From: Conexibacter arvalis | GTDB taxonomy: Bacteria > Actinomycetota > Thermoleophilia > Solirubrobacterales > Solirubrobacteraceae | Length of the DNA stretch: 64,000 nucleotides | Assembly: GCF_014199525.1 (NCBI RefSeq) | Contig: NZ_JACHNU010000001.1 | Span: 846,182 to 910,181 of the forward strand | Direction: 5' to 3' | In this document: piece after piece, positions 1 to 64,000 of the stretch | Layout of the letters: every line of letters starts with the position of its first letter | Numbering within the stretch: position 1 is the first letter of the stretch | The notes under the pieces: model-generated | What the model was told of the DNA's origin: nothing | What the model saw: the letters and a program-made list of their open reading frames with translations, nothing else | Database searches by the model: none | Position numbers and translations under genes: made by a program

Positions 1-60
1 CGGCGCCGCCCCGGGGGGCGCGGCGGGCGCGCGGTCGGGTCCCCGGGGGGGGCCGCCGCG

Positions 61-123
61 GCGCCCCCCCCCCCCCCCCCCGGGCGGGGGGGGGGGGGGG
101 GGGGCCCCCCCCCCCCCCCCCCC
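61..123. repeat. poly-C/poly-G/poly-C low-complexity tract
   Basis: Three homopolymer blocks (mostly C, then mostly G, then mostly C) follow each other within about 60 bases at the window edge. The preceding 60 bases are also almost purely G and C. No coding or regulatory signal is visible. This looks like a contig-end artefact, for example poly-G dark-cycle reads collapsed into an inverted tract, rather than biology. Confidence 0.7.
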
Positions 124-161
124 GCCACTGCTCCCCCGGAGCTGAGCGGAGAAGGCGGCGC

Positions 162-530
162 TCAGACCTGCGCGTGCTGGGGGACGTGGGAGGCGGCTTC
201 GAGGAACAGCGCCATCGGTCTCGCCACCCCTTCGTTGACCCAGCCGTCGAGGACTCTCAGCTCGTCGACGACGAGCTGGGCGTCGATCGTGATGCGCTGG
301 AAGCGCTCGTCCTCCTTGACCGCGTCGAGCTGGTCGTGGCTGCCGTGGAGCAGCATCATCCCGTCGATGCCGCCGCCCGGTCCGAGCAGCACCACGTCGA
401 ACCGCTCGATCCGGCCTTCGTCCTGCAACGTCGCGTAGTAGCCGACCGCGTCGTTGAAGACCTCGAGCGAGCGCGCCTCTCGCCCGCGGGCCACCTGGCC
501 CCACGTCAGACAGAGCGTCCTGTCGGCCAT
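162..530 (-). CDS. small hypothetical protein, possible ferredoxin-like (dimeric alpha/beta barrel) fold
   Basis: A 122-residue protein that I do not recognise as a named family. It starts MADRTLCLTWGQ and alternates predicted strands and helices (LCLTWGQV, ERFDVVLLG, GMMLLHGSHDQL, FQRITIDAQLVVDEL), which fits the dimeric alpha/beta-barrel style of small stress or monooxygenase-like proteins; that is an inference. There are no membrane segments or signal peptide. The start at 530 is chosen because a good ribosome site (GAGAGGAG) lies about 6 bases upstream; a longer in-frame extension to 713 runs into the divergent gene's start and lacks such a site. It is divergent from the enamidase-like gene, so the 160-base gap holds both promoters. 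Confidence 0.6.
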   Translation of the reverse strand: MADRTLCLTWGQVARGREARSLEVFNDAVGYYATLQDEGRIERFDVVLLGPGGGIDGMMLLHGSHDQLDAVKEDERFQRITIDAQLVVDELRVLDGWVNEGVARPMALFLEAASHVPQHAQV

Positions 531-690
531 GGTCACTCCTCTCTCTGTCGGCCGAGCCGGCCGCTCGGCCGTTCGGCACCCGACCCTCCCACCGGCTTCC
601 GGTGCGCGCAAGGCCGCACGCGTGCCAGGCTCGCCGACGGCAAAATGAATACAGTTTGCGGACCAGGATGGAAGAGGAGGCCGCAGCGTC

Positions 691-1851
691 GTGAGTGTCG
701 CCATCGTCAACATCGGTCGCTCGCATCGGGGCGATCTCGCCGGGACGCCGTTGGAGGGCGACGCGCTCGTCTGCGCCGACGGCGCGATCGCGTGGGTCGG
801 GTCGTCGGCCGACGTGGCGCGCGGCGATCACGAGCGGGTGCTCGACGCCGGCGGCGCCGGCGTCGTCCCGGGCCTGATCGACTCGCACGTCCACATCACC
901 TTCGGCGACTACACGCCGCGCCAGCAGACCGTCGGCTACCTGGAGAGCTATCTGCACGGCGGCACGACGCGCGCGATCACCGCGAGCGAGGTGCACACCC
1001 CCGGCCGGCCGTCGGACCCGGCCGGCGTGAAGGCGCTGGCGGTCGCCGCGCAGCGCTGCTTCGCCGGCTTCAGACCGGGCGGGGTGACCGTCCACGCCGG
1101 CTCGGTGATCCTCGAGCCGGGCCTCGAGCGCGCCGACTTCGACGAGCTCAGAGCGCAGGGCGTGTGGCTGGCGAAGGCCGGCTTCGGCGCCTTCGACGGC
1201 CCGCTCGACTACGTGCCGGTGGCGCAGGCGGCGCGCGCGGCCGGACTGCTCGTGACCTGCCACACCGGCGGCGGCTCGATCCCCGGCTCGCTCGACCGGA
1301 TCGACGCCGGCGCGGTGATCGCGATGGGCGCGCACGTCTCCTTCCATGTCAACGGCGGGCCGACCGCGATGTCGCCCGAGGACAACGAGAAGATCGTCGT
1401 CGAGGGCGGCGAGGTCGCGCTGCAGCTGGCGATGGCCGGCAACCTCCGCTCGGCGCTCGACATCTGCCGGCTGGTGCGCGAGCACGACAGATACGACCGC
1501 CTGCTGATCTCGACCGACACGCCGACCGGCACCGGCGTCGTGCCGCTCGGTATGTTCCACCTGATCGCCGAGCTGGTGTCGCTGGAGGGCTTGAGCGCCG
1601 AGGCGGCGATCGCCGCGGCGACCGGCTCGGTCGGGCGCGTCTACGGGCTCGACGCCGGCCTGCTGGAGGTCGGCCGCCCGGCCGACCTGCTGGTGCTCGA
1701 CGCGCCCCTGGGGTCGATGGGCGACGACTGGGCCGGCGCGCTGCGGGTCGGCGACGTGCCGGCGCTCTGCGCGGCGCTGACCGGCGGCGAGGTCCGCTTC
1801 ACGAAGAGCCGCAACACGCCCGCGCCGAAGCGGCCGGTGCGCGAGCTGTAG
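691..1851 (+). CDS. enamidase-like amidohydrolase
   Basis: A 386-residue metal-dependent amidohydrolase. Visible ligands are H66 and H68 in DSHVHITFG, K162 in GVWLAKAGFG (the usual bridging-carboxylate position), H191 in TCHTGGG, H219 in SFHVNGGP and D276 in STDTPTG. The closest named relative I recognise is enamidase (6-oxotetrahydronicotinate amidohydrolase of Eubacterium barkeri nicotinate catabolism), which shares an HGGTTRAI-type segment, the HVNGGPTA block and a C-terminal SRNTPAPKR tail. It starts at GTG with an AGAGGAGG site 10 bases upstream. No other nicotinate-pathway gene is nearby, so the natural substrate is uncertain; a cyclic enamide or lactam is likely. The MFS exporter follows 60 bases downstream. 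Confidence 0.82.
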   Translation: MSVAIVNIGRSHRGDLAGTPLEGDALVCADGAIAWVGSSADVARGDHERVLDAGGAGVVPGLIDSHVHITFGDYTPRQQTVGYLESYLHGGTTRAITASEVHTPGRPSDPAGVKALAVAAQRCFAGFRPGGVTVHAGSVILEPGLERADFDELRAQGVWLAKAGFGAFDGPLDYVPVAQAARAAGLLVTCHTGGGSIPGSLDRIDAGAVIAMGAHVSFHVNGGPTAMSPEDNEKIVVEGGEVALQLAMAGNLRSALDICRLVREHDRYDRLLISTDTPTGTGVVPLGMFHLIAELVSLEGLSAEAAIAAATGSVGRVYGLDAGLLEVGRPADLLVLDAPLGSMGDDWAGALRVGDVPALCAALTGGEVRFTKSRNTPAPKRPVREL

Positions 1852-1859
1852 CGAGGGGA

Positions 1860-1884
1860 GCGGCGGCGCGCCGGAGGCCGCCGC
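1860..1884 (+). terminator. GC-rich hairpin between amidohydrolase and MFS gene
   Basis: An 8-bp perfect inverted repeat (GCGGCGGC / GCCGCCGC, 9-base loop) begins 9 bases after the stop codon. There is no T run, as is usual in high-GC actinobacteria, so it may be a terminator or only an attenuating hairpin. Confidence 0.35.
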
Positions 1885-1911
1885 CGCGCCAGACGCCGTA
1901 TCGTCCTCGGC

Positions 1912-3291
1912 ATGGCCGCCGCCCCTCTGGCGCGGCGCAGCGGGGCGACGATCGCGAGCCTCACGCTCGCGTCGCTCGCCTACGCCGTGATGCAGATGAT
2001 GGTCGTGCCGGCGCTGCCGGCGATCGAGCGCGACCTCGGCGGCGGGCCGGGCGGCGTCGCCTGGCTGATCTCGGCCTTCCTGCTCAGCACCGCGATCGCG
2101 ACGCCGGTGCTCGGACGGCTCGGCGACATGTTCGGCAAGGAGCGCGTCCTCGTCGCCGTGCTGGCGCTGTTCGCGGCCGGCGGCCTGCTCGGCGCGCTCG
2201 CGACCTCGCTGCCGATGCTGATCGCGGCGCGCGCGATCCAGGGCTTCGGCGGCGCGATCTTCCCGCTCGCCTTCGCGATCGCGCGCGACGTGCTCCCGCC
2301 GCGCCGGCTGCCGCTGGCGATCGGGCTGATGTCGGGCACGTTCGGCGTCGGCGGCGGCATCGGCGTCGTCGCCAGCGGCGTGATCGTCGACCACGCCTCG
2401 TGGCACGGGATCTTCTGGCTCGGGATCGCGATGCCGCTCGTCGCGATCGCCGGCGTGCGGCTGTTCGTGCCGCCGTCGCCGGCGCGCGAGCGGGTCCGGA
2501 TCGACTGGGTCGGCGCGCTGCTGCTCGCCGGCGGCCTGGTGCCGCTGCTGCTGGCGGTCTCGCGCGGCCAGGCGTGGGGCTGGGCCTCGCCGCCGGTCGT
2601 CGGGCTGTTCGCGGGCGGTGCGCTGACGCTGGCCGCGTGGGTGCGCTGGGAGCTCGGCCGCCGCGAGCCGCTGATCGACGTGCGGCTGCTCTCCAACCGC
2701 GCCGTGTGGACGGTCAACGCCGCCGCGCTGTGCATCGGCTTCACGCTGTACGCGACCAGCTACCTCGTGCCGCAGCTCGTCCAGAGAGATCCCGCGACCG
2801 CCGGCGTCGGCTTCGACGCCAGCACGACCGAGGCCGGTCTGTTCCTGCTGCCGGCGATGCTCGCCGGGCTGGTCTTCGGCCCGCTCGCCGGTCTCCTCTC
2901 CAGCCGCGTCGGCGCGAAGCGGCCGCTGCTGCTCGGCGTCGCGGTGATGGCCGCCGGCCAGGCGCTGCTCGCCTTCGCCCACGACGAGGCATGGCAGGTC
3001 CACGCCGGCACCCTGCTGGCGTACGGCATCGGCCTGACGTTCGCGATGACCGCGACATCGAGCCTGATCGTCGGCGGCGTCCCGCGGGGGCAGACCGGCG
3101 AGGCGACGGGGATGAACACGATGGTCCGCACCGTCGGCGGGGCCGTCGGCAGCCAGGTCGTGACGGCGCTCGTCATCTCCAGCGGCGCCGTCTCCAGCCA
3201 CGGCTTCACGCTCGCCTTCGCCGTCTGCGGCGCGCTGCTGCTCCTCGCCGTGCCGCTGTGCGCGGCGGTCCCGGTCGCGCGGCGGCGCTGA
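1912..3291 (+). CDS. MFS transporter, DHA2 (EmrB/QacA-like) family
   Basis: A 459-residue integral membrane protein with about 14 hydrophobic segments, the size and layout of proton-driven DHA2 drug exporters. The MFS motif A loop appears as GRLGDMFGKERV after the second segment, and a motif C-like glycine-rich helix (GTFGVGGGIGVVASG) in the fifth. It probably exports a small hydrophobic compound across the cytoplasmic membrane; the substrate cannot be told. It lies 60 bases after the amidohydrolase on the same strand, behind a hairpin, so co-transcription is possible but not certain. The C-terminus ends in a short Arg-rich tail. Confidence 0.85.
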   Translation: MAAAPLARRSGATIASLTLASLAYAVMQMMVVPALPAIERDLGGGPGGVAWLISAFLLSTAIATPVLGRLGDMFGKERVLVAVLALFAAGGLLGALATSLPMLIAARAIQGFGGAIFPLAFAIARDVLPPRRLPLAIGLMSGTFGVGGGIGVVASGVIVDHASWHGIFWLGIAMPLVAIAGVRLFVPPSPARERVRIDWVGALLLAGGLVPLLLAVSRGQAWGWASPPVVGLFAGGALTLAAWVRWELGRREPLIDVRLLSNRAVWTVNAAALCIGFTLYATSYLVPQLVQRDPATAGVGFDASTTEAGLFLLPAMLAGLVFGPLAGLLSSRVGAKRPLLLGVAVMAAGQALLAFAHDEAWQVHAGTLLAYGIGLTFAMTATSSLIVGGVPRGQTGEATGMNTMVRTVGGAVGSQVVTALVISSGAVSSHGFTLAFAVCGALLLLAVPLCAAVPVARRR

Positions 3292-3293
3292 GC

Positions 3294-3827
3294 CTAAGCG
3301 GTCGGTGCGACGAGCGCGTCGATCTCCTCGACTGCGTCGATCGCGTCGGAGAGCTCGATATGAGGCTTCTTCGCGATCAGACGCTCTGCTCGGGCGGGCA
3401 CGGAGGCGTCGTCGTGGTGGCGGGTCATCCACATGGCAGTGGCGAGCCGTTCGAGATCTGTGACTCCCCGGCCTCCGAGCCATGACGCGACCCAATCGAG
3501 ATCCTCGCCATACCGAGCCATCGTCTTCTGCATGCGGTGCTCGAGCGCTCGGCCGCGGTCGGTGACCTGCAGCTGCGGGCCGTACGGGAGACGGCGGGGC
3601 TCTCGCTCGATCAGGCGGTCGGACTGCATCGACGCCAGCTCGTCACGAAGCTCGAACGAGAACGGCCCGTGCTTGTACAGGATGAAGTCGAAGGCGAAGG
3701 GCACGCCTCTCAGCTCGTGGAGCAGGTACGCGGCCTTTTGGACATGCGTCTCTCCACCCCAGCTGTCCGCGTCTCGGAGACGGCGGACAAGTCCTACGAG
3801 CACAGCGTCTTGCGCCAACCGGTTCAT
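3294..3827 (-). CDS. YwgA/Panacea-like protein coupled to HD dNTPase
   Basis: A 177-residue soluble protein starting MNRLAQDAVLVGLV. The core block around VQKAAYLLHELRG and LYKHGPFSFELRDEL matches the pattern of B. subtilis YwgA and the broader Panacea (DUF4065-like) fold, seen in antitoxins and adaptor proteins. Its ATG overlaps the stop of the upstream HD gene by four bases (ATGA) and has a near-perfect GAGGAGGTGAC site, so the two are translationally coupled. From memory, ywgA and ywfO are also neighbours in Bacillus, which suggests a conserved functional pair. The role is unknown; a regulator or partner of the dNTPase is the simplest reading. GC content is clearly below that of the flanking genes. 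Confidence 0.68.
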   Translation of the reverse strand: MNRLAQDAVLVGLVRRLRDADSWGGETHVQKAAYLLHELRGVPFAFDFILYKHGPFSFELRDELASMQSDRLIEREPRRLPYGPQLQVTDRGRALEHRMQKTMARYGEDLDWVASWLGGRGVTDLERLATAMWMTRHHDDASVPARAERLIAKKPHIELSDAIDAVEEIDALVAPTA

Positions 3828-5176
3828 GTCGTCACCTCCTCGTCGATCTCTTCGGTCTGCGCGTCGAGCGCCTCTTCGAGAATCTGCTCGCGCTCGCGCG
3901 AGATCCAACGCGCAAGCTCCGGGCGAATCGATCTGTCGGCCAGAACATATTCGTCCGGAGACGTCGGAAGCTTCCCGAAGACGTCGGACAGGCCGAGCGC
4001 CGAGACGCTTCTTCCGTCTCGGTCAAACACCGGGAAATCGGGGGCTGCGCCGCGTGAAGGGCTCGCGCCGTGGCGGACGAGCTCGGGGCTGAAACGCTCG
4101 GCAGCCGCATCGGCAAGAGCGCGAACGTCATCGCTGGAGTCGTCGGGAGAGCGGACATAGGCGACCTTGAAGTGGTCGCGGCTTACGATCCGTCGCGCGG
4201 CGCGATGGCCGGGAGCGCTCGGGCTTCTTGCGGCGAGCTTGATCGCGCACAGGACATCGCTGTCGTCTCGAGCGAGATGCGCGGATGGGTCGGCGGCAAA
4301 TCTCCCGTCGGGCAGCCATTCGACGAGAAAATCCTTCAGATGCTCGTTGTACGCCAGACGCGTCGGGTGGTAGTAGACCTGGGAGAACATGAAGTACCGG
4401 GCGAGCAGGAGTGCCTCTGCGCTCTGGAGCCCACCGCGTTCACATCCGAGTGTCGGCTCCGCGAGGCCTTCACCTTCCCCTTCCTCGCGCGGAGCGGACG
4501 GCATGATTCGCAACGTGTCGATCAGGCGGTGGTGATCAAACCGGCCGTAGGTCGCACCAGTGTGCAGCGAGTCGCGCAGCAGGTAATCCATGCGATCGGC
4601 GCCGAACGCGTCGCCGACGATGATTTCCGCCAGGATCGCCTCCCAAGGGTCGAACTCGAGTCTGAGCCCGAGCTTCTCCGCCTTGCGCGGTCCAAGCGCA
4701 AGCTTGCCGACGAGGTCCGGTCTCACCGGTGGCACGAGGTCCGCGAGGATCGTCGCCATATCAGAGTGGAGGATGTCCCACGTGATCCGCTCGTGATCGA
4801 CCCCGTCGGGCAAGAGCGCGTCCTCGGCCGCATGCGAGAACGGCAGATGGCCGAGATCGTGGCAGAGCGCGGCCATGCGGACCACGGTTCGCCAGTAGCC
4901 ATGGTCCTTCGCACTGGGGAAGACATCCCGGACGGCGTCAGAGCGCTTGTCGTCCCGTGTGACCGTGTCGTAGATGCGCCCGGCAAGCTCCATCACGCCA
5001 AGGGAATGCTCGAAGCGCTTGTGAGAGGCGCCGGGATACACGAGGTAGGTGAGGGCGAGCTGATGGATGTTGCGAAGCCGCTGGAAGGGCACCGAATCGA
5101 TGACCGCTCGTTCGTCATCGTCGAAGTGCACGAATACGTGAACGGGATCTCGGACCTCGTGAATGCGCTTGCTCAC
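3824..5176 (-). CDS. HD-domain dNTP triphosphohydrolase, SAMHD1/YwfO type
   Basis: A roughly 450-residue metal-dependent phosphohydrolase. The HD ligands are visible as H57 (RFEHSLGVMELAG), H106-D107 (LCHDLGHLPFSH) and D197 (RMDYLLRDSLHTG), and the N-terminal RDPVH plus QRLRNIHQL block is typical of the EF1143/YwfO/SAMHD1 branch, which hydrolyses dNTPs to deoxynucleosides and triphosphate. I chose GTG at 5176, close to the family N-terminus; an ATG at 5227 would add 17 unrelated-looking residues and sits directly against the LexA box. The YwgA-like gene follows with an ATGA overlap. The region has about 60% GC by eye, well below its neighbours, suggesting acquisition. Confidence 0.8.
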   Translation of the reverse strand: MSKRIHEVRDPVHVFVHFDDDERAVIDSVPFQRLRNIHQLALTYLVYPGASHKRFEHSLGVMELAGRIYDTVTRDDKRSDAVRDVFPSAKDHGYWRTVVRMAALCHDLGHLPFSHAAEDALLPDGVDHERITWDILHSDMATILADLVPPVRPDLVGKLALGPRKAEKLGLRLEFDPWEAILAEIIVGDAFGADRMDYLLRDSLHTGATYGRFDHHRLIDTLRIMPSAPREEGEGEGLAEPTLGCERGGLQSAEALLLARYFMFSQVYYHPTRLAYNEHLKDFLVEWLPDGRFAADPSAHLARDDSDVLCAIKLAARSPSAPGHRAARRIVSRDHFKVAYVRSPDDSSDDVRALADAAAERFSPELVRHGASPSRGAAPDFPVFDRDGRSVSALGLSDVFGKLPTSPDEYVLADRSIRPELARWISREREQILEEALDAQTEEIDEEVTT

Positions 5177-5228
5177 AAAGCGGAGTGTTCCTGAACCGGA
5201 ATGGCGTCGCGCCAGGAGAACGGTCATG

Positions 5229-5242
5229 CGAACTTACGTTCG
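5229..5242 (-). promoter_or_regulatory. LexA/DinR-type SOS box
   Basis: CGAACTTACGTTCG is a perfect palindrome apart from the 4-base centre and contains the GAAC-N4-GTTC core known for actinobacterial and Bacillus LexA. With one more flanking base each side the arms extend to 7 bp. It lies about 53 bases upstream of the chosen GTG of the HD dNTPase, where LexA would block its promoter, so DNA-damage induction of the dNTPase/YwgA-like pair is predicted. Confidence 0.6.
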
Positions 5243-5278
5243 CAGTTGTGGTCGCGGTTCGCTACCCCATGTAACTGG

Positions 5279-5310
5279 GAACGGCGGCTGCAGCGGTTCC
5301 GGCGCCGTTC
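5279..5310 (-). terminator. possible terminator of the YibE/F gene
   Basis: GAACGGCG (5279-5286) and CGCCGTTC (5303-5310) form an 8-bp stem with a 16-base loop, starting exactly at the stop codon of the minus-strand YibE/F gene. There is no U tract. Confidence 0.3.
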
Positions 5311-6520
5311 AGTGGACGTGCGCGTGGCCGTGGGCGGCCTCGTGCTCGAGCTCGGCGCGCGAGGTGTGCAGCGCCAGCCACGCCGCCAGCGCGGTCGTGA
5401 ATGGGACGGCGGCGATCAGGCCGATCGAGCCGACGAGCGTCGCGACGACCTGCTCGGAGACGAGCTCGAGGTTGAGCGCCTCGTCGACGCCGAGCGCGCC
5501 GGAGGCGAAGATCAGCAGGACCGGCAGCGACGAGCCGGCGTAGGCGAGCACGAGCGTGTTGACGGTCGCGGCGACGTGGTCGCGGCCGACGTCCATCGCG
5601 CCCTTGAACAGCTGCGCGAAGCCGAGCGCGGGGTTGGCGGCGCGCAGCGCGAAGACGGTCGAGGACTGGCTGACGGTGACGTCGTCGAGCACGCCGAGCG
5701 CGCCGATGATCATGCCCGCGATCAGCAGCCCCTGGAGCGAGACGGTCGGGTCGGCGAGCCGCAGCGCGAACGCCTCCTCGCCGGCGAGCCCGGTCAGCCG
5801 CGTGGCGCTCGTGAAGAAGGCCGCGAGGCCGGCGGTGAGGAGCAGGCTCGCGATCGTCCCGAGCATCGCGGCGACCGATTTCGCGCCGCGCCCGTGGGCG
5901 AGCGCGATCGCGATCATCCCGATCGCCAGCGAACCGGAGATCGCGACCGCGACCGGCGGCTTGCCGTCGAGGATCGCCGGGATGATGTACAGCAGCACGA
6001 TCAGCAGGCTGATCCCGAGGCCGGCGAGCGACAGCAGGCCGCGCAGCCGCGACAGCACGAGCACCATCACGGCGAACAGCCCGAACAGGACCAGCAGCGC
6101 CGGGCCGCGCTGGAAGTCGACGAGGTCGTAGGTGCTCTGGCCGTACTCCTCGTAGCCGGGGATCTCCTGGGCGCGCGCGACGCGCAGCTTGTCGCCGACG
6201 TGGACCGGCGGGTCGACGCCGTTGGCGTTCCACTGGATCACGCCCCTTCTGCCGGCGTCGTCGCCGCTGTCGACGTGGATCAGCACGCGCACGCAGCGAT
6301 CGCTGACGGTCGCGCCGCACGGCCGGTCGTCGATGCCGGTGACGGTCGCGCGGTCGCTCGGCTGGACGACCTCGCTGAAGCGGTCGGCGACGCCGGTCGG
6401 CCGCATCACGACGATCGACACGATCGTGCCGAGCGCGACGAGCAGGATGAAGGCGCGCGCGGCGCCGAGCAGCGTGAAGCGGGAGATCGACGCATTGAAG
6501 CAGCGGAGCCTTAAACGCAA
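5309..6520 (-). CDS. YibE/F family membrane protein
   Basis: A 403-residue protein with one N-terminal membrane segment, an extracytoplasmic domain of about 100 residues (VVQPSDRATVTG to VGDKLRVAR), then about seven further hydrophobic segments. The block GALGVLDDVTVSQ is the signature I associate with the YibE/F family, putative transporters of unknown substrate. The C-terminus is histidine-rich (HEAAHGHAHVH), which may bind metal. Two cysteines (PCGATVSDRC) in the outer domain could form a disulfide. It is divergent from the secreted hypothetical at 6552 with only 31 bases between starts, so the upstream start at 6520 may be too long; a shorter in-frame start is possible. Confidence 0.78.
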   Translation of the reverse strand: MRLRLRCFNASISRFTLLGAARAFILLVALGTIVSIVVMRPTGVADRFSEVVQPSDRATVTGIDDRPCGATVSDRCVRVLIHVDSGDDAGRRGVIQWNANGVDPPVHVGDKLRVARAQEIPGYEEYGQSTYDLVDFQRGPALLVLFGLFAVMVLVLSRLRGLLSLAGLGISLLIVLLYIIPAILDGKPPVAVAISGSLAIGMIAIALAHGRGAKSVAAMLGTIASLLLTAGLAAFFTSATRLTGLAGEEAFALRLADPTVSLQGLLIAGMIIGALGVLDDVTVSQSSTVFALRAANPALGFAQLFKGAMDVGRDHVAATVNTLVLAYAGSSLPVLLIFASGALGVDEALNLELVSEQVVATLVGSIGLIAAVPFTTALAAWLALHTSRAELEHEAAHGHAHVH

Positions 6521-6551
6521 CTCCGACGCCTCGCTTCACGTCTTGGAAGAC

Positions 6552-7607
6552 ATGAGCACGGGACAGGGACGGACCATCGCGGCGACGGCAGGGATGCTGC
6601 TGGGGCTCGCCGCCGCAGCGGCGGCACCGACCGCGATCGCCGCGCCGAAACCGGCCAAGCCGGCGATCGCGGTCGGCAGAAGCGCCGACGGGAAGGCGAG
6701 CTTCCGGCTCGAGGGGCGGAGGCTGATCGTCACCTTGCGCCAGCCGTTCGCGAGACGCAGAGCGGGCACGCGACCGCACGTGACGGCGATCTGCGGCGAG
6801 GCGCTCGACGGCGCGCCGGCCTCTCGCTACCGCAGATTCCGGGACGTCTTCCTGCTCGACCCGGCGCGCCGCGCCTTCACCGTTTCGCCGCGGGTCCGCA
6901 GACTCCGGCTGCAGCTCGACCGCGACATCGCGGCGCGGGCGAACTGGTGCGGAGTGCGGTCGAGCGTAAGAGGCGGGAGGCGCTTCCTCTGGGCGCGGAC
7001 CACGCTGCGACGGGGCAGCCGGCCGGGCTGTGTGGCGACCGCAAGAAGCCCCGTCGAGTCCGAGCGGGCGATCGCCGAGTACGTCTACGGCTGGAAGAAC
7101 GGTGCGGGTTCGGTCGGCGACTACGCGCTGCGGGCGTGTCTGAGACCCGACGGGCCGTGGCGGGTGCTCACGAGGGGCGTGTGGACGAAGTACGGGTCCA
7201 CGGGACCCTGGGGCGCCGTCCTGAGCGGGAGCCGGATCGTCTGGGCTGTCGGCCCGACCGGCGACGGCTGCTCGATCTGGCGGACCGATCTCGCCGGCGG
7301 CGCTCCCGAGCGGCTCGCCTCCTCGCCCGATCCGACGCTCGCCGACGCCTGCCCGCGCGAGCACGGACTCGCGATGAACGGCAACCAGGGCGTGCTCGTG
7401 CTCGGCGAGGCCGGTGGTCTCGCGTGGATCGTCCGCGGATACGGGGAGCCCGTGCTCGATCAGCTCAACGTGGCCGACTCCGACGGCAGCACGGTCACGC
7501 TCGCGTCGGCGCCCGCAGAGTCGATCTCGGACATCGCGATCTCCGCCGACGGCCTCACCGTCACCTGGCGCGAGCACGGGATCGGGAGAAGCGCGCCGAT
7601 GCCATGA
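6552..7607 (+). CDS. secreted hypothetical protein
   Basis: A 351-residue protein I do not recognise. It has an N-terminal signal peptide (MSTGQGRTIAATAGMLLGLAAA, likely cleaved after the AIA-like site near residue 31). The mature part has an Arg-rich N-terminal half with a Cys pair (C near AICGE and WCGV) and a C-terminal half that resembles irregular beta-propeller-like repeats (SGSRIVWAVG, GNQGVLVLGE, ISADGLTVTWRE), the kind found in WD40/TolB-type secreted proteins; this is an inference. The start is the ATG preceded by GGAAGAC. GC is slightly lower than in the neighbours. Function unknown. Confidence 0.6.
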   Translation: MSTGQGRTIAATAGMLLGLAAAAAAPTAIAAPKPAKPAIAVGRSADGKASFRLEGRRLIVTLRQPFARRRAGTRPHVTAICGEALDGAPASRYRRFRDVFLLDPARRAFTVSPRVRRLRLQLDRDIAARANWCGVRSSVRGGRRFLWARTTLRRGSRPGCVATARSPVESERAIAEYVYGWKNGAGSVGDYALRACLRPDGPWRVLTRGVWTKYGSTGPWGAVLSGSRIVWAVGPTGDGCSIWRTDLAGGAPERLASSPDPTLADACPREHGLAMNGNQGVLVLGEAGGLAWIVRGYGEPVLDQLNVADSDGSTVTLASAPAESISDIAISADGLTVTWREHGIGRSAPMP

Positions 7608-7633
7608 CGACTTCGACGTAATGCCCGGTGGGG

Positions 7634-7662
7634 AGGCGGCAGAAGGTCGTCGTGGGCCGCCT
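7634..7662 (+). terminator. hairpin after the secreted hypothetical
   Basis: AGGCGGC (7634-7640) pairs with GCCGCCT (7656-7662) across a 15-base loop, 26 bases after the stop codon. This is a plausible factor-independent terminator without a T run. Confidence 0.3.
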
Positions 7663-7729
7663 TCCTCTCACTTCGCTCTCAGCCAGATCGGCGAACATCG
7701 GGAGGATCGGCAAAGATTTATGTCGACGA

Positions 7730-7756
7730 GACGAGCGCAACTTGGTTGCGCTTGTC
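7730..7756 (+). other. 12-bp hairpin/palindrome in the leader of the sulfatase-like operon
   Basis: GACGAGCGCAAC (7730-7741), loop TTG, GTTGCGCTTGTC (7745-7756). In RNA all 12 pairs form (one G-U). It sits 97 bases upstream of the first sulfatase-like gene in a lower-GC stretch. It could be a cis-regulatory hairpin, an operator (inner GCGCAAC/GTTGCGC) or a terminator. Confidence 0.5.
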
Positions 7757-7852
7757 GTGTTGGCAGTGCCGGTAGGACCCGGATCCCCCGAGCTGGAGCG
7801 AAATTTGAGCTGTAGAGTCGCGGCGTGCGCCGCATCCGTGAGGCAGTAGCTG

Positions 7853-9391
7853 ATGGCGGCGCGGCGATTCACACGACGCGGAGCGCTGAAGGCGGGCGCG
7901 GCCGGAGCGGCCGCGGTCGGCCTGTCCGCCTGCGGTGACGAGTACGAGCCGACCGGCGCGCGGTCCTCCGACGCGCCGAACGTCATCCTGGTCGTGCTCG
8001 ACTCGACGCGGGCCGACTACATCGGCGCGTACAACCAGAACGCGCTCGCGAGAACGACGAACATCGACGCGCTCGCGAAGCGCTCGCTGAAGTTTGACCT
8101 GGCGATACCGGAGGCGATGCCGACCGGCCTCGTGCGCCGCACGCTGCTGACCGGGATGCGCAGCTTCCCCAACCGCGACTGGGTGCTGTCGCCGCCGATG
8201 CCGGCGGAGGTCGGCTGGACCCGCCCACTGCCCCACCAGCAGCTGATCACCGAGGTGCTCGGTCACGCCGGCGTCACGACCGCCTACGTCACCGACAACC
8301 CGTTCCTGATCGGCCCGCGCTACCTCGACTTCCGCCGCACGCTCGACATCGGGCGCCCCGACTTCTCGCAGGGCGCCTACCGCGCCTTCAACTCGCCGTT
8401 CAGACGCCCGGCGCCGCGCAGCGCGATCGAGAAGTACCTGATGCCGGCGCTGTCGGACACCGTCGAGGTCCGCCGCCTGCAGGACTACGTCGGCTGGAAC
8501 TCGATGTACCGCGTCGGCGAGCGCAACTACTCCGCTGCGCGCGTCATGCGCGGCGGGATGGACGCGCTCGACGACCTCAAGGACAGACAGCCGTTCTTCC
8601 TCGGCGTCGACTCGTTCGACCCGCACGAGCCGTTCGACGCGCCGCCGGTCTACGTCCGCGAGATAGAGGGGCAGCCGAAGGGGATCCAGAAGAGAGGGAT
8701 CCTGCCGATCCAGCCGTTCCTGACGCCGGCTTCCAGACTCGAGAAGGTCGACATCGACAGCGACACGCTCCAGCTGATCCGCGAGCTGTACGCCGCCGAG
8801 CTGACCTTCGTCGACGTCTGGCTCGGCAAGCTGCTGAACAAGCTCGACGACCTCGGCCTCACCGACAACACGGTCGTCTACTTCATCTCCGACCACGGCA
8901 TCACGCTCGGCGAGCACGGCATCATCGGCAAGTCGACGCCGCGCCCCTATCGCGAGATCCACCAGATCCCGTACCTGATAAAGGACCCCACCGGGCGGAT
9001 GGCCGGCAAGACGAGCAGATACTTCGCCTCGACGCACGACGTCGCGCGGACGATCCTCTCCTTCCAGGGCGTCCGGGCGCCCGGCGCGATGAACGGCGAG
9101 GACCTGACCGTCCTGTTCGACGGCCGCGAGCCGACGCCGCGCCCCTACTACACCTCCTGCTACCAGGAGACCTGGATCTGCGGCGACTACGAGTGGCTGA
9201 TGATCTCGACGCCGGACGGCTCCAGAAGAGAGCTGTACGACCTCGTCAACGACCCGGGCAACACGAGAGACGTCGCGGCGACGGCGCCGGGCGCCAGAGA
9301 GAAGATCGACGAGCTGTGGAGGGTGCTGGTGAACGAGGCCGGCGGCACGCTCCCGGTCTTCCACGACCACATCGGCGTGGTGGGCGGCTGA
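7853..9391 (+). CDS. Tat-exported lipoprotein, sulfatase/phosphotransferase fold with Thr at the nucleophile position
   Basis: A 512-residue alkaline-phosphatase-superfamily protein. The N-terminus carries a twin-arginine motif (TRRGALKAG) and a lipobox ending at C27, so it should be Tat-exported and lipid-anchored outside the membrane. Metal ligands resemble sulfatases: D50 in VVLDSTRADY and D347-H348 in ISDHGITLGEHG, with a following lysine. At the formylglycine position the usual C/S-x-P/A-x-R is T91-G-L-V-R95, so it cannot be a formylglycine sulfatase; Thr at this position is used by LtaS- and EptA/MCR-type phosphotransferases. The substrate is unknown. Its stop overlaps the next gene's ATG by one base (TGATG). 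Confidence 0.75.
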   Translation: MAARRFTRRGALKAGAAGAAAVGLSACGDEYEPTGARSSDAPNVILVVLDSTRADYIGAYNQNALARTTNIDALAKRSLKFDLAIPEAMPTGLVRRTLLTGMRSFPNRDWVLSPPMPAEVGWTRPLPHQQLITEVLGHAGVTTAYVTDNPFLIGPRYLDFRRTLDIGRPDFSQGAYRAFNSPFRRPAPRSAIEKYLMPALSDTVEVRRLQDYVGWNSMYRVGERNYSAARVMRGGMDALDDLKDRQPFFLGVDSFDPHEPFDAPPVYVREIEGQPKGIQKRGILPIQPFLTPASRLEKVDIDSDTLQLIRELYAAELTFVDVWLGKLLNKLDDLGLTDNTVVYFISDHGITLGEHGIIGKSTPRPYREIHQIPYLIKDPTGRMAGKTSRYFASTHDVARTILSFQGVRAPGAMNGEDLTVLFDGREPTPRPYYTSCYQETWICGDYEWLMISTPDGSRRELYDLVNDPGNTRDVAATAPGAREKIDELWRVLVNEAGGTLPVFHDHIGVVGG

Positions 9392-10911
9392 TGGGCGACC
9401 AGCGACGGATCTCGCGCCGCGCCCTGCTGCGCGGCGGCGGCGCCTCGGCCGGCCTCGCGGCGCTCGGCGGCGCCGGGCTGCTGTCGGCGGCCGCGAACGC
9501 ACAGGCGCAGGAGGGCGAGAGAAGACGCCCGAACGTCGTGCTCGTCGTCCTGAGCGGCGTCCGCGCCGACTACGTCGGCGCCTACGACGACGTCTTCGAC
9601 GATCGCGACGCCAAGACGCCGAACCTCGACAAGCTCTCCGACCAGTCGCTGCGCTGGAGATACGCGACGCCCGACGGCCTCGGCGCGGTGCCGATGCGCC
9701 GGGGGCTGCTGACCGGGATGCGCAGCTACCCGTTCCGCGACTGGCGGCGGACCGCGGGGATGCCGGCCGTCCCCGGCTTCAACAAGGTCTACGACTTCCA
9801 GCCGCTGCTGCCGGAGCTGGCCGCCGCCGCCGGGATCAGAACGGTCTACGTGACCGACAACCCGACGCTCGACGGCCCGCGCTTCCGCCCCTTCGTCCGC
9901 CGCACCGGCCGGCTGCCGCTGTCGAGCGGCTTCCAGCCGACCGAGCGCGACTACCTGCTGCCGCTCGGCGGCCCGGTGCAGCGGAGACGGGAGGAGCCGA
10001 CGACGAAGACGCTGCGCGCCGGCGTCAGGCTGATCGACGAGCTGAAGGGGAGACAGCCGTTCTTCCTCGCGCTCGACGCCTTCGATCCGGCCGACGCGTT
10101 CACGATGCCGCGCCAGTACCGCGCCGGCGTCGGCCCGCTCCACGACGACGTCTCGCTGCCGAAGGACCACGTCTACACCGACAGCATCAAGGTCGAGGCC
10201 GGCGACGCCGTCAAGCGCGAGGTGCGCTCCCGCTACGCCGCCGAGGTCGAGGCGATCGACAAGGAGCTCGGCAGGCTGCTCGACAAGATCGACGACGCGG
10301 GGCTCGCGGACGACACGGTCGTGATGGTCGTCAGCGACGGCGGCGTCGCGCTCGGCGAGCAGGGCGTCTACGGCAGCCCCGTCGGCGTCTGGCACCGCCG
10401 CGCCTACCACGTGCCGTTCATGCTGCGCGACCCCGAGCGCCGCTGGGCCGGCGACACCAGCTCGTGGTTCGTCTCCACCCACGACATCCCGACGACGCTG
10501 CTCGCCTTCTGGGGGATCGTCGCGCCCGGCAAGATGCAGGGCGAGGACCTGACGACCCTGCTGGAGGAGTTCGACCTGCCGCCGCGGCCGTACTACACGA
10601 CCGCGATCGACACGCACGTCGTCGTCGGCGATCGGCACTTCCTGCTGATAGGCCGCGCCGACCAGGACCGCTGGCGGCTGTACGAGGCCGAGGACGAGGA
10701 CGATCCCGACGACCTGCGCACCGAGACCGTCAAGTCGCCGACCGTCCTGGAGCGGCTGAGACGGTACGCGCTGACCGCCGCCGGCGGGACGCTGCCGCAG
10801 TTCGACGACTTCTCCGCGATCCAGCCGCGCGAGCCCGACCCGCCGGACAAGAGAGTCGCCGACGACGGCACGCTCGACGAGGACGAAGCGAGAGCGAACG
10901 AGCTGCGATGA
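9391..10911 (+). CDS. Tat-exported sulfatase-like pseudoenzyme
   Basis: A 506-residue paralogue of the preceding protein, with shared blocks GMRSYPFRDW, YVTDNP and RPYYT. The twin-arginine signal (ISRRALLRGG) is followed by an Ala-rich h-region and no clear lipobox, so it is probably released or Sec/Tat-cleaved near ANAQA. The catalytic set is lost: the first metal Asp is S55 (VVLSGVRADY), the nucleophile position is A99 (A-V-P-M-R), and the DH pair is D316-G317. It should therefore be catalytically inactive and may act as a partner, carrier or regulator of the first protein. It overlaps both neighbours (TGATG upstream, ATGA downstream). The C-terminus is acidic. Confidence 0.72.
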   Translation: MGDQRRISRRALLRGGGASAGLAALGGAGLLSAAANAQAQEGERRRPNVVLVVLSGVRADYVGAYDDVFDDRDAKTPNLDKLSDQSLRWRYATPDGLGAVPMRRGLLTGMRSYPFRDWRRTAGMPAVPGFNKVYDFQPLLPELAAAAGIRTVYVTDNPTLDGPRFRPFVRRTGRLPLSSGFQPTERDYLLPLGGPVQRRREEPTTKTLRAGVRLIDELKGRQPFFLALDAFDPADAFTMPRQYRAGVGPLHDDVSLPKDHVYTDSIKVEAGDAVKREVRSRYAAEVEAIDKELGRLLDKIDDAGLADDTVVMVVSDGGVALGEQGVYGSPVGVWHRRAYHVPFMLRDPERRWAGDTSSWFVSTHDIPTTLLAFWGIVAPGKMQGEDLTTLLEEFDLPPRPYYTTAIDTHVVVGDRHFLLIGRADQDRWRLYEAEDEDDPDDLRTETVKSPTVLERLRRYALTAAGGTLPQFDDFSAIQPREPDPPDKRVADDGTLDEDEARANELR

Positions 10912-12737
10912 GCGCGAAGAAGGCAAAGACACGCGTCAACCCGCCCGCAGAGACCCTCCACGCGATCAAGTGGAAGGTCTTCGGCGTGATGATGATCGCG
11001 TGGTTCATGTCGATGCTCGACATGTCGATCATGAACACGGCGCTCCCGGAGCTGCAGCACGACTTCGAGACCAACCTCCCGAACGCGTCGTGGGTCGTCA
11101 ACGTCTACAACATCGTCTTCGCGGTGCTGCTGGTCGCGACCGGCCGCCTCGCCGACCAGTTCGGCCGCAAGAAGATGTTCATCGGCGGTCTGCTCGTCTT
11201 CACCGTCGGCTCCGGCCTCTGCGCCGCGGCGTGGGAGATCGGCTGGCTCATAGGCTTCCGCGCGGTGCAGGCGATCGGCGCCGGCATGATCGCGCCGCTC
11301 GGCTTCGCGATGACGGCGCTCGTCTTCCCGCCGCAGCAGCGCGGCAAGGGCCTCGCGATGATCGCCGTCGTCGCGCTCGTCGCCAACGGCCTCGGCCCGG
11401 TGATCGGCGGCGGGCTGATCGAGATCGCCAGCTGGCACTGGATCTTCATCGTCAACCTGCCGCTCGGCGCCCTCGGCGTCGTGCTCGCGTGGCGCTGGTG
11501 GCCCGAGACCTACGACCTCAGCGCGACGCGGCGGATCGACTGGGTCGGGATGGCGCTGCTCGGCCTCGCCGTCTCGATGTTCACCTACGGCCTCGTCGAG
11601 GCCAACGTCAGAGGGTGGAACGACCCCCAGATCCTCTTCTTCATCCAGCTGTCGGTCGTCGTCGGGATCGGGTTCGTCTTCTGGCAGAACCGCGCGAAGG
11701 ACCCGATGGTCCCGCCGGCGCTGCTGAGAAACCGGCAGTTCCTCTCGGCCAACCTGGCGATGGTGATCCTTGGCGCCGGCGCGGTCGGCGGCCTGTTCCT
11801 GCTGGCGCAGGTGTTCGTCAACCTGTGGGGCTTCTCGCAGCTGGAGGCCGGGCTCTGCCTGCTGCCGATCGGCGTCTGCGGCGGCCTCGTCTGGCCGCTG
11901 GTCGGACGGGCGGCCGACAACGCGCCGGCCTACCGGCTCGCGATCCCGGCGCTCAGCTCGCTCGCGATCGGCCTGATCTGGTTCTCGTTCATGCCCTCCA
12001 CCTACGAGGGGGTCGGCGACTACCTGATCGTGCTGCCGGGCCTCGTCTTCATCGGCATGGGCATCGGCGTCGGCTTCCCGACGCTCAACGTCGGCGCGAT
12101 GAACGCCGCGATGGGGCCAAACCTCGGCGTCGCCTCGGGCATCATCAACACCTCCCGCCAGCTCGGCTCGGCGCTCGGCGTCGCGCTGCTGATCACCGTC
12201 TTCACGACGACCGCGGGCTGGCACCTGTCGTGGAAGCGCGACCCGATCCACGACAACTCGTTCGTCTACGCCGTCCCCGACCCCGTCGCGTTCGGCGCCG
12301 TGCGGGCCGACATAGCCGAGTTCTCCGGCGCGGCGAAGCGCAAGGAGACCGCGCCGGTCGGCTACGACCGCTGGCTGCGCCGCGAGGCCGCGGGCGTCGC
12401 GCGCGACGGCTTCGGCTGGGCCTTCCGGATCGCCGCGCTGCTGCTGCTGGCGATGATCCCGGTCGCGCGCAAGCTGACGCTGACGCCGGCCGAGGCGCGC
12501 GCCAACGCGGCGCGGATGGCGCAGCAGGCGTCCGCCGGCGCGGCGGCCGCGCCCCCGGCCGGCGCGGGCGTCGGAGCGCCCGGCGTGGCGGCCGGCGTGC
12601 CCGCGATACCGGCGGGCGCCGGGGCGGTCGCGGCCGGCGCCGGCAACGGCGGCGTCGAAGGGCGGATCGCCGAGCTCGAGTCCGCGCTGCGCGGGCTGCG
12701 CGCCGAGCTGTCGGAGAGACAGGAGCGGCCGCGGTGA
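10908..12737 (+). CDS. DHA2-family MFS transporter with C-terminal extension
   Basis: A 609-residue membrane protein with about 14 hydrophobic segments, motif A (GRLADQFGRKKM) and motif C-like GLGPVIGGGLIE, typical of EmrB/QacA exporters. A roughly 60-residue loop follows the TTAGWHLSWKRD segment, and the C-terminus adds an Ala/Gly/Pro-rich linker and a short coiled coil (GRIAELESALRGLRAELSER) not usual in this family. It overlaps the pseudoenzyme by four bases (ATGA), so the three products are made together. The context suggests it moves a substrate or product of the exported sulfatase-fold proteins, or a lipid-linked intermediate; this is inference. Confidence 0.82.
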   Translation: MSAKKAKTRVNPPAETLHAIKWKVFGVMMIAWFMSMLDMSIMNTALPELQHDFETNLPNASWVVNVYNIVFAVLLVATGRLADQFGRKKMFIGGLLVFTVGSGLCAAAWEIGWLIGFRAVQAIGAGMIAPLGFAMTALVFPPQQRGKGLAMIAVVALVANGLGPVIGGGLIEIASWHWIFIVNLPLGALGVVLAWRWWPETYDLSATRRIDWVGMALLGLAVSMFTYGLVEANVRGWNDPQILFFIQLSVVVGIGFVFWQNRAKDPMVPPALLRNRQFLSANLAMVILGAGAVGGLFLLAQVFVNLWGFSQLEAGLCLLPIGVCGGLVWPLVGRAADNAPAYRLAIPALSSLAIGLIWFSFMPSTYEGVGDYLIVLPGLVFIGMGIGVGFPTLNVGAMNAAMGPNLGVASGIINTSRQLGSALGVALLITVFTTTAGWHLSWKRDPIHDNSFVYAVPDPVAFGAVRADIAEFSGAAKRKETAPVGYDRWLRREAAGVARDGFGWAFRIAALLLLAMIPVARKLTLTPAEARANAARMAQQASAGAAAAPPAGAGVGAPGVAAGVPAIPAGAGAVAAGAGNGGVEGRIAELESALRGLRAELSERQERPR

Positions 12738-12745
12738 GCAGCCGC

Positions 12746-12799
12746 CCCCGCTGTCGGGGCGCGCGCCCCGCCCTCCGCGCGGCCGCCTCAGGCGGCCGC
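12746..12799. terminator. two hairpins between convergent MFS and PHP genes
   Basis: CCCCG-CTGT-CGGGG (12746-12759) follows the + strand stop. A second perfect inverted repeat, GCGGCCGCC / GGCGGCCGC (12779-12787 and 12791-12799), is centred on the TCA that is the PHP gene's stop. They probably terminate the two converging transcripts. Confidence 0.45.
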
Positions 12800-13687
12800 T
12801 TCGGCGGCGCGCGCCGCCGCCTGCTCCAGCTTGGAGAGGTCGGGCGCGTACCCGTGCAGCTCGTGCGCGAGGAAGGTTCTGAAGAGACGGTGCTCGGGAC
12901 CGTGGTAGTCGGAGGAGCCGGTCGTCAGCAGGCCGAGCGCGGCGCAGCGGTCGGCGAGCAGCTTCGTCTGCGCGGCGTCGTGGGTCGGGTAGAAGACCTC
13001 GACGCCGTCGAGCCCGGCCGCTGCGAAGCGGTCGATCGCGCCGAGCACCTCGGCGTCGGCGTCGATGTCCCAGAAGGGATGCGCCCAGATCGCCAGGCCG
13101 CCGGCCTCGTGGATCCAGTCGATCGCCTCGAAGACGGTTGGATGCGTGCGCGCGAGGTATCCGGGCGTACCGGGTATCAGGTACGCAGGGATGAACGAGG
13201 AGACGTCATCGTGCCCCTCGCGCTCCAGGCGCTCCGCGTTGTCCGGGTGGATCAGGACCGCCTGCGCGAGGTGGGGACGCCCGATCGGCTTGCCGGCCGC
13301 GCGCCGGGCGGCGAGCGGCGCGTCGTCGACGGCGAAGCCGAGCTCGTTCAGCTTCTGCGCCATGCGCTCGGCGCGCAGCTCGCGGTCAGCGCGGGCGGCG
13401 CGCAGGCGCTCGGCGAGGGCGGGATCGCGATGGTCGATCCCGTAGCCAAGGACGTGGAGGTCCTCGTAGGACCCGTCGACCGCGGAGATCTCCGTGGACG
13501 GGACGATCGCGACGCCGTGGCGGGCCCCCGCGGCGATCGCCTCGCCGACGCCGTCGACGGTGTCGTGGTCGGACAGGGCGAGCAGCTGCACGCCGGCCGC
13601 GGCCGCGTTCGCGACCACCTCCGCGGGCGCCAGGACGCCGTCGGAGTGGAGCGAGTGCGACTGCAGGTCGAAGGTCGGCTTCGTCAT
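12788..13687 (-). CDS. PHP-domain phosphoesterase (TrpH/YciV-like)
   Basis: A 299-residue PHP-fold protein. The N-terminal H-x-H (LQSHSLHSDG), the SDHDTVDG block, the PSTEIS glutamate, an internal IWAHPFW histidine and the C-terminal TGSSDYHG motif together make the usual trinuclear metal site. Members of this branch (RNase AM/TrpH, YciV) remove nucleotides from short 5'-phosphorylated RNAs or hydrolyse pAp-type nucleotides. The neighbouring divergent cysC makes PAPS, whose use releases pAp, so a pAp-recycling role fits the context but is not proved. Cytoplasmic; no signal peptide. Confidence 0.82.
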   Translation of the reverse strand: MTKPTFDLQSHSLHSDGVLAPAEVVANAAAAGVQLLALSDHDTVDGVGEAIAAGARHGVAIVPSTEISAVDGSYEDLHVLGYGIDHRDPALAERLRAARADRELRAERMAQKLNELGFAVDDAPLAARRAAGKPIGRPHLAQAVLIHPDNAERLEREGHDDVSSFIPAYLIPGTPGYLARTHPTVFEAIDWIHEAGGLAIWAHPFWDIDADAEVLGAIDRFAAAGLDGVEVFYPTHDAAQTKLLADRCAALGLLTTGSSDYHGPEHRLFRTFLAHELHGYAPDLSKLEQAAARAAEAAA

Positions 13688-13770
13688 GGCCGGTCACCTT
13701 ATCGGTCGCGTGCGGACCGGCTGCCGCCCGGCGCATGCGCAGGTCGAGCAGCGGCGACGAGGAAGGAACG

Positions 13771-14397
13771 ATGATGACGAGTGCCAACGTCACCTGGCAC
13801 GAGGGAGCGGTCGGCCGCATGGAGCGGTGGCAGTCGCTCGGGGCCCGTGGCGCGACGCTCTGGTTCACCGGCCTGCCGGCCTCGGGCAAGTCGACGGTCG
13901 CCGCGGCCGTCGAGGCCCGCCTCGTGCGTGACGGTCGGGCCGCCTACCGGCTCGACGGCGACAACCTCCGCCACGGCGTCTGCGGCGACCTCGGCTTCTC
14001 GCCCGCGGACCGCGAGGAGAACGTCCGCCGCACCGCCGAGGTCGCGCGGCTGCTCGCCGACGCCGGCACGATCGCGATCGTCTCCGTCGTCTCGCCGTTC
14101 GCGGCCGGCCGCGCCGCCGCGCGCGCGCTGCACGAGCGCGACGGCCTCCAGTTCGTCGAGATCTTCGTCAACACCCCCGTCGAGGAGTGCATCCGGCGCG
14201 ACCCGAAGGGGCTGTACAAGCGCGCCCGCGCCGGCGAGCTGCAGGGGATGACCGGCGTCGACGCGCCGTACGAGGCGCCGGTGGACCCCGACGTCGAACT
14301 GACCTTCGGCTGCGACGTCGGCGAGGCGGTCGAGCGGGTCCTCAGCGCGCTCGACCCGGCGCCCGCCGCAGTGCGAGGTACGCAGCCCGCGCGCTGA
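13771..14397 (+). CDS. cysC: adenylyl-sulfate kinase
   Basis: A 208-residue APS kinase that phosphorylates adenosine 5'-phosphosulfate to PAPS. The P-loop is GLPASGKST (residues 34-42); RLDGDNLRHGVCGDLGFS is the APS-binding block; NTPVEECIRRDPKGLYK and the late TGVDAPYEAP motif are diagnostic. The length is normal. The ATG at 13771 follows GAGGAAGGA; a second ATG immediately after is also possible. It stands alone without cysDN or a sulfotransferase in view, so its PAPS may serve sulfation elsewhere. It is divergent from the PHP phosphoesterase, which might clear pAp. Confidence 0.9.
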   Translation: MMTSANVTWHEGAVGRMERWQSLGARGATLWFTGLPASGKSTVAAAVEARLVRDGRAAYRLDGDNLRHGVCGDLGFSPADREENVRRTAEVARLLADAGTIAIVSVVSPFAAGRAAARALHERDGLQFVEIFVNTPVEECIRRDPKGLYKRARAGELQGMTGVDAPYEAPVDPDVELTFGCDVGEAVERVLSALDPAPAAVRGTQPAR

Positions 14398-14524
14398 AGG
14401 TCTCGCGCATCTGCGCGGTGACCTCGTCGCGGAGCTCTTCGCGGTGGCGATGGCGCCGAGCGCCAGCCCAGCTCCGGCTTCACGCCGATCGGCTGCACGC
14501 GGCACCGCCGCCACATCGATAGGG

Positions 14525-14553
14525 GCGACAGCGCAAGTAGGAATCGCTACGCT
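14525..14553 (+). promoter_or_regulatory. probable promoter of vapBC, leaderless start
   Basis: GCGACA (14525-14530), a 17-base spacer and TACGCT (14548-14553) resemble a sigma-70-type promoter. The ATG of vapB is 7 bases beyond the -10 box, so the mRNA would begin at or next to the start codon. Confidence 0.4.
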
Positions 14554-14559
14554 CGATGT

Positions 14560-14781
14560 ATGAAAGCGATCGTGTCCGAGAAGGGCCAGGTGACGATCCC
14601 GAAAGCGCTGCGAGATCGGCTCGGGATACGCGCCGGCGAGGTACTCGACTTCGAGGCCGAGCGCGGGCGCTTGGTCGCGCGCAAGCAGGTCGAGAACGAT
14701 CCTGTCGACGCCGTGTACGGGATTCTCGACCTCGGCGCCTCGACTGACGAGCTGCTGACGGAGCTGCGCGGCAGCGCGTGA
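14560..14781 (+). CDS. AbrB/MazE-type antitoxin
   Basis: A 73-residue DNA-binding antitoxin. Residues 1-45 form the swapped-hairpin AbrB domain (VSEKGQVTIPKALRDRLGI, GEVLDFEAERGRLVARK), and the C-terminal 28 residues (DPVDAVYGILDLG onward) should wrap the toxin. It would bind its own promoter together with the toxin. The stop overlaps the toxin's GTG by four bases, so the pair is translationally coupled. GC is lower than in the neighbours, which fits a mobile addiction module. There is no clear ribosome site; a leaderless transcript is likely. Confidence 0.85.
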   Translation: MKAIVSEKGQVTIPKALRDRLGIRAGEVLDFEAERGRLVARKQVENDPVDAVYGILDLGASTDELLTELRGSA

Positions 14782-15185
14782 TCACCGCCGTCGACACGAG
14801 CGTCCTACTCGACGTCTTGGGCGCTGATCCCGACTACGGCGACGCATCACGCGCTGCGTTGAGGGAATGCCTGCGCGACGGCGCGCTCGTCGCCTGTGAC
14901 GTCGTCTGGGCGGAGACGGCTGCCTTCTTTCCCGACGCCCGGCGCGCGGCAACCGCGCTGGACCGGCTCGGCGTGCGCTTCTCCGCGCTCGATGAGGAGG
15001 CGTCGCTCGCCGCCGCGAGAGCGTGGCGGGCCTACCGCCGAAGGGGCGGCAGACGGGCGCGGGTCATCGGGGACTTCCTGGTCGGCGGACATGCCTCCAT
15101 CCATGCCGATCAGCTGCTCACGCGCGACCGCGGCTTCTCGCGGACGCACTTCAGAGGGCTGCGGCTGCTGGACCCGTCGCGCTGA
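14778..15185 (+). CDS. PIN-domain toxin (VapC family)
   Basis: A 135-residue PIN ribonuclease. The acidic residues are D6 (AVDTSVLLDVL), E46 (VWAETAAF), D99 (IGDFLVGGHA) and D117 (LTRDRGF), the standard four for Mg-dependent single-strand RNA cleavage; known VapCs cut tRNAs or the sarcin-ricin loop. It starts with GTG inside the vapB stop (GTGA). The length is typical. It is the partner of the preceding AbrB-type antitoxin. Confidence 0.86.
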   Translation: MITAVDTSVLLDVLGADPDYGDASRAALRECLRDGALVACDVVWAETAAFFPDARRAATALDRLGVRFSALDEEASLAAARAWRAYRRRGGRRARVIGDFLVGGHASIHADQLLTRDRGFSRTHFRGLRLLDPSR

Positions 15186-15221
15186 CCGGACGGTCGGGGC
15201 GCGACGGATCGCTGGCGCCGC

Positions 15222-16193
15222 TCAGCCGCCGGTCACGTCGCGGCGCATGAAGACGAGCAGGGCGGCGATGAGCGACGGGACGGCGTAGAGGGCGCAGACC
15301 CAGGCCGAGCGGACGATCGGCGCCCAGTCGATCGGCTCGCGCAGCAGGCCCTGCCAGGCGTCGAACTGGGTCGACAGCAGGTAGGGGCGGATCGCGTCGA
15401 GGCCGGAGATCAGGCCGATGATCTGGAGGATCAGCGAGAACATCAGCGCGCCGACGACCGCCGCCGCCGAGTTGCGCGTGACGGTCGACAGCAGCAGCGC
15501 GATCGACGCGATCGCGAGCACCGGCATCAGGTACGCGAGCAGCGCCGCGCCGAGCAGCGTCAGCCCCCGCCCGGTCTCGATCGTCGTCCCCGACAGCGAG
15601 ACGAGCGGGTCGAAGCCGTAGCGCAGGCAGCCGAGCAGCAGGCCGGTGCCGGCGAACAGGACCAGCGCCGTCACCGCGTAGGTGAACGCGGCGAGCACCT
15701 TCGCGACGAAGATCTGATGGCGGTCGACGGAGCGCGTGAGGATCGTCTTGAGCGTGCCGTTGCCGTCCTCGTTGGCGACGATGTCGCCTGCGACCAGCGA
15801 GACGATCAGCGGGAACAGCCAGATCGAGCTGAACAGCAGCAGCACCGGCGGGATCGCGAGCCCGGTCTGCGTCACGTAGCGGCCGAACGGGACCTCGTCG
15901 GGCCCGCTTCCCTGTGCCTCGAGCGCCGCGAGGAAGATGATCGGCACGATCACCGCCGCACCGAGCCCCAGGTACGTGCGCTTCTGCGCGCGCAGCTTCA
16001 GCAGCTCCCACTTGTAGACCGCGGCGGTCCGCGGCCGGCGGGCGCGGGCACGCGCGGCGCGCGCCGCCGCGGGGGCGGCCGCGCCGGAGCGGGCGTCGGC
16101 CGCGCCGCGCGCCGCCTGCCCGGCCGGGGCGCCGGGTGCGGAGGCGCGCGCGGCCGGCGCGGCGCCGCGGGCGGCGATCTCGGGCGGGCTCAT
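15222..16193 (-). CDS. ABC transporter permease (ABC-2 type)
   Basis: A 323-residue membrane protein. The first ~55 residues are an Ala/Arg/Pro-rich cytoplasmic tail. Six hydrophobic segments follow (from about residue 75), with the GDIVANEDGNGTLKTILTRS motif between segments 2 and 3 that marks ABC-2/NatB-like permeases interacting with the ATPase. Its ATG overlaps the ATPase stop (ATGA). It is the last gene of the kinase/LolA-like/ATPase/permease operon and likely forms an export complex with the ATPase. The substrate is unknown; peptides or lipids are common for this type. Confidence 0.82.
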   Translation of the reverse strand: MSPPEIAARGAAPAARASAPGAPAGQAARGAADARSGAAAPAAARAARARARRPRTAAVYKWELLKLRAQKRTYLGLGAAVIVPIIFLAALEAQGSGPDEVPFGRYVTQTGLAIPPVLLLFSSIWLFPLIVSLVAGDIVANEDGNGTLKTILTRSVDRHQIFVAKVLAAFTYAVTALVLFAGTGLLLGCLRYGFDPLVSLSGTTIETGRGLTLLGAALLAYLMPVLAIASIALLLSTVTRNSAAAVVGALMFSLILQIIGLISGLDAIRPYLLSTQFDAWQGLLREPIDWAPIVRSAWVCALYAVPSLIAALLVFMRRDVTGG

Positions 16194-17202
16194 GCGGGCA
16201 CCTCCTGCTCGTCTCCTTCGGTGAAGCGGAAGAACAGCTCCTCCAGCGACGCCGCCGCCGGCACCAGCGCCGTGACGCCGACGCCGTTGTGCGCCAGCGC
16301 GAGCGACAGCAGCGCCGCCTCCTCCTCGTCGGCGGCGAAGGTGAGGCCGTCGGGGCCTCTGCGCAGATCGCTGACGTCGGGGCGGTAGGAGCAGACGTCC
16401 CACGCGCGCTCGTCGTCGGTCGTGCGCAGCCGGTAGCGCTGCCCGGTCGAGCGCAGCAGCGCGTCGAGCGCGCCCTCGTAGATCACCCTGCCGGAGCGGA
16501 CGATCGCGACGCGGTCGCACAGCTCCTCGACCTCGCCCATCAGGTGGGAGGAGAGCAGCACGGTGATGCCGTCGGCGGCGAGCCGTCTCACCAGCTCGCG
16601 CATGTCGCGCATGCCGGCCGGGTCGAGGCCGGTCGTCGGCTCGTCGAGCAGCAGCAGCCTTGGGTCGCGCAGCAGCGCGGCGCCGATCCCCAGCCGCTGC
16701 TTCATCCCGTGCGAGTAGCCCTTCACCTTGTCGCCGTCGCGGCCGGCGAGGCCGACCGTCTCGAGCGCCGCGTCGATCCGGTCGGGGGCGTCGCCGCCGT
16801 CGAGCGCGGCCATCAGCTCGAGGTTGCGGCGGCCGCTCAGGTACGGGTAGAAGCGCGGCGCCTCGACGAAGCCGGCGACGCCGTCGAGCGCGGCCGCGCC
16901 CTCTTCGAGCGGGTCGCGGCCGAACAGCTTCGCCGTCCCCTCGTCGGGGCGGATCAGTCCGAGCAGCATCCGCAGCGAGGTCGTCTTGCCGGCGCCGTTG
17001 GGACCGAGATAGCCGTAGACGGTGCCGGCCTCGACAGTGATGTCGACGTGGTCGACCGCCGTCAGGTGGCCGTAGCGCTTGACCAATCCGCGCGCCTCGA
17101 TCGGGTGGGGCGCGGCGACGGTCGCCGTCGGGGCGGAGGAGCGCGCCTCGGGCGTCAGCTCCTCCGACGCGATCCGAGGCCGCTGGTCGAGTGACGGGGC
17201 CA

Positions 17203-17203
<1 letters not shown>
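16190..17203 (-). CDS. ABC transporter ATP-binding protein
   Basis: A 337-residue ATPase. Walker A is GPNGAGKTTS, the signature is YSHGMKQRL (replacing LSGGQ, as in NatA/BcrA-like exporters), Walker B is LLLLDEPTTGLDP and the H-loop is LLSSHLM. A roughly 80-residue C-terminal domain follows. The N-terminal ~35 residues are low complexity. The start shares one base with the upstream LolA-like stop (TGATG), and the stop overlaps the permease start, so stoichiometric production is expected. Confidence 0.87.
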
Positions 17204-21343
<4,140 letters not shown>

Positions 21344-21425
21344 GCGCGGCGGGCCGCGCCCAGGGGGCTTGCCCGCTTGGCGCGAACTCGCCAGGGGCTC
21401 GTTCGCGGAAGTCGGCGGTGTCCCC

Positions 21426-21590
21426 ATGAGCGCGTGGAGATGCCCCGGCTGCGGCTACGTCTACGACGAGGCCGCCGGCCACCCGCGCGAGGGCTTTCCG
21501 GCCGGGACGCCGTGGAGCGAGGTCCCCGACGACTGGGCCTGCCCCGACTGCGGCGTGCGCGACAAGGTCGACTTCGAGCCCGAGGAGTGA
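21426..21590 (+). CDS. rubredoxin (AlkG type)
   Basis: A 54-residue rubredoxin, the standard length for AlkG2-like electron carriers. Iron ligands are C6 and C9 (RCPGCGYVYDE) and C39 and C42 (WACPDCGVRDK). It passes electrons from a rubredoxin reductase, not seen here, to AlkB. It lies 82 bases after alkB and 35 before tetR on the same strand; the three form a cassette. The start is set by homology; the ribosome site is weak. Confidence 0.92.
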   Translation: MSAWRCPGCGYVYDEAAGHPREGFPAGTPWSEVPDDWACPDCGVRDKVDFEPEE

Positions 21591-21625
21591 GGGCGACGGC
21601 CGTCCCGGCTGCCACCATTGGGGGG

Positions 21626-22231
21626 ATGCGCCAGGCCCGCACCCCCTACGCCGTCGCGGCGAGAGAGCTGCTGCGCGAGACGCTGTTCGACGCCGCCCGC
21701 GACCTGATCCAGGAGCGGCCGTGGGCGGAGGTCACGATGGCCGAGGTCGCGGCCGCCGCCGGCGTCAGCCGCCAGACGCTCTACAAGGAGTTCGGCTCGC
21801 GCGACGAGTTCGCGCAGCTGTTCGTCGTGCGCGAGGGGACCCGCTTCCTCGAGGCGGTCGAGCAGGCCGTCCGCTCCCACTTCGGCGACTCCCGCGCCGC
21901 CCTCGCCGCGGCGCTCGGCGTCTTCCTCGACGCCGCCGCCGAGGACCAGCTCGTGATCGCGCTGCTGCGCGATGACGGCACCGGCGGGATGCTGCCGCTC
22001 GTGACGACCCAGTCGCAGCCGGTCGTCGCCTTCGCCTCCGCGCGGCTGGTCGACGTGATCTGCGAGGGCTGGCCGCAGGCCGAGCGCGCCGACGCCGAGG
22101 TGCTCGCCGAATGCCTCGTGCGCCTCGCGCTCTCCTACGCGATGCTGCCGAAGGACCCGCCGGAGCAGACGATCCCGACGGTGATGGCGCTGATCGAGCC
22201 GTTCGTCGAGCGGGCGCTCGGCGCGGGCTGA
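21626..22231 (+). CDS. TetR-family regulator of the alkB cassette
   Basis: A 201-residue TetR regulator. The helix-turn-helix spans about residues 33-62 (TMAEVAAAAGVSRQTLYKEF). The C-terminal ligand domain begins near GDSRAALAAALGVFLDAAA. It is the third gene of the alkB/rubredoxin cassette, an arrangement known in Dietzia, Gordonia and Rhodococcus where the TetR protein represses alkB and responds to fatty acids; by analogy it should bind the TTGACAC-N12-GTGTCAA dyad. The gene ends convergently towards the response regulator. Confidence 0.82.
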   Translation: MRQARTPYAVAARELLRETLFDAARDLIQERPWAEVTMAEVAAAAGVSRQTLYKEFGSRDEFAQLFVVREGTRFLEAVEQAVRSHFGDSRAALAAALGVFLDAAAEDQLVIALLRDDGTGGMLPLVTTQSQPVVAFASARLVDVICEGWPQAERADAEVLAECLVRLALSYAMLPKDPPEQTIPTVMALIEPFVERALGAG

Positions 22232-22241
22232 GCCGGACGGC

Positions 22242-22316
22242 CGGCGGGCGCGCGCCGGCGGCGGGCCCGATCCGCCGGGCGGCCGCCAGCGAACGCGGCG
22301 GGCGCGCGCCGGCGGC
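22242..22316. repeat. 21-base direct repeat with palindromic core between convergent genes
   Basis: An identical 21-base GC-only unit occurs at 22242-22262 and 22296-22316, each holding the perfect palindrome GGCGCGCGCC. The pair fills the gap between tetR (+) and the response regulator (-) and probably serves as a two-sided terminator; it may also mark the edge of the alkB insertion. Confidence 0.55.
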
Positions 22317-22982
22317 TCAGCCGGCGAGCACGAAGCCGACGCCGCGGACCGTCTTGATCAGCGGCGGCTCGCCGAGCTTCCTGCGCAGGTAGGCGACGTA
22401 GCGGTCGACGACGTTCGGCTGCGCCTCCCATTCGCCGCCCCACACCTCCTCCAGCGCCCGCTCGCGCGAGATCACCGCGCGCGGGTCGCGCAGCAGCAAC
22501 GCGAGCAGCTCGGCCTCGCGCGGCGTCAGCTCGAGGTCGCGCTCGCCGCGCGTCGCGCGGCCGGTCGAGGGGTCGAGCGTCACGTCGGCGAAGGCGAGCA
22601 GCTCCGGGACGGCCTTGCCGCGCCGCAGCAGCGCGCGCAGCCGGGCGCTCAGCTCCTCGGTCGCGAACGGCTTGACGAGGTAGTCGTCGGCGCCGGCGTC
22701 GAGGCCGGCGACGCGGTCGGAGACGGCGTCGCGCGCGGTCAGCAGGAGGATCGGCGTCGCGAGGCCCTTCCCGCGCAGCCGCCGCGCGACGGCCAGCCCG
22801 TCGAGGCCGGGCATCGCGACGTCGAGCACGACGGCGTCGGGCACGGCGCGCTCGACGGCCGCCAGCGCCGCACCGCCGTCCGCGACCGCCTGCACGCTCC
22901 AGCCCTCGGCGGCGAGCGTCCGCTCGAGCATCCGTCGGACGGGGGCGTCGTCGTCGACGACGAGCACGGTCTGCTGCGGCAT
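22317..22982 (-). CDS. OmpR-family response regulator
   Basis: A 221-residue two-component regulator. The receiver domain has the acidic pair D10-D11, phospho-acceptor D54 (VVLDVAMPG) and K104 (LVKPFATEEL). The winged-helix domain ends with NVVDRYVAYLRRKLGE and TVRGVGFVLAG. It resembles MprA/TcrA-type regulators, normally encoded directly upstream of their kinase. Here no kinase follows; the alkB cassette on the opposite strand intervenes before the kinase at 18432-19841. The promoter must lie in the 225-base gap upstream of 22982, shared with the iron operon. Confidence 0.88.
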   Translation of the reverse strand: MPQQTVLVVDDDAPVRRMLERTLAAEGWSVQAVADGGAALAAVERAVPDAVVLDVAMPGLDGLAVARRLRGKGLATPILLLTARDAVSDRVAGLDAGADDYLVKPFATEELSARLRALLRRGKAVPELLAFADVTLDPSTGRATRGERDLELTPREAELLALLLRDPRAVISRERALEEVWGGEWEAQPNVVDRYVAYLRRKLGEPPLIKTVRGVGFVLAG

Positions 22983-23140
22983 CGGCCCAGCGTAGCCCGC
23001 GCTCGGATGGCGGTCGGTACGGGCTGCACGAGGGTCGCGCCGCCCGCGTTCGCCGGGGCGGGCGCCGGACCTGGCGTAGACGCTGACGCGCCCGCTTGAC
23101 GGGAAGCTGCTCCGAGATGCGGACAGACGGGAATCCGGCG

Positions 23141-23154
23141 TTAGGATGCCCTAA
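23141..23154. promoter_or_regulatory. TTAGG/CCTAA dyad upstream of iron-uptake genes
   Basis: TTAGG-ATGC-CCTAA is a perfect 5-bp-arm palindrome 54 bases upstream of the EfeO-like gene. The half-sites equal the ends of the DtxR/IdeR iron box (TTAGGTTAGGCTAACCTAA), but the spacer is 4 rather than 9. It is a candidate iron-regulator site. Confidence 0.4.
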
Positions 23155-23207
23155 GTCGCGTGCCGCCCTCCCCGGCGCGGCAAGGCCCACACGACCCAGG
23201 AGTGACG

Positions 23208-24329
23208 ATGACGACGCCCACTCCGCGCTGGCGGAAGGCCCTCGCCATGCTCGCTGCAGGCGCGGCGCTCGCGTTCGCGCTCGGCGCATGCGGCGGAGAC
23301 GACGACGGCTCGGCCGGCGCGACGACCGACGCCGCCACGACCGCGACGGCCTCGATCGACTACCGCTCGATCCAGGCGTACCTCTTCGACCACACGCGGC
23401 GGCTGGTCGACCACACCGCGACGCTGCGCAGAGACGCGGAGGCCTACCACGCGCTCGCCGAGGCGGCCGACTTCGACTACGCGCGGCTGCTCGCGACGAG
23501 ACGGGCCGAGGTCGCGAGAGCGGTCAGAGCGCTGCAGCGGGACCTGCGCACCGCCAACCCCTCCTACGAGGAGATGGAGGGCGTCGTCGCGGGCGTGCCG
23601 GAGCTGGCCGACTACGACCTGATCATCGACGCCGGCAGCGACGCCAGCGACCCGGAGAACGCCGTCCCCTTCTCGATCAGGACGCCGGCCGGCAGAACCT
23701 ACAGACAGCCGGGCAACTTCTTCGCGCTGGTCGAGACCTCGGTCTTCGGCACCGAGCCGAGATTCACCGTCAGCGGCGTCAGAGCCGACCTGGACGGCGA
23801 CGGCACCGTCGAGTTCGGGGAGGCGCTGCCCGACGCCGACTTCCTCGTCGCGACCGCGCGCGACTTCCACGCGACCGCGAGAGAGCTCGACGCCGCCGCC
23901 CATGACTGGGAGCCGGCGCCCGAAGACGTCTTCACCGCCGTCGTCGTGATGACGCCGACGATGTCGGAGTACTTCGAGGCGTGGAAGAACTCGCGCTTCA
24001 TCGCCGGCGGCAGAGCGACCGAGTCGGGCTTCGTCGGCACCTCGCGCCTCTCCGACATCGCCGACATCCTTGGCGGGCTCGTGCTGGTGTACGACTCGAT
24101 CGAGCCGACGATCGCCGACGTCGACGCGCAGCAGGCGCGGCAGACCGGCACGTCGCTGCGGCAGCTCACCCGCTTCGCCGAGCGGCTGCGCGACGAGGAG
24201 GCCGGCGGCCGCAGATTCACCGCCAGCGACGCCGACGCGCTCGGCGGCGAGGCGCAGGACCGGGCGGAGGCGATCGCAGGACAGGTCTCGCAGGCGGCGA
24301 CGCAGCTCGGCGTCACGCTGCAGGAGTAG
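23208..24329 (+). CDS. EfeO-like (imelysin/M75 family) lipoprotein
   Basis: A 373-residue exported protein. The N-terminus is a lipoprotein signal with lipobox LGAC, followed by an acidic linker. The body is mostly helical (RLVDHTATLRRDAEAYHALAE and similar), consistent with the four-helix imelysin/EfeO fold that delivers ferric iron to the FTR1 permease. A central insertion (DLDGDGTVEFGEAL) looks like a Ca-binding EF-hand-type loop. It is directly followed, 7 bases after its stop, by the FTR1 permease, which supports the iron assignment more than the sequence does. No EfeB peroxidase is present. Start at the ATG after GACCCAGGAGTGACG. Confidence 0.62.
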   Translation: MTTPTPRWRKALAMLAAGAALAFALGACGGDDDGSAGATTDAATTATASIDYRSIQAYLFDHTRRLVDHTATLRRDAEAYHALAEAADFDYARLLATRRAEVARAVRALQRDLRTANPSYEEMEGVVAGVPELADYDLIIDAGSDASDPENAVPFSIRTPAGRTYRQPGNFFALVETSVFGTEPRFTVSGVRADLDGDGTVEFGEALPDADFLVATARDFHATARELDAAAHDWEPAPEDVFTAVVVMTPTMSEYFEAWKNSRFIAGGRATESGFVGTSRLSDIADILGGLVLVYDSIEPTIADVDAQQARQTGTSLRQLTRFAERLRDEEAGGRRFTASDADALGGEAQDRAEAIAGQVSQAATQLGVTLQE

Positions 24330-24336
24330 CGCGACG

Positions 24337-26847
24337 ATGACGCACCGCCTCCGCGCCCTTCCACTGCTGCTGGCGCTCCTCGCCGCCGTGCTGGCGGCCG
24401 GGGCGGCCGGGGCGGCCGCAGCGGGAAGCGCCAGCGCCGCGGCGGCCGGGCAGGCGCCGCCGTGGCAGGTCGCGCAGCGCGTCAGCGGCCAGCTGTTCGA
24501 GGCGCAGACGGCGCTGATCCTTGGCACGCGCGCCGACGCCGTCCGCGAGGTCGACGGCGCCCGCGCCCGCTACGTGCGCGCGCTCGGCGCGACGGTCGGC
24601 GCGGCCGACCGCGACGCCGACGCGACGATCCGCGCCGGCTTCGCCGACGCCCGCCGCGCCGCGGCCGCCGGCGACCAGGCGCGGCTGGCGGGCGCGCGCG
24701 GGGAGGTCCGCGCCGCGCTCTTCGCCGGCTCGTTCGCCGTCACGCTCGACGCGGTGCAGGACGGCGACGCCGCGACGGCGCGGGCGTGGCTGCTGCTGCG
24801 CGAGTTCCGCACCGCGACCCGCTTCACCCGCCCCGGCGGCGACGCGACGCTCGCCGTGCGCCAGCTGAGCCGTCGCAGAATCCCGCCGGCCGAGGCGCGC
24901 GCGATCGTCGCCAAGGACCTGCTCGACGCCTACCAGGCGCGGCTGCGCGAGCTGCTCGACGACGCCGCCCGCGGCGACGCGCGCGACCTGCCCAACCGCC
25001 GCGCCGAGGCGGCGGCGCAGGCGGCCGGCTACTTCGCGATCCTGCTGCCGCGCTACGTGCAGGAGATGGGCGACGCGAGCGCCGACCGCGCGCTCGCCGC
25101 CTACGGGCGGCTGGCGCGCGCGGCGCGGGCCGGCGACCGGCCCGCCTTCCGGGCGGCGCGCGACGACGCGGTCGCGGCGCTGGAGGGCTTCACCGCCGCG
25201 CCGTTCACCGACGAGGAGGCGGCCCGCCGCGCCCAGCAGCTGCTGCGCTTCCTCGCGCTGGTGCCGGTCGAGTACGGCCGCGGCGTGAAGGACGGGCGCG
25301 TCACGCTCGACTTCGAGATCCAGGAGGCCGACGCCTTCCAGAGAGGCGCCCTCGCCGCCTTCCAGGACCTCCAGTCGACGCTCGCCAAGCGCGACCCCGC
25401 GAGCACCGAGCGGGTCGCCGGCCAGCTCGAGCAGCTCGGCGCGATCGTCGACGCGGCGACGAGAAGAACCGACGGCGTCGCCGATCCCGGCGAGGTCGAG
25501 CGGCTGACCTCGCGGATCGAGGACGGCCTGGAGGCGGCGATGCCCTCCGCCTGGAAGGAGGAGACCGACGAGTCCGACTACGACCTGATCGCGCTGACGC
25601 TCGACCGCATGGAGGCGGCCGCCGGCGCCGGCCAGTACCGCCAGGCCGAGCAGGCGCGGCTGGAGGCGTACGCCTTCTTCGAGTTCGGCCCGGAGCGGCG
25701 GCTGAAGGCGTTCGACCCCGGGCTCGCGCTCGACGTCGAGGGGCTGATCTGGTTCGGCGCGCTCGACCACGAGGGGCTCGCGAACCTGATCGACCGGCGC
25801 GCCCCGCGCCGCGAGATCCACGCGACGCGGCTGGCGCTCGACGAGCGGCTCGCCGACTCGGCCGCGACGCTCGGCGACAGCGCGAACAAGGCGCAGGTCG
25901 TCGTCAACTCGGCGATCCTCGTCTTCCGCGAGGGGCTCGAGGCGGTCCTGATCCTCGCCGCGATCACCGCCTCGTTCATCGGCGCCAAGCGGCGGATGCG
26001 GCGGCCGGTGCTGATCGGCGCCGGCCTCGGCCTCGTCGCCTCGCTGATCACGTGGGCGCTGGCGCAGACGATCCTGACCTCCCTGGACCGGTACGGCGAG
26101 AAGCTGGAGGCGATCGTCGGGCTGGTCGCGATCGCCGTCCTGCTGCTGATCACCAACTGGTTCTTCCACAAGGTCTACTGGTCGGAGTGGATCGGCAAGT
26201 TCCACCGCCGGCGCAGGCGGCTGGAGAGATTCGACACGATCGGCTTCCTCTCGGCGCAGGTGATCGGCCTCGTCCTGCTCGGCCTCACGAGCGTCTACCG
26301 CGAGGGCTTCGAGACCGTCCTCTTCCTGCAGTCGCTGGAGCTGAGCGCCGGCACCGCGACGGTCGTCGAGGGCGCCGGGCTCGGCCTCGCGATGGTGCTC
26401 GCCGTCGCGGTGCTCACCTTCGCCCTCCAGCGCAAGCTGCCGTACAAGAAGATGCTGGTCGTCACCGGCGTGATGATCGGCTTCGTGCTCGTCGTGATGG
26501 TCGGGCAGACGGCGCGCACGATGCAGGGGACCGGCTGGCTCCCGATCACGCCGATCGACGCCGACCCGCCCTACTGGCTCAGCCTCTGGTTCGGCGTCTA
26601 CCCGACGTGGGAGACGGTCGGCGCGCAGGTCGCGGCGATGGCGTTCGTGATCGGCTCCTACTTCCTCGCGCAGGAGGTGCGCGTGAAGCGGCCGCAGCGG
26701 ATCGCGCGCCGGCGCCGCGCGACGGCATCGGCCGAGCCGGCGCTCGCGGGCGCCGGCAGCGACGCCGGCGACGCGGGGGATCGAGGAGCTGGCTCCATCG
26801 CGCAGGCGGGGGCTGGCTCCAACGCGCCGCGCGCGGACGACCGCTAG
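24337..26847 (+). CDS. FTR1/EfeU-type iron permease with long extracytoplasmic N-terminal domain
   Basis: An 836-residue protein. A signal peptide is followed by about 490 mostly helical residues outside the membrane, then a seven-segment FTR1 permease. The two iron-transport motifs are REGLEAVLIL (near residue 531) and REGFETVLFL (near 655). The C-terminal ~60 residues are basic then Ala/Gly-rich. FTR1 proteins import ferric iron; bacterial versions with large N-terminal domains may capture the metal themselves. It is coupled to the EfeO-like gene upstream (7-base gap), and the DedA gene starts 10 bases downstream. Confidence 0.85.
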   Translation: MTHRLRALPLLLALLAAVLAAGAAGAAAAGSASAAAAGQAPPWQVAQRVSGQLFEAQTALILGTRADAVREVDGARARYVRALGATVGAADRDADATIRAGFADARRAAAAGDQARLAGARGEVRAALFAGSFAVTLDAVQDGDAATARAWLLLREFRTATRFTRPGGDATLAVRQLSRRRIPPAEARAIVAKDLLDAYQARLRELLDDAARGDARDLPNRRAEAAAQAAGYFAILLPRYVQEMGDASADRALAAYGRLARAARAGDRPAFRAARDDAVAALEGFTAAPFTDEEAARRAQQLLRFLALVPVEYGRGVKDGRVTLDFEIQEADAFQRGALAAFQDLQSTLAKRDPASTERVAGQLEQLGAIVDAATRRTDGVADPGEVERLTSRIEDGLEAAMPSAWKEETDESDYDLIALTLDRMEAAAGAGQYRQAEQARLEAYAFFEFGPERRLKAFDPGLALDVEGLIWFGALDHEGLANLIDRRAPRREIHATRLALDERLADSAATLGDSANKAQVVVNSAILVFREGLEAVLILAAITASFIGAKRRMRRPVLIGAGLGLVASLITWALAQTILTSLDRYGEKLEAIVGLVAIAVLLLITNWFFHKVYWSEWIGKFHRRRRRLERFDTIGFLSAQVIGLVLLGLTSVYREGFETVLFLQSLELSAGTATVVEGAGLGLAMVLAVAVLTFALQRKLPYKKMLVVTGVMIGFVLVVMVGQTARTMQGTGWLPITPIDADPPYWLSLWFGVYPTWETVGAQVAAMAFVIGSYFLAQEVRVKRPQRIARRRRATASAEPALAGAGSDAGDAGDRGAGSIAQAGAGSNAPRADDR

Positions 26848-26857
26848 CCTCCCCGAC

Positions 26858-27487
26858 GTGCTCGACAAGATCACCGAGGTGGCGCGGGATGCCGTCACGA
26901 CGGCCGGCTACCCCGGCATCTTCGCGGCGATGGTCGCGGAGAACGTCTTCCCACCGATCCCCTCAGAGGTCGTCCTCCCGCTCGCGGGCTTCGAGGTCGA
27001 CGCCGGCAAGCTGGAGTTCCTGCTCGTCGTCCTGGCGGCGACGCTCGGCTCGCTCGCCGGCGCGCTGATCCTCTACGCGATCGGCCTCTACGGCGGCCGC
27101 CCGCTGACGCTGCGCTGGGGCAGAGTCCTGCGCGTCACCGCCGCCGACCTCGACCGCGCCGAGCGCTGGTTCGACCGCTGGGGCGACTGGGTCGTGCTCG
27201 TCGCGCGGGTGATCCCGATCGCGCGCAGCGTCGTCTCGATCCCGGCCGGCATGATGCGGATGACCTTGCCGCGCTTCATCGTCCTGACGACGATCGGCAG
27301 CCTCGTCTGGAACCTGATCCTGGTCTACGCCGGCAAGCAGCTCGGCGCCAACTGGGAGGACGTCACCGACGTCGTCGAGAGATACGGGCTGCCGCTGAGA
27401 ATCCTCGTCGTGCTCGGGTGCGTCGCCGGGCTCGTCTGGCTGCTGCGCCGCCGCGCCCGCCGCGGCGACGCGACCCCGGCCGCGTAG
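26858..27487 (+). CDS. DedA-family membrane protein
   Basis: A 209-residue membrane protein of the DedA/SNARE-associated family. The diagnostic blocks are FPPIPSEVVLP (E/P motif), GRVLRVTAADLDRAERWFDRWG and RVIPIARSVVSIPAG, with four to five hydrophobic segments. DedA proteins scramble or recycle lipids such as undecaprenyl phosphate or phosphatidylethanolamine and need proton motive force. It starts with GTG 10 bases after the FTR1 stop, so it is probably in the iron operon; why is unclear. It converges with the LuxR-type regulator 10 bases downstream. Confidence 0.88.
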   Translation: MLDKITEVARDAVTTAGYPGIFAAMVAENVFPPIPSEVVLPLAGFEVDAGKLEFLLVVLAATLGSLAGALILYAIGLYGGRPLTLRWGRVLRVTAADLDRAERWFDRWGDWVVLVARVIPIARSVVSIPAGMMRMTLPRFIVLTTIGSLVWNLILVYAGKQLGANWEDVTDVVERYGLPLRILVVLGCVAGLVWLLRRRARRGDATPAA

Positions 27488-27497
27488 CGGCGCGCCG

Positions 27498-28166
27498 CTA
27501 GATCATCCGCCGCTGCGCCGCCCACCGGGTCAGCTCGGCGCGGTTGGAGAGCTGCAGCTTGCGCAGGACGTTGGAGACGTGCGACTCGACCGTCTTGCGC
27601 GAGATGTGGAGCCTCGCCGCGATCTCCTTGTACAGGTAGCCGCGCGCGATCAGCAGCAGCACGTCCTGCTCGCGCGCGGTCAGCTGGTCGAGCTCGGGAT
27701 CGGCGGAGGCGCCCGGCGCGCCCGCTCCGCCGTCGCCGCCGCCGCTGCCGAAGGCGTCGAGCACGAAGCCGGCCAGCCACGGCGAGAAGACGGCGTCGCC
27801 GTCGGCGACGCGGTGGATCGCGTCGAGCAGCTCGTCGGGCGCGATCGACTTCGTCACGTAGCCGCGCGCGCCGGCGCGGATCACCGCGACGACGTCCTCG
27901 GCGGCGTCGGAGACCGACAGCGCGAGGAAGCGGACGCCCGGCCGCTCGGCATGGACCGGGCCGATCACCGCCTGGCCGCCGCCGTCGGGCAGGTGGACGT
28001 CGAGCACGACGACGTCGGGGTCGAGCGAGCGGATCAGCGGCACCGCCTCCTCGACCGTGCCGGCCTCGCCGACGACGTCGATCGTCGGGCCCAGGCCGGC
28101 CTTCAGGCCGGCGCGGAAGATCGCGTGGTCGTCGACGATCACGACCTTGCGCAGCGGGCGGTTCAT
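27498..28166 (-). CDS. NarL/LuxR-type response regulator of the PspC cluster
   Basis: A 222-residue regulator. The receiver has D56 (VVLDVHLPDGGG) and K106 (YVTKSIAPDEL); a Gly-rich linker of ~20 residues leads to the LuxR-type HTH (LTAREQDVLLLIARGYLYKE, KTVESHVSNVLRKL). The ATG overlaps the kinase stop (ATGA), which fixes the partner. It likely controls an envelope-stress regulon including its own cluster, as LiaR does in Firmicutes. Confidence 0.9.
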   Translation of the reverse strand: MNRPLRKVVIVDDHAIFRAGLKAGLGPTIDVVGEAGTVEEAVPLIRSLDPDVVVLDVHLPDGGGQAVIGPVHAERPGVRFLALSVSDAAEDVVAVIRAGARGYVTKSIAPDELLDAIHRVADGDAVFSPWLAGFVLDAFGSGGGDGGAGAPGASADPELDQLTAREQDVLLLIARGYLYKEIAARLHISRKTVESHVSNVLRKLQLSNRAELTRWAAQRRMI

Positions 28167-29380
28167 GGCGTCTTCCTCGGCAGCGTCAACTCGATCTCGG
28201 TGCCCTCGCCGGGCCGGGCGTCAATCGTCGCACGGCCGCCGTGGCGGGCCATCCGCGCCTCGATCGACTCGCGCAGGCCGCGGCGGTCGGGCGCGACGAG
28301 GGCGCGCTGGAAGCCGCGCCCGCGATCGCGCACGAAGACCGACGCCTCACCGTCGGTGACGCGGGCCAGCACCGAGACCTCGTCGACGCCGGCGTGCTTG
28401 GCGGCGTTCGTCATCGCCTCGCGCGCGGCGGCGACCAGCGCCTCGAGGTCGGCGTCGAGCGCCGCGTCGCGCGGCTGCACCAGTCTGATCCCGACGCCAT
28501 AGTCGGCCTCGACCTCGTCGGCGGCGTGGCGCAGCGCGGCGGCGAAGGTCTGCGGAGCGCCGGCCTCCTCGCCGCCGTACAGCCACGCGCGCAGCTCGCG
28601 CTCCTGACGGCGCGCCAGCAGCTGGGCTCTGCGCGCGTCGGAGGTGCGCTGGATCAACGCGAGCGTCTGCAGCACCGAGTCGTGCAGCCGCGCGGCGACG
28701 AGCGCTCGCTCCTCGGTGCGGATCCGCTCGCCGCGCTCTGCCTCCGCCTCGACGCGGGCGCGGCGCAGGCGCGGGCCGACCAGCAGGCCGATCCCGGCGG
28801 CCGCGATGCTCGCGGCGATCGCCGCGGAGACGAACGCGGTCGCGTCGGCGCCGAGGCGCAGGAACAGCAGCGCGCCGCCGCCGACGAGCATCAGGCCCAG
28901 CAGCGTGCGGGCGACGTCGCGGGAGTCCGGCATGCCGGCCTGGGCGGCGAGCTCGGGGACGCTCGGCGCGCTGTCGGGCGACGCCTGGCGCCAGATCAGC
29001 GCCAGCCCGCCGAGCAGCAGGACGCCCGGGCCGAGCACGTCGAGCGGCAGCAGGATGCCGCTCTGCGACAGCACCGCGGCGCCGACGAACAGCAGCATGC
29101 CGAGCCCGAGCGCCTCCTGCGCGCGATGGCGGTACGGCCGGTGCGGGGCGCCGGGCGGCGGGCCGGGCAGCAGCAGGACGGCGGCGAGGTAGACGGCGAT
29201 CCCGATCCCGCCGGCGACCGCAGCGACCGCGAAGGCGAGCCGCACCAGCACCGGGTCGACGCCGAGCGCCTCCCCGAGCCCGCCGCACACCCCGAACAGC
29301 ACGCGGTGCTCGGCCGAGCGGACGAGCGGTCTGCGCGGGGCGGGCGGCGCGGGTGCGGCGTGCGGCGGCCGCTCAGCCAC
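28163..29380 (-). CDS. PspC-domain sensor histidine kinase
   Basis: A 405-residue membrane kinase. A PspC domain (HRVLFGVCGGLGEALGVDP, residues ~25-75) is followed by further membrane segments to about residue 202, then a HisKA_3-type dimerisation helix with H233 (ARLHDSVLQTL) and a HATPase domain (EAMTNAAKHAGV, DRGRGFQ). It starts with GTG overlapping the upstream PspC-protein stop by 8 bases; a longer ATG start at 29491 would run far into that gene. PspC domains respond to membrane or cell-wall damage, and the kinase pairs with the LuxR-type regulator. Confidence 0.85.
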   Translation of the reverse strand: MAERPPHAAPAPPAPRRPLVRSAEHRVLFGVCGGLGEALGVDPVLVRLAFAVAAVAGGIGIAVYLAAVLLLPGPPPGAPHRPYRHRAQEALGLGMLLFVGAAVLSQSGILLPLDVLGPGVLLLGGLALIWRQASPDSAPSVPELAAQAGMPDSRDVARTLLGLMLVGGGALLFLRLGADATAFVSAAIAASIAAAGIGLLVGPRLRRARVEAEAERGERIRTEERALVAARLHDSVLQTLALIQRTSDARRAQLLARRQERELRAWLYGGEEAGAPQTFAAALRHAADEVEADYGVGIRLVQPRDAALDADLEALVAAAREAMTNAAKHAGVDEVSVLARVTDGEASVFVRDRGRGFQRALVAPDRRGLRESIEARMARHGGRATIDARPGEGTEIELTLPRKTP

Positions 29381-30713
29381 CCGGCGCGACCACCGAGGCG
29401 GAGCCGAGCGCGACGTCGGCGTCGAGCTGGAGGACCGGCGGGACCACCCGGGCGCGGCTGCCGGCTCGCCGCGCTGCGGCACGGTCGCCATCGCCCCGGC
29501 GCCCGGACCCTCGTCTCGCGCTGTCGGCGGCGGCCGCGCGCGACCGTCGCTCGGCCGCGACCTCGCGCGCGAGGCGGTTGACGCGCGCGACGCCGGTCGG
29601 CTCGGTCGGCCCGACCGACTCGACGCGCACGCCGCGCGGCAGGAAGACGGTCAGCGAGCCGGCGGCGACGCGGGCGCGCAGGTCGGTCGCGCCGGCCGGG
29701 AAGCTGACGTCGCGCAGGTCGAGGTCGAGCGATCCCACGCCGAGACGGTACTGCGAATGCAGATCGCCGGCCGTCGCCGGCCGCTCGCTGCGATCGCCGA
29801 CCCCGCCGATCGCCGCGAGCGCGACCGCGCCGGCCGTCGCGATCGCGGCGAGCACGAGCGCGATCGTGCCGGCGACCAGCAGTCCGGTCCGCTGCTTGCG
29901 CCGCGGCCGCTCCGGGACCGTCGGTACGTGGACGGCGGTCGGCGCGGCGGCGCTGAGCACGGCCGTCGGTTCATCCGCGGGGTCGGCGGGCGGCTCGGCC
30001 CGGTCGGCGGCGCCGCCGCGCACCGCGGTCTGATCGTCGGTGCCGCCGCGTACCGCGGTCTCGTCCGCGGCGTCGGCGGGCGGCGCGGCCGGCGGCTGAG
30101 CTGGCACCGCCGGCCGCGAGACCGGCACCGGCAGCGGCGGGATCGCCGATGCCGCCGTCGATGCGGCGGCGTCCGCGCTGACAGCCGCGGCCGGCCCGGA
30201 CGAAGCCGGCGCGACGCCGGCGGGCGGCGCCGCCGGGGACGGGGCCCCGGGGGCGACCGGCGCCGCCGGCGATGGCGTCCCGGAGGCGGCCGGCGCCGCC
30301 GCGACCGCGGGGCCGCGCGCGTCGCGGATCGCGAGCCAGACGATCGCGAAGCCGGCGAGCAGGAGCGAGCTGCGCGACAGCGCCGGCCAGACGAGCTGGC
30401 CGGGCTCGAAGCCCGCGGCCAGCAGCAGGAAGCCGGCCGACAGGACGACCGTCCAGCCGAGCAGCTGCTCGCGCCCGTCGGCCGGCTCGCCGCCGAGCAG
30501 CACCCGTCCGTCGTCGCGCGGGACGATCAGCGCCCCGGCCGCGTAGGCCGCGAGCACGAGCGGGAAGGCGAGCGCGGCGAGGAGCGCGGCCGCGGCGCGG
30601 ACGAGCAGCGGCCGCACGTCGAGCGTGCGGGCGATGCCGCCGCAGACGCCGAGCAGGACGCGGTCGCCGGAGGCGCGCCGCAGCGGCGGCGCCGGGGAGG
30701 CGTCGTGAGGCAT
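29373..30713 (-). CDS. PspC-domain protein with split toastrack domain
   Basis: A 446-residue membrane protein. An N-terminal PspC domain (RVLLGVCGGIARTLDV) is followed by two more membrane segments, a long Pro/Ala linker (residues ~140-270), another membrane segment (LLVAGTIALVLAAIATAG) and an outer toastrack/LiaF-like beta domain (LGVGSLDLDLRDVSFP, GSLTVFLPRGVRVE). The last toastrack strand (LDADVALGSASVV) is separated from the rest by a ~50-residue Arg/Ala-rich insertion. It is the first gene of the PspC/kinase/regulator operon and probably the membrane damage sensor or kinase inhibitor. Confidence 0.78.
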   Translation of the reverse strand: MPHDASPAPPLRRASGDRVLLGVCGGIARTLDVRPLLVRAAAALLAALAFPLVLAAYAAGALIVPRDDGRVLLGGEPADGREQLLGWTVVLSAGFLLLAAGFEPGQLVWPALSRSSLLLAGFAIVWLAIRDARGPAVAAAPAASGTPSPAAPVAPGAPSPAAPPAGVAPASSGPAAAVSADAAASTAASAIPPLPVPVSRPAVPAQPPAAPPADAADETAVRGGTDDQTAVRGGAADRAEPPADPADEPTAVLSAAAPTAVHVPTVPERPRRKQRTGLLVAGTIALVLAAIATAGAVALAAIGGVGDRSERPATAGDLHSQYRLGVGSLDLDLRDVSFPAGATDLRARVAAGSLTVFLPRGVRVESVGPTEPTGVARVNRLAREVAAERRSRAAAADSARRGSGRRGDGDRAAARRAGSRARVVPPVLQLDADVALGSASVVAPGG

Positions 30714-31026
30714 CGTGGGGGTCCTTTCGGGCGGTTCGGGGACGCGGGCCGGCCGCGCCCTCCGGGTCGGGGTCTCAGGTCGTGCCGATCACGATGGAGC
30801 AGCGCCGTGCGCGCCACCATCCGGCATGACCCGGAAGCGACCCTGAGAACGCTCCGGGACGGTGCAGGGTCGCGACGCCCGCTGGTCCGGGCGCGGGCGG
30901 CTCGGCGCCGCGGCGGGACGGTGCCGGGCCGCGGCGCCCGCCCGTCCCGACGCGGGCGGCTCGGCGCCGCGTCGCGATGCCGCGCCGCATGCGCCGCCCG
31001 ATGCGCGGGAAGGTTGAGTGGGGCGA
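30714..31026. other. intergenic region with a 59-base tandem duplication
   Basis: This gap separates the divergent PspC operon and the DUF6328-like gene and must hold both promoters. Its main content is a tandem pair of 59-base units (30856-30914 and 30915-30973), about 80% identical, that share a fully conserved 20-base block at 30893-30912 and 30952-30971. No small ORF or RNA gene is evident. GGGAAGG at 31007-31013 serves the downstream gene. Confidence 0.55.
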
Positions 31027-31551
31027 ATGGCCGAGACGACGACACCCCACCGCGGCGCCACGGAGGAGGAGGTCGGGCCCCACGGTCGGCACGAGACCGA
31101 GTCCGAGCGGCTCGACCGCAACCTGCTCGAGCTGCTCAACGAGCTGCGCGTCGCGCTCCCCGGCGTCCAGGTGCTGTTCGCCTTCCTGCTCGCCGTCCCG
31201 TTCCAGCAGGGCTGGAGCGACGTCACCGCCTTCCAGCGCGACGTCTACTTCGCGACGCTCTGCTGCGCGCTGATCGCGACGGCGCTGATGATCGCGCCGA
31301 CGGCGTACCACCGGCTCAACTTCCGCGCCAGACGCAAGCGCGAGCTGGTGATGATCTCCAACCGCCTCGCGATCGCCGGCGTCGCCTTCCTCGCGCTCGC
31401 GCTCGTCGGCACGATGGTGCTGATCGCCGACTACCTCTTCGGCGCGGTCGCGACGGCGGTCTTCGGCGGCCTCGCGCTGCTGCTGTTCGTGCTGCTGTGG
31501 TTCGTGCTGCCGAAGGCCAAGGACCTCGGCAGCGAGAGCGACGCCGAATGA
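31027..31551 (+). CDS. DUF6328-like four-helix membrane protein
   Basis: A ~174-residue membrane protein. The cytoplasmic N-terminus is followed by ESERLDRNLLELLNELRVALPGVQVLFAFLL, a typical opening for this uncharacterised actinobacterial family, and by four hydrophobic segments; the block FQQGWSDVTAFQRDVYF lies between the first two. Function unknown. Start: ATG at 31027 has its GGGAAGG site 13 bases away; a GTG at 31018 (4 bases from the site) is equally possible and adds three residues. Confidence 0.75.
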   Translation: MAETTTPHRGATEEEVGPHGRHETESERLDRNLLELLNELRVALPGVQVLFAFLLAVPFQQGWSDVTAFQRDVYFATLCCALIATALMIAPTAYHRLNFRARRKRELVMISNRLAIAGVAFLALALVGTMVLIADYLFGAVATAVFGGLALLLFVLLWFVLPKAKDLGSESDAE

Positions 31552-31604
31552 ATTAACATCTCGGTCAAATCCGCGCGCGAGCGGGTCGTTACGGTGAGGC
31601 GTCG

Positions 31605-32123
31605 ATGCCGGCCCTCTCCGCAACGCGCCGCCGCCTGGCGCTCATGCTCGCGCTCGTCCTGATCGTGGCGGGGGCGGTCGCCGTCGCGGCGGTGGGCGGC
31701 GACGACGCTCCGGCGACCGTCGTCAAGGACGCGCACTTCATCGACGCCGACGAGCCGGGCGTGCTCACGTTCGAGAATGGCGACTGCTTCCGCGACCCGG
31801 AGAAGAATCGCGCGCACGGCGAGGAGATCCTCAACACGGTCGAGTGCGTCGGCGCCGACAACGAGGTCTTCGCCTTCCTCACCCTGCCCGACGGCCCGTG
31901 GGACGCCGCCGCGGTCGAGCGCGAAGGGGTCGCCGGCTGCGAGCGCGCCTTCGGAGAGCTGTGGGGCGAGCCGGGCTCAGGGCCGGCGAGGCTCGACGTC
32001 TATCCCGTGCTGCCGACCGAGCGCTCCTGGACCGGCGACGGCGACCGCAACGTGATGTGCGTCGTCTGGTCCCACCTCGGCGAATTCACCGCCGACCCGA
32101 TCTCGCAGCGGGCGCAACGATGA
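31605..32123 (+). CDS. septum-formation-domain-like anchored protein
   Basis: A 172-residue protein with one N-terminal membrane anchor (LALMLALVLIVAGAVAVAAV) and an outer domain holding four cysteines: GDCFRDP, TVECVG, AGCERAF and VMCVVW. This spacing and the ending resemble the Septum_form (DUF4190-linked) domain of actinobacteria, in which two disulfides are expected. The specific role is not known; the family name comes from a cell-division association. It stands alone between unrelated genes. Confidence 0.6.
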   Translation: MPALSATRRRLALMLALVLIVAGAVAVAAVGGDDAPATVVKDAHFIDADEPGVLTFENGDCFRDPEKNRAHGEEILNTVECVGADNEVFAFLTLPDGPWDAAAVEREGVAGCERAFGELWGEPGSGPARLDVYPVLPTERSWTGDGDRNVMCVVWSHLGEFTADPISQRAQR

Positions 32124-32238
32124 TTCACCTCGTCTTCACCGGCAGGTAACGACTCGCCGCCGGCGCGCGGGAAGCATCGACGTCGGTGCGGCCGCATGCC
32201 GCGCCACATCCCTCACCACGATGAATGAAGGAGAGCGC

Positions 32239-34503
32239 GTGACGTCCCTCCGTCCCGCTTCATCGCTCGCCGCCGGCAGGATGCTGCGGCGGGCCCTCTC
32301 GGTCTGCGCCGTCGCGACGGCGCTGCCCGCGGCCGCCCTGGTGCCTGGCACCGCCTTCGCGGCCGACGCCCCGATGCCGGCGATCGAGCGCTACGCCCCG
32401 TCGGCGTTGCCCGACCGCGTCGTCCTGATCCCGACCGACGACCCTGCGCGCAGCCAGCGCGTCAACTGGCGCTCCAACGCCGAGACGCCGAAGGCCCAGA
32501 TCATCGAGGCGCCGGCCGCGTTCGGCGACGTGATGGTCGGCAACAGAGCGGTCGACGGCACCGACTACACGAGAATCGTGACCGTCGAGGCGACGACGAC
32601 CGAGATGGACCCGAAGACCGGGTACAGAAACCGGTACCACATGGTCGAGTTCAGAGACCTGAAGCCGGGCACCCGCTACGCCTACCGCGTCGGCGACGGC
32701 AGCGACCCGACGAGAACCGGCTCGGGCGCCGGCAGCATCAACAACTGGAGCGCGTGGGAGGACTTCACGACCGCCGAGGCCGACCTGGAGCCCTACTCGT
32801 TCATCTACTTCGGCGACGCGCAGAACTACATCGACTCCTCGGTGCCGCGCGTCTTCCACCAGGCGGTGCTCGACCGCCCGGAGGCGAAGCTGATGCTGCA
32901 CGCCGGCGACCTGATGAACCAGACCGGCACCTCCGACTCCTCCCTGCAGGTGCAGGACAAGGAGTGGGGCGAGTGGTTCGCCGCCGCCGGCTACAACAAC
33001 CAGACGCGCAACGTGCTGGCGACGCCGGGCAACCACGAGTACAACAGCTCGACGGCGATCTCGGCCTTCTGGAAGCCGCAGTTCCCGTTCCCGGAGAACG
33101 GCCCCAGAGGCGCCGACGGCAGCGTCATGGAGGCGGTCGAGCGCAGCGCCTACTTCGTCGACTACCAGGGCGTCCGCTTCATCTCGCTCGACTCCAGCCC
33201 GCTCCAGAACGGCCCCGTCCAGCAGGACGTGCTCGAGGCGCAGACGAGATGGTTCGAGGAGGTCCTGAGCGATCCCGAGCGACCGAAGTGGACGGTCGTC
33301 ACCTTCCACCATCCGATCTTCGCCGGCACCAGCTCGCGCAACAACCAGCTCGTGCGCGACAACTGGAACCCGCTGATCCGCAGATACGGCGTCGACCTCG
33401 TCCTGCAGGGGCACGACCACGTCTACAACCGCGGCAACATGGTCGCCGACGACAGCGCCGCCGACCCGGCGAAGTCGCACGGGCCCGTCTACTCGATCTC
33501 GGTCTCCGGCGGCAAGATGTACGCGCTCAACGCCGGCCAGAACTGGACCGCCAACGGCGCCAGACGCCGCGTCTTCGAGCAGAACATCCAGCTCTACCAG
33601 CTGATCGACGTCAAGCAGAACTCGCTGCTGTACCAGGCGCGCCTGGCCAACGGGAAGTTCTTCGACGGCTACCGCGTCGACAAGCCCGGCGACGGCTGGG
33701 ACAACCCGAAGACGGTCACCGACCTCGAGCGAGATCCCGACGCGAGCCCGGTCGCGCCGGGCGAGGCGCGCGGCACGAGAACGACGCTCGGCGCCTCCAA
33801 GCGCCAGATCGGAAGCGGCGAGCAGGTCGTGCTCGAGGCGCGCGTCAGCCGCAGAGCGGTCGGCAGCGTGCAGTTCCACGACGGCGGCGCCGCGCTCGGC
33901 GAGCCGGTCGAGCTGGAGGACGGCGTCGCGACCTTCCGCACCGCGGTGCTCGGCGTCGGCGGCCACGCGCTGACGGCCGCCTTCACGCCGGATGACCCGA
34001 CGAGATTCGCGGCCTCCAGCTCCGCCGGCGTGCTCGTCACCGTCGGCGACGGCTCCGGCGGCGGCGGGCAGGGCCCGAAGGGCGACAAGGGGGACAAGGG
34101 CGACCCGGGCGAGCCCGGCCCGGCCGGTCCCGTCGGCGCCGACGGCAGAGACGGCGCGCCCGGCCCGGCCGGCGCCGCCGGTCCCGCCGGCCCGGCCGGC
34201 CCCGTCGGCCCGAAGGGCGACAAGGGCGACAGAGGCCTCAACGGCCGCGACGCGCTCGTCACCTGCAAGGTGACCGGCTCCGGCTCGGCGCAGAGAGTCA
34301 AGTGCACGGTCACCTACGGCGCCCGCAGCGCTGCGGCGAGAGCGAGAGCGACCGCGAGAGCGCGCCTCCTCAGAAGAGGGCGCACGTACGCGAAGGGCCG
34401 CGTCCGCGCGCTCAAGCCGACGCGCAAGGTCTCGCGCGGCCGCTACACGCTGCGGATCGCGCAGGGCAAGAGAATCGTGACCGCGAAGGTCGCGGTCCGC
34501 TGA
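32239..34503 (+). CDS. secreted purple acid phosphatase-like metallophosphoesterase with collagen-like tail
   Basis: A 754-residue exported enzyme. A signal peptide is followed by an N-terminal fibronectin-III-like purple-acid-phosphatase domain (residues ~50-175), the metallophosphoesterase domain with GDAQNY (~192), GDLMN (~222), GNHEYN (~264), HHPIFAG (~356) and GHDHVYNR (~391), a bacterial Ig-like domain (~510-605), a collagen-like Gly-X-Y stretch (~613-670) and a basic C-terminal domain with a Cys pair. It probably hydrolyses phosphate esters outside the cell. GTG at 32239 follows AAGGAG at ideal spacing and is preferred over ATG 32221. AGA arginine codons are dense in the C-terminus. 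Confidence 0.87.
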   Translation: MTSLRPASSLAAGRMLRRALSVCAVATALPAAALVPGTAFAADAPMPAIERYAPSALPDRVVLIPTDDPARSQRVNWRSNAETPKAQIIEAPAAFGDVMVGNRAVDGTDYTRIVTVEATTTEMDPKTGYRNRYHMVEFRDLKPGTRYAYRVGDGSDPTRTGSGAGSINNWSAWEDFTTAEADLEPYSFIYFGDAQNYIDSSVPRVFHQAVLDRPEAKLMLHAGDLMNQTGTSDSSLQVQDKEWGEWFAAAGYNNQTRNVLATPGNHEYNSSTAISAFWKPQFPFPENGPRGADGSVMEAVERSAYFVDYQGVRFISLDSSPLQNGPVQQDVLEAQTRWFEEVLSDPERPKWTVVTFHHPIFAGTSSRNNQLVRDNWNPLIRRYGVDLVLQGHDHVYNRGNMVADDSAADPAKSHGPVYSISVSGGKMYALNAGQNWTANGARRRVFEQNIQLYQLIDVKQNSLLYQARLANGKFFDGYRVDKPGDGWDNPKTVTDLERDPDASPVAPGEARGTRTTLGASKRQIGSGEQVVLEARVSRRAVGSVQFHDGGAALGEPVELEDGVATFRTAVLGVGGHALTAAFTPDDPTRFAASSSAGVLVTVGDGSGGGGQGPKGDKGDKGDPGEPGPAGPVGADGRDGAPGPAGAAGPAGPAGPVGPKGDKGDRGLNGRDALVTCKVTGSGSAQRVKCTVTYGARSAAARARATARARLLRRGRTYAKGRVRALKPTRKVSRGRYTLRIAQGKRIVTAKVAVR

Positions 34504-34512
34504 CCCGCCGGC

Positions 34513-34541
34513 GCGGCCGGCCGCTCGCCGCGGCCGGCCGC
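34513..34541. terminator. hairpin between convergent phosphatase and ABC permease genes
   Basis: GCGGCCGG (34513-34520) and CCGGCCGC (34534-34541) form an 8-bp stem with a 13-base loop, 10 bases after the phosphatase stop. A second GC hairpin can form just beyond. Likely a shared terminator. Confidence 0.4.
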
Positions 34542-34577
34542 GGCCGCCCGCGGGACGCAGACCTCCCGGTCATCGGC

Positions 34578-35369
34578 CTACTTCGACATCGCCTGGTACT
34601 TCCGCACCGCGAGCGGGGCGAAGATCGCGGTCAGCACGAGCGGCCAGACGATCGCCATCTCGATCGCGTGCTGGGCGACCCAGCTGTCGCTCGCCGGGCC
34701 GCCGTTGCCGAACAGCTCGCGCGCGGCGCCGACCGTCGAGGAGAGCGGGTTCCACTCGGCGATCGTCTGCAGCCAGCCGGGCATCTGCGACGGCGAGACG
34801 AAGATCGACGAGATCATCGTGAACGGGAACAGCAGGCCGCTGACGTTGCCGGCCGTCTCGATCGAGCGGATCTGCAGACCGGTCCAGATCCCGATCCACA
34901 GGACCGAGAAGCGCAGCAGCAGGAGCAGCAGCACGGCCAGCAGCGCGTTGACGATCCCGTCGTGCCAGCTCCAGCCGACGACGAGGCCCATCGCGATCAT
35001 CACGACGAAGTTGACGACCGCGTTGATCATCGCCGCGACGCAGCCGCCGCCAAGGATCGCGACGCGCGACATCGGCATCGCGCGCAGCCGATTGGTGATC
35101 CCCCGCTCGGTGTCCATCGCGATGCCGAACAACGTCTCGGTGATGCCGAAGGCGGCCGCCATCACGAACAGGCCGGGCATCAGGTACTCGCGGTAGTCCT
35201 CGCCGCCGGGGACGACGATCGCGCTGCCGAAGACGTAGCCGAACAGCAGGATCGACATCACCGGGAAGGCGAGCGTCCAGGCGATCCGCGACGGCTCGTA
35301 GCGCCAGTGCAGCAGGTCGCGCTTGGTCAGCGTGAGCGTGTCGGAGATCGTCCAGCGCAGCGAGCTCAT
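34578..35369 (-). CDS. ABC-2 permease, DrrB type
   Basis: A 263-residue permease with six hydrophobic segments. The block MDTERGITNRLRAMPMSR is the cytoplasmic coupling motif of the daunorubicin-resistance DrrB/NodJ group, and FPFTMISSIFVSPSQMPGWLQ precedes the last segments. It partners the DrrA-type ATPase encoded upstream with an ATGA overlap. It probably exports a hydrophobic drug or metabolite; the substrate is unknown. Confidence 0.88.
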   Translation of the reverse strand: MSSLRWTISDTLTLTKRDLLHWRYEPSRIAWTLAFPVMSILLFGYVFGSAIVVPGGEDYREYLMPGLFVMAAAFGITETLFGIAMDTERGITNRLRAMPMSRVAILGGGCVAAMINAVVNFVVMIAMGLVVGWSWHDGIVNALLAVLLLLLLRFSVLWIGIWTGLQIRSIETAGNVSGLLFPFTMISSIFVSPSQMPGWLQTIAEWNPLSSTVGAARELFGNGGPASDSWVAQHAIEMAIVWPLVLTAIFAPLAVRKYQAMSK

Positions 35370-36364
35370 GCCGCCACCTCCTCGGCGTCGTCGGGGGTCG
35401 GGTCGGCCTCACCGCCGTCGGCGCGGCTGCCGGTCAGCTGCAGGAAGACGTCGTCGAGCGTCGGCTGGCGCAGCGCGACGTCCTCGACCGCGACGCCGGC
35501 GGCCTGCACCGCCTGCAGCACCTCGGTCAGCGACGCGACGCGGTCGTGGACCGGAGCGCTGACGCTCCGGCGCGAGCGGTCGACGACCGGCTCGGCGTCG
35601 GAGACGCGCGCGAGGATGCCCGCCGCGGCGGTGACGCCGTCGTCGTCGCGCAGCACGAGGTCGACCTGGCTGGCGCCGAGGCGGCGCTTGAGCGCGTCCG
35701 GCGTCCCCTCGGCGATCACGCGGCCGCGGTCGACGACCGAGATCTTGTCGGCGAGCTGGTCGGCCTCGTCGAGGTAGTGGGTCGTCAGCAGCACCGTCGT
35801 CCCGCCGGCGACCAGCTCGCGCACGACCGACCAGACCTCCATCCGGTTGCGCGGGTCCTGGCCGGTCGTCGGCTCGTCGAGGAACAGCACCTGGGGCGCG
35901 GTGATGAAGCTGACGGCGAGGTCGAGCCGCCGCTTCATGCCGCCCGAGTAGCCCTTCGCCTGGCGGTCGCCGGCCTCGGTCAGCCCGAACTGCTCCAGCA
36001 GCTCGGCGGCGCGCCGCTTCGACTCCCGCGGCGAGAGGTGGTGGAGACGCCCGAACAGCTCGAGGTTCTGGCGGCCGCTGAGGATCTCGTCGATCGCGTC
36101 GGTCTGGCCGGTGAGGCCGATCCGCGCGCGCACCTCCGGCGCATGCGCCGCGACGTCGAGGCCCGCGACCTCCGCGCGGCCGCCGTCGGCCCGCAGCAGC
36201 GTCGTGAGGATCGAGACGGCGGTCGTCTTGCCGGCTCCGTTGGGCCCGAGCAGGCCGAGCACGGTGCCGGCCGGCACCTCGAGGTCGAGCCCGTCGAGCG
36301 CGACCTTCTCGCCGAACCGCTTGCGCAGCCCCGCGGCGACGATGGCGGGTCTGCCATCTGTCAC
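35366..36364 (-). CDS. ABC ATPase, DrrA type
   Basis: A 332-residue ATPase of the DrrA family. Walker A is GPNGAGKTTA, the signature is YSGGMKRRLD, Walker B is VLFLDEPTTGQDP (the GQD variant is typical of DrrA) and the H-loop is LLTTHYL. The C-terminal domain ends with the family motif RQPTLDDVFLQLTG. GTG at 36364 is chosen because AAGGGAG lies 10 bases upstream; a longer start would run into the operators. It is divergent from tetR and co-translated with the permease. Confidence 0.9.
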   Translation of the reverse strand: MTDGRPAIVAAGLRKRFGEKVALDGLDLEVPAGTVLGLLGPNGAGKTTAVSILTTLLRADGGRAEVAGLDVAAHAPEVRARIGLTGQTDAIDEILSGRQNLELFGRLHHLSPRESKRRAAELLEQFGLTEAGDRQAKGYSGGMKRRLDLAVSFITAPQVLFLDEPTTGQDPRNRMEVWSVVRELVAGGTTVLLTTHYLDEADQLADKISVVDRGRVIAEGTPDALKRRLGASQVDLVLRDDDGVTAAAGILARVSDAEPVVDRSRRSVSAPVHDRVASLTEVLQAVQAAGVAVEDVALRQPTLDDVFLQLTGSRADGGEADPTPDDAEEVAA

Positions 36365-36391
36365 GGCATCGCTCCCTTCGTGAATTGGGTA

Positions 36392-36423
36392 CAGCGTACG
36401 CTGCATTGCGTACACCATACGCA
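36392..36423. promoter_or_regulatory. two palindromic operators and -10 box between drrAB-type genes and tetR
   Basis: CAGCGTACGCTG (36392-36403) is a perfect 12-bp palindrome. TGCGTA-CACCA-TACGCA (36407-36423) is a second perfect dyad sharing the GCGTA/TACGC half-site. TATACT (36426-36431) is a probable -10 box for tetR, 10 bases before its ATG. The TetR protein probably represses both directions from here. Confidence 0.65.
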
Positions 36424-36441
36424 CTTATACTGCGGCGTGCA

Positions 36442-37194
36442 ATGGCGAGCCGGTCCAGAGACGCGCGAGCTGCCTTCGAGCAGACGATGGAGCTGCTGTG
36501 GGGAGCGAGCCCGCGGCCGGCACGCGGCCCGAAGCCGAGACTGACACGCGAGCGGATCGTCGAGGCGGGGATCGAGATCGCCGACCGCGACGGCCTCGCG
36601 GGCGCCTCGATGCGCGCCGTCGCCGGCGCGCTCGACGTCGGGACGATGTCGCTCTACCGCTACGTGCCGAGCAAGGACGCGCTCGTCGACCTGATGTTCG
36701 ACGCCGTGCTCGCGCGGCAGCCGAAGGCCGACGCGCTGCCCGGCGACTGGCGCGCGAAGCTGGAGGCGCTCGCCCGGCTCGACCTCGCCCTCTACCTGCG
36801 CCACCCGTGGATCCTCGAGGTCTCGATCAACCGCCCCCCGCTCGGCCCCGGCGTGCTCGACACCTACGAGTCCGTGCTGCATGCCGTCGCCGACAGCGGG
36901 CTGCCGATGCGGGAGCTGAACGCCGCCGCCCACGGGCTCGCCGCCTACGTCCGCGGCGCCGCCCAGACGAGGCTGACCCAGCTGCGCGTCGCGCGCGAGA
37001 GCGGGATGAGCGACGAGGAGTGGTGGTCGGAGCGCAACGACTTCTGGGAGCGCTACTTCGATCCCGGCCGCTACCCGACGCTGACCGCGATCTACGCCTC
37101 GGGCGCCTACGACGACCCGCCCGACCCGTTCGACTGGGGCCTGCAGCGGCTGCTCGACGGGATCGCGGCGCGGATCGACGCCACCCGCGAATAG
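36442..37194 (+). CDS. TetR-family regulator of the DrrAB-type exporter
   Basis: A 250-residue TetR protein with the TetR_C/TetR class C-terminal domain. The HTH is ASMRAVAGALDVGTMSLYRYV. A preceding ~40-residue N-terminal arm (TMELLWGASPRPARGPKP) is typical of regulators of DrrAB-like exporters in actinobacteria. It is divergent from the ABC genes over a 77-base gap that holds two dyads. The ligand is probably the exported drug. The -10 box is so near the ATG that the mRNA is likely almost leaderless. Confidence 0.88.
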   Translation: MASRSRDARAAFEQTMELLWGASPRPARGPKPRLTRERIVEAGIEIADRDGLAGASMRAVAGALDVGTMSLYRYVPSKDALVDLMFDAVLARQPKADALPGDWRAKLEALARLDLALYLRHPWILEVSINRPPLGPGVLDTYESVLHAVADSGLPMRELNAAAHGLAAYVRGAAQTRLTQLRVARESGMSDEEWWSERNDFWERYFDPGRYPTLTAIYASGAYDDPPDPFDWGLQRLLDGIAARIDATRE

Positions 37195-37202
37195 CGCGCC
37201 GC

Positions 37203-38822
<1,620 letters not shown>

Positions 38823-38858
38823 ACGGACTCCTTCGGGGCGCGATCTCTACGGGGCGGG

Positions 38859-38933
38859 GCAGGCGCGGGGCCTGCGAGCGGGGTGACAGCCGCGGCGACC
38901 GGTGCGGGACCGGTGCTCGTTCGTGGCGGCTGT
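38859..38933 (-). promoter_or_regulatory. structured leader of the ABC-F gene (possible attenuator)
   Basis: Two hairpins can form in the leader RNA: a long-range 8-bp stem (38886-38893 with 38926-38933) around an ACCGGT direct repeat, and GCAGGC/GCCTGC (38859-38864 with 38870-38875) near the ribosome site. The outer stem's upstream arm touches the stop codon of a five-codon upstream ORF. Confidence 0.4.
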
Positions 38934-38950
38934 TATCGAGATCTGCGCAT
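38933..38950 (-). CDS. possible five-residue leader peptide MRRSR
   Basis: ATG CGC AGA TCT CGA TAA lies in the predicted ABC-F leader, about 19 bases after the expected transcript start. The TAA abuts the arm of the 8-bp stem. It has no clear ribosome site. Antibiotic-responsive ABC-F genes in other bacteria are controlled by such short peptides, so it is recorded as a candidate only. Confidence 0.25.
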   Translation of the reverse strand: MRRSR

Positions 38951-38975
38951 AAGAACGGCTGAAAAGCCGGCGGAG

Positions 38976-39005
38976 ACCGTAGCACGGCTGTTGCGGATGG
39001 CGCAA
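38976..39005 (-). promoter_or_regulatory. probable promoter of the ABC-F gene
   Basis: On the minus strand TTGCGC (39005-39000) and TACGGT (38981-38976) are spaced 18 bases apart. This gives a leader of about 145 bases before the ABC-F start at 38822. Confidence 0.4.
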
Positions 39006-39068
39006 GGGCGCGCGACGAATCGCCGCACCGCGCCGCGCCGCGGAGCCGCGTGTTACAACGGTGCGACG

Positions 39069-39902
39069 ATGACGCGACGCGCCGCCCCGCTGGAGAACAC
39101 GCGCGGCATCCTCGCCCCGGCCTCCGTCGCGACGACCTTCCGGCTCGCCCGCTTCCCGGTGGCGCCCGACCTCGCGCACGCCGTCGAGCGCCACTGGACC
39201 GTCGCCTGGGACCTGCGCGGTCGCGCGCCGTTCACGCAGGAGATCCTCAACCACCCGAACGTCAACCTCTCGATCGAGCCGGAGGGCGCCTTCGTCTGGG
39301 GCGTCGGCACGACCCGCACGCGGCACCGGCTCGACGGTCGCGGCTGGGTGCTGGGGACGAGATTCCGCGCCGGCGGCTTCCGCGCCTTCGCCGGGATCCC
39401 CGTCGCGCGGCTGACCGACCGCGTCGTCCCGCTCGCCGAGCTCTTCGGCGTCGCCGACGCCGCCGCGCTGGAGCGGGCGGTCCGCGCCGGCGAGGGGCCG
39501 GAGGAGCGGATCGCGCTGGTCGAGGCGTTCCTGCGCGAGCGCGACGCGGGGCCCGACCCGCGCGTCGCCGAGGTCGCGGCGATCGTGCGGATGCTGCTCG
39601 ACGACCCGTCGATCACGCGCGTCGACCAGCTCGCGCGCCGCTGCCACCTCTCCGCGCGCACGCTCCAGCGGCTGTTCCACGACTACGTCGGCGTCAGCCC
39701 GAAGTGGGTCGTGCAGCGCCAGCGGCTGCACACCGCGGCCGAGCGGATCGCGGACGAGCCGGGCCTCGACCTCGGCCGCCTCGCGCTCGACCTCGGCTAC
39801 TTCGATCAGGCCCACTTCATCAACGAGTTCAAGGCGGTCGTCGGCCGCCCGCCGGCCGAGTACGCCGCCGCCTGCGCGGCAATCTCGGCGCTGGCGGCGT
39901 AG
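39069..39902 (+). CDS. AraC-family regulator
   Basis: A 277-residue regulator. The N-terminal ~150 residues match the DUF6597-type sensing domain (VERHWTVAWDLRGR, NHPNVNLSIEPEGAFVWG), and the C-terminus has two HTHs (ITRVDQLARRCHLSARTLQRLF and LGRLALDLGYFDQAHFINEF). The usual AraC C-terminal PxxY is VGRPPAEYA. The target is not evident; neighbours are a divergent ABC-F gene and a convergent molybdoenzyme. A longer in-frame start reaching 38883 would cover the ABC-F promoter and is rejected. Confidence 0.85.
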   Translation: MTRRAAPLENTRGILAPASVATTFRLARFPVAPDLAHAVERHWTVAWDLRGRAPFTQEILNHPNVNLSIEPEGAFVWGVGTTRTRHRLDGRGWVLGTRFRAGGFRAFAGIPVARLTDRVVPLAELFGVADAAALERAVRAGEGPEERIALVEAFLRERDAGPDPRVAEVAAIVRMLLDDPSITRVDQLARRCHLSARTLQRLFHDYVGVSPKWVVQRQRLHTAAERIADEPGLDLGRLALDLGYFDQAHFINEFKAVVGRPPAEYAAACAAISALAA

Positions 39903-39918
39903 CCGGCGGGCGCCGCCG

Positions 39919-42181
39919 CTACCCGACCGCCTCGACCCGGGCCGGGACGTGCTTGTGGAGCGGGGTCAGCGCCAGCGGGTCGCGGTGCTCCAAGGCGGTC
40001 AGCTCGTTGAGCGCGACGCCGGTCACGACCGGCGCGCCGTCGTCGTCCGGGTAGTCGACCCCGAGGCCGTTGGGCAGCGAAACGTGGCCGGGCTGCATCG
40101 CCTCGCTGACCTCGACGACCGCCTCGACCGCGCCGCGCGCCGTCGTCACGCGGGCGCGCCCGCCGCTCTCCAGCCCGAGCCGCTCGGCGTCGGCCGGGCT
40201 GACGCGCAGCGCGCCCCGCCCGTCGCGCTTGCGCCATGACGGGTCGCGGATGATCGTGTTCGCCGTCGAGCTGCGGCGCTCGCCGGCCGACAGCACCAGC
40301 GGCAGCTCCTTGGAGGTCCAGCGCGGCGGCTCGGCCGGCAGCGCGCGCAGCTCCTCCAGCAGCTCGGGGATCTCCAGCGCGATCCGCCCGCCCGGCGCTC
40401 TCACGTACCTCCACGCGTCCTCGTAGTCGTCGAGCGTGAAGGTGATCCCGGAGCGGCCGGCGAGCATCGCGTCGAACAGCGCCTCGCCGAGCGCCGGCCC
40501 CTCGCCCGCGTGGCCGGCGCGGCGGACGGCGTCGGGGTAGGTGAGCGCGCAGCGGTGGGCGAGGCCCCACAGCGCCGCGGCGCTCGCGGCGCCGTCGGGC
40601 AGCGTCGGCCCGAGCGTCTCGTACAGCGCCCACGGCGCCAGCGCGGCCAGCCGCGGGTCGGCGCCGGCGGCGGTCAGGAAGGCGGTCGCGAACTGCGGCC
40701 GGCCCTCGCGCGCGGCGGCCCGCAGCGGCTCCAGCGCGGCGTCGGGCAGCGGCGCCAGCGCGCGCACGATGCGGGCGTGGATCTCCGGCTCGGGCAGCGT
40801 CCCCGGCAGCGGCTCCAGCAGCGGGGCGCGCAGGTGGAAGGTGTTGCGCGGGAACTCGAGGTTGAAGAAGGTCGCCTCCCACTTCTCGAACTGGCTGGCG
40901 GCCGGCAGCACGTAGTCGGCGCAGCGGGCGGTCTCCGTCATCGCGACGTCGATCACGACGACGGTGTCGAGCGCCGCGAGCGCCTCCCGCCAGCGGGCCG
41001 AGTCGGCGAGCGAGTGGGCCGGGTTGGCGCTCTCGACCAGCATCGCGCGCAGCCGCCGCGGGTGGTCGGTGAGGATCTCGCCGGGGATCGCGTTGCACGG
41101 CACCATCCCGCCAAGGATCGGCGCGCCGGTCACGGGCGTGCGCGGCACGTCGACCTTGTAGCGCGCGAGCGGCGCCATCCACGAGTGGAGGTGCATCGCG
41201 CCCCGGCTTGCCGAAGCTGCCGCGCAGCAGCCAGATCAGCTTGTCGAGGTACGAGCAGAGGACCGAGTTGGGCGCCTGCTGGATGCCGAGGTCCTCGAAG
41301 GTCGCGACCGACTCGGCGGCGCCGATCCGGCGCGCGGCCGCCTCCAGCTCCGCGAGCGGCACGCCGCACGCCTCCGCGCAGGCGCCGATCGGCACCGCGC
41401 GCAGCGCCGCCAGCACGGCCTCCGAGCCGGTCGTGTGCGCGGCGAGGAAGGCGTCGTCGACGCGGCCGTCGCGCACGAGCAGCCCGAGCAGCGCGGCGAG
41501 GCACCAGGCGTCGGTGCCCGGGCGGACCTGGAGGTGGTGGTCGGCCAGTCTGGCGGTCTCCGTCGCGACCGGGTCGATCACGATCAGCGCGCGCTGCGGA
41601 TCGGCGGCGATCTCCTTCAGGACGACGCGGGCGCGCGGGAACGACTGCGACTGCCACGGGTTCTTGCCGAGGAAGAGCGCGACCTCGGCATGCTCGAAGT
41701 CGCCGCGCGTGTGGCCGCCGTAGAGGTGGGCGTCGACGAAGCCCTCGCCCATCTTCTCCTGCGCCAGCGCGCTCGAGCGGTATCTCGCCCCGAGCGCCGC
41801 CATCACCGCGCGGGCGTAGGCGCCGCCGAGGTGGTTGCCCTGCCCGCCGCCGCCGTAGTAGAAGATCGTCTCGCCGCCGTGCTGGTCGCGGACGGCCGCC
41901 AGCCGCGCCGCGACCTCGGCGATCGCCGTCTCCCAGTCGATCTGCTCGAAGCCGCCGTCGGGCCGGCGCCGCAGCGGGCTCGTCAGCCGGTCGCGGCCGT
42001 TCTGGTAGTGGTCGAGCCGCAGCGCCTTGTTGCAGGTGTAACCCTGCGAGGCGGGGTGGGCGCGGTCGCCGCGGATGCGCGCGAGGCGGCGGCCGTCGAG
42101 CTCCACCTCGATCCCGCAGTTGCACTCGCAGAGGATGCACGCGCTCTGCCGCCAGGTCCGCTCCTGCTGCGCTTCGGCCAT
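39919..42181 (-). pseudogene. molybdopterin-dependent oxidoreductase, interrupted by one-base frameshift
   Basis: Together the two reading frames encode a ~753-residue bis-MGD enzyme. The N-terminal part (42181 to ~41205) has the 4Fe-4S motif CILCECNC plus GYTCNKA and GNHLGGAYAR; it runs to LLRGSFGKPG and then continues only in the next frame as MHLHSWMAPL (~41196 to 39919), which holds ESANPAHSLAD, the FEKWEATFFNLEFP block and the molybdopterin-binding C-terminal barrel. The shift lies in the run CCCC at 41201-41204: removing one C restores the join. It could be a sequencing error or a recent mutation. The substrate is unknown (formate dehydrogenase/nitrate reductase superfamily). It is divergent from an LmrA-type tetR, with two operators between. 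Confidence 0.8.
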
Positions 42182-42217
42182 CGCTCCACCCTCCGCTCGC
42201 GCGCGTCTCGCGCGAAA

Positions 42218-42266
42218 TAGGACGCCTGTCTTAGTGCTTGCCGACCCTACTAGGATGGGTGTCCTA
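42218..42266. promoter_or_regulatory. two matched 16-bp operators between molybdoenzyme and tetR
   Basis: TAGGACGCCTGTCTTA (42218-42233) and TAGGATGGGTGTCCTA (42251-42266) share the outline TAGGA-N6-TC(C/T)TA and start exactly 33 bases apart, three helical turns. They lie in the divergent promoter region and are the likely binding sites of the LmrA-type TetR at 42312. Confidence 0.65.
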
Positions 42267-42311
42267 GTCAAGCGGGTTCTCCCGCGTCCACGGAGCGGAG
42301 CAGGTCCTCAG

Positions 42312-42890
42312 ATGGCATCGGACAGCCGGGAGCGAATGGTGCGCAGCGCGGCCTTCCTGCTGCGCGAGCACGGCTACGCGGGCACCGGCTTCCGCGACGT
42401 GATCGCCCACAGCGAGGCGCCGTGGGGCTCGATCTACCACCACTTCCCCGGCGGCAAGGCGCAGCTCGCCGAGGAGGCGGTGCGCTACGCCGGCGACCTC
42501 GTCGCGCAGCTGATCGAGCACAGCCCGCCCGACGACCCGGTCGCGACGCTGCGCGGCTTCATCGCGATCTGGAGACGCGGGCTGGAGGAGAGCGACTTCC
42601 GCGCCGGCTGCCCGGTCGTCGCCGTCGCGACCGAGGCGCCGGCCGATCAGCCGGCGCTGTCGCAGGCGGCCGCCCACGCCTTCGCGCAGTGGGAGCAGGC
42701 GCTCGCCGCGACGCTCCGCCGCGCCGGCATACCAAGGGCCCGCTCCCGCCGCCTCGCGACGATCGTCGTCGCCTCGATCGAGGGGGCGATCGTCCTCGCC
42801 CGCGCCCGCCGCACCACCCAGCCGCTCGACGACGTCAGCAGAGAGCTGGAGCTGGTCCTGCGAGCCGCGATCGCCGACGCCGCCGCCTGA
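42312..42890 (+). CDS. TetR regulator, LmrA/YxaF type
   Basis: A 192-residue TetR protein. The HTH end reads GWGSIYHHFPGGKAQLAEEA-like (here APWGSIYHHFPGGKAQLAE), which together with GCPVVAVATEAP marks the LmrA/YxaF subgroup, whose members bind flavonoids or antibiotics and repress efflux or oxidoreductase genes. It is divergent from the molybdoenzyme with two matched operators in the gap and is followed by an NTF2-like gene 81 bases on. Confidence 0.87.
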   Translation: MASDSRERMVRSAAFLLREHGYAGTGFRDVIAHSEAPWGSIYHHFPGGKAQLAEEAVRYAGDLVAQLIEHSPPDDPVATLRGFIAIWRRGLEESDFRAGCPVVAVATEAPADQPALSQAAAHAFAQWEQALAATLRRAGIPRARSRRLATIVVASIEGAIVLARARRTTQPLDDVSRELELVLRAAIADAAA

Positions 42891-42971
42891 CCTCGGAGGT
42901 AATCGACGCGGTGACGGCGCCGCGGGAGAGTGGTCGCCAGACACCGACCACCGATCACCAAGGAGGCCGAC

Positions 42972-43340
42972 ATGGCTGAGATCGCCACCGTCGTCGACGA
43001 CTACATCGCCGTCTGGAACGAGCCGGACCCGGAGCGCCGCGAGGCCCTCGTCGCCCGCACCTGGACCGAGGACGGCACCTACCTCGACCCGCTGATGAGC
43101 GGCGAGGGGATCGCCGGGATCAGCGCGATGGTCGGCGCCGCGCAGGCGCAGTTCCCCGGCCATCGCTTCGAGCTGACCGCCGGTCCCGACGCCCACAACG
43201 ACGTCGTCCGCTTCACGTGGACGCTCGTCGCCGTCGACAGCGGCGCGCCGGCCGCCGTCGGCGTCGACTTCGCGACGGTCGCCGACGACGGCCGGCTGCG
43301 CAGCGTCACCGGCTTCCTGGAGCCGGTCGCGGCGGGCTGA
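42972..43340 (+). CDS. SnoaL/NTF2-like protein
   Basis: A 122-residue protein with the SnoaL-like fold: helix VVDDYIAVWNEPDPERR, the WTEDGTYLDPL strand-turn, and a C-terminal sheet (VRFTWTLVAVDSG, VGVDFATVADDGRLRSVTGFLE). Members are cyclases, isomerases or ligand-binding proteins; the activity cannot be assigned. It follows tetR on the same strand and may be in its regulon. Ribosome site AAGGAGG. Confidence 0.82.
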   Translation: MAEIATVVDDYIAVWNEPDPERREALVARTWTEDGTYLDPLMSGEGIAGISAMVGAAQAQFPGHRFELTAGPDAHNDVVRFTWTLVAVDSGAPAAVGVDFATVADDGRLRSVTGFLEPVAAG

Positions 43341-43424
43341 GCGGAGCCGGAGACGTGCGGCGGCGGGCCTGGCCGCCGCGCGGGCGAGGCAGGGCGGGAC
43401 GGCGCCGTGCTGAACTAGGTCGAC

Positions 43425-45719
43425 GTGCGTCGCCCCGCCCTCCCGCTCCTGCTCGTCTGCCTCGCCGGCCTGCTGGCGCTGATCGCGCTGCCGGCGGTCT
43501 ACGTCCGCGGCGAGATCGTCGATGAGCGGGCGCTCGCCGACCGCGTCGGTGCGGCCGCGACCTCCGCGCCGGTGCGGGCGGTCGCGGCGCAGCGGATCGT
43601 CGACGCGGCCGTCGACGCCGGCGCGGAGCAGCTGCTGATCACGCGCCCGCTCGCGATCGCCGGGATCGAGTCGCTGCTCGACACGCCGGTCGTCCGCCAG
43701 CTCGCCCGCGGCGCGGCGCGCGACGCCCACGCGCTGCTGGTCGAGGGCAGGGAGGGCACCTTCGTGCTCGACCTCGGCCGCGGCACCGCGCTCGTGCTCG
43801 ACGGGCTCCGCAGCGTCTCGCCGAGAGCGGCCGAGGCGCTGCCGGAGGGCTTCGACCCCGAGGTGCTGCGGATCGACTCAGACGACCCGGCGCTCGCCGG
43901 CGTCCGGCGGCTCGTCGCGATCGGCGACTGGCTGGCGTGGGTCGCGCCGCTCGGCGCGATCGCCTGCGCCGCCGGCGCGCTGCTCCTCTCGCGCGACCGC
44001 AGGCGGACGCTCGTCCAGCTCGGCGGCGCGCTCGCCGTCGCGTCGACGCTGCTGCTCGTCCTGCTCGCGGTCGCGCGCAGAGCCGCGGTGCCCGGCGCCG
44101 AGGCGGCCCCCGACGTCGCCGCGGCGGCCGGCGCGCTGTGGGACGCGCTGCTCGGCGACCTCTCGCTGTGGGCCGAGACGGCGCTGCTGGCGGGCCTCGT
44201 CGTCGCCGTCGTCGCGGCCGCCAGGCGCGATCAGCAGCCGCAGGGGACGGTCAGCCGCCTGCTCAGCACCGTCTCGCGCGTGCGCCAGGCGCAGACCCCG
44301 CGCTGGCGGACGGTGCGCGCCTTCGCGCTGCTCGCCGCCGCCGCGCTGATCGCGTGGGAGCCCGAGCTGGCGCTGAGATTGACCGCGATCGGCCTCGCCG
44401 TCTACGCGATCTCGGAGCTGGCGGCCGTCCTCGACGCCTCCAGCGCGAGCTGGCTGCGCCAGCGGGCCGAGCAGCGCGCGGCGGCCGAGCGCGCCCGTGC
44501 GGCGGCCGAGCGCGCGGCGGCCGCGGGCGCGAGCGGCGGCGCGCGGGGCGCGGCGGCCGGGCCGGGCGGTCCCGGCGCGGGCAGAGGCGGCGGCGCGCGG
44601 GGCGCCGGGCGCTCCGGCGGAGGCGGAGGCGGCCGCCTGCGCGGCGCGTTCGCCGCGGCGCGCCAGCCGCGGCTGGCGATCCCGGCGGCGGCGGTCGTGC
44701 TCGCGGTCGCGATCGCGGCCGTCCTGACCGGCGACAAGCCGCAACCGCCCGCGAGGGCGGCCGTCCCCGCGACCGGCTGCAACGGCGCGCGCGCGTACTG
44801 CGACCTGCGCCTCGACCAGTACACCTTCGCCGGCACCCACAACTCGTACTCGGCGGCGCAGGAGCCGGGCTGGCTGATCCCCAACCAGCGCTTCGGGATC
44901 GCCCGCCAGCTCGACGACGGCATCCGCGCCTTCCTGCTCGACGTCCACGTCGGCGAGCAGACCGACCAGCTCGTCCGCACCGACCTGCGGGCCGAGGGGA
45001 TGAACCGCAACAAGGTGACGCGCGCGATCGGGGCCGACAACGTCGCGCTCGCCGACCGCCTGATCGCGCGTGCCGGCGCCGGCACGCTGCGCGGCCGCCG
45101 CGAGCTGTTCCTCTGCCACACGCTCTGCGAGCTCGGCGCCGCGCCGGCGCTGGCGCAGATGCGCGCCTACGCCCGGTGGCTCGACAGACACCCGGGCGAG
45201 GTGCTGCTGTTCATGCTCGAGCCGTACGTGCCGCCGAGGCAGATCGTGCAGCTGTTCCGCCGCGCCGGCCTGCTCGACGACGTCTGGACGCTCGACCGCC
45301 AGGCGCCGCTGCCGACGCTCGGCGACCTCGTCCGCGCCGACCGCCGCCTGCTCGTCTTCACCGAGGCCGACGGCGGCGCGCCGCCGTGGTACATGAAGGC
45401 GTGGTCGTTCTTCCAGGACACGCCGCTGGGCGCCACGAAGGCGAGCGAGCTGCGCTGCCGGCGCCAGCGCGGCGACGCCGACAGCCCGCTGCTGCTCGTC
45501 AACCACTGGATCGACGCGTTTCCGCCGAGCCCCCGCGCCAACCGCGAGATCGGCGGCGCCTTCCTCGAGCGCCGGCTCGACAGATGCGCGCGCGAGCGCG
45601 ACATGCAGCCGAACGTCGTCGCCGTCGACTTCCACCAGACCTCCGGCGTCGTCGAGGCGGCGAGCGCGCTGAACGAGGCCTCCGTCGAGGCGGCGCGCAG
45701 GCTGGAGGCGCTCGACTAG
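43425..45719 (+). CDS. membrane protein with C-terminal PI-PLC-like phosphodiesterase domain
   Basis: A 764-residue protein in two parts. The N-terminal ~350 residues have an anchor, a ~150-residue outer domain (DERALADRVGAAATS, DAGAEQLLITRP) and several membrane segments. A low-complexity Ala/Gly/Arg linker and one more membrane segment (~425-445) lead to a TIM-barrel PI-PLC X-like domain from ~455, with H472 in FAGTHNSY, LLDVHVG and H565 in FLCHTLCELG as the two catalytic-type histidines. The domain would lie outside the cell. Phospholipids or other phosphodiesters are possible substrates. It starts with GTG; the hydrolase gene begins 10 bases downstream. Confidence 0.75.
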   Translation: MRRPALPLLLVCLAGLLALIALPAVYVRGEIVDERALADRVGAAATSAPVRAVAAQRIVDAAVDAGAEQLLITRPLAIAGIESLLDTPVVRQLARGAARDAHALLVEGREGTFVLDLGRGTALVLDGLRSVSPRAAEALPEGFDPEVLRIDSDDPALAGVRRLVAIGDWLAWVAPLGAIACAAGALLLSRDRRRTLVQLGGALAVASTLLLVLLAVARRAAVPGAEAAPDVAAAAGALWDALLGDLSLWAETALLAGLVVAVVAAARRDQQPQGTVSRLLSTVSRVRQAQTPRWRTVRAFALLAAAALIAWEPELALRLTAIGLAVYAISELAAVLDASSASWLRQRAEQRAAAERARAAAERAAAAGASGGARGAAAGPGGPGAGRGGGARGAGRSGGGGGGRLRGAFAAARQPRLAIPAAAVVLAVAIAAVLTGDKPQPPARAAVPATGCNGARAYCDLRLDQYTFAGTHNSYSAAQEPGWLIPNQRFGIARQLDDGIRAFLLDVHVGEQTDQLVRTDLRAEGMNRNKVTRAIGADNVALADRLIARAGAGTLRGRRELFLCHTLCELGAAPALAQMRAYARWLDRHPGEVLLFMLEPYVPPRQIVQLFRRAGLLDDVWTLDRQAPLPTLGDLVRADRRLLVFTEADGGAPPWYMKAWSFFQDTPLGATKASELRCRRQRGDADSPLLLVNHWIDAFPPSPRANREIGGAFLERRLDRCARERDMQPNVVAVDFHQTSGVVEAASALNEASVEAARRLEALD

Positions 45720-45728
45720 CCTCGCCGC

Positions 45729-46724
45729 GTGTCCGGTTCCCAGCGCGACGATCGTCCGAGAAGGCGTATGCGAAAGCGCACCCTTCTCCTCTCCGTCGCG
45801 CTCGGGCTGCTGGCGCTGCTCGTCGTCGTCAACTGGACCTGGGGCGACCTGCCCGGCGAGCCGCCCCCGCGCGGCGCCGCGGCGACGCTCGCCGGCATCG
45901 ACGTCCGCTGGGTCGAGCGCTCGCCGGCCGGCGAGCGCCGTGCCGCTCCGCCGGTCGTGCTGCTGCACGGCCTGCCCGGGACGGCCGACGACTTCGCCCG
46001 CGTCACGCCGCTGCTGTCGGCCGCCGGCCACCGCACGATCGCGCTCGACCGGCCCGGCTTCGGCTTCTCCGACGGCGGCCACCACCCGCTCGACGAGCAG
46101 CTCGCGACGCTCGACGCGCTGCTCGACCGGCTGGCGCCCGAGCGCCCGATCGTCGTCGGCCACTCCTTCGGCGGCACGCTCGCGCTCGCCTACGCGGCGC
46201 GCAGACCGGAGCGGCTGCGCGGCCTCGTGCTGGTCGCGGCGTCGGCTGGGCGGCCCTCGACCGGCGCCGAGCGCGCGCAGGCGCGCTTCGCCCAGATCCT
46301 CTCGTGGCCGGTCGTCGAGCCGCTCGCGCACGTCACCTTCGGCCAGGCGCTCCTGCGCGTCTCGGCGCGCGCGGGCGTCGAGAGGGCTTTCGCGCCCGAC
46401 CCGGTCGACCGGGAATACGAGCGGCGGCTGCTCGCCGTCTCGATGCAGCGCAGCGACCTCGACGCGATGGCCGGCGAGCGGCTCGCGGCGAACGACGTGA
46501 CCGCGCGGGTCGGCCGGCAGATCGGCGCGATCGACGTGCCGGCGGTCGTGATCCAGGGCGCCGGCGACCGCCTCGTCGGCGCGGAGATCGGCCGCCGGCT
46601 GGCGCGCGAGCTGCCGCGTGCGCGGCTGGTCGAGGTGGCCCGCGGGCACATGGTCCCGCTCGTCGCCCCGGCGGTGATTGCCGAGGCGGTGAGAAGCTGC
46701 GCCGCCGGTTGTGGTACCCATTAA
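45729..46724 (+). CDS. membrane-anchored alpha/beta hydrolase
   Basis: A 331-residue hydrolase. An N-terminal anchor (TLLLSVALGLLALLVVVNW) places the enzyme outside the membrane. The fold shows the HGLPGT oxyanion motif, the nucleophile GHSFGG, a late Asp (QGAGDRLVG) and the C-terminal catalytic His in ARGHMVPL. It probably cleaves esters or acts on lipids. It follows the PI-PLC-like gene by 10 bases, so the two may act together on a membrane lipid. It starts with GTG. Confidence 0.84.
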   Translation: MSGSQRDDRPRRRMRKRTLLLSVALGLLALLVVVNWTWGDLPGEPPPRGAAATLAGIDVRWVERSPAGERRAAPPVVLLHGLPGTADDFARVTPLLSAAGHRTIALDRPGFGFSDGGHHPLDEQLATLDALLDRLAPERPIVVGHSFGGTLALAYAARRPERLRGLVLVAASAGRPSTGAERAQARFAQILSWPVVEPLAHVTFGQALLRVSARAGVERAFAPDPVDREYERRLLAVSMQRSDLDAMAGERLAANDVTARVGRQIGAIDVPAVVIQGAGDRLVGAEIGRRLARELPRARLVEVARGHMVPLVAPAVIAEAVRSCAAGCGTH

Positions 46725-46811
46725 GCGCTCGATGAGCGAACCTGCCCTAGACGAACCTCCCGGTAGCAGTCCCAAGCGCATCCGTCCCCTGCGGCATTGG
46801 ACGGGTGCGCG

Positions 46812-48224
46812 ATGACCGAGCTGCTCCTGCTTGCGGCGGCGTTCGCGCTGGTGATCGCGTGCGGCCTCTTCGTCGCCGCCGAGTTCGCCTTCGTCACCGT
46901 CGACCGCGCGACCGTCGACCGCGCCGCCGAGGCCGGCGACGGCAAGGCGAGAGGCGTCCAGTCGGCGCTGCGCTCGCTCTCGACCCAGCTGTCCGGCGCG
47001 CAGCTCGGGATCACCGTCACGAACCTGCTGATCGGCTTCCTCTCCGAGCCGGCGATCGCGCAGCTGCTCGAAGGGCCGCTCGGCTCGCTCGGCGTGCCCG
47101 ACGGGGCGACGAGAGGCATCTCGCTGACGCTCGCGCTGCTGCTGTCGACCGCCTTCACGATGGTCCTCGGCGAGCTGGTGCCGAAGAACCTCGCGATCGC
47201 GATGCCGCTGCAGACCGCCCGCGCGGTCCAGGGCTTCATGCGCAGCTTCACGCGCGTCAACCGCCTCGTCATCAGCGGCTTCAACGACATCGCCAACGCG
47301 ACGCTGCACCGGCTCGGGATCGAGCCGCAGGAGGAGCTGGCCTCGGCCCGCTCCGCCGAGGAGCTGACCTCGCTCGTGCGCCGCTCGGCCGAGCAGGGGA
47401 CGCTCGAGCTGGAGACGGCGACGCTGCTGCAGCGCTCGCTCGCCTTCGGCGACCGCCGCGCCGACGACGTCATGACCCCGCGCGTCCGCATGCGCACGGT
47501 CGCCGCCGACGAGCCGGCGATCCGCGTGATCGAGGCGGCGCGCGAGTCCGGCTTCTCGCGCTTCCCGGTCGTCGGCGAGAGCCCCGACGAGGTCGTCGGG
47601 ATCGTCCACGTCAAGCATGCCGTCGGCATCCCGCACGAGCGCCGCGACGAGGTGCCGATCGCCGAGGTGATGGCGAGACCGGTGCTCGTCCCCTCCTCGA
47701 TCGAGCTCGACCCGCTGCTCGCGATCCTGCGCGAGGGCGGCCTCCAGATCGCCGTCGTCGTCGACGAGTTCGGCGGCGTCGACGGCCTCGTCACGCTCGA
47801 GGACGTCGTCGAGGAGATCGTCGGCGAGGTCGTCGACGAGCACGACCGCCGCGACATGAGCGCGCGTCGGCGCCCGGACGGCTCGTGGACGCTGTCGGGG
47901 TTGCTGCGCCCCGACGAGGCGTCGCGCGCGACCGGCCTGCTGCTGCCCGAGGACGAGGAGTACGAGACGCTCGGCGGCCTGATCCAGGACGAGCTGAGCA
48001 GAATGCCGGCCGTCGGCGACGAGGTGCTGCTGCGGACGAGAGACCTCGAGGGCCGCCGCTGCGAGGTGACGCTGACGGTCGTCCGGCTCGACGGCCTGCG
48101 CGTCGACCGCGTCCTGCTCGAGTCCGCGTGCGTCGAGGACGAGGACGACGACGAGCCGCGCAACGGGAACGGCGGCCGCAACGGCAACGGCAGCGGCAAC
48201 GGCGCCGAGCGAGGGCGCGCCTGA
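46812..48224 (+). CDS. CNNM/CorC-type membrane protein (HlyC/CorC family)
   Basis: A 470-residue protein. An N-terminal CNNM transmembrane domain (VAAEFAFVTVDRATVDR, GELVPKNLAIAMPLQTAR) is followed by two CBS domains (MTPRVRMRTVAADEPAIRVI and VPSSIELDPLLAIL), the EDVVEEIVGEV motif and a CorC_HlyC domain. Such proteins move Mg2+ (or export it with Na+). The C-terminus is an Asn/Gly repeat tail. ATG at 46812 chosen; TTG at 46797 is an alternative. It overlaps the paralogue downstream by one base. Confidence 0.87.
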   Translation: MTELLLLAAAFALVIACGLFVAAEFAFVTVDRATVDRAAEAGDGKARGVQSALRSLSTQLSGAQLGITVTNLLIGFLSEPAIAQLLEGPLGSLGVPDGATRGISLTLALLLSTAFTMVLGELVPKNLAIAMPLQTARAVQGFMRSFTRVNRLVISGFNDIANATLHRLGIEPQEELASARSAEELTSLVRRSAEQGTLELETATLLQRSLAFGDRRADDVMTPRVRMRTVAADEPAIRVIEAARESGFSRFPVVGESPDEVVGIVHVKHAVGIPHERRDEVPIAEVMARPVLVPSSIELDPLLAILREGGLQIAVVVDEFGGVDGLVTLEDVVEEIVGEVVDEHDRRDMSARRRPDGSWTLSGLLRPDEASRATGLLLPEDEEYETLGGLIQDELSRMPAVGDEVLLRTRDLEGRRCEVTLTVVRLDGLRVDRVLLESACVEDEDDDEPRNGNGGRNGNGSGNGAERGRA

Positions 48225-49267
48225 TGGGCGGCGACCTGTTCGCGATCGGGCTGACGGTCGTCCTGCTGGCCCTCAACGCCTTCTTCGTCGGCGCCGAGTT
48301 CGCGCTGATCTCGGCCCGCCGCAGCGCGATCGAGCCGCGTGCGGAGGAAGGGACGTGGACGGCGCGGATCGCGCTCTACGCGATGGAGCATGTCTCGCTG
48401 ATGATGGCCGGCGCCCAGCTCGGCATCACCGTCTGCACGATCGGCCTCGGCGTCCTCGGCGAGCCGGCGATCGCCCACCTGCTCGAGGGCCCGTTCAGCG
48501 ACATCGGCATCCCGTCGGCGCTGGTCCACCCGATCGCCTTCGCGCTCGCGCTCGGCCTGATCGGCTTCCTCCACGTCGTCTACGGCGAGATGGTGCCGAA
48601 GAACATCGCGCTCGCCGGCCCCGACCGGGCCGCGCTGATCCTCGCGCCGCCGTTGGTCCTGATCGTCAGAGTGCTCCACCCCTTCATCGCCTCGTTCAAC
48701 TGGGTCGCGAACGTGCTGCTGCGGCTCGCCGGCGTCAGACCGAAGGACGAGGTGACGAGCGCCTTCACGCGCGACGAGGTCGCGGGCCTCGTCGAGGAGT
48801 CGCGGCGCGAGGGCCTGCTCGACCCCTCCGAGGGCCACGTCCTGATCGAGGCGCTGAAGTTCGTCGAGCGCGACGCCAGCTCGGTGCTGCTGGGGCTCGA
48901 CAGGCTCGTGACCGTCCGCGACGACGTCACGCCGGCCGAGGTCGAGCAGCTCGCGGCCACCACCGGCTTCTCGCGCTTCCCGGTCCGCGACGCCGACGGC
49001 GACTTCGTCGGCTACCTCCACCTGAAGGACGCGCTCGAGCTGAGAGAGCGCCACCGCACGCGCCCGATCGCCCAGCGCTGGATCCGCCCGCTGCCGCACG
49101 TGCAGGCGACCGACACGCTGCGCAAGGTGCTCGCGACGATGCAGCGCTCCGGCGCCCATCTCGCGCAGGTGCTCGACAGAACCGGCAGGGTCCTCGGCGT
49201 CGCCGCGCTGGAGGACGTGCTCGAGGAGCTCGTCGGCGAGATCCGCGACGAGAGCCGCGCCGCGTAA
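48224..49267 (+). CDS. second CNNM/CBS-domain protein, lacking the CorC domain
   Basis: A 347-residue paralogue of the preceding protein. It has the CNNM domain (FFVGAEFALISARRSAIEP, GEMVPKNIALAGPDRAAL) and a CBS pair ending in LEDVLEELVGEIRDE, but no CorC_HlyC domain. Tandem long/short CNNM genes sharing a TGATG junction are common in actinobacteria and suggest a heteromeric Mg2+ transporter. No signal peptide; four membrane segments. Confidence 0.87.
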   Translation: MGGDLFAIGLTVVLLALNAFFVGAEFALISARRSAIEPRAEEGTWTARIALYAMEHVSLMMAGAQLGITVCTIGLGVLGEPAIAHLLEGPFSDIGIPSALVHPIAFALALGLIGFLHVVYGEMVPKNIALAGPDRAALILAPPLVLIVRVLHPFIASFNWVANVLLRLAGVRPKDEVTSAFTRDEVAGLVEESRREGLLDPSEGHVLIEALKFVERDASSVLLGLDRLVTVRDDVTPAEVEQLAATTGFSRFPVRDADGDFVGYLHLKDALELRERHRTRPIAQRWIRPLPHVQATDTLRKVLATMQRSGAHLAQVLDRTGRVLGVAALEDVLEELVGEIRDESRAA

Positions 49268-49413
49268 CGGCGCCGGCCGAGCGACCGCCGCCCGCCTTTC
49301 GCGACCGTCGACGCTCCACTTCCCGGTTGCGCGCCGGCGCGCCGCCTGCTTGGATGCTCGCCGGCGTGCGCCCGCACGCCCGGAGTCAGAGCCGGGGACA
49401 GGGGAGCGTTGGC

Positions 49414-52017
49414 ATGAGGAAGGTCCTGGGAGCGGTCGCTGCGGTGCTGCTCGTCCTGTGTGCGACGGCGGTGCCGGCGCGGGCCGCGACCGACGTCGTC
49501 GTCGTCTTCGACACGACCGGGTCGATGAGCGGCGCGATCGACGAGGCCAAGGACGAGATGCGCAACGTGATCGACGAGGTCGGCGCCCGCTTCGGCGACG
49601 TCCGCTACGCCGTCGCGGCGGTCTCCGACTACGGCGCGGTCGACGACTATGGCGACGACGGCGACGAGCCCTGGACGCTCGTCCAGCCGCTGACCGACGA
49701 CCGGCTCGCCGTGCAGGCCGCGATCGACGCCCTCGACGCCTCCGGCGGCGGCGACGAGGCCGAGGCGTACGGGCGGGCGCTGCGCGAGGCCGACACCAGC
49801 GCCGCGATCGGCTTCCGCCCGGGCGCCCAGCGGCTGGTCGTGCTCGTCGCCGACTCGGTCCCGCACGACGACGACCTCAACGAGGGCGTCCCGGATGAGC
49901 TGCAGACCTACTCGTCGCCGTTCGACACCGGCGTCGACCCGGGGCCCGACGAGCGCTTCGGCACCGCCGACGACATCGACTGGCAGACGCAGCTGGCCGA
50001 GCTGAGAGCGCACGGGATCCCGCTCTACTTCGTCCTCTTCAAGGGCGGCAGCGACCTGCTCGGCTACTGGCGCCATTGGGCCGGGACGACCGGCGGGAGC
50101 GCGTCGACCTCCGGCGCCGGCGACCTCGGCTCGACGCTCGTCGACGCGATCAGCGCCGGCGCCGGCGGCTGCGCGCGCAGCTACAAGCGGGTCGGCACCG
50201 TCGACGTCTGCGCCGACGCGATCGCCGAGCAGGGCGACGGCACCTTCAGCGCCACCGGCGCGGTCCGCGTCGCCGCCGGCCTCGCGGTCGGCGACGGCCC
50301 GGTCGCGATCGACACCGGCGCGCAGACGGTCGCCGGCAGCGGCGCGCTCGCCGTCGTCCGCGGCGCGACGACGGTGCCGGTCGGCAGCGGCGCCTTCTCG
50401 ATCGCGGCGGCCGGCGTGAACGACGCGACCTCCGGCCGCGAGCGGCTGGCGACGCTGTCGCTGGACGGGGCGACGCCGGCGTCGTTCGCGGTCGGCAAGA
50501 TCGGCCTCAGCCCGTTCGCGGCGCTGTACGTCGACCCGGCCGACGGCGGCGGCGTCGTCGCGGTCGCCAACCCGCTCTTCAAGCTGCGCGGCGTCGGCCC
50601 GACCGGCACGCTCGCGATCGGCCTCCACGCCCGCTCCGCGACCGCCTACCGGGTGCTCGGCGGCTCGGCCGGCTGGTCGCTCAAGGTCGGCGAATGGGGG
50701 ATCGGCGCGTCGCTGCAGTACGACGGCGGCGAGGACGTGTGGAAGCTCGAGGGCGAGGCCGACCTTCCGGGAGCGATCGGCGGCGCGAAGGTCTCCGGCT
50801 CCCTGCGCAAGGGCGAGATCGACGCGATCGGGATCGCGGCGAAGGCCGGCGATACCGGCGTGCCGCTCGGCGCGACCGGCTTCTTCTTCGACAGCTTCTC
50901 CGGCGAGCTCGCGGGCCTGGCGGGGAAGACGCAGCGGCTGAAGCTCGGCGTCACCGGCGGCTACGGCCCCAAGATCCCCGTCGTCAAGAAGCGCCCGATC
51001 GCGCTGGAGAAGGCCGACGTCACGGTGCGGACCGACCTCAGCGGCGCGATCGACGGCCGGATCGGGCTGGTCGACCGGCGGCTGGCCGGCGGCGACCTCG
51101 ACGTCTCGATGCGGATGCGGCCGTCGTTCAGCGCCAGCGGCCGGCTCAACGCCGACGTCTCGCTGCTCGGCACCGGCTTCTTCGCGCGCACCGCGATCGA
51201 CATGACCTCGCGCCACTTCACCGCGACCGGCGGCGCCGAGCTGCGAGTCGCGGGACGGCGGGCGCAGGGCGCGAGCGCGATCGTCTCCGACGAGGGCGCC
51301 GGCGCGAGCGGCAAGCCGTGCGCGATCTGCCCGACCGTCGGCGTCGGCATCCGCTGGCGCGACGCGTTGAAGTTCCCGCCGCAGCCGGAGTGGATCGGCG
51401 CCGACATCGAGCGCTACCGGACGACCCGCGCCGCGGCGGCGGCCGGCCGCCGCGGCCGCGTCCTGCGCGTCGCGCCGGGGACGGCCGTGCTCGCCGTCTA
51501 CGGCAGCGCCGCGCGCGGCGGAGAGGCCGACGTCGAGCTGGTCGCGCCGGGCGGGCGCCGCTACCGGCTCGGGCGCAGAAGCGGCCCGTTCGCGCAGGTC
51601 GTGCGGGCGCCGGACGGCCGCATCGCCTTCACCGTCCTGCGCCCGAAGCCGGGCCGCTGGCGCCTGCTGAGCGGCGCCGCGACGACCGTCGAGGCGCAGC
51701 GCGTGCCGCGGATCGGCACCGTGCGGGCGCTGCGCGCGACGCCCCGCAGCGGCAGACGCGACCGCCTCCGCAGGGGGCGCGTGCGCGTGCGCTGGCGCGT
51801 CGACGGCCGGCTGCCGCGCGGCGCGCGCGTCGCCGTCCAGCGGGCGAAGGGCCGCGGCGGCGGGGTCACCGTCGCGACGGCCGCGGTGCGCCGCCGGACG
51901 GTGACGTTCAAGGTGCGCAGACTTCGCCGCGGCGCCAACCGGCTGTCGCTCGTCGTCAGCGCGAAGGGGGTGCCGTTCCGCCGGGTCGCGGTTCCCGGCG
52001 TCGTCTACCGCCGATGA
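49414..52017 (+). CDS. secreted VWA-domain protein
   Basis: An 867-residue exported protein. After the signal peptide, residues 26-250 form a von Willebrand A domain with the MIDAS motif D33-T-T-G-S-M-S (VVVVFDTTGSMSGAID). The next ~400 residues are beta-rich, Gly/Ala-rich and unrecognised (GAVRVAAGLAVGDGPVAIDTG and similar). The C-terminal ~200 residues are very Arg-rich with strands such as GRWRLLSGAATTVEA. Probable cell-surface adhesion or scaffold function. Ribosome site GGGGAG at 49401. Its 3' end overlaps the convergent nhaA by 62 bases. Confidence 0.75.
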   Translation: MRKVLGAVAAVLLVLCATAVPARAATDVVVVFDTTGSMSGAIDEAKDEMRNVIDEVGARFGDVRYAVAAVSDYGAVDDYGDDGDEPWTLVQPLTDDRLAVQAAIDALDASGGGDEAEAYGRALREADTSAAIGFRPGAQRLVVLVADSVPHDDDLNEGVPDELQTYSSPFDTGVDPGPDERFGTADDIDWQTQLAELRAHGIPLYFVLFKGGSDLLGYWRHWAGTTGGSASTSGAGDLGSTLVDAISAGAGGCARSYKRVGTVDVCADAIAEQGDGTFSATGAVRVAAGLAVGDGPVAIDTGAQTVAGSGALAVVRGATTVPVGSGAFSIAAAGVNDATSGRERLATLSLDGATPASFAVGKIGLSPFAALYVDPADGGGVVAVANPLFKLRGVGPTGTLAIGLHARSATAYRVLGGSAGWSLKVGEWGIGASLQYDGGEDVWKLEGEADLPGAIGGAKVSGSLRKGEIDAIGIAAKAGDTGVPLGATGFFFDSFSGELAGLAGKTQRLKLGVTGGYGPKIPVVKKRPIALEKADVTVRTDLSGAIDGRIGLVDRRLAGGDLDVSMRMRPSFSASGRLNADVSLLGTGFFARTAIDMTSRHFTATGGAELRVAGRRAQGASAIVSDEGAGASGKPCAICPTVGVGIRWRDALKFPPQPEWIGADIERYRTTRAAAAAGRRGRVLRVAPGTAVLAVYGSAARGGEADVELVAPGGRRYRLGRRSGPFAQVVRAPDGRIAFTVLRPKPGRWRLLSGAATTVEAQRVPRIGTVRALRATPRSGRRDRLRRGRVRVRWRVDGRLPRGARVAVQRAKGRGGGVTVATAAVRRRTVTFKVRRLRRGANRLSLVVSAKGVPFRRVAVPGVVYRR

Positions 52018-53221
52018 GCAGCGCGGCGCCGAGCAGGCCGCTGACGAGCGAGCCGGCGAAGATGCCGACCTTCGCCGCGTCGGTCAGCGCGGCGTCGGCG
52101 AACGACAGGCCGGCGATGAAGATCGAGACGGTGAAGCCGATCCCGCCGAGCGCCGCGACGCCGTAGATCTGGTTCGGCGCCATCCCCGCCGGCAGCTTGC
52201 CGATCCCCGCCCGCAGCGCCAGCAGCGTCGCGCCGGAGATGCCGGTCAGCTTGCCGAGCACGAGGCCGGCGGCGACCGCCCACGTGACCTCGCTGGAGAG
52301 GGCGTCGCCGAGCATGCCGCCGCCGAAGTCGACGCCGGCGTTCGCGAGCGCGAACAGTGGCACGATCGCGTAGGCGCTGACCGGGTGGAAGCGGTGCTCG
52401 AGGAAGGTCTGGACGTCGCGGCCGCGGAAGGGGCGCGCCGGCACGAGCAGGCCGAGCGCGACGCCGGCGATCGTTGCGTGCACGCCCGACTCGTAGACGG
52501 CGACCCAGATCACCGCGGCGACCGGGAGGTACGCGAGCGCGCGCGAGACCCCGGCCCGCTGCATCAGCACGACCGCGAGCAGCCCGCCGAAGGCGACGAC
52601 GACCCACAGGAACGACAGCGCGTCCGAGTAGAACAGCGCGATGATCGCGATCGCGATGATGTCGTCGACGATCGCGATCGTCAGCAGGAACAGCCGCACG
52701 CCGGCGGAGATGCGCGGGCCCATCAGCGCCAGCACGCCGACCGCGAAGGCGATGTCGGTCGCGGCCGGGATCGCCCAGCCGGCCGCCCCGTCGCCGCCGG
52801 CGGCGATCAGCGTGAAGATCAGCGCCGGCATCGCGACGCCGCCGGCCGCGGCGATCGCCGGCAGGACCGCCGCGCGGCGGTCGCGCAGCTCGCCGGTCAC
52901 CAGCTCGCGCTTGATCTCCAGGCCGACGACGAAGAAGAAGACGGCCATCAGCAGGTCGTTGACCCAGTGCTGCAGGTCGAGGTCGATCGTCGCGCTGCCG
53001 ACGCCGACCTCGACGTGCGTCGCCCACAGGTCGAAGTAGGCGTCGCTCCACGGGCTGTTGGCCCACACGAGCGCGATCAGCGCCGCGGCGAGCAGCAGCA
53101 GGCCGCCGGCGGTCTCGTCGTGGAGGAAGTCGCTCAGCGGGTCGACGACCTTCGCCTTGACGGCGGTGCGGAGACCGCGCGGCTCGTCGGCGGTCGGAGG
53201 CGGCTCGGGCGCGGAGGGCAT
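51956..53221 (-). CDS. nhaA: Na+/H+ antiporter NhaA
   Basis: A 421-residue antiporter with 12 hydrophobic segments. Key residues are visible: the paired Asp in TIAIVDDIIAIAII (NhaA D163/D164), the Asp in PAATDIAFAVGVLAL (D133) and the FVVGLEIKRELVTGELRDRR entrance motif. It expels Na+ in exchange for protons for pH and salt tolerance. The start follows AAAGGA. The 3' end encodes an Arg/Pro tail that overlaps the VWA gene on the other strand, so the transcripts would be antisense over 62 bases. Confidence 0.93.
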   Translation of the reverse strand: MPSAPEPPPTADEPRGLRTAVKAKVVDPLSDFLHDETAGGLLLLAAALIALVWANSPWSDAYFDLWATHVEVGVGSATIDLDLQHWVNDLLMAVFFFVVGLEIKRELVTGELRDRRAAVLPAIAAAGGVAMPALIFTLIAAGGDGAAGWAIPAATDIAFAVGVLALMGPRISAGVRLFLLTIAIVDDIIAIAIIALFYSDALSFLWVVVAFGGLLAVVLMQRAGVSRALAYLPVAAVIWVAVYESGVHATIAGVALGLLVPARPFRGRDVQTFLEHRFHPVSAYAIVPLFALANAGVDFGGGMLGDALSSEVTWAVAAGLVLGKLTGISGATLLALRAGIGKLPAGMAPNQIYGVAALGGIGFTVSIFIAGLSFADAALTDAAKVGIFAGSLVSGLLGAALLIGGRRRREPRPGGTAPPSR

Positions 53222-53375
53222 CGGTCCTTTCGGGCAGGGATCGGCGAACGCCGACCAGACTTCCCGGCACACCCAGACCACTGAGGGTACCGGCTGACGT
53301 GCGCGGCGGGACGGCGGCGGGCGCGCGGGCGCCCGGAGGGGCCGGCCGGCGGCCGCAGGGTGGCGCGCGGGCAGG

Positions 53376-54605
53376 TCAGCCGACCGGTCCGCCGAGCAGC
53401 GCGACCGCGATGCCGGCCGCGGCGGCGAGCAGCAGCGTGAGCACGACGCCCCGGCGCGCGACGAGCAGCAGCAGCGCGCCGGCCGCGAGCACGACCGCCT
53501 GCCACGGCTCCGTCAGGCCGGCGGCGAGCGGGATCGCGGAGCCGGCGATCGCGCCGATCGAGGCCGGCCCCGCGCCGGCGAGGAAGGCGCGGGCGCTCGG
53601 CAGCGCGCTGAGGCGGTCGAAGCGGTCGGCGCCGAGCGCGATGAAGGCGAACGACGGCGCGAAGGCGACGAGCGAGGCGATCGCCGCTCCGCCGAGGCCG
53701 TGCGCGGCGTAGCCGACGACCGCGATCGTCTGCGTGACCGGGCCGGGGGTCGCCTGACCGAGCGCGACGGCGTTGAGGAACTCGGCGTCGCTCATCCAGT
53801 GGAAGCGGTCGACGGCGTCGGCCTGCATCAGCGGGACGATCACGAAGCCGCCGCCGTAGGAGAGCGCGCCGACCTTGAAGGCCGTCCAGCAGAGCGCCGC
53901 CAGCCCGCCGCCCGCGACGACCGCCGCGAGCACGGCCGCCGGCGCCGGCCACGCGACGAGGCGGGCAGTCGGGCCGCCGCCTGCTCCAGCGGTGCCGCCA
54001 CTTGCGCCGCCGCCGCCTGCTCCGCCGCCCGGCCGGTCGGGCGCCGCGCGGTGCCACGCCAGCTCGATCAGGCCGCAGGCGAGCAGCACGAGCACGAGCC
54101 ACGGGCCGAGCGTCGCGGTCGCGACCGCCCCGGCGAGCACCCACGCGACCCAGCGGCCGCGGCGCCCGCGTCCGCGCGCCCGCCGCCAGCTGCCGGGCAG
54201 CAGCCGCAGCGCCGCGTCGAGCGCGACCGCGGCGACGACCGCGCCCGCCCCGGCTCCGGCGCCGCGCACCCACGCCGGCGGGTCGCCGAGGAACAGGATC
54301 GCGAGCGCGACGATCACGATCAGCCCGGGCAGGATGAAGGCGGCGCCGCCGGCGAGCGCGCCCGCGACGCCGCGCAGCCGCCACGCGCAGTAGACCGCCA
54401 GCTGCGTCGAGGCCGGGCCGGGCAGCACGTTGGTCGCGGCGATCGCGTGCTCGAACTCCTCCTCGTCGATCCAGCGGCGGCGCGCCACGCACAGCTCGCG
54501 CAGCATCGAGACGTGGGCCGGCGGGCCGCCGAAGCCGAGGCAGCCGATGCGGCCCCACTCGCGCACGATCGTGCGCAGGGACGGAAGGTCGTCGCGGGTG
54601 CGCAC
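53376..54605 (-). CDS. chromate transporter ChrA family
   Basis: A 409-residue two-domain (CHR-CHR) transporter. The N-terminal half has the GGPPAHVSMLREL motif and NVLPGPASTQLAVY; the C-terminal half repeats it as GGGFVIVPLMQ and GQATPGPVTQTIAVVGY. Long-chain ChrA proteins export chromate or related oxyanions. The halves are joined by a Gly-rich linker (GGGAGGGGASGGTAGAGGG). A GTG start is chosen to avoid extension into the divergent uppP gene; another GTG 12 bases upstream is possible. Confidence 0.87.
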   Translation of the reverse strand: MRTRDDLPSLRTIVREWGRIGCLGFGGPPAHVSMLRELCVARRRWIDEEEFEHAIAATNVLPGPASTQLAVYCAWRLRGVAGALAGGAAFILPGLIVIVALAILFLGDPPAWVRGAGAGAGAVVAAVALDAALRLLPGSWRRARGRGRRGRWVAWVLAGAVATATLGPWLVLVLLACGLIELAWHRAAPDRPGGGAGGGGASGGTAGAGGGPTARLVAWPAPAAVLAAVVAGGGLAALCWTAFKVGALSYGGGFVIVPLMQADAVDRFHWMSDAEFLNAVALGQATPGPVTQTIAVVGYAAHGLGGAAIASLVAFAPSFAFIALGADRFDRLSALPSARAFLAGAGPASIGAIAGSAIPLAAGLTEPWQAVVLAAGALLLLVARRGVVLTLLLAAAAGIAVALLGGPVG

Positions 54606-54702
54606 GCTGGCGCGGACGATAGCCGGCGATCGGCGTCTTGTAGGGTGCTTGCCCGATGCACCGCTCCACCGCCGCCGCCCTGGCCCGGACGACGACGCGC
54701 TG

Positions 54703-55539
54703 ATGGACCTCTGGCACGCGATCGTGCTCGGCGCCGTCGAAGGCGTCACCGAGTTCCTGCCGATCTCGAGCACCGGGCACCTGACGATCCTCGAGTCGGC
54801 CTTCGGCTACAGGGTCGACGACCCCGACATCACCGCCTTCACGGCGATCATCCAGGTCGGCGCGGTGCTCGCGACGCTGCTCTACCTGCGCGCCGACATC
54901 AAGAGAATCCTCGCCGCCTTCTTCCGCGGCGTGGCGCGCTCCGAGCACCGCCGCGACCTCGACTTCAAGTTCGCGATCGCGGTGCTGCTCGGCTCGATCC
55001 CGATCGGGATCGTCGGGCTGCTGTTCAAGGACGAGATCGAGACGACGCTGCGCAGCCTGTGGTTCGTCGGCTCGGCGCTGATCCTGTGGAGCTTCGTGAT
55101 GCTGTTCGCCGACATGAACGCGAAGCAGGACCGCCACGAGCGCGACGTCACCTGGAAGGACACGCTGATCATCGGGGTCACGCAGTGCCTCGCGCTGATC
55201 CCGGGCGTCTCGCGCTCGGGCGCGACGATGTCGGCCGGCCTCCTGCGCGGGCTCGACCGCGTGACCGTGACGCGGCTGTCGTTCTTCCTCTCGATCCCCG
55301 CGCTCAGCGCCGCCGGCGTGCTCCAGGCGGTGACCGAGTTCGACAACATCTCCAACGGCGTCGGCTGGGGGCCGACGCTCGTCGCGACCGCCGTCAGCTT
55401 CGTCGTCGCCTGGTTCGCGGTCTCCTGGCTCCTGCGCTACATCGCCCGCCACAGCTACGCGATCTTCATCGTCTACCGCGTCGCGCTCGGCGCGCTGATC
55501 CTGCTGCTGGTCTCGACCGGCGTCCTGTCGGCGACCTGA
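54703..55539 (+). CDS. uppP: undecaprenyl-diphosphatase
   Basis: A 278-residue membrane phosphatase that recycles undecaprenyl diphosphate, the lipid carrier of cell-wall synthesis, and gives bacitracin tolerance. The catalytic motifs are EGVTEFLPISSTGHL (residues 14-28) and PGVSRSGATMSAG; about eight hydrophobic segments are present. The length is normal. It is divergent from chrA, with ~97 bases between. Confidence 0.93.
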   Translation: MDLWHAIVLGAVEGVTEFLPISSTGHLTILESAFGYRVDDPDITAFTAIIQVGAVLATLLYLRADIKRILAAFFRGVARSEHRRDLDFKFAIAVLLGSIPIGIVGLLFKDEIETTLRSLWFVGSALILWSFVMLFADMNAKQDRHERDVTWKDTLIIGVTQCLALIPGVSRSGATMSAGLLRGLDRVTVTRLSFFLSIPALSAAGVLQAVTEFDNISNGVGWGPTLVATAVSFVVAWFAVSWLLRYIARHSYAIFIVYRVALGALILLLVSTGVLSAT

Positions 55540-55610
55540 GCGCCGCCGCGCCCGGTCAGGCCGGCCGCAGCGCGGATGGCCGGAAAGGTGGGCGATCCGT
55601 CATTGCTGCC

Positions 55611-55628
55611 ATCGCCGAGCGCGGCGAT
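55611..55628. promoter_or_regulatory. palindrome next to the GlxA-like start
   Basis: ATCGCCG-AGCG-CGGCGAT is a perfect 7-bp-arm dyad 9 bases upstream of the GlxA-like ATG. It could be an autoregulatory operator or a hairpin affecting translation. Confidence 0.4.
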
Positions 55629-55637
55629 CATGACGCC

Positions 55638-56603
55638 ATGTCCCGCAGCGCGCACCGCGTCCTGATCGTCCTCTTCGACGGCGTCCAGAGCCTCGACGTC
55701 ACCGGTCCGCTCGAGGTCTTCTCCGGCGCCGCGAGCCATCCCGGCTGCCAGGTGCCCTACGTCGTCGAGACCGCCTCGCTCGACGGCGCGCCGGTGCGCG
55801 CCAGCAGCGGCCTGCGGCTCGCGCCCGACGGGCCGCTCGCCGCGGCGCCCGACACGCTCGTCGTCCCCGGCGGCGCCGGCACGCGCAGACCCGACCCGCG
55901 CCTCGTCGCGTGGCTGCGCGAGACCGCGCCGCGGGCCGGCCGCGTCCTCTCCGTCTGCACCGGCGCCTATCTGCTCGCGGCGGCCGGGCTGCTCGACGGC
56001 CGCCGCGCGACGACCCACTGGGCCCACTGGCGGCGGCTCGCCGAGCGCCACCCGCAGGTCGACGTCGACCCCGAGCCGATCTGGGTCCGCGACGGCGACG
56101 TGATGACCTCGGCCGGCGTCACCGCCGGGATCGACGCGTCGCTCGCGCTGGTCGAGGAGGACGTCGGCCGCGAGGTCGCGCTCGCGATCGCCCGCCACCT
56201 CGTCGTCTTCCTGCGCCGGCCCGGCAACCAGACGCAGTTCAGCGCGCAGCTCTCGGCGCAGGTCGCGCAGCGCGAGCCGCTGCGCGAGGTCCAGCGCTGG
56301 ATCGACGACAACCCGGCCGGCGACTGCTCGGTCGAGGCGCTCGCCGCCCGCGCCTGCCTGTCGCCCCGGCAGTTCGCGCGCGCCTTCGCGCACGAGGTCG
56401 GCGTCACGCCCGGGCGCTACGTCGACCAGGTGCGGCTCGAGACCGCGCGCCGGCTGCTGGAGGAGAGCGGCGACGGCGTCGAGGCCGTCGCGCGCGCCTG
56501 CGGCTACGGGACGCCCGAGGCGATGCGCCGCGCCTTCCTGCGCACGCTCGGCGTGCCGCCGCTGGAGTACCGCCGGCGCTTCCGCGCCGGCGCACCCGCC
56601 TGA
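55638..56603 (+). CDS. GlxA-type regulator (DJ-1/PfpI plus AraC domains)
   Basis: A 321-residue protein. Residues 1-185 form a DJ-1/PfpI domain (VLIVLFDGVQSLDVTGPLEV, Cys in SVCTGAYLLAAAGLLDGR), and residues ~215-315 an AraC HTH pair (CSVEALAARACLSPRQFARAF, AVARACGYGTPEAMRRAF). This architecture occurs in regulators of glycine betaine, carnitine and arginine use. It lies 23 bases before a single-domain DJ-1/PfpI gene with the same cysteine block, probably its partner or target. Confidence 0.88.
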   Translation: MSRSAHRVLIVLFDGVQSLDVTGPLEVFSGAASHPGCQVPYVVETASLDGAPVRASSGLRLAPDGPLAAAPDTLVVPGGAGTRRPDPRLVAWLRETAPRAGRVLSVCTGAYLLAAAGLLDGRRATTHWAHWRRLAERHPQVDVDPEPIWVRDGDVMTSAGVTAGIDASLALVEEDVGREVALAIARHLVVFLRRPGNQTQFSAQLSAQVAQREPLREVQRWIDDNPAGDCSVEALAARACLSPRQFARAFAHEVGVTPGRYVDQVRLETARRLLEESGDGVEAVARACGYGTPEAMRRAFLRTLGVPPLEYRRRFRAGAPA

Positions 56604-56626
56604 GAAACCGACAGAGAGGAGCGGCG

Positions 56627-57283
56627 ATGCGTGTCGCCGTCGTGCTGTACGACCAGTTCACCGCGCTCGACGCGGTCGGTCCCTACGAGGTGCTGAGCCG
56701 CGTGCCCGGCGCCGAGGTGACGTTCGTCGCCGCCCAGGCCGGGCCGGTCCGCACCGACACCGACCGCCTGGCGCTCGTCGCCGACGCGGCGCTCGACGAG
56801 CTGCCCGACCCCGACGTGATCCTCATCCCCGGCGGCCCCGGCCAGCTGGCGCTGATGGAGGACGAGCCGCTGCTGTCGTGGCTGCGCCGCGCCGACGCGA
56901 GCTCGACCTGGACGACCTCGGTCTGCACCGGCTCGCTGCTGCTCGCGGCCGCCGGCCTGCTCGACGGCCGTCGCGCGACGACCCACTGGCTGCTGCTCGA
57001 CGACCTCGAGCGCCACGGGGCGACCGCCGTGCGCGAGCGGGTCGTCGTCGACGGCAAGGTCGTCACCGCCGCCGGCGTCTCGGCTGGAATCGACATGGCG
57101 CTGACGCTCGCCGCCGAGCTCGCCGGCGCCGACGTCGCCCAGACCGCGCAGCTGCTGCTCGAGTACGACCCCAAGCCGCCGTTCGACGCCGGGTCGCCGG
57201 CGACGGCGCCCGATGCGCTCGTCGCGGCGCTGCGCGAGGCGAGCCGCCAGCTGCTGGCCGCCTCCGACGTCCAGCGGGCCTGA
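56627..57283 (+). CDS. DJ-1/PfpI family protein (isocyanide hydratase-like)
   Basis: A 218-residue protein made of one DJ-1/PfpI domain. The nucleophilic-elbow cysteine is in TTSVCTGSLLLAAAGLLDGR, followed by RATTHW as in isocyanide hydratases and in the upstream GlxA-like protein; PYEVLSRVPGAEVTFVA is also typical. It may hydrate isocyanides or act as a glyoxalase III/deglycase-type enzyme; this cannot be decided. Ribosome site AGAGAGGAG. It is co-transcribed with the GlxA-like regulator. Confidence 0.84.
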   Translation: MRVAVVLYDQFTALDAVGPYEVLSRVPGAEVTFVAAQAGPVRTDTDRLALVADAALDELPDPDVILIPGGPGQLALMEDEPLLSWLRRADASSTWTTSVCTGSLLLAAAGLLDGRRATTHWLLLDDLERHGATAVRERVVVDGKVVTAAGVSAGIDMALTLAAELAGADVAQTAQLLLEYDPKPPFDAGSPATAPDALVAALREASRQLLAASDVQRA

Positions 57284-57384
57284 GGTCGCCGAGGGCGGTC
57301 GCCGCTCGCCGGCGCTGCGGCGTCGCCAGCGGGCGCGCGGCTCGGAGTCCGTCGCTCGCCGGCGTGCCGCCGCCGCCGGCGCCC

Positions 57385-58251
57385 CTACGCCGCCGCCGGC
57401 GCGCCCTCGGCGACGAAGGCGCGCAGCTCGGCGAGCAGCGCCTGAGGCCGGTCGATCGGGACGAGCGTGTAGCTGCCGTCGAGCTCGACCAGCCGGCCCC
57501 GGGGCAGCAGCTCGGCGAGCCGGCGGCCGTGGTCGCGCGGCATCAGCCGGTCCTCGGTCGCCCACACGACGAGCGCCGGGCGGTCGAAGTCGCGCAGCCG
57601 CTCGGTCGCCGCGACCGTCTCCTCCCGCGCGAAGCGCGAGCCGGCGTACTTGGCGAGGTCGCGGCGGATCGCGCGCTCGCGCGTGGGGGCGAACCAGGCG
57701 CGCGCGACCTCCTCAGGCACCGGGCGCCGGCTCATCCAGCCGAACAGCAGCGGGAAGCGCCGCAGCCGGCGGCTGCGCAGCGGCTGCGCGGCGAGGCCGA
57801 CCCCGACCGGGCCGAGGCGGCCGGCCAGGCCCGCCAGCCGGCCGGGGATGCCGGGCGGGAAGTTGTCGAACGCCTCGCAGGCGCACAGCACGAGCTTCCC
57901 GACGCGCTCGTCGAGCCCCATCTCGACGAGCAGGATCGGGCCGCCCCAGTCGTTCAGCACGAGCGTCGCGTCGCGCAGGTCGAGCGCGGCGAGGAAGTCG
58001 GCGACCAGGCGCGTCATCCCGCGCAGGTCGAGCTCGGCGTCGTCGCGCATCGCGACACGGTGGGCGCCGAGCGGCAGCGTCGGCCGGATCACGCGCGCAT
58101 CGCGCGCGAGGCCGGGCGCGACCTCGTTCCAGAGGGAGCCGTCCATCAGCAGGCCGTGCAGCAGGACGACGACCGGCGCGTCGTCGCGGCCGGGCGGCTG
58201 GCCGCTGTCGTCGTACTCGATCGTGCCGGCCGGGAGCTCGACCGTCTGCAT
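57385..58251 (-). CDS. alpha/beta hydrolase with Asp nucleophile and no evident catalytic His
   Basis: A 288-residue alpha/beta-hydrolase-fold protein. The HGLLMDGSLW oxyanion loop is present. The nucleophile elbow is LVLNDWGGPI, so Asp replaces Ser, as in haloalkane dehalogenases and epoxide hydrolases. At the place of the late catalytic His the sequence reads LDGSYTLVPIDRP with no histidine. I have seen similar SYTL/SRTF-x-P motifs in other actinobacterial hydrolases, so this may be a subfamily trait. Activity uncertain. It is divergent from an LmrA-type TetR with a palindromic operator between, so probably its target. Confidence 0.8.
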   Translation of the reverse strand: MQTVELPAGTIEYDDSGQPPGRDDAPVVVLLHGLLMDGSLWNEVAPGLARDARVIRPTLPLGAHRVAMRDDAELDLRGMTRLVADFLAALDLRDATLVLNDWGGPILLVEMGLDERVGKLVLCACEAFDNFPPGIPGRLAGLAGRLGPVGVGLAAQPLRSRRLRRFPLLFGWMSRRPVPEEVARAWFAPTRERAIRRDLAKYAGSRFAREETVAATERLRDFDRPALVVWATEDRLMPRDHGRRLAELLPRGRLVELDGSYTLVPIDRPQALLAELRAFVAEGAPAAA

Positions 58252-58300
58252 GGCGCACCTCGCAGTCTCCGCCGGAGCGGGCCGCTGCCGGCCCCGACGA

Positions 58301-58318
58301 CTAGATAGATCGCTCTAG
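58301..58318. promoter_or_regulatory. palindromic operator between hydrolase and TetR
   Basis: CTAGATAGATCGCTCTAG is an 18-bp dyad in which 14 bases are symmetric, with a GATC centre. It lies between the divergent starts, just upstream of TATCAT (58332-58337), a possible -10 box for tetR. The TAG/CTA ends resemble the two operators at 42218-42266. Confidence 0.6.
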
Positions 58319-58345
58319 CGGGAACGGTAGCTATCATCGGCGCCG

Positions 58346-59035
58346 ATGTCGAGCAGCAGCGGACAGCACGCTGACGCGCCCGAGCCGGTCGAGGTCCGGC
58401 CAGCGGGGCGCGGCGCCGCGCCGGACGCCGACGCGTCCCAGCCGCAGGCGGCCGACGCCGCTCCCACCACCAAGGAGCGGATCGTCTACGCGAGCGCCGA
58501 GCTGTTCCGTCGCCAGGGGTTCAGCGGCACCGGCGTCAAGCAGATCGTCGCCGAGGCGAAGGCGCCGTTCGGCTCGCTCTACCACCACTTCCCCGGCGGC
58601 AAGGAGCAGCTCGGCGAGCAGGTGATCCGGATCGCCGGCGGCATGTACGGGCAGCTGGTCGCCGCCGTCATCGACCCGCACGCCGACATCGTCTCCGGGA
58701 TCGAGGAGGCGTTCCGCCTCGCCGGCGTCCACCTCGCCGACAGCGGCTGGGCCGACGCATGCCCGATCGCGACGATCACGCTCGAGACGGCCAGCTCCAG
58801 CGAGGCGATGCGGACCGCCTCCCGTGACGTCTTCGAGGCGTGGTTCGCCGCGCTCGCCGGCCGCTTCCAGGAGGCCGGCATTCCCGCGGAGCGCGCCCGC
58901 TCGCTGGCGATCTCGACGCTCGCGCTGCTGGAGGGGGCGTTCATCTTCGCCCGCGCGGCGCGCACGACCGAGGCGCTCGACGCCGCCGGTCGCACCGCCG
59001 CCGACGCGGTGCGGGCCGCGCTCGCGGAGCGGTGA
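58346..59035 (+). CDS. TetR regulator, LmrA/YxaF type
   Basis: A 229-residue TetR protein with a low-complexity ~40-residue N-terminal arm. The HTH ends in APFGSLYHHFPGGKEQLGE and is followed by ACPIATITLETA, the same subgroup as the regulator at 42312. It is divergent from the Asp-type hydrolase and likely controls it and itself through the dyad at 58301-58318. A start later than 58346 is possible because the arm is not conserved; the HTH begins near residue 41. Confidence 0.86.
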   Translation: MSSSSGQHADAPEPVEVRPAGRGAAPDADASQPQAADAAPTTKERIVYASAELFRRQGFSGTGVKQIVAEAKAPFGSLYHHFPGGKEQLGEQVIRIAGGMYGQLVAAVIDPHADIVSGIEEAFRLAGVHLADSGWADACPIATITLETASSSEAMRTASRDVFEAWFAALAGRFQEAGIPAERARSLAISTLALLEGAFIFARAARTTEALDAAGRTAADAVRAALAER

Positions 59036-59060
59036 GACGGGCCGGCGGCAGCTCCCGGTT

Positions 59061-59078
59061 CTTCAAGCGCACTTGAAG
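59061..59078. promoter_or_regulatory. SoxR-box-like dyad upstream of soxR
   Basis: CTTCAAGCGCACTTGAAG has 7-bp perfect arms with a 4-base centre. It closely follows the known sox box (CCTCAAGTTAACTTGAGG) in length and in the TCAAG/CTTGA half-sites. It lies 31 bases upstream of the soxR ATG, so SoxR probably controls its own gene. Confidence 0.65.
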
Positions 59079-59108
59079 TCAAGGCCCGTGCGTGATTGAC
59101 TGCCGCGC

Positions 59109-59552
59109 ATGTCGGAGCAGCTGACGATCGGCGAGCTGGCAGAGCGCAGCGGCGTCGCCACCAGCGCCCTGCGCTACTACGAGGAGCGCGGCCTGATCAG
59201 GGCCGAGCGCAACTCCTCCGGACACCGCCGCTTCGCCCGGCCGGTGATCCGCCGCGTCGCCTTCGTCGTCTTCGCGCAGAAGGTCGGGCTGACGCTGGAG
59301 GAGATCGGCGAGGAGCTGAGCAAGCTGCCCGACGACCGCGTTCCCAGGCGCGCCGACTGGGCGAAGCTGTCGCAGCGTTGGAGCGCGCGGATCGACGAGC
59401 GGATCGCCGAGCTGGAGCGGCTCAAGTCGGGCCTGACCGACTGCATCGGCTGCGGCTGTCTCTCGCTCACGCGCTGCAGACTGGCCAACCCCGGCGACGT
59501 CGCCGCCCGCTTCGGCCCCGGTCCCGCCGTCTGGAACGGCGGGGGCGGCTGA
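59109..59552 (+). CDS. soxR: redox-sensitive MerR-type activator SoxR
   Basis: A 147-residue MerR-family regulator. The N-terminal winged HTH (TIGELAERSGVATSALRYYEERGL) leads to a dimerisation helix and the [2Fe-2S] ligand set C112, C115, C117 and C123 in DCIGCGCLSLTRC, diagnostic for SoxR. Oxidation of the cluster by redox-cycling drugs activates transcription. The length is typical. A sox-box-like dyad lies in its own promoter region; the only close downstream gene, the CDF transporter, is on the other strand. Confidence 0.93.
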   Translation: MSEQLTIGELAERSGVATSALRYYEERGLIRAERNSSGHRRFARPVIRRVAFVVFAQKVGLTLEEIGEELSKLPDDRVPRRADWAKLSQRWSARIDERIAELERLKSGLTDCIGCGCLSLTRCRLANPGDVAARFGPGPAVWNGGGG

Positions 59553-59603
59553 GCGCGGCACGGCGGGACCGCCGCCGTCTGGAACGGCGGGGGCGGCTGA
59601 GCG
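59524..59603 (+). repeat. duplicated hairpin at the 3' end of soxR
   Basis: A 31-base segment occurs twice with a 48-base period (59525-59555 and 59573-59603). Each copy holds CCGCCGT-CTGGA-ACGGCGG, a 7-bp stem with a 5-base loop. The first copy includes the last codons and stop of soxR; the second lies beyond the stop. It looks like a tandem duplication that made a double terminator. Confidence 0.6.
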
Positions 59604-59615
59604 TCGCGCGGGTTG

Positions 59616-60578
59616 TCAGCCGCCCGCGCGCGGCCGCTCGCCCGGCGCCGCGCCGTGCGGCTCGGTCCAGCGGTCGAGGCCCGTGTCCTCGAACGAGGCC
59701 GGGTCCTCGAGCGGCTCGAGGTGGGTGAAGACGGTCGCGTGGCCGAGCGCCTCGCGCAGCTCGCGGTCGAGCTGCTCGGCGAGGTCGTGGCCTCTCTGCA
59801 CCGACCAGTCGCCGGGCACGAGCACGTGCGTGGAGACGAACGCGCGGCTGCCGGCGCGGCGGCTGCGCAGCGCGTGGAACTGGACCTGCTCGCCCGCGTG
59901 GCGTCTCAGCACGGCGTCGACCTTCGCCAGCTCCTCCTCGGTCAGCGCGCGGTCGAGCAGGCCGTCGGTCGAGCGCCGCACGAGCGAGACGCCGGTGACG
60001 ACGATGTTGGCCGCGACGACGAGCGCGACGATCGGGTCGAGCGGCGTCCAGCCGGTGATCGCGACCAGCGCGACCGCGATCACGACGCCGGCCGAGGTCC
60101 ACACGTCGGTCAGCAGGTGCTTGCCGTCGGCCTCGAGCGTCATCGACTGGTACTCCCTGCCGGCGCCGACCAGCTTGCGCCCGACGCCGAGGTTGACGAG
60201 CGAGGCGACGACCGCGACCGCGAGGCCGATCCCGACGTCGCTGATGTCGGCCGGGTTGAGGAGGCGGTCGATCGCGGTCACGCAGATCGTCGCCGCGGCG
60301 AGGATGATCAGCGCCCCCTCGACCCCGGCCGAGAGGTAGTCGGCCTTCTCGTGGCCGTAGGTGTGCTCCTCGTCGGGCGGACGGGTCGACCACTGCACGA
60401 CGACGAGCGCGAACAGCGCCGCGACGAGGTTGACGACCGACTCGGCCGCGTCGGAGAGCAGGCCGACGGAGCCGGTCACGGCCCACGCGCCGAACTTCAG
60501 CGCGATCGTGACGACTGCGGCGGCGATCGACAGGTAGACGAGCCGCCGCAGGCGGGTACGGCGGTCTGCCTGGGTCAT
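59616..60578 (-). CDS. cation diffusion facilitator (CDF) metal transporter
   Basis: A 320-residue metal/proton antiporter with six membrane segments and a cytoplasmic C-terminal domain. The metal site appears as [11 protein letters not shown] in segment 2 and [14 protein letters not shown] (HxxxD) in segment 5; [13 protein letters not shown] is the loop motif. The cytoplasmic tail ([20 protein letters not shown] and FTHLEPL) carries His residues for metal sensing. It probably exports Zn2+, Co2+ or Fe2+; the HxxxD ligand set favours Zn/Cd. Confidence 0.9.
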
Positions 60579-60621
60579 GACCCAGGCGAGGATAGTGCGT
60601 CGCGTTCCGGCGCGCCGGGGA

Positions 60622-61449
60622 TTACCGGCGCACGAGCTTCATGCCGCGCTCGATCACGTCGAAGTAGTGGACCGGCACGGCGCGGGTCAGCAGCGAGATC
60701 GCCGTCGCGTCGGGGCCGATCAGGATCCGGTCCTTGCCCTTCAGGACGCCCTCGTGGATCGTCTTGGCCGCCTTTCTCGGCGACGTGCGGGCGATTCTGG
60801 CGAACTCCCTGACCATTCTCTCGTGGTCGGTGCCGCCCTGGTCGTCGACGTGGAAGCGGGCGTTCTTGACGATGTTCGTGCGGATGCCGCCGGGGTGGAC
60901 GGTGATCGCGTTGACGCCGCTGCCGCGCAGCTCGTGGCGCAGCGCCTCGGTGTAGCCGCGCACCGCGAACTTCGACGCGCAGTAGGAGGACTGGGTCGGG
61001 AAGGTCATCAGCCCGAAGACGCTCGACACGTTCACGACCGCGCCGCTTCTCTGTCTCAACAGGATCGGCAGGTAGGCGCGGGTGCCGTTGACGACGCCCC
61101 AGAAGTTGACGTTCATCACCCACTCGTCGTCTTCGATCGAGCCCTCGGCGGCCGTCTGCGACACGGTCACGCCGGCGTTGTTGACGACGATCCCGAGCGG
61201 CGCCGGCGCCCAGTCGGCGACCTCCGCCGCGAAGGCGAGCGCGCCGTGGCGGTCGCTGACGTCGAGCCTGCGCGCCAGCACCGGGCCGGAGATCGCGGCG
61301 GCCGTCTCCTCGAGCCCGGCCTCGTCCCAGTCGCAGATCGCGACGGGGCAGCCGTGCTGCGCGAGCCGCTGCGCGAGCGCCCGCCCTATCCCCGACGCAG
61401 CGCCGGTGACGACCGCCGTACGCCCGTTGACCACTGTTGCTTGTGCCAT
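60622..61449 (-). CDS. short-chain dehydrogenase/reductase
   Basis: A 275-residue classical SDR. The cofactor motif is [16 protein letters not shown] appears as [10 protein letters not shown], and the catalytic set is S (VNVSSVFG) and YCASK. The ICDWDE block at the end of the second strand suggests NAD(H) preference. A C-terminal extension ([20 protein letters not shown]) is typical of the long-chain lipid- or steroid-oxidising members. Start at ATG 61449; the longer form is unsupported. Substrate unknown. Confidence 0.88.
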
Positions 61450-61465
61450 GGTACGCCACGGTACC
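61450..61465 (-). promoter_or_regulatory. inverted repeat directly upstream of the SDR start
   Basis: GGTAC-GCCACG-GTACC is a perfect 5-bp-arm dyad immediately before the SDR start codon. It may be an operator or a small hairpin over the ribosome site; no regulator is adjacent. Confidence 0.3.
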
Positions 61466-61532
61466 GCGCCGGCCGCGCCCACGCGCCGCCTCCTCGGCCG
61501 CCCGGCCGCCCCGCCCCGCCCCGGCACGGACC

Positions 61533-61571
61533 TCTGTCATCTGCCTGTCGCTCAGCAGCAGCTGGATGACA
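61533..61571. repeat. TCTGTCAT-N23-GGATGACA element, upstream copy
   Basis: The ends TCTGTCAT and GGATGACA are inverted and separated by exactly 23 bases. With the outer bases the arms read GACCTCTGTCATC / GATGACAAAGGTC, matching at 12 of 13 positions. It lies 60 bases before the AbrB-type gene. An equivalent element with the same end sequences and spacing follows the PIN gene. Confidence 0.55.
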
Positions 61572-61631
61572 AAGGTCTGGTGGGATCCGTACATGAGTGG
61601 GACGGGTTGGATGCAGTGGTATGGTCGGAGC

Positions 61632-61904
61632 ATGGCCCACGCGGAGCGTCATGTCACCGTCGGCGATCGCGGCCGCGTCGTGCTGCCGGCGGCGGTCCGC
61701 GCCGAGCTCGGCCTGGTGCCGGGGGCGAGAATGCTGTTGAGCACCGAGGCCGACGGGTCGGTGCGGCTGCGGCCCTACCGCGCCGTCGCCGACCGCAATC
61801 GCGGCCTGCTCGCCGAGCTGCTCGGGGCTGACCGCTCGCTCGCCGACGAGCTGGCGGAGGAGCGCCGGCGGGAAGCGGCGCGCGAGGACGAGGAGCAGCG
61901 CTGA
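61632..61904 (+). CDS. AbrB-type antitoxin
   Basis: A 90-residue protein. The AbrB swapped hairpin is ERHVTVGDRGRVVLPAAVRA followed by ELGLVPGARMLLSTEADG. The C-terminal half is helical and charged ([21 protein letters not shown]) and should bind the toxin. It ends ...GAGGAGCAGCGCTGA, so its last codons also supply the ribosome site for the next gene. It is the antitoxin of the PIN protein encoded with a 4-base overlap. Confidence 0.8.
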   Translation: MAHAERHVTVGDRGRVVLPAAVRAELGLVPGARMLLSTEADGSVRLRPYRAVADRNRGLLAELLGADRSLADELAEERRREAAREDEEQR

Positions 61905-62299
61905 CGGTCCTCGACGCCTCGGCCTTCCTCGCGTATCTGCAGGACGAGCCGGGCAGCGAGGCGGTCGCCGACGCGATCGCCGACGGCGCGACGATCTCGG
62001 CGGCGAACCTCGCCGAGGTGCTCAGCCGCGTCGCCGCGCACGGCCTCGATCCGCTCCGTCTGCTCAGACGGCTGGTCGACCGCGGGCTGATCGACGGCGC
62101 GATCGTCGTGGAGCCGCTGACCACCGCCGACGCGGCGGAGATCGCGCGGCTGCGGCCGCTGACGAAGGCGGCCGGCCTGTCGCTCGGCGACCGCGCCTGC
62201 GTCGCGCTCGCCCGGCGGTTGCGGCGGCCGGCGCTGACCGCCGACCGCGCTTGGACCGGACTCGACCTCGGCGTCGAGCTGCGCCAGATCCGCGCCTGA
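61901..62299 (+). CDS. PIN-domain toxin with apparent CTG start
   Basis: A 132-residue PIN ribonuclease. The acidic residues are D5 (TVLDASAFLAYL), E39 (ANLAEVLSRV), D97 (LSLGDRACVAL) and D115 (LTADRAW). The conserved N-terminus has no ATG, GTG or TTG ahead of it: the frame opens CTG ACG GTC CTC GAC, with CTG forming a CTGA overlap with the antitoxin stop, exactly where other VapC genes have GTGA or ATGA, and with GAGGAG 5 bases upstream. A GTG-started version from 62018 would lose the first Asp and about 39 residues. Confidence 0.78.
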   Translation: MTVLDASAFLAYLQDEPGSEAVADAIADGATISAANLAEVLSRVAAHGLDPLRLLRRLVDRGLIDGAIVVEPLTTADAAEIARLRPLTKAAGLSLGDRACVALARRLRRPALTADRAWTGLDLGVELRQIRA

Positions 62300-62337
62300 C
62301 GAGCGGACGAGGTCGTTGAAGCCCTGGGTCGGGTCCT

Positions 62338-62376
62338 TCTGTCATTCGATGGGTCGAGGAGACCCACCGGATGACA
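62338..62376. repeat. TCTGTCAT-N23-GGATGACA element, downstream copy
   Basis: It has the same 8-base ends and the same 23-base spacer as the element at 61533-61571; the bases after it (CAGGTC) also match (AAGGTC). It encloses the hairpin TGGGTC-GAGGA-GACCCA and lies 38 bases after the PIN-toxin stop. Confidence 0.55.
62350..62366. terminator. hairpin after the AbrB/PIN pair
   Basis: TGGGTC-GAGGA-GACCCA is a perfect 6-bp stem with a 5-base loop between the convergent toxin gene and the beta-lactamase-fold gene. It probably terminates one or both. Confidence 0.45.
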
Positions 62377-62442
62377 CAGGTCGCCCGGGCGACCGGTCGG
62401 GCGGACCGGGGGGCGGGTCGTGGGCCGTTCGCGCCGTGACGC

Positions 62443-63489
62443 TCAGCAGGCCGGCTCGGCTGGCAGCGAGCTGACGTCGGCGTTGTCGACGACCCATCTG
62501 GCGAGCGTCGTCAGCGCGGTCGTGCCGCTCTCGTGGCTGCCGTCGCCCGGCTGGGCGGCGATCGCGACCGCGAGCGGCTTGCCGTCGACGGTCACGATCC
62601 CCATCTGGCGGTCGAGGTAGCCGCCGCCGCTGCCGGGGCTGGAGCCGGGGCCCCAGCCGCCCTTCAGCTGCGCCGGCAGACCGGTCGCGCCGAGTCCCCA
62701 GCGGTGAGCGGAGATCACCTCGCCCATCAGCCCGAGCACCTGGCCGCCCGCCTCGGTGCAGGCCATCCCGGCCGTGAAGCGGGCCTGGTCGGCGAGCGCC
62801 CAGTTCGTCTGCCCGAACGGCGTGAAGCCGGAGCGCAGCGTGCGCGACTCGGTCGCGGTCGCCTCGTCGCCGGCGGCGCGCAGCTGCGCGTCGGTCGCGG
62901 CGGCCGCCGCGCCGCCGCCGCCGAGCGCGTCCCACAGCCGCGTCGCCGCAGCGTTGTCGGAGGCGGTGATCGCCTGGCGCAGGTCGCCGTCGTTCGCGAC
63001 CCCGGCGGAGATCGCCGCCATCGCGACCGGCACCTTGCTCGTCGACCACGCGACCGCGCTCTGCAGCGCGCCGAGCTGCTCGACCTGCTGGCCGCGCCCG
63101 GCGCCCGCGACGGCGACGCCGACCGGCCCGGAGAGCGAGCCGGCGAGCTGGTCGAAGCTCGCACGCGCCTGCGCGGAGAGGATCGCGCCGCCGCCGCCGG
63201 CGGAGCCTGAGCCGCTCGCGCCGCCGCCGGCGGCGCCCGGGTCGGCGTTCGCCGCGGCCTCGCTCGCGCGCTTGCGCTTCAGCCCGCTCAGCTCCTCGCG
63301 CAGCTTCTGCGCCTCGGCCTCGAGCTCGGTCGCGCGCGTCTCCTGGATGTTGCCGCGCCCGGTCGCCTGCTCCAGCTGCGTTCTCGCGCGCTCCTCGGCG
63401 CTGCTGCCGCAGGCGGCGAGCGCGACGGCCGACGCGACGGCGAGCAGCAGCGCGGCGAGCGGACGGGCGATGCGAAGCGGGGCGCGCAC
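62443..63489 (-). CDS. lipoprotein with coiled coil and class A beta-lactamase-like serine hydrolase domain
   Basis: A 348-residue exported protein. A lipobox at C27 (VALAAC) anchors it; residues ~30-78 form a coiled coil (TRATELEAEAQKLREELSGL). After a Gly/Ser linker, a serine-hydrolase domain shows S149-T-S-K152, S177-D-N179 and K276-G-G, the three motifs of class A beta-lactamases and penicillin-recognising enzymes. No clear ExxLN (Glu166) omega-loop is present, so it may be a DD-peptidase-type or non-hydrolytic relative. It probably acts on cell wall. It is divergent from another coiled-coil lipoprotein. Confidence 0.78.
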   Translation of the reverse strand: MRAPLRIARPLAALLLAVASAVALAACGSSAEERARTQLEQATGRGNIQETRATELEAEAQKLREELSGLKRKRASEAAANADPGAAGGGASGSGSAGGGGAILSAQARASFDQLAGSLSGPVGVAVAGAGRGQQVEQLGALQSAVAWSTSKVPVAMAAISAGVANDGDLRQAITASDNAAATRLWDALGGGGAAAAATDAQLRAAGDEATATESRTLRSGFTPFGQTNWALADQARFTAGMACTEAGGQVLGLMGEVISAHRWGLGATGLPAQLKGGWGPGSSPGSGGGYLDRQMGIVTVDGKPLAVAIAAQPGDGSHESGTTALTTLARWVVDNADVSSLPAEPAC

Positions 63490-63653
63490 GGTCGCTGGAT
63501 CCTGACGGATGGGGAGGCGCGATGAAGCGGTTCACGTCGTCCGCGCCGGGCCGCGGAAGCGCGACCGGCGGCGCGCCAGCTCGGATAAAGTCGCCATAAA
63601 CCAGGTGCGATCCAGGGGCCTGGCCGGGGAAGCCACGAGTCATGAGGGACCGG

Positions 63654-64000
63654 ATGTCTGCAAATCGACTGTTCGCCGTCGCGGCGACCGCGCTCCTCGC
63701 GAGCGGGGCGGCGGCGGCGCTCGGCGCCTGCGGCAGCAGCGGCGACGACAGACCGAGCGCCGAGCAGGTCGCGGCGATCAAGCGCGAGGCGATCCGCGAG
63801 GAGCGGGCCAAGCAGCGGACGGCGCAGGCCGAGCGCGAGCTGAAGCAGCTCAGACGCGAGATCCAGAAGTTGAAGAAGAGAGGCGGCGCGAGACCGGCCC
63901 CGTCGAGCGGCGGATCGTCCGGCGGCGGCTCCAGCTCCGGCGGCTCCTCATCGGGCGGCTCGTCGTCGTGCGGCGGTGGCGTCTCGGTCAACTCGGTGAC
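63654..64000 (+). CDS. coiled-coil lipoprotein, cut by the window end
   Basis: The first ~115 residues of an exported lipoprotein. The signal peptide (LFAVAATALLASGAAAALGAC) ends with a lipobox Cys; a charged coiled coil follows (RAKQRTAQAERELKQLRREI), then a Ser/Gly-rich linker leading to a CGGGVSV segment, seen as the start of a small Cys-containing outer domain in other actinobacterial lipoproteins. The ATG at 63654 follows GAGGGA; an in-frame ATG at 63642 is less well placed. The rest lies beyond the window. Confidence 0.7.
   Translation, partial: MSANRLFAVAATALLASGAAAALGACGSSGDDRPSAEQVAAIKREAIREERAKQRTAQAERELKQLRREIQKLKKRGGARPAPSSGGSSGGGSSSGGSSSGGSSSCGGGVSVNSV

What the first reader, a model, noticed from the sequence alone, without database searches (positions are those of the whole stretch)
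7853..12737. Operon of an active-looking Thr-type sulfatase-fold enzyme, its dead paralogue and an MFS exporter
Two tandem Tat-exported sulfatase-fold proteins differ at every catalytic position. The first keeps D50, D347 and H348 but has T91 where sulfatases need Cys/Ser; Thr there is used by LtaS/EptA-type phosphotransferases. The second has S55, A99 and G317 and should be inactive. Both are translationally coupled to a DHA2 MFS protein with an added coiled coil. An exported enzyme, a pseudoenzyme partner and a transporter made in fixed ratio suggest an envelope-modifying machine not described as such.
Basis: partly seen in the sequence, partly recalled or inferred. Interest (0 to 1): 0.72.

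Follow-up and report, generated by a model that had tools for sequence, protein, structure and literature searches.

The report
Conserved sulfatase-like enzyme, dead twin, exporter
Soil bacteria related to Conexibacter carry a fixed three-gene unit: an exported sulfatase-like enzyme whose usual cysteine is replaced by threonine, a copy of it that has lost its active site, and a membrane exporter; it probably modifies a sulfated or phosphorylated surface molecule, but its substrate is unknown.

Summary
Gene A (7853-9391), gene B (9391-10911) and gene C (10908-12737) overlap stop-to-start. A and B have the alkaline-phosphatase/S1-sulfatase fold, and C is a DHA2/EmrB-type MFS protein. T91 of A lies exactly where sulfatases have Cys or Ser. 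I found A+B in ten genomes from at least two families of Solirubrobacterales. In nine of them C follows directly; in the tenth it lies a few genes away.

All A proteins keep D50, T91, R95, H258, D347, H348 and K360. All B proteins have lost T91, H258 and K360. B is a single clade (100/100), so one duplication was followed by loss of the active site. A is a predicted Tat lipoprotein.

The LtaS/EptA analogy is not specific. The Thr sits in a sulfatase-type T-x-x-x-R motif shared by a large family that also occurs singly. The best Foldseek match is phosphonate monoester hydrolase. New here: these genes often lie beside sulfation genes (PHP-type pAp phosphatase, APS kinase, sulfotransferases) or capsule-type genes.

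Best reading: a metal-dependent, Thr-nucleophile phosphodiesterase or phosphotransferase with a pseudoenzyme partner and a dedicated exporter, acting on a (probably sulfated) envelope molecule. Catalysis and substrate are inferred.

The parts
7853..9391 (+). Gene A: Thr-type sulfatase-fold enzyme, predicted Tat lipoprotein (twin Arg R8R9, lipobox C27 at 7931-7933)
8123..8125 (+). Codon of T91, predicted nucleophile, in place of the Cys/Ser of the C/S-x-P-x-R sulfatase motif
8000..8002 (+). Codon of D50, predicted metal ligand
8624..8626 (+). Codon of H258 (PHEP motif, counterpart of the sulfatase/PMH active-site His)
8891..8896 (+). Codons of D347 and H348, predicted metal ligands
8930..8932 (+). 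Codon of K360 (GK motif, counterpart of a sulfatase/PMH active-site Lys)
9391..10911 (+). Gene B: sulfatase-fold pseudoenzyme paralogue, Tat signal without lipobox, acidic C-terminal tail
9685..9687 (+). Codon of A99 of B, where A has T91
9553..9555 (+). Codon of S55 of B, where A has the metal ligand D50
10339..10341 (+). Codon of G317 of B, where A has H348
10908..12737 (+). Gene C: DHA2/EmrB-type MFS transporter dedicated to the triad
12650..12734 (+). C-terminal coiled-coil-like tail of C, not present in all orthologues
   Evidence: read from sequence
12788..13687 (-). PHP-family phosphoesterase, nearest solved structure 2yb1 (amidohydrolase; Cv1693 from own knowledge); probable 3',5'-pAp phosphatase; recurrent neighbour of the triad
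13771..14397 (+). APS kinase (CysC, makes PAPS); beside the PHP gene in four triad genomes and fused to it in two

Best explanation
The three genes are one functional unit of the cell envelope. Shown: conserved linkage, order and overlap; a complete one-metal alkaline-phosphatase-superfamily catalytic set in A, with Thr as the only possible nucleophile at the right place; systematic loss of that set in B; A as a predicted lipoprotein with the lipobox Cys conserved across its clade. Inferred: C moves a substrate or donor across the membrane. A, anchored on the outer face, attacks a phosphodiester (or similar charged ester) with T91, using one metal held by D50, D347 and H348, with R95, H258 and K360 binding the charged group. 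The phospho-Thr intermediate is then released to water (phosphodiesterase) or to an acceptor (phosphotransferase). B, same fold without chemistry, binds A or presents substrate or acceptor. From the surroundings, the molecule handled is probably a sulfated surface glycan or lipid.
For: Position of T91: HMM alignment to 5g2v (S-G-P-S-R over T-G-P-A-R) and predicted helix start at 91. Residue table: 31 of 31 Thermoleophilia A and paralogue sequences keep D50/T91/R95/H258/D347/H348/K360; all 10 B sequences lost T91, H258 and K360, 9 lost H348, 5 lost D50, while R53, R95 and D148 stay. B is one clade at 100/100, the ten triad A proteins one clade at 98/95, with the single gene L105 at the base. 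C orthologues: 8 of 8 triad genomes plus G049, out of 61. Best Foldseek match is phosphonate monoester hydrolase 2w8s, E 1e-23. Sulfation context: PHP beside the triad in 7 genomes, CysC beside or fused to PHP in 6, a PF17784 sulfotransferase beside A in L101 and beside C in L104. All 7 class-level triad genomes have PF17784 against 36 of 329 overall (1e-7 by genome, 1e-4 by genus). In another family of the phylum, relatives lie with WecG, Bac_transf, Wzx-type and sulfotransferase genes.
Against: No activity, metal or substrate is known for any family member. A lacks the transmembrane domain of LtaS/EptA-type transferases. The sulfation link is by neighbourhood and co-occurrence only: L100 has none of these genes near the triad, PHP is nearly universal in the order, and related genomes are not independent. 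L105 is a basal A-like gene without a partner. G049 has C without A or B.
Confidence: 0.55

Rival explanations
1. A is an LtaS/EptA-like phosphotransferase that decorates the envelope with phosphoethanolamine or phosphoglycerol.
For: Thr nucleophile; weak NCBIfam hits to MCR and LtaS models over residues 296-411; VIA Z about 28 to YejM.
Against: Those hits are far below cut-offs (20-25 bits against 500-1250). A has no membrane domain, and the Thr sits in the sulfatase T-x-x-x-R motif, whereas SulfAtlas describes Thr-bearing PF00884 proteins as TXNXE (PMC5066984). Thr is also the nucleophile of other superfamily hydrolases such as NPP and PafA (own knowledge).
Confidence: 0.15
2. A is a sulfatase or a sulfuryl-handling enzyme acting directly on a sulfate ester made by neighbouring sulfotransferases.
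For: Recurrent sulfotransferase, PHP and CysC neighbours; S1-sulfatase fold, with the Arg, His and Lys of the active site kept.
Against: Thr cannot be oxidised to formylglycine; the result would be a ketone (PMC5066984). The GKxH sulfate-site motif of sulfatases is replaced by TDNP in A.
Confidence: 0.15
3. The triad has no catalytic role: A is also a binding protein, and A and B serve as sensor or scaffold for the transporter, as YejM/PbgA does in LPS control.
For: B is certainly degenerate; sulfatase-fold envelope proteins with regulatory roles exist (YejM/LapC; own knowledge, weak NCBIfam hit of B).
Against: All seven catalytic positions of A are invariant across lineages that diverged to about 57% identity, which is hard to explain without catalysis.
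Confidence: 0.12

Closest known systems
Phosphonate monoester hydrolase / phosphodiesterase (SulfAtlas S1_0; RlPMH 2vqr, BcPMH 2w8s)
   Same: Best Foldseek hits (E 1e-23); same D-x-x-R-A-D and S-D-H-G metal motifs, PH and GK motifs
   Different: PMH uses formylglycine from Cys; here Thr, in the sulfatase spacing (4 residues before Arg). About 21% identity. I know of no PMH with an exporter or pseudoenzyme partner (own knowledge)
S1 formylglycine sulfatases (for example BT4656, 5g2v)
   Same: Fold; nucleophile position and Arg of C/S-x-P-x-R; LLTG; His and Lys of the active site
   Different: Thr instead of Cys/Ser; the GKxH signature is replaced by TDNP
LtaS / EptA / MCR phosphotransferases and YejM
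   Same: Superfamily fold and Thr nucleophile; export to the outer face
   Different: Those have N-terminal membrane helices and a different Thr motif; profile scores far below cut-offs
EmrB/DHA2 MFS exporters (TIGR00711)
   Same: C scores above the subfamily cut-off
   Different: C lies in an operon with A and B; its close orthologues occur almost only with them

Membership tests
S1 formylglycine-dependent sulfatase | Sulfatase fold / PF00884 | tested here: met
S1 formylglycine-dependent sulfatase | Cys or Ser nucleophile in C/S-x-P-x-R (PS00523) | tested here: not met
   Thr at this position in all A and in all sampled paralogues except one Ser
S1 formylglycine-dependent sulfatase | Second signature ...G-K-x-H (PS00149) | tested here: not met
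   Replaced by T-D-N-P in A; D148 invariant in the whole family
Phosphonate monoester hydrolase (S1_0) | Structural similarity | tested here: met
   Best Foldseek hits
Phosphonate monoester hydrolase (S1_0) | Formylglycine nucleophile from Cys | tested here: not met
   The PMH Cys aligns with A88 or T91; neither is Cys
LtaS/EptA/MCR phosphotransferase | Thr nucleophile in the alkaline-phosphatase fold | tested here: met
   Position only, not reactivity:
LtaS/EptA/MCR phosphotransferase | Family profile above its curated cut-off | tested here: not met
   LtaS 20.8 of 970 bits, P_eth_NH2_trans 21.1 of 500
LtaS/EptA/MCR phosphotransferase | N-terminal multi-helix membrane domain | tested here: not met
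   Only a Tat/lipoprotein signal precedes the domain at residue 42; read from sequence and the model
LtaS/EptA/MCR phosphotransferase | Transfer of a phospho-group from a phospholipid | not testable with these tools
   needs an assay
EmrB/DHA2 MFS (C) | TIGR00711 above cut-off | tested here: met
   273 bits against a cut-off of 230
Pseudoenzyme (B) | Fold kept, catalytic residues lost, reading frame conserved | tested here: met
   Model pLDDT 81, Z 33.6 to 6hr5; residues lost in 10 of 10; no internal stops in the B genes translated
Pseudoenzyme (B) | No activity in vitro | not testable with these tools
   needs an assay
pAp phosphatase of the PHP family (gene 12788-13687) | Homology to the Cv1693/YciV-type PHP phosphoesterases | tested here: met
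   2yb1 E 9e-32; the pAp activity itself is from own knowledge of Cv1693
pAp phosphatase of the PHP family (gene 12788-13687) | Hydrolysis of 3',5'-pAp | not testable with these tools
   needs an assay

The most novel reading that the evidence does not exclude
A is an extracytoplasmic transferase that moves a sulfuryl or phosphoryl group through a covalent Thr intermediate onto an exported glycan or lipid, with the pseudoenzyme B acting as acceptor-binding subunit and C supplying the substrate: a sulfatase-fold group-transfer machine for surface sulfation that is not described.
Probability: 0.1. Interest if true: 0.85.

Novelty: new variant of a known kind. Interest (0 to 1): 0.52.

Why it matters
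Thr-bearing 'sulfatases' are widely annotated as sulfatases although, as SulfAtlas points out, Thr cannot give formylglycine; what they do is an open question. This locus offers a clean system: an active-looking Thr form, its dead copy and a dedicated exporter, nearly always together, plus a genomic hint (sulfotransferases, PAPS supply, capsule genes) about the substrate class. It would also be an example of a conserved enzyme/pseudoenzyme pair outside the membrane.

Tried and rejected
Thr as a trait of A alone: rejected, all sampled relatives have it bar one Ser. Decaying pseudogene for B: rejected, no stops in the B genes translated and the frame is kept at about 40% identity; B's non-synonymous distances are however roughly 1.3 to 2.1 times those of A, and dN/dS values themselves are unreliable because synonymous sites are limited by GC bias. 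Misalignment of the nucleophile by three residues (PMH Cys over A88): considered; the sulfatase spacing and the helix start favour T91. Literature on Thr nucleophiles in sulfatases: first query empty; only the SulfAtlas remark was found. Conexibacter and sulfatase: nothing relevant. Sulfotransferase link as proof of function: not accepted, because some PF17784 genes sit with type III PKS-like genes and may serve other products. Complex prediction of A with B was not possible with these tools.

Full report
What is there. The window lies in a Conexibacter-like genome (G000:C1:846182-910181; named relatives include Conexibacter sp. CPCC 205762 and CPCC 206217). A's stop and B's start share one base, and B and C overlap by 4 nt. 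Pfam and NCBIfam confirm two sulfatase-fold proteins and one EmrB-type exporter.

Conservation of the triad. Searching 61 related genomes and one genome per species in GTDB gave ten A+B pairs: the window, G003, L097, L098, L099 (same genus), L101 (same family), L100, L102, L103 (another family of the order) and L104 (a Solirubrobacterales MAG). In nine, C follows directly; in L104 C lies upstream with a sulfotransferase and a PHP gene between. A and B overlap by 1, 4 or 8 nt in the copies measured. C orthologues at E below 1e-100 are found in exactly the eight triad genomes of the 61-genome set, plus G049, which lacks A and B. In 329 genomes of the class, the triad's A is present in only seven; an eighth, G011, has a short relic. 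An A-like gene at the base of the clade (L105) stands alone.

Active site. The profile of the family aligned to solved structures puts T91-G-x-x-R95 over S77-G-P-S-R of the sulfatase 5g2v (that Ser77 is its nucleophile is own knowledge), and the AlphaFold model (pLDDT 78, core above 90) starts a helix at T91 shortly after a strand, as sulfatases do. In 31 of 31 A and paralogue sequences of Thermoleophilia D50, T91, R95, H258, D347, H348 and K360 are invariant. In all ten B sequences T91 (nine Ala, one Ser), H258 and K360 are lost, H348 in nine and D50 in five, while R53, R95 and D148 remain. B still models well (pLDDT 81) with Z 33.6 (rmsd 2.7 over 338 residues) to the S1_25 sulfatase module 6hr5. 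A phylogeny gives B as one clade (100/100), the ten triad A proteins as one clade (98/95), and the other paralogues apart. One duplication followed by loss of catalysis explains this.

What kind of enzyme. A's Thr sits in the motif of S1 sulfatases. SulfAtlas states that Thr-bearing PF00884 proteins carry TXNXE instead of (C/S)xPxR, and that Thr cannot be oxidised to formylglycine (PMC5066984). The family described here has T-x-x-x-R, and its second sulfatase signature, GKxH, is replaced by TDNP. The best Foldseek match is phosphonate monoester hydrolase/phosphodiesterase, although VIA Z scores for many S1 sulfatases, PMH and YejM are close (28-34). A one-metal phosphodiesterase or phosphotransferase with a Thr nucleophile is therefore the best guess; this step is inferred.

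Location. A's signal has a twin Arg and an invariant lipobox Cys27 in the ten triad A proteins. A should be tethered to the outer face of the membrane next to C, while B is exported without a lipid anchor. B ends in an acidic tail that in L102, L103 and L104 resembles DxDxDG calcium-binding repeats (read from sequence).

Surroundings. A PHP-family phosphoesterase (nearest structure 2yb1, E 9e-32) lies beside the triad in seven genomes, and an APS kinase lies next to that PHP in four and is fused to it in two. In L101 and L104 a PF17784 sulfotransferase is adjacent to A or C, and L101 also has a second sulfotransferase, an acyltransferase and genes that read like sugar-nucleotide genes. A paralogue in the own genome (G000:C11) is also next to a PF17784 gene. 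PF17784 occurs in 36 of 329 class genomes but in 7 of 7 with the triad (1e-7 by genome, 1e-4 by genus). In another family of the phylum, relatives of A without an evident signal peptide lie with WecG, sugar-1-phosphate transferase, Wzx-type flippase and sulfotransferase genes in three loci. This points to sulfated surface polymers as the setting, but it is correlation. A PHP and/or CysC match is found in 57 of 61 relatives, and PHP and CysC are also neighbours in some genomes without the triad.

Conclusion. The mechanism is plausible but untested, and the LtaS/EptA label is not supported specifically. It is a new variant of known parts (S1-sulfatase fold, EmrB exporter) in an arrangement for which I found no description in the papers searched.

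Noticed in passing
L102:12717-14168 (-), L103:10502-11950 (-): PHP phosphoesterase fused to APS kinase in one protein; separate neighbouring genes in Conexibacter. Suggests PAPS synthesis and pAp removal are coupled.
   Followed up: partly
L147:5466-7235, L150:5889-7653, L153:4848-6571: PF17784 sulfotransferase next to a gene that reads like a type III polyketide synthase, resembling the sulfated adipostatin case (AdpST, PMC12135136).
   Followed up: no
L164, L171, L174 (family f23 of the phylum): Apparently cytoplasmic Thr-type sulfatase-fold genes inside capsule-like loci with WecG, Bac_transf, flippase and sulfotransferase genes; 1-4 copies per genome.
   Followed up: partly
L165:2913-5862: Tandem pair of Thr-type genes in G402; the upstream one has Gly at the D50 metal position in the alignment but keeps Thr, perhaps a second independent case of a degenerating partner.
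   Followed up: no
L107, L109, L113, L088: Thr-type paralogues sit beside genes that read like methylmalonyl-CoA mutase and an acyl-CoA carboxylase subunit in several Thermoleophilaceae genomes, a conserved but unexplained place.
   Followed up: no
L145:6187-8262 (G049): The only C orthologue without A and B; its reading frame begins with a NUDIX-like segment (with one stop reported).
   Followed up: no
window 14560-15185 (+): Likely AbrB/VapB-VapC type toxin-antitoxin pair downstream of the APS kinase (read from sequence).
   Followed up: no
C-terminal ends of B in L102 (up to 10813), L103 (up to 8868) and L104 (up to 11209): B proteins end in Asp-rich DxDxDG-like repeats that could bind calcium.
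   Followed up: no

What the first reader, a model, noticed from the sequence alone, without database searches (positions are those of the whole stretch)
38823..39006. Possible leader-peptide attenuation of the ABC-F gene
A promoter-like pair at 38976-39005 predicts a ~145-base leader holding a five-codon ORF (MRRSR), whose stop touches one arm of an 8-bp stem, and a second hairpin near the ribosome site. Drug-inducible ABC-F genes use this layout, so the gene may answer to ribosome-stalling antibiotics.
Basis: inference. Interest (0 to 1): 0.5.

Follow-up and report, generated by a model that had tools for sequence, protein, structure and literature searches.

The report
Tiny sensor ORF guards resistance-type gene
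In front of a ribosome-associated ABC-F gene of a Conexibacter-like soil bacterium sits a conserved RNA element: a five-codon reading frame, right behind a small hairpin, whose own codons can pair with the stretch next to the gene's ribosome-binding site, so that a ribosome halted there (for example by an antibiotic) would probably open the site and turn the gene on.

Summary
The -10-like TACGGT, the ORF MRRSR* (38950-38933) and the 8-bp stem at its stop are there and conserved. In the window's own ABC-F clade 18 of 18 orthologs with readable upstream DNA have the same order: -10, hairpin, ATG, 3-5-codon ORF, second stem, RBS. A second family of the class has the hairpin and mini-ORF in 13 of 13. 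A model of only that hairpin and mini-ORF found 17 further fetched places, 14 before ABC-F genes.

The peptide is not conserved (MRRSR, MRFFD, MGDLN, MTD, MRA). Pairing is: mini-ORFs fit their own gene's RBS region better than other species' (permutation p 5e-5; one leader per genus, median p 0.0008 and 0.0002; controls not significant). One genome has the same leader before a Cfr-type 23S rRNA methyltransferase gene.

Best reading: uORF-dependent, mainly translational attenuation, answering to drugs that stop ribosomes at or just after the start codon. The kind is known (CplR, VmlR); this hairpin-started version without a terminator is a new variant. Induction is untested.

The parts
39000..39005 (-). 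-35-like TTGCGC
   Evidence: TTGCGC with the same 18-nt spacer in L003, L004, L005
38976..38981 (-). -10 TACGGT (TAnnnT)
   Evidence: TAnnnT 24-29 nt before the mini-ORF ATG in 32 of 34 leaders
38956..38969 (-). P1, hairpin CGGCTTTTCAGCCG at the predicted 5' end of the RNA
   Evidence: P1 columns 90% paired, 2 of 5 pairs with changes on both sides, in 12 f1 leaders; in f7 conserved but not covarying
38933..38950 (-). mini-ORF (uORF) MRRSR*, no SD of its own
   Evidence: same position in 20 f1 and 27 f7 leaders
38926..38933 (-). P3 5' arm ACAGCCGC, begins with the last base of the uORF stop
   Evidence: permutation p 5e-5 in f1
38886..38893 (-). P3 3' arm GCGGCTGT
38898..38914 (-). inner hairpin of P3 (ACCGGT/ACCGGT)
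   Evidence: corresponding helix shows compensatory changes
38938..38948 (-). P2 5' strand: uORF bases GCGC-A-GATCTC
   Evidence: uORF x RBS permutation tests
38838..38847 (-). P2 3' strand GAGATCGCGC, 4 nt before the SD
38828..38833 (-). Shine-Dalgarno AAGGAG of the ABC-F gene (pairs with UUCUU 38955-38951 in the window's minimum-energy fold; that pairing is not supported by relatives)
37203..38822 (-). ABC-F ATPase, 539 aa, two ABC domains

Best explanation
The leader is a ribosome-sensing switch. RNA starts at or just before a 5'-terminal hairpin (P1). Directly behind it lies an SD-less ORF of 3-5 codons. With no ribosome on it, the ORF's bases pair with the stretch at (f7) or just before (f1, the window) the main gene's SD (P2); in f1 this stands on top of a stem that begins at the ORF's stop (P3). 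ABC-F translation is then low. A ribosome that sits on the mini-ORF for long, because a drug blocks initiation or the first peptide bonds, covers the P2 strand, frees the RBS and lets the ABC-F protein be made; the protein would then clear the drug and close the switch. Shown: the parts, their conservation, and coordinated change of mini-ORF with RBS region and of the post-stop arms. Inferred: transcription start, that the mini-ORF is translated, that stalled ribosomes open the RBS, that the ABC-F protein protects ribosomes, and the drug class (lincosamide, streptogramin A, pleuromutilin type, by analogy with CplR, VmlR and Are5sc).
For: Order of parts in 18 of 18 readable f1 orthologs and hairpin plus mini-ORF in 13 of 13 in f7. 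Out-of-sample: R2 (f7 hairpin + mini-ORF only) gave 17 new fetched places, 14 before ABC-F genes. P1 and P3 in 12 f1 leaders: 88.6% cells paired vs 83.4% shuffled (0/500), covariation score 0.155 vs 0.085 (0/500), pairs changed on both sides 4 vs 1.7 (14/500), slid registers 31-52% paired; RNAalifold finds compensatory changes in 10 of 20 pairs. uORF x RBS: f1 n=20 p 5e-5; f7 n=13 p 3.5e-4 and 5.5e-4; new f7 n=14 p 5e-5, 14 of 14 natives better than the median swap; one per genus median p 0.0008 (8 genera) and 0.0002 (14 genera); controls p 0.08-0.97. Occupying the uORF lowers modelled RBS opening cost by 5.2 kcal/mol in f7 (n=25; control blocks 0.95) and 2.2 in f1 (n=20; 0.53). Upstream neighbour genes are unrelated in 141 of 153 pairs of f1 loci while the leader stays. 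Tree: leader presence changes once (98/94). Same leader before a Cfr-type gene. Very short uORFs regulate other ABC-Fs: MR[I/M] of CplR (PMC10201436, section 20 read), MIN of VmlR (PMC9226507, passages), MLV of Are5sc with stalling at the start codon by LSAP drugs (PMC12421871, passages).
Against: No RNA or protein data. The mini-ORF has no SD. In the window alone the fold is unremarkable, and blocking the uORF changes the modelled RBS opening cost only from 7.4 to 6.7 kcal/mol; in f1 P2 lies beside, not over, the SD, and the uORF block beats every control block in only 8 of 20 f1 leaders (18 of 22 in f7). In the five g20 leaders (L010, L112, L113, L132, L134) the uORF-RBS duplex is no better than shuffles, z -0.01 to 1.24. 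'Further pair types' in A3 is not beyond shuffles (109/500), and f7 P1 does not covary. Spacer:SD pairing has no comparative support (p 0.66 and 0.29). The Cfr-type gene's leader shows little predicted effect (4.5 to 3.6). The ABC-F protein is below the curated cut-off of the resistance models listed, and single-sequence PDB search ranks EttA and YheS first. In VmlR one uORF variant (MRK) worked less well, so codons may matter.
Confidence: 0.72

Rival explanations
1. Transcription attenuation: the ribosome on the mini-ORF decides whether RNA polymerase terminates in the leader (U-less or Rho-dependent terminator), as in most described ABC-F leaders.
For: The described ABC-F leaders mostly work this way (passages). 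P3 is a strong GC-rich stem placed at the ORF stop in f1.
Against: Terminator-like sites in 5 of 48 leaders: four are P1, before the mini-ORF, and one contains the SD itself. The covarying partner of the mini-ORF is the RBS region, which points to translation. U-less and Rho-dependent termination were not tested.
Confidence: 0.15
2. A general translation-stress or amino-acid sensor: starvation or any initiation defect, not a drug, holds the ribosome on the mini-ORF.
For: The second codon is Arg in 19 of 20 f1 mini-ORFs, and AGA and CGA of the window's ORF are likely rare in a GC-rich genome (recalled, not tested). A uORF can sense several ribosome-targeting drugs, and the whiB7 uORF also answers to starvation (PMC12121999, passages).
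Against: Arg is replaced in L131 (MGDLN) and in 15 of 27 f7 mini-ORFs (MT...), where pairing is kept instead. The genes behind it are ABC-F and, once, Cfr-type.
Confidence: 0.1
3. A fixed RNA structure (5' stabiliser plus leader) with a mini-ORF by chance; no switch.
For: P1 is a simple hairpin at the presumed 5' end, and such hairpins stabilise mRNAs (general knowledge).
Against: A 3-5-codon ORF at the same place in all 47 leaders, against 23 of 329 (7%) control ATGs with an ORF of 2-6 codons; coordinated change between mini-ORF and RBS.
Confidence: 0.03

Closest known systems
cplR leader of Clostridia (uORF MR[I/M], anti-SD; transcriptional and translational attenuation)
   Same: Very short uORF whose second residue is Arg, SD-sequestering structure, ABC-F target (PMC10201436, section 20 read, other passages).
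   Different: cplR has a 212-nt leader with an intrinsic terminator that also hides the SD, and a uORF inside a 5' hairpin. Here no terminator is seen, the uORF lies directly behind a 5' hairpin, and the uORF bases themselves are the partner of the RBS region.
vmlR leader of Bacillus (uORF MIN; transcription and translation attenuation)
   Same: Three-codon uORF, peptide changeable to MDN or MDK with function kept, lincomycin as inducer (PMC9226507, passages).
   Different: Four stem-loops, terminator SL-3, separate SL-4 that partly hides the SD, and a true SD for the uORF; these were not seen here.
are5sc and tiaA leaders of Streptomyces coelicolor (MLV/MRS, MVGDDDISG)
   Same: Actinobacterial ABC-F genes with short uORFs; LSAP drugs stall at the start codon (PMC12421871, passages).
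   Different: Predicted terminator/antiterminator; no hairpin-start layout in the passages I read.
toiL uORF of E. coli topAI
   Same: Translational control by ribosome stalling on a uORF (PMC12121999, abstract start and passages).
   Different: Other target gene and phylum; its uORF has a Shine-Dalgarno.

Membership tests
uORF-dependent attenuation leaders of ABC-F genes | conserved short uORF between promoter and ABC-F gene | tested here: met
   18 of 18 readable f1 orthologs, 13 of 13 f7; 14 of 17 new R2 places lie before ABC-F
uORF-dependent attenuation leaders of ABC-F genes | RNA structure that couples uORF occupancy to RBS or terminator | tested here: met
   uORF x RBS covariation by permutation; modelled opening costs, (weak in the window itself)
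uORF-dependent attenuation leaders of ABC-F genes | intrinsic terminator in the leader (transcription-attenuation subtype) | tested here: not met
   no terminator-like site between uORF and RBS in 47 of 48 leaders; for the window
uORF-dependent attenuation leaders of ABC-F genes | Shine-Dalgarno before the uORF | tested here: not met
   P1 occupies that place in the leaders printed (read by eye); SD-like AGGG in some lies inside P1
uORF-dependent attenuation leaders of ABC-F genes | drug-dependent ribosome stalling and induction | not testable with these tools
   needs toeprint or reporter
ARE ABC-F ribosomal protection proteins | two ABC domains in one protein of ABC-F type | tested here: met
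ARE ABC-F ribosomal protection proteins | curated cut-off of a resistance model | tested here: not met
   best NF000355 328.6 bits, cut-off 380; NF000171 (TlrC/CarA/OleB/SrmB) 243.9, cut-off 800; EttA 220.6
ARE ABC-F ribosomal protection proteins | confers drug resistance | not testable with these tools
   needs knock-out or expression assay
Cfr 23S rRNA methyltransferases (gene behind the leader in G018) | closer to Cfr than to RlmN | tested here: met
   TIGR04432 284.3 vs RlmN 163.3 bits; the same genome's RlmN gives 266.3 vs 324.4
Cfr 23S rRNA methyltransferases (gene behind the leader in G018) | curated cut-off (550 bits) | tested here: not met
   only about 250 positions match, the C-terminal part reads in another frame
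any Rfam 15 family | match to a covariance model | tested here: not met
   window 38600-39200, only one match up to E 1 (E 0.98, other strand)

The most novel reading that the evidence does not exclude
An undescribed RNA regulatory family of Conexibacter and related bacteria: a 5'-terminal hairpin that stands in for a Shine-Dalgarno, followed at once by an ORF of only 3-5 codons whose bases are themselves the partner strand of the RBS region. Sensor, ORF and lock are one stretch of about 20 nt; the element is ancestral to an ABC-F clade and portable, having also come to stand before a Cfr-type gene.
Probability: 0.5. Interest if true: 0.72.

Novelty: new variant of a known kind. Interest (0 to 1): 0.6.

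Why it matters
It suggests that inducible control of ribosome-protection genes is old in environmental actinobacteria, away from the producers and pathogens in which it has been studied, and it gives a very small design for sensing ribosome-targeting drugs. Because pairing, not peptide, is conserved, it allows a direct test of how SD-less mini-ORFs behind 5' hairpins are initiated, and it predicts which ABC-F (and Cfr-type) genes of these little-studied bacteria are drug-inducible. It also offers a handle for guessing resistance function of an ABC-F from its leader.

Tried and rejected
Rejected: amino-acid attenuation and peptide-specific (macrolide) stalling as the main idea, because peptides differ. 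Rejected: the local hairpin 38875-38859 as a conserved part (by eye). Rejected: SD pairing with the P1-ATG spacer (UUCUU:AAGGA) as a general feature (p 0.66 f1, 0.29 f7). Taken as chance: R1 places L160 and L161 (E 2.7e-5) and the seven fetched places L163-L169 (E 0.001-0.01), R2 places L231 (inside another ORF) and L232 (before a helicase-like ORF, named by eye).

R1 in 396 phylum genomes found only family f1 (3 genomes, E up to 1e-4, stricter filters), and it missed the leader of G034 (L012), which it does match (28.7 bits). Single-sequence folding alone was inconclusive. A four-sequence trial alignment with mis-set ends was not used. The all-18 alignment A4 and A5 were poor in the variable part and were not used for counts; A3 holds 12 of the 18 f1 leaders, chosen for similar length. 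L114, L135 and L205 are cut by contig ends and were left out of counts; L117 has only 95 nt upstream. L235 and L238 (near copies) were dropped from some tests. Eight of 38 R2 places and three of 33 R1 places were not fetched. The first permutation runs, n=18 and n=9, agree for f1 (p 5e-5) but were weaker for f7 (p 0.04, 0.006, 0.08); the f7 post-stop part alone gave p 0.025.

Full report
WHAT IS THERE. The window (G000:C1:846182-910181) belongs to the genus of G003, whose single 6,359,369-base contig has exactly the length published for Conexibacter woesei (PMC3035278, passages). The class, Thermoleophilia, is from my own knowledge. On the minus strand, 38822-37203 encodes a 539-aa ABC-F protein. 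Its best NCBIfam model is 'ribosomal protection-like ABC-F' (328.6 bits, cut-off 380), ahead of EttA (220.6); in a single-sequence search of solved chains EttA comes first. An AraC-type gene starts at 39069 on the other strand, so 38823-39068 is shared intergenic DNA. Rfam has no family for it.

FROM ONE SEQUENCE. The minimum-energy fold has P1 (38969-38956), P3 (38933-38926 with 38893-38886) and P2, ten pairs between the mini-ORF and 38847-38838 just before the SD. Its energy is not remarkable (z -1.45, 18 of 200 shuffles), so the case has to rest on relatives.

RELATIVES. A protein search of 61 genomes, 249 of the class and 146 of the family gave orthologs. In the clade of the window (family f1, 53-81% identity to the window protein) the upstream DNA of 18 of 18 readable orthologs (L002-L012, L112, L113, L131-L134, L136; L002 is the window itself) has the same order of parts. 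Two more (L155, L162) came from the RNA model; L114 and L135 are cut by contig ends. In family f7 (44-50% identity) 13 of 13 have the hairpin and the mini-ORF, mostly ATG ACG GAC TGA or TAA (MTD*). Twelve orthologs of 44-47% (six of f1 genera g13 and g17, six of f5) lack it, and their start codons lie close behind -10-like sequence, so they look leaderless (inference); L208 of f10 lacks it too. L117 shows only 95 nt and L205 of f10 only 41 nt. On a maximum-likelihood tree of 43 proteins (27 with leader, 12 without, 4 outgroup rows) the label changes once (support 98/94), and the 12 nest beside f7, which reads as one loss from a leader-bearing ancestor. The root was drawn at the midpoint and the outgroup rows are long branches, so the direction is not certain. 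The leader stays while the neighbour changes: only 12 of 153 pairs of f1 loci share any similar ORF upstream of the promoter, and 9 of these 12 lie within one genus, g20.

ORF. All 47 leaders (20 f1, 27 f7) have an ORF of 3-5 codons including Met; among ATGs in the surrounding DNA 23 of 329 (7%) open an ORF of 2-6 codons. TAnnnT lies 24-29 nt before the ATG in 32 of 34. Peptides vary: second residue Arg in 19 of 20 f1, Thr in 15 and Arg in 12 of 27 f7.

PAIRING. On 12 f1 leaders (A3, 12 of 18 chosen for similar length) P1 and P3 are 88.6% paired against 83.4% in shuffles (0 of 500) and 31-52% in slid registers; covariation score 0.155 against 0.085 (0 of 500); pairs with change on both sides 4 against 1.7 (14 of 500); further pair types not beyond shuffles (109 of 500). 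RNAalifold adds an inner P3 helix with many compensatory changes. P1 in f7 is conserved rather than covarying (92.3% against 90.5%, 79 of 500). For the long-range helix I compared each mini-ORF with its own RBS region and with those of other species (RNA duplex energy, 20,000 permutations). f1: native -12.26, permuted -9.31 kcal/mol, p 5e-5, n 20; post-stop arm with mid-leader p 5e-5. f7: p 3.5e-4 and 5.5e-4, n 13; its post-stop part alone p 0.025. Controls (P1 with RBS, mini-ORF with coding start) p 0.08, 0.37, 0.97, 0.17. Fourteen f7 leaders found later by model R2, after the idea was formed, gave native -22.94 against -17.30, p 5e-5, 14 of 14 better than the median swap; controls 0.44 and 0.55 on 12 of them. 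With one leader per genus, 40 draws: f1 (8 genera) median p 0.0008, largest 0.0082; f7 (14 genera) median and largest 0.0002; controls median 0.37-0.81. Examples: L131 GGTGACCTGAAC with GTTCAGTCACC; L004 ATGCGC with GCGCAT; L118 GACGGA with TCCGTC and CTGACCG with CGGTCAG on both sides of the SD; L223 ATGCGT with ACGCAT at the main start codon. Against it: in the five g20 leaders the duplex is no better than shuffles (z -0.01 to 1.24).

EFFECT. Forbidding pairing from 5 nt before the mini-ORF ATG to 15 nt behind its first base lowers the modelled cost of opening the RBS by 5.24 kcal/mol in f7 (n 25; control blocks 0.95; lower than every control block in 18 of 22) and 2.18 in f1 (n 20; 0.53; 8 of 20). 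In the window the drop is small, 7.4 to 6.7, and for the Cfr-type leader 4.5 to 3.6. So the lock is direct in f7, where P2 brackets or covers the SD, and less direct in f1, where P2 ends a few bases before it. How tightly f1 leaders shut the gene is open.

OTHER GENES. Model R1 (built from A3) found one place in the window genome (78 bits in the window, next best 14.6). In 146 family genomes 33 places in 32 genomes pass E 0.01. Of the 23 with E up to 3.3e-4, 19 stand before the ABC-F gene (12 of these are the sequences the model was built from), one (L149, G018, E 2e-13) before a Cfr-type gene, one (L151, G215, E 1.6e-12) before a polysaccharide-deacetylase gene (PF01522), and two look like chance. 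The Cfr-type gene scores 284.3 bits with the Cfr model and 163.3 with RlmN, whereas the RlmN of the same genome scores 266.3 and 324.4; the nearest solved chain is Cfr. No other of the 146 genomes has it at E 1e-50. Its C-terminal part lies in another frame, so it may be decayed or misassembled. In G215 no ABC-F ortholog was found at E 1e-100, and the gene after the deacetylase is an SDR 75% identical to the SDR behind ABC-F in G025, so ABC-F seems to have been replaced behind an intact leader. For f7, model R2 (47 positions) matched 38 of 103 genomes at E 0.001; of the 30 places fetched, 13 are its own sequences, and of the 17 others 14 stand before ABC-F, one ends with its contig (L221) and two do not.

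COMPARISON. Very short uORFs are known to control ABC-F genes: MR[I/M] of cplR with SD sequestration and a terminator (PMC10201436, section 20), MIN of vmlR (PMC9226507, passages), MLV and a predicted MRS of are5sc (PMC12421871, passages). The inducers reported there are lincosamide, pleuromutilin and streptogramin A drugs, described as stopping ribosomes at or just after initiation with little context dependence, though one vmlR uORF variant (MRK) worked less well. That fits a leader that keeps pairing and not peptide. What differs here is the start behind a 5' hairpin without SD, the use of the mini-ORF itself as the partner of the RBS region, and the lack of a terminator. Paper searches for ABC-F with Thermoleophilia, Solirubrobacter with leader peptide and attenuation and Conexibacter with uORF and antibiotic resistance returned no paper in the library held; the titles listed name none on these bacteria. 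Subscription papers and preprints are not in that library.

VERDICT. The finding stands and its interpretation is largely right. It is a new variant of a known kind, with good comparative and no experimental proof.

Noticed in passing
L149 / L170 (G018:C1:113979-114080 and 113081-113830): The same leader stands before a Cfr-type radical-SAM methyltransferase gene, the only one found among 146 family genomes; its C-terminal part reads in another frame.
   Followed up: partly
L151 / L171 (G215:C115:10275-10374): Leader without its ABC-F gene: a polysaccharide-deacetylase gene (PF01522) lies between the leader and an SDR gene that follows ABC-F in a sister genome.
   Followed up: partly
L033 and L058, within about 120 nt upstream of the ABC-F gene: Actinomadura and Streptomyces ABC-F genes have another, apparently leaderless short uORF, MASPRIS*/MSTPRIS*, with a shared PRIS ending (by eye).
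   Followed up: no
window 34578-37194: TetR-type regulator (36385-37194, +) next to an ABC exporter pair with a DrrA-like ATPase (35366-36424 and 34578-35369, -), a drug-export-like neighbourhood beside the ABC-F gene.
   Followed up: partly
window 39806-42271, minus strand: A molybdopterin oxidoreductase appears split over two reading frames near 41190: N-terminal Pfam domains in one frame, C-terminal ones in the other; decay or sequencing error.
   Followed up: partly
window 32221-34503, plus strand: Purple-acid-phosphatase-like metallophosphoesterase with a collagen-like repeat stretch near its C-terminus (PF01391).
   Followed up: partly
L013, L014, L115-L117, L119, L120, L123, L125, L137-L139: A sister clade of the ABC-F gene has no such leader and looks leaderless, which may mean a change to constitutive expression.
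   Followed up: partly
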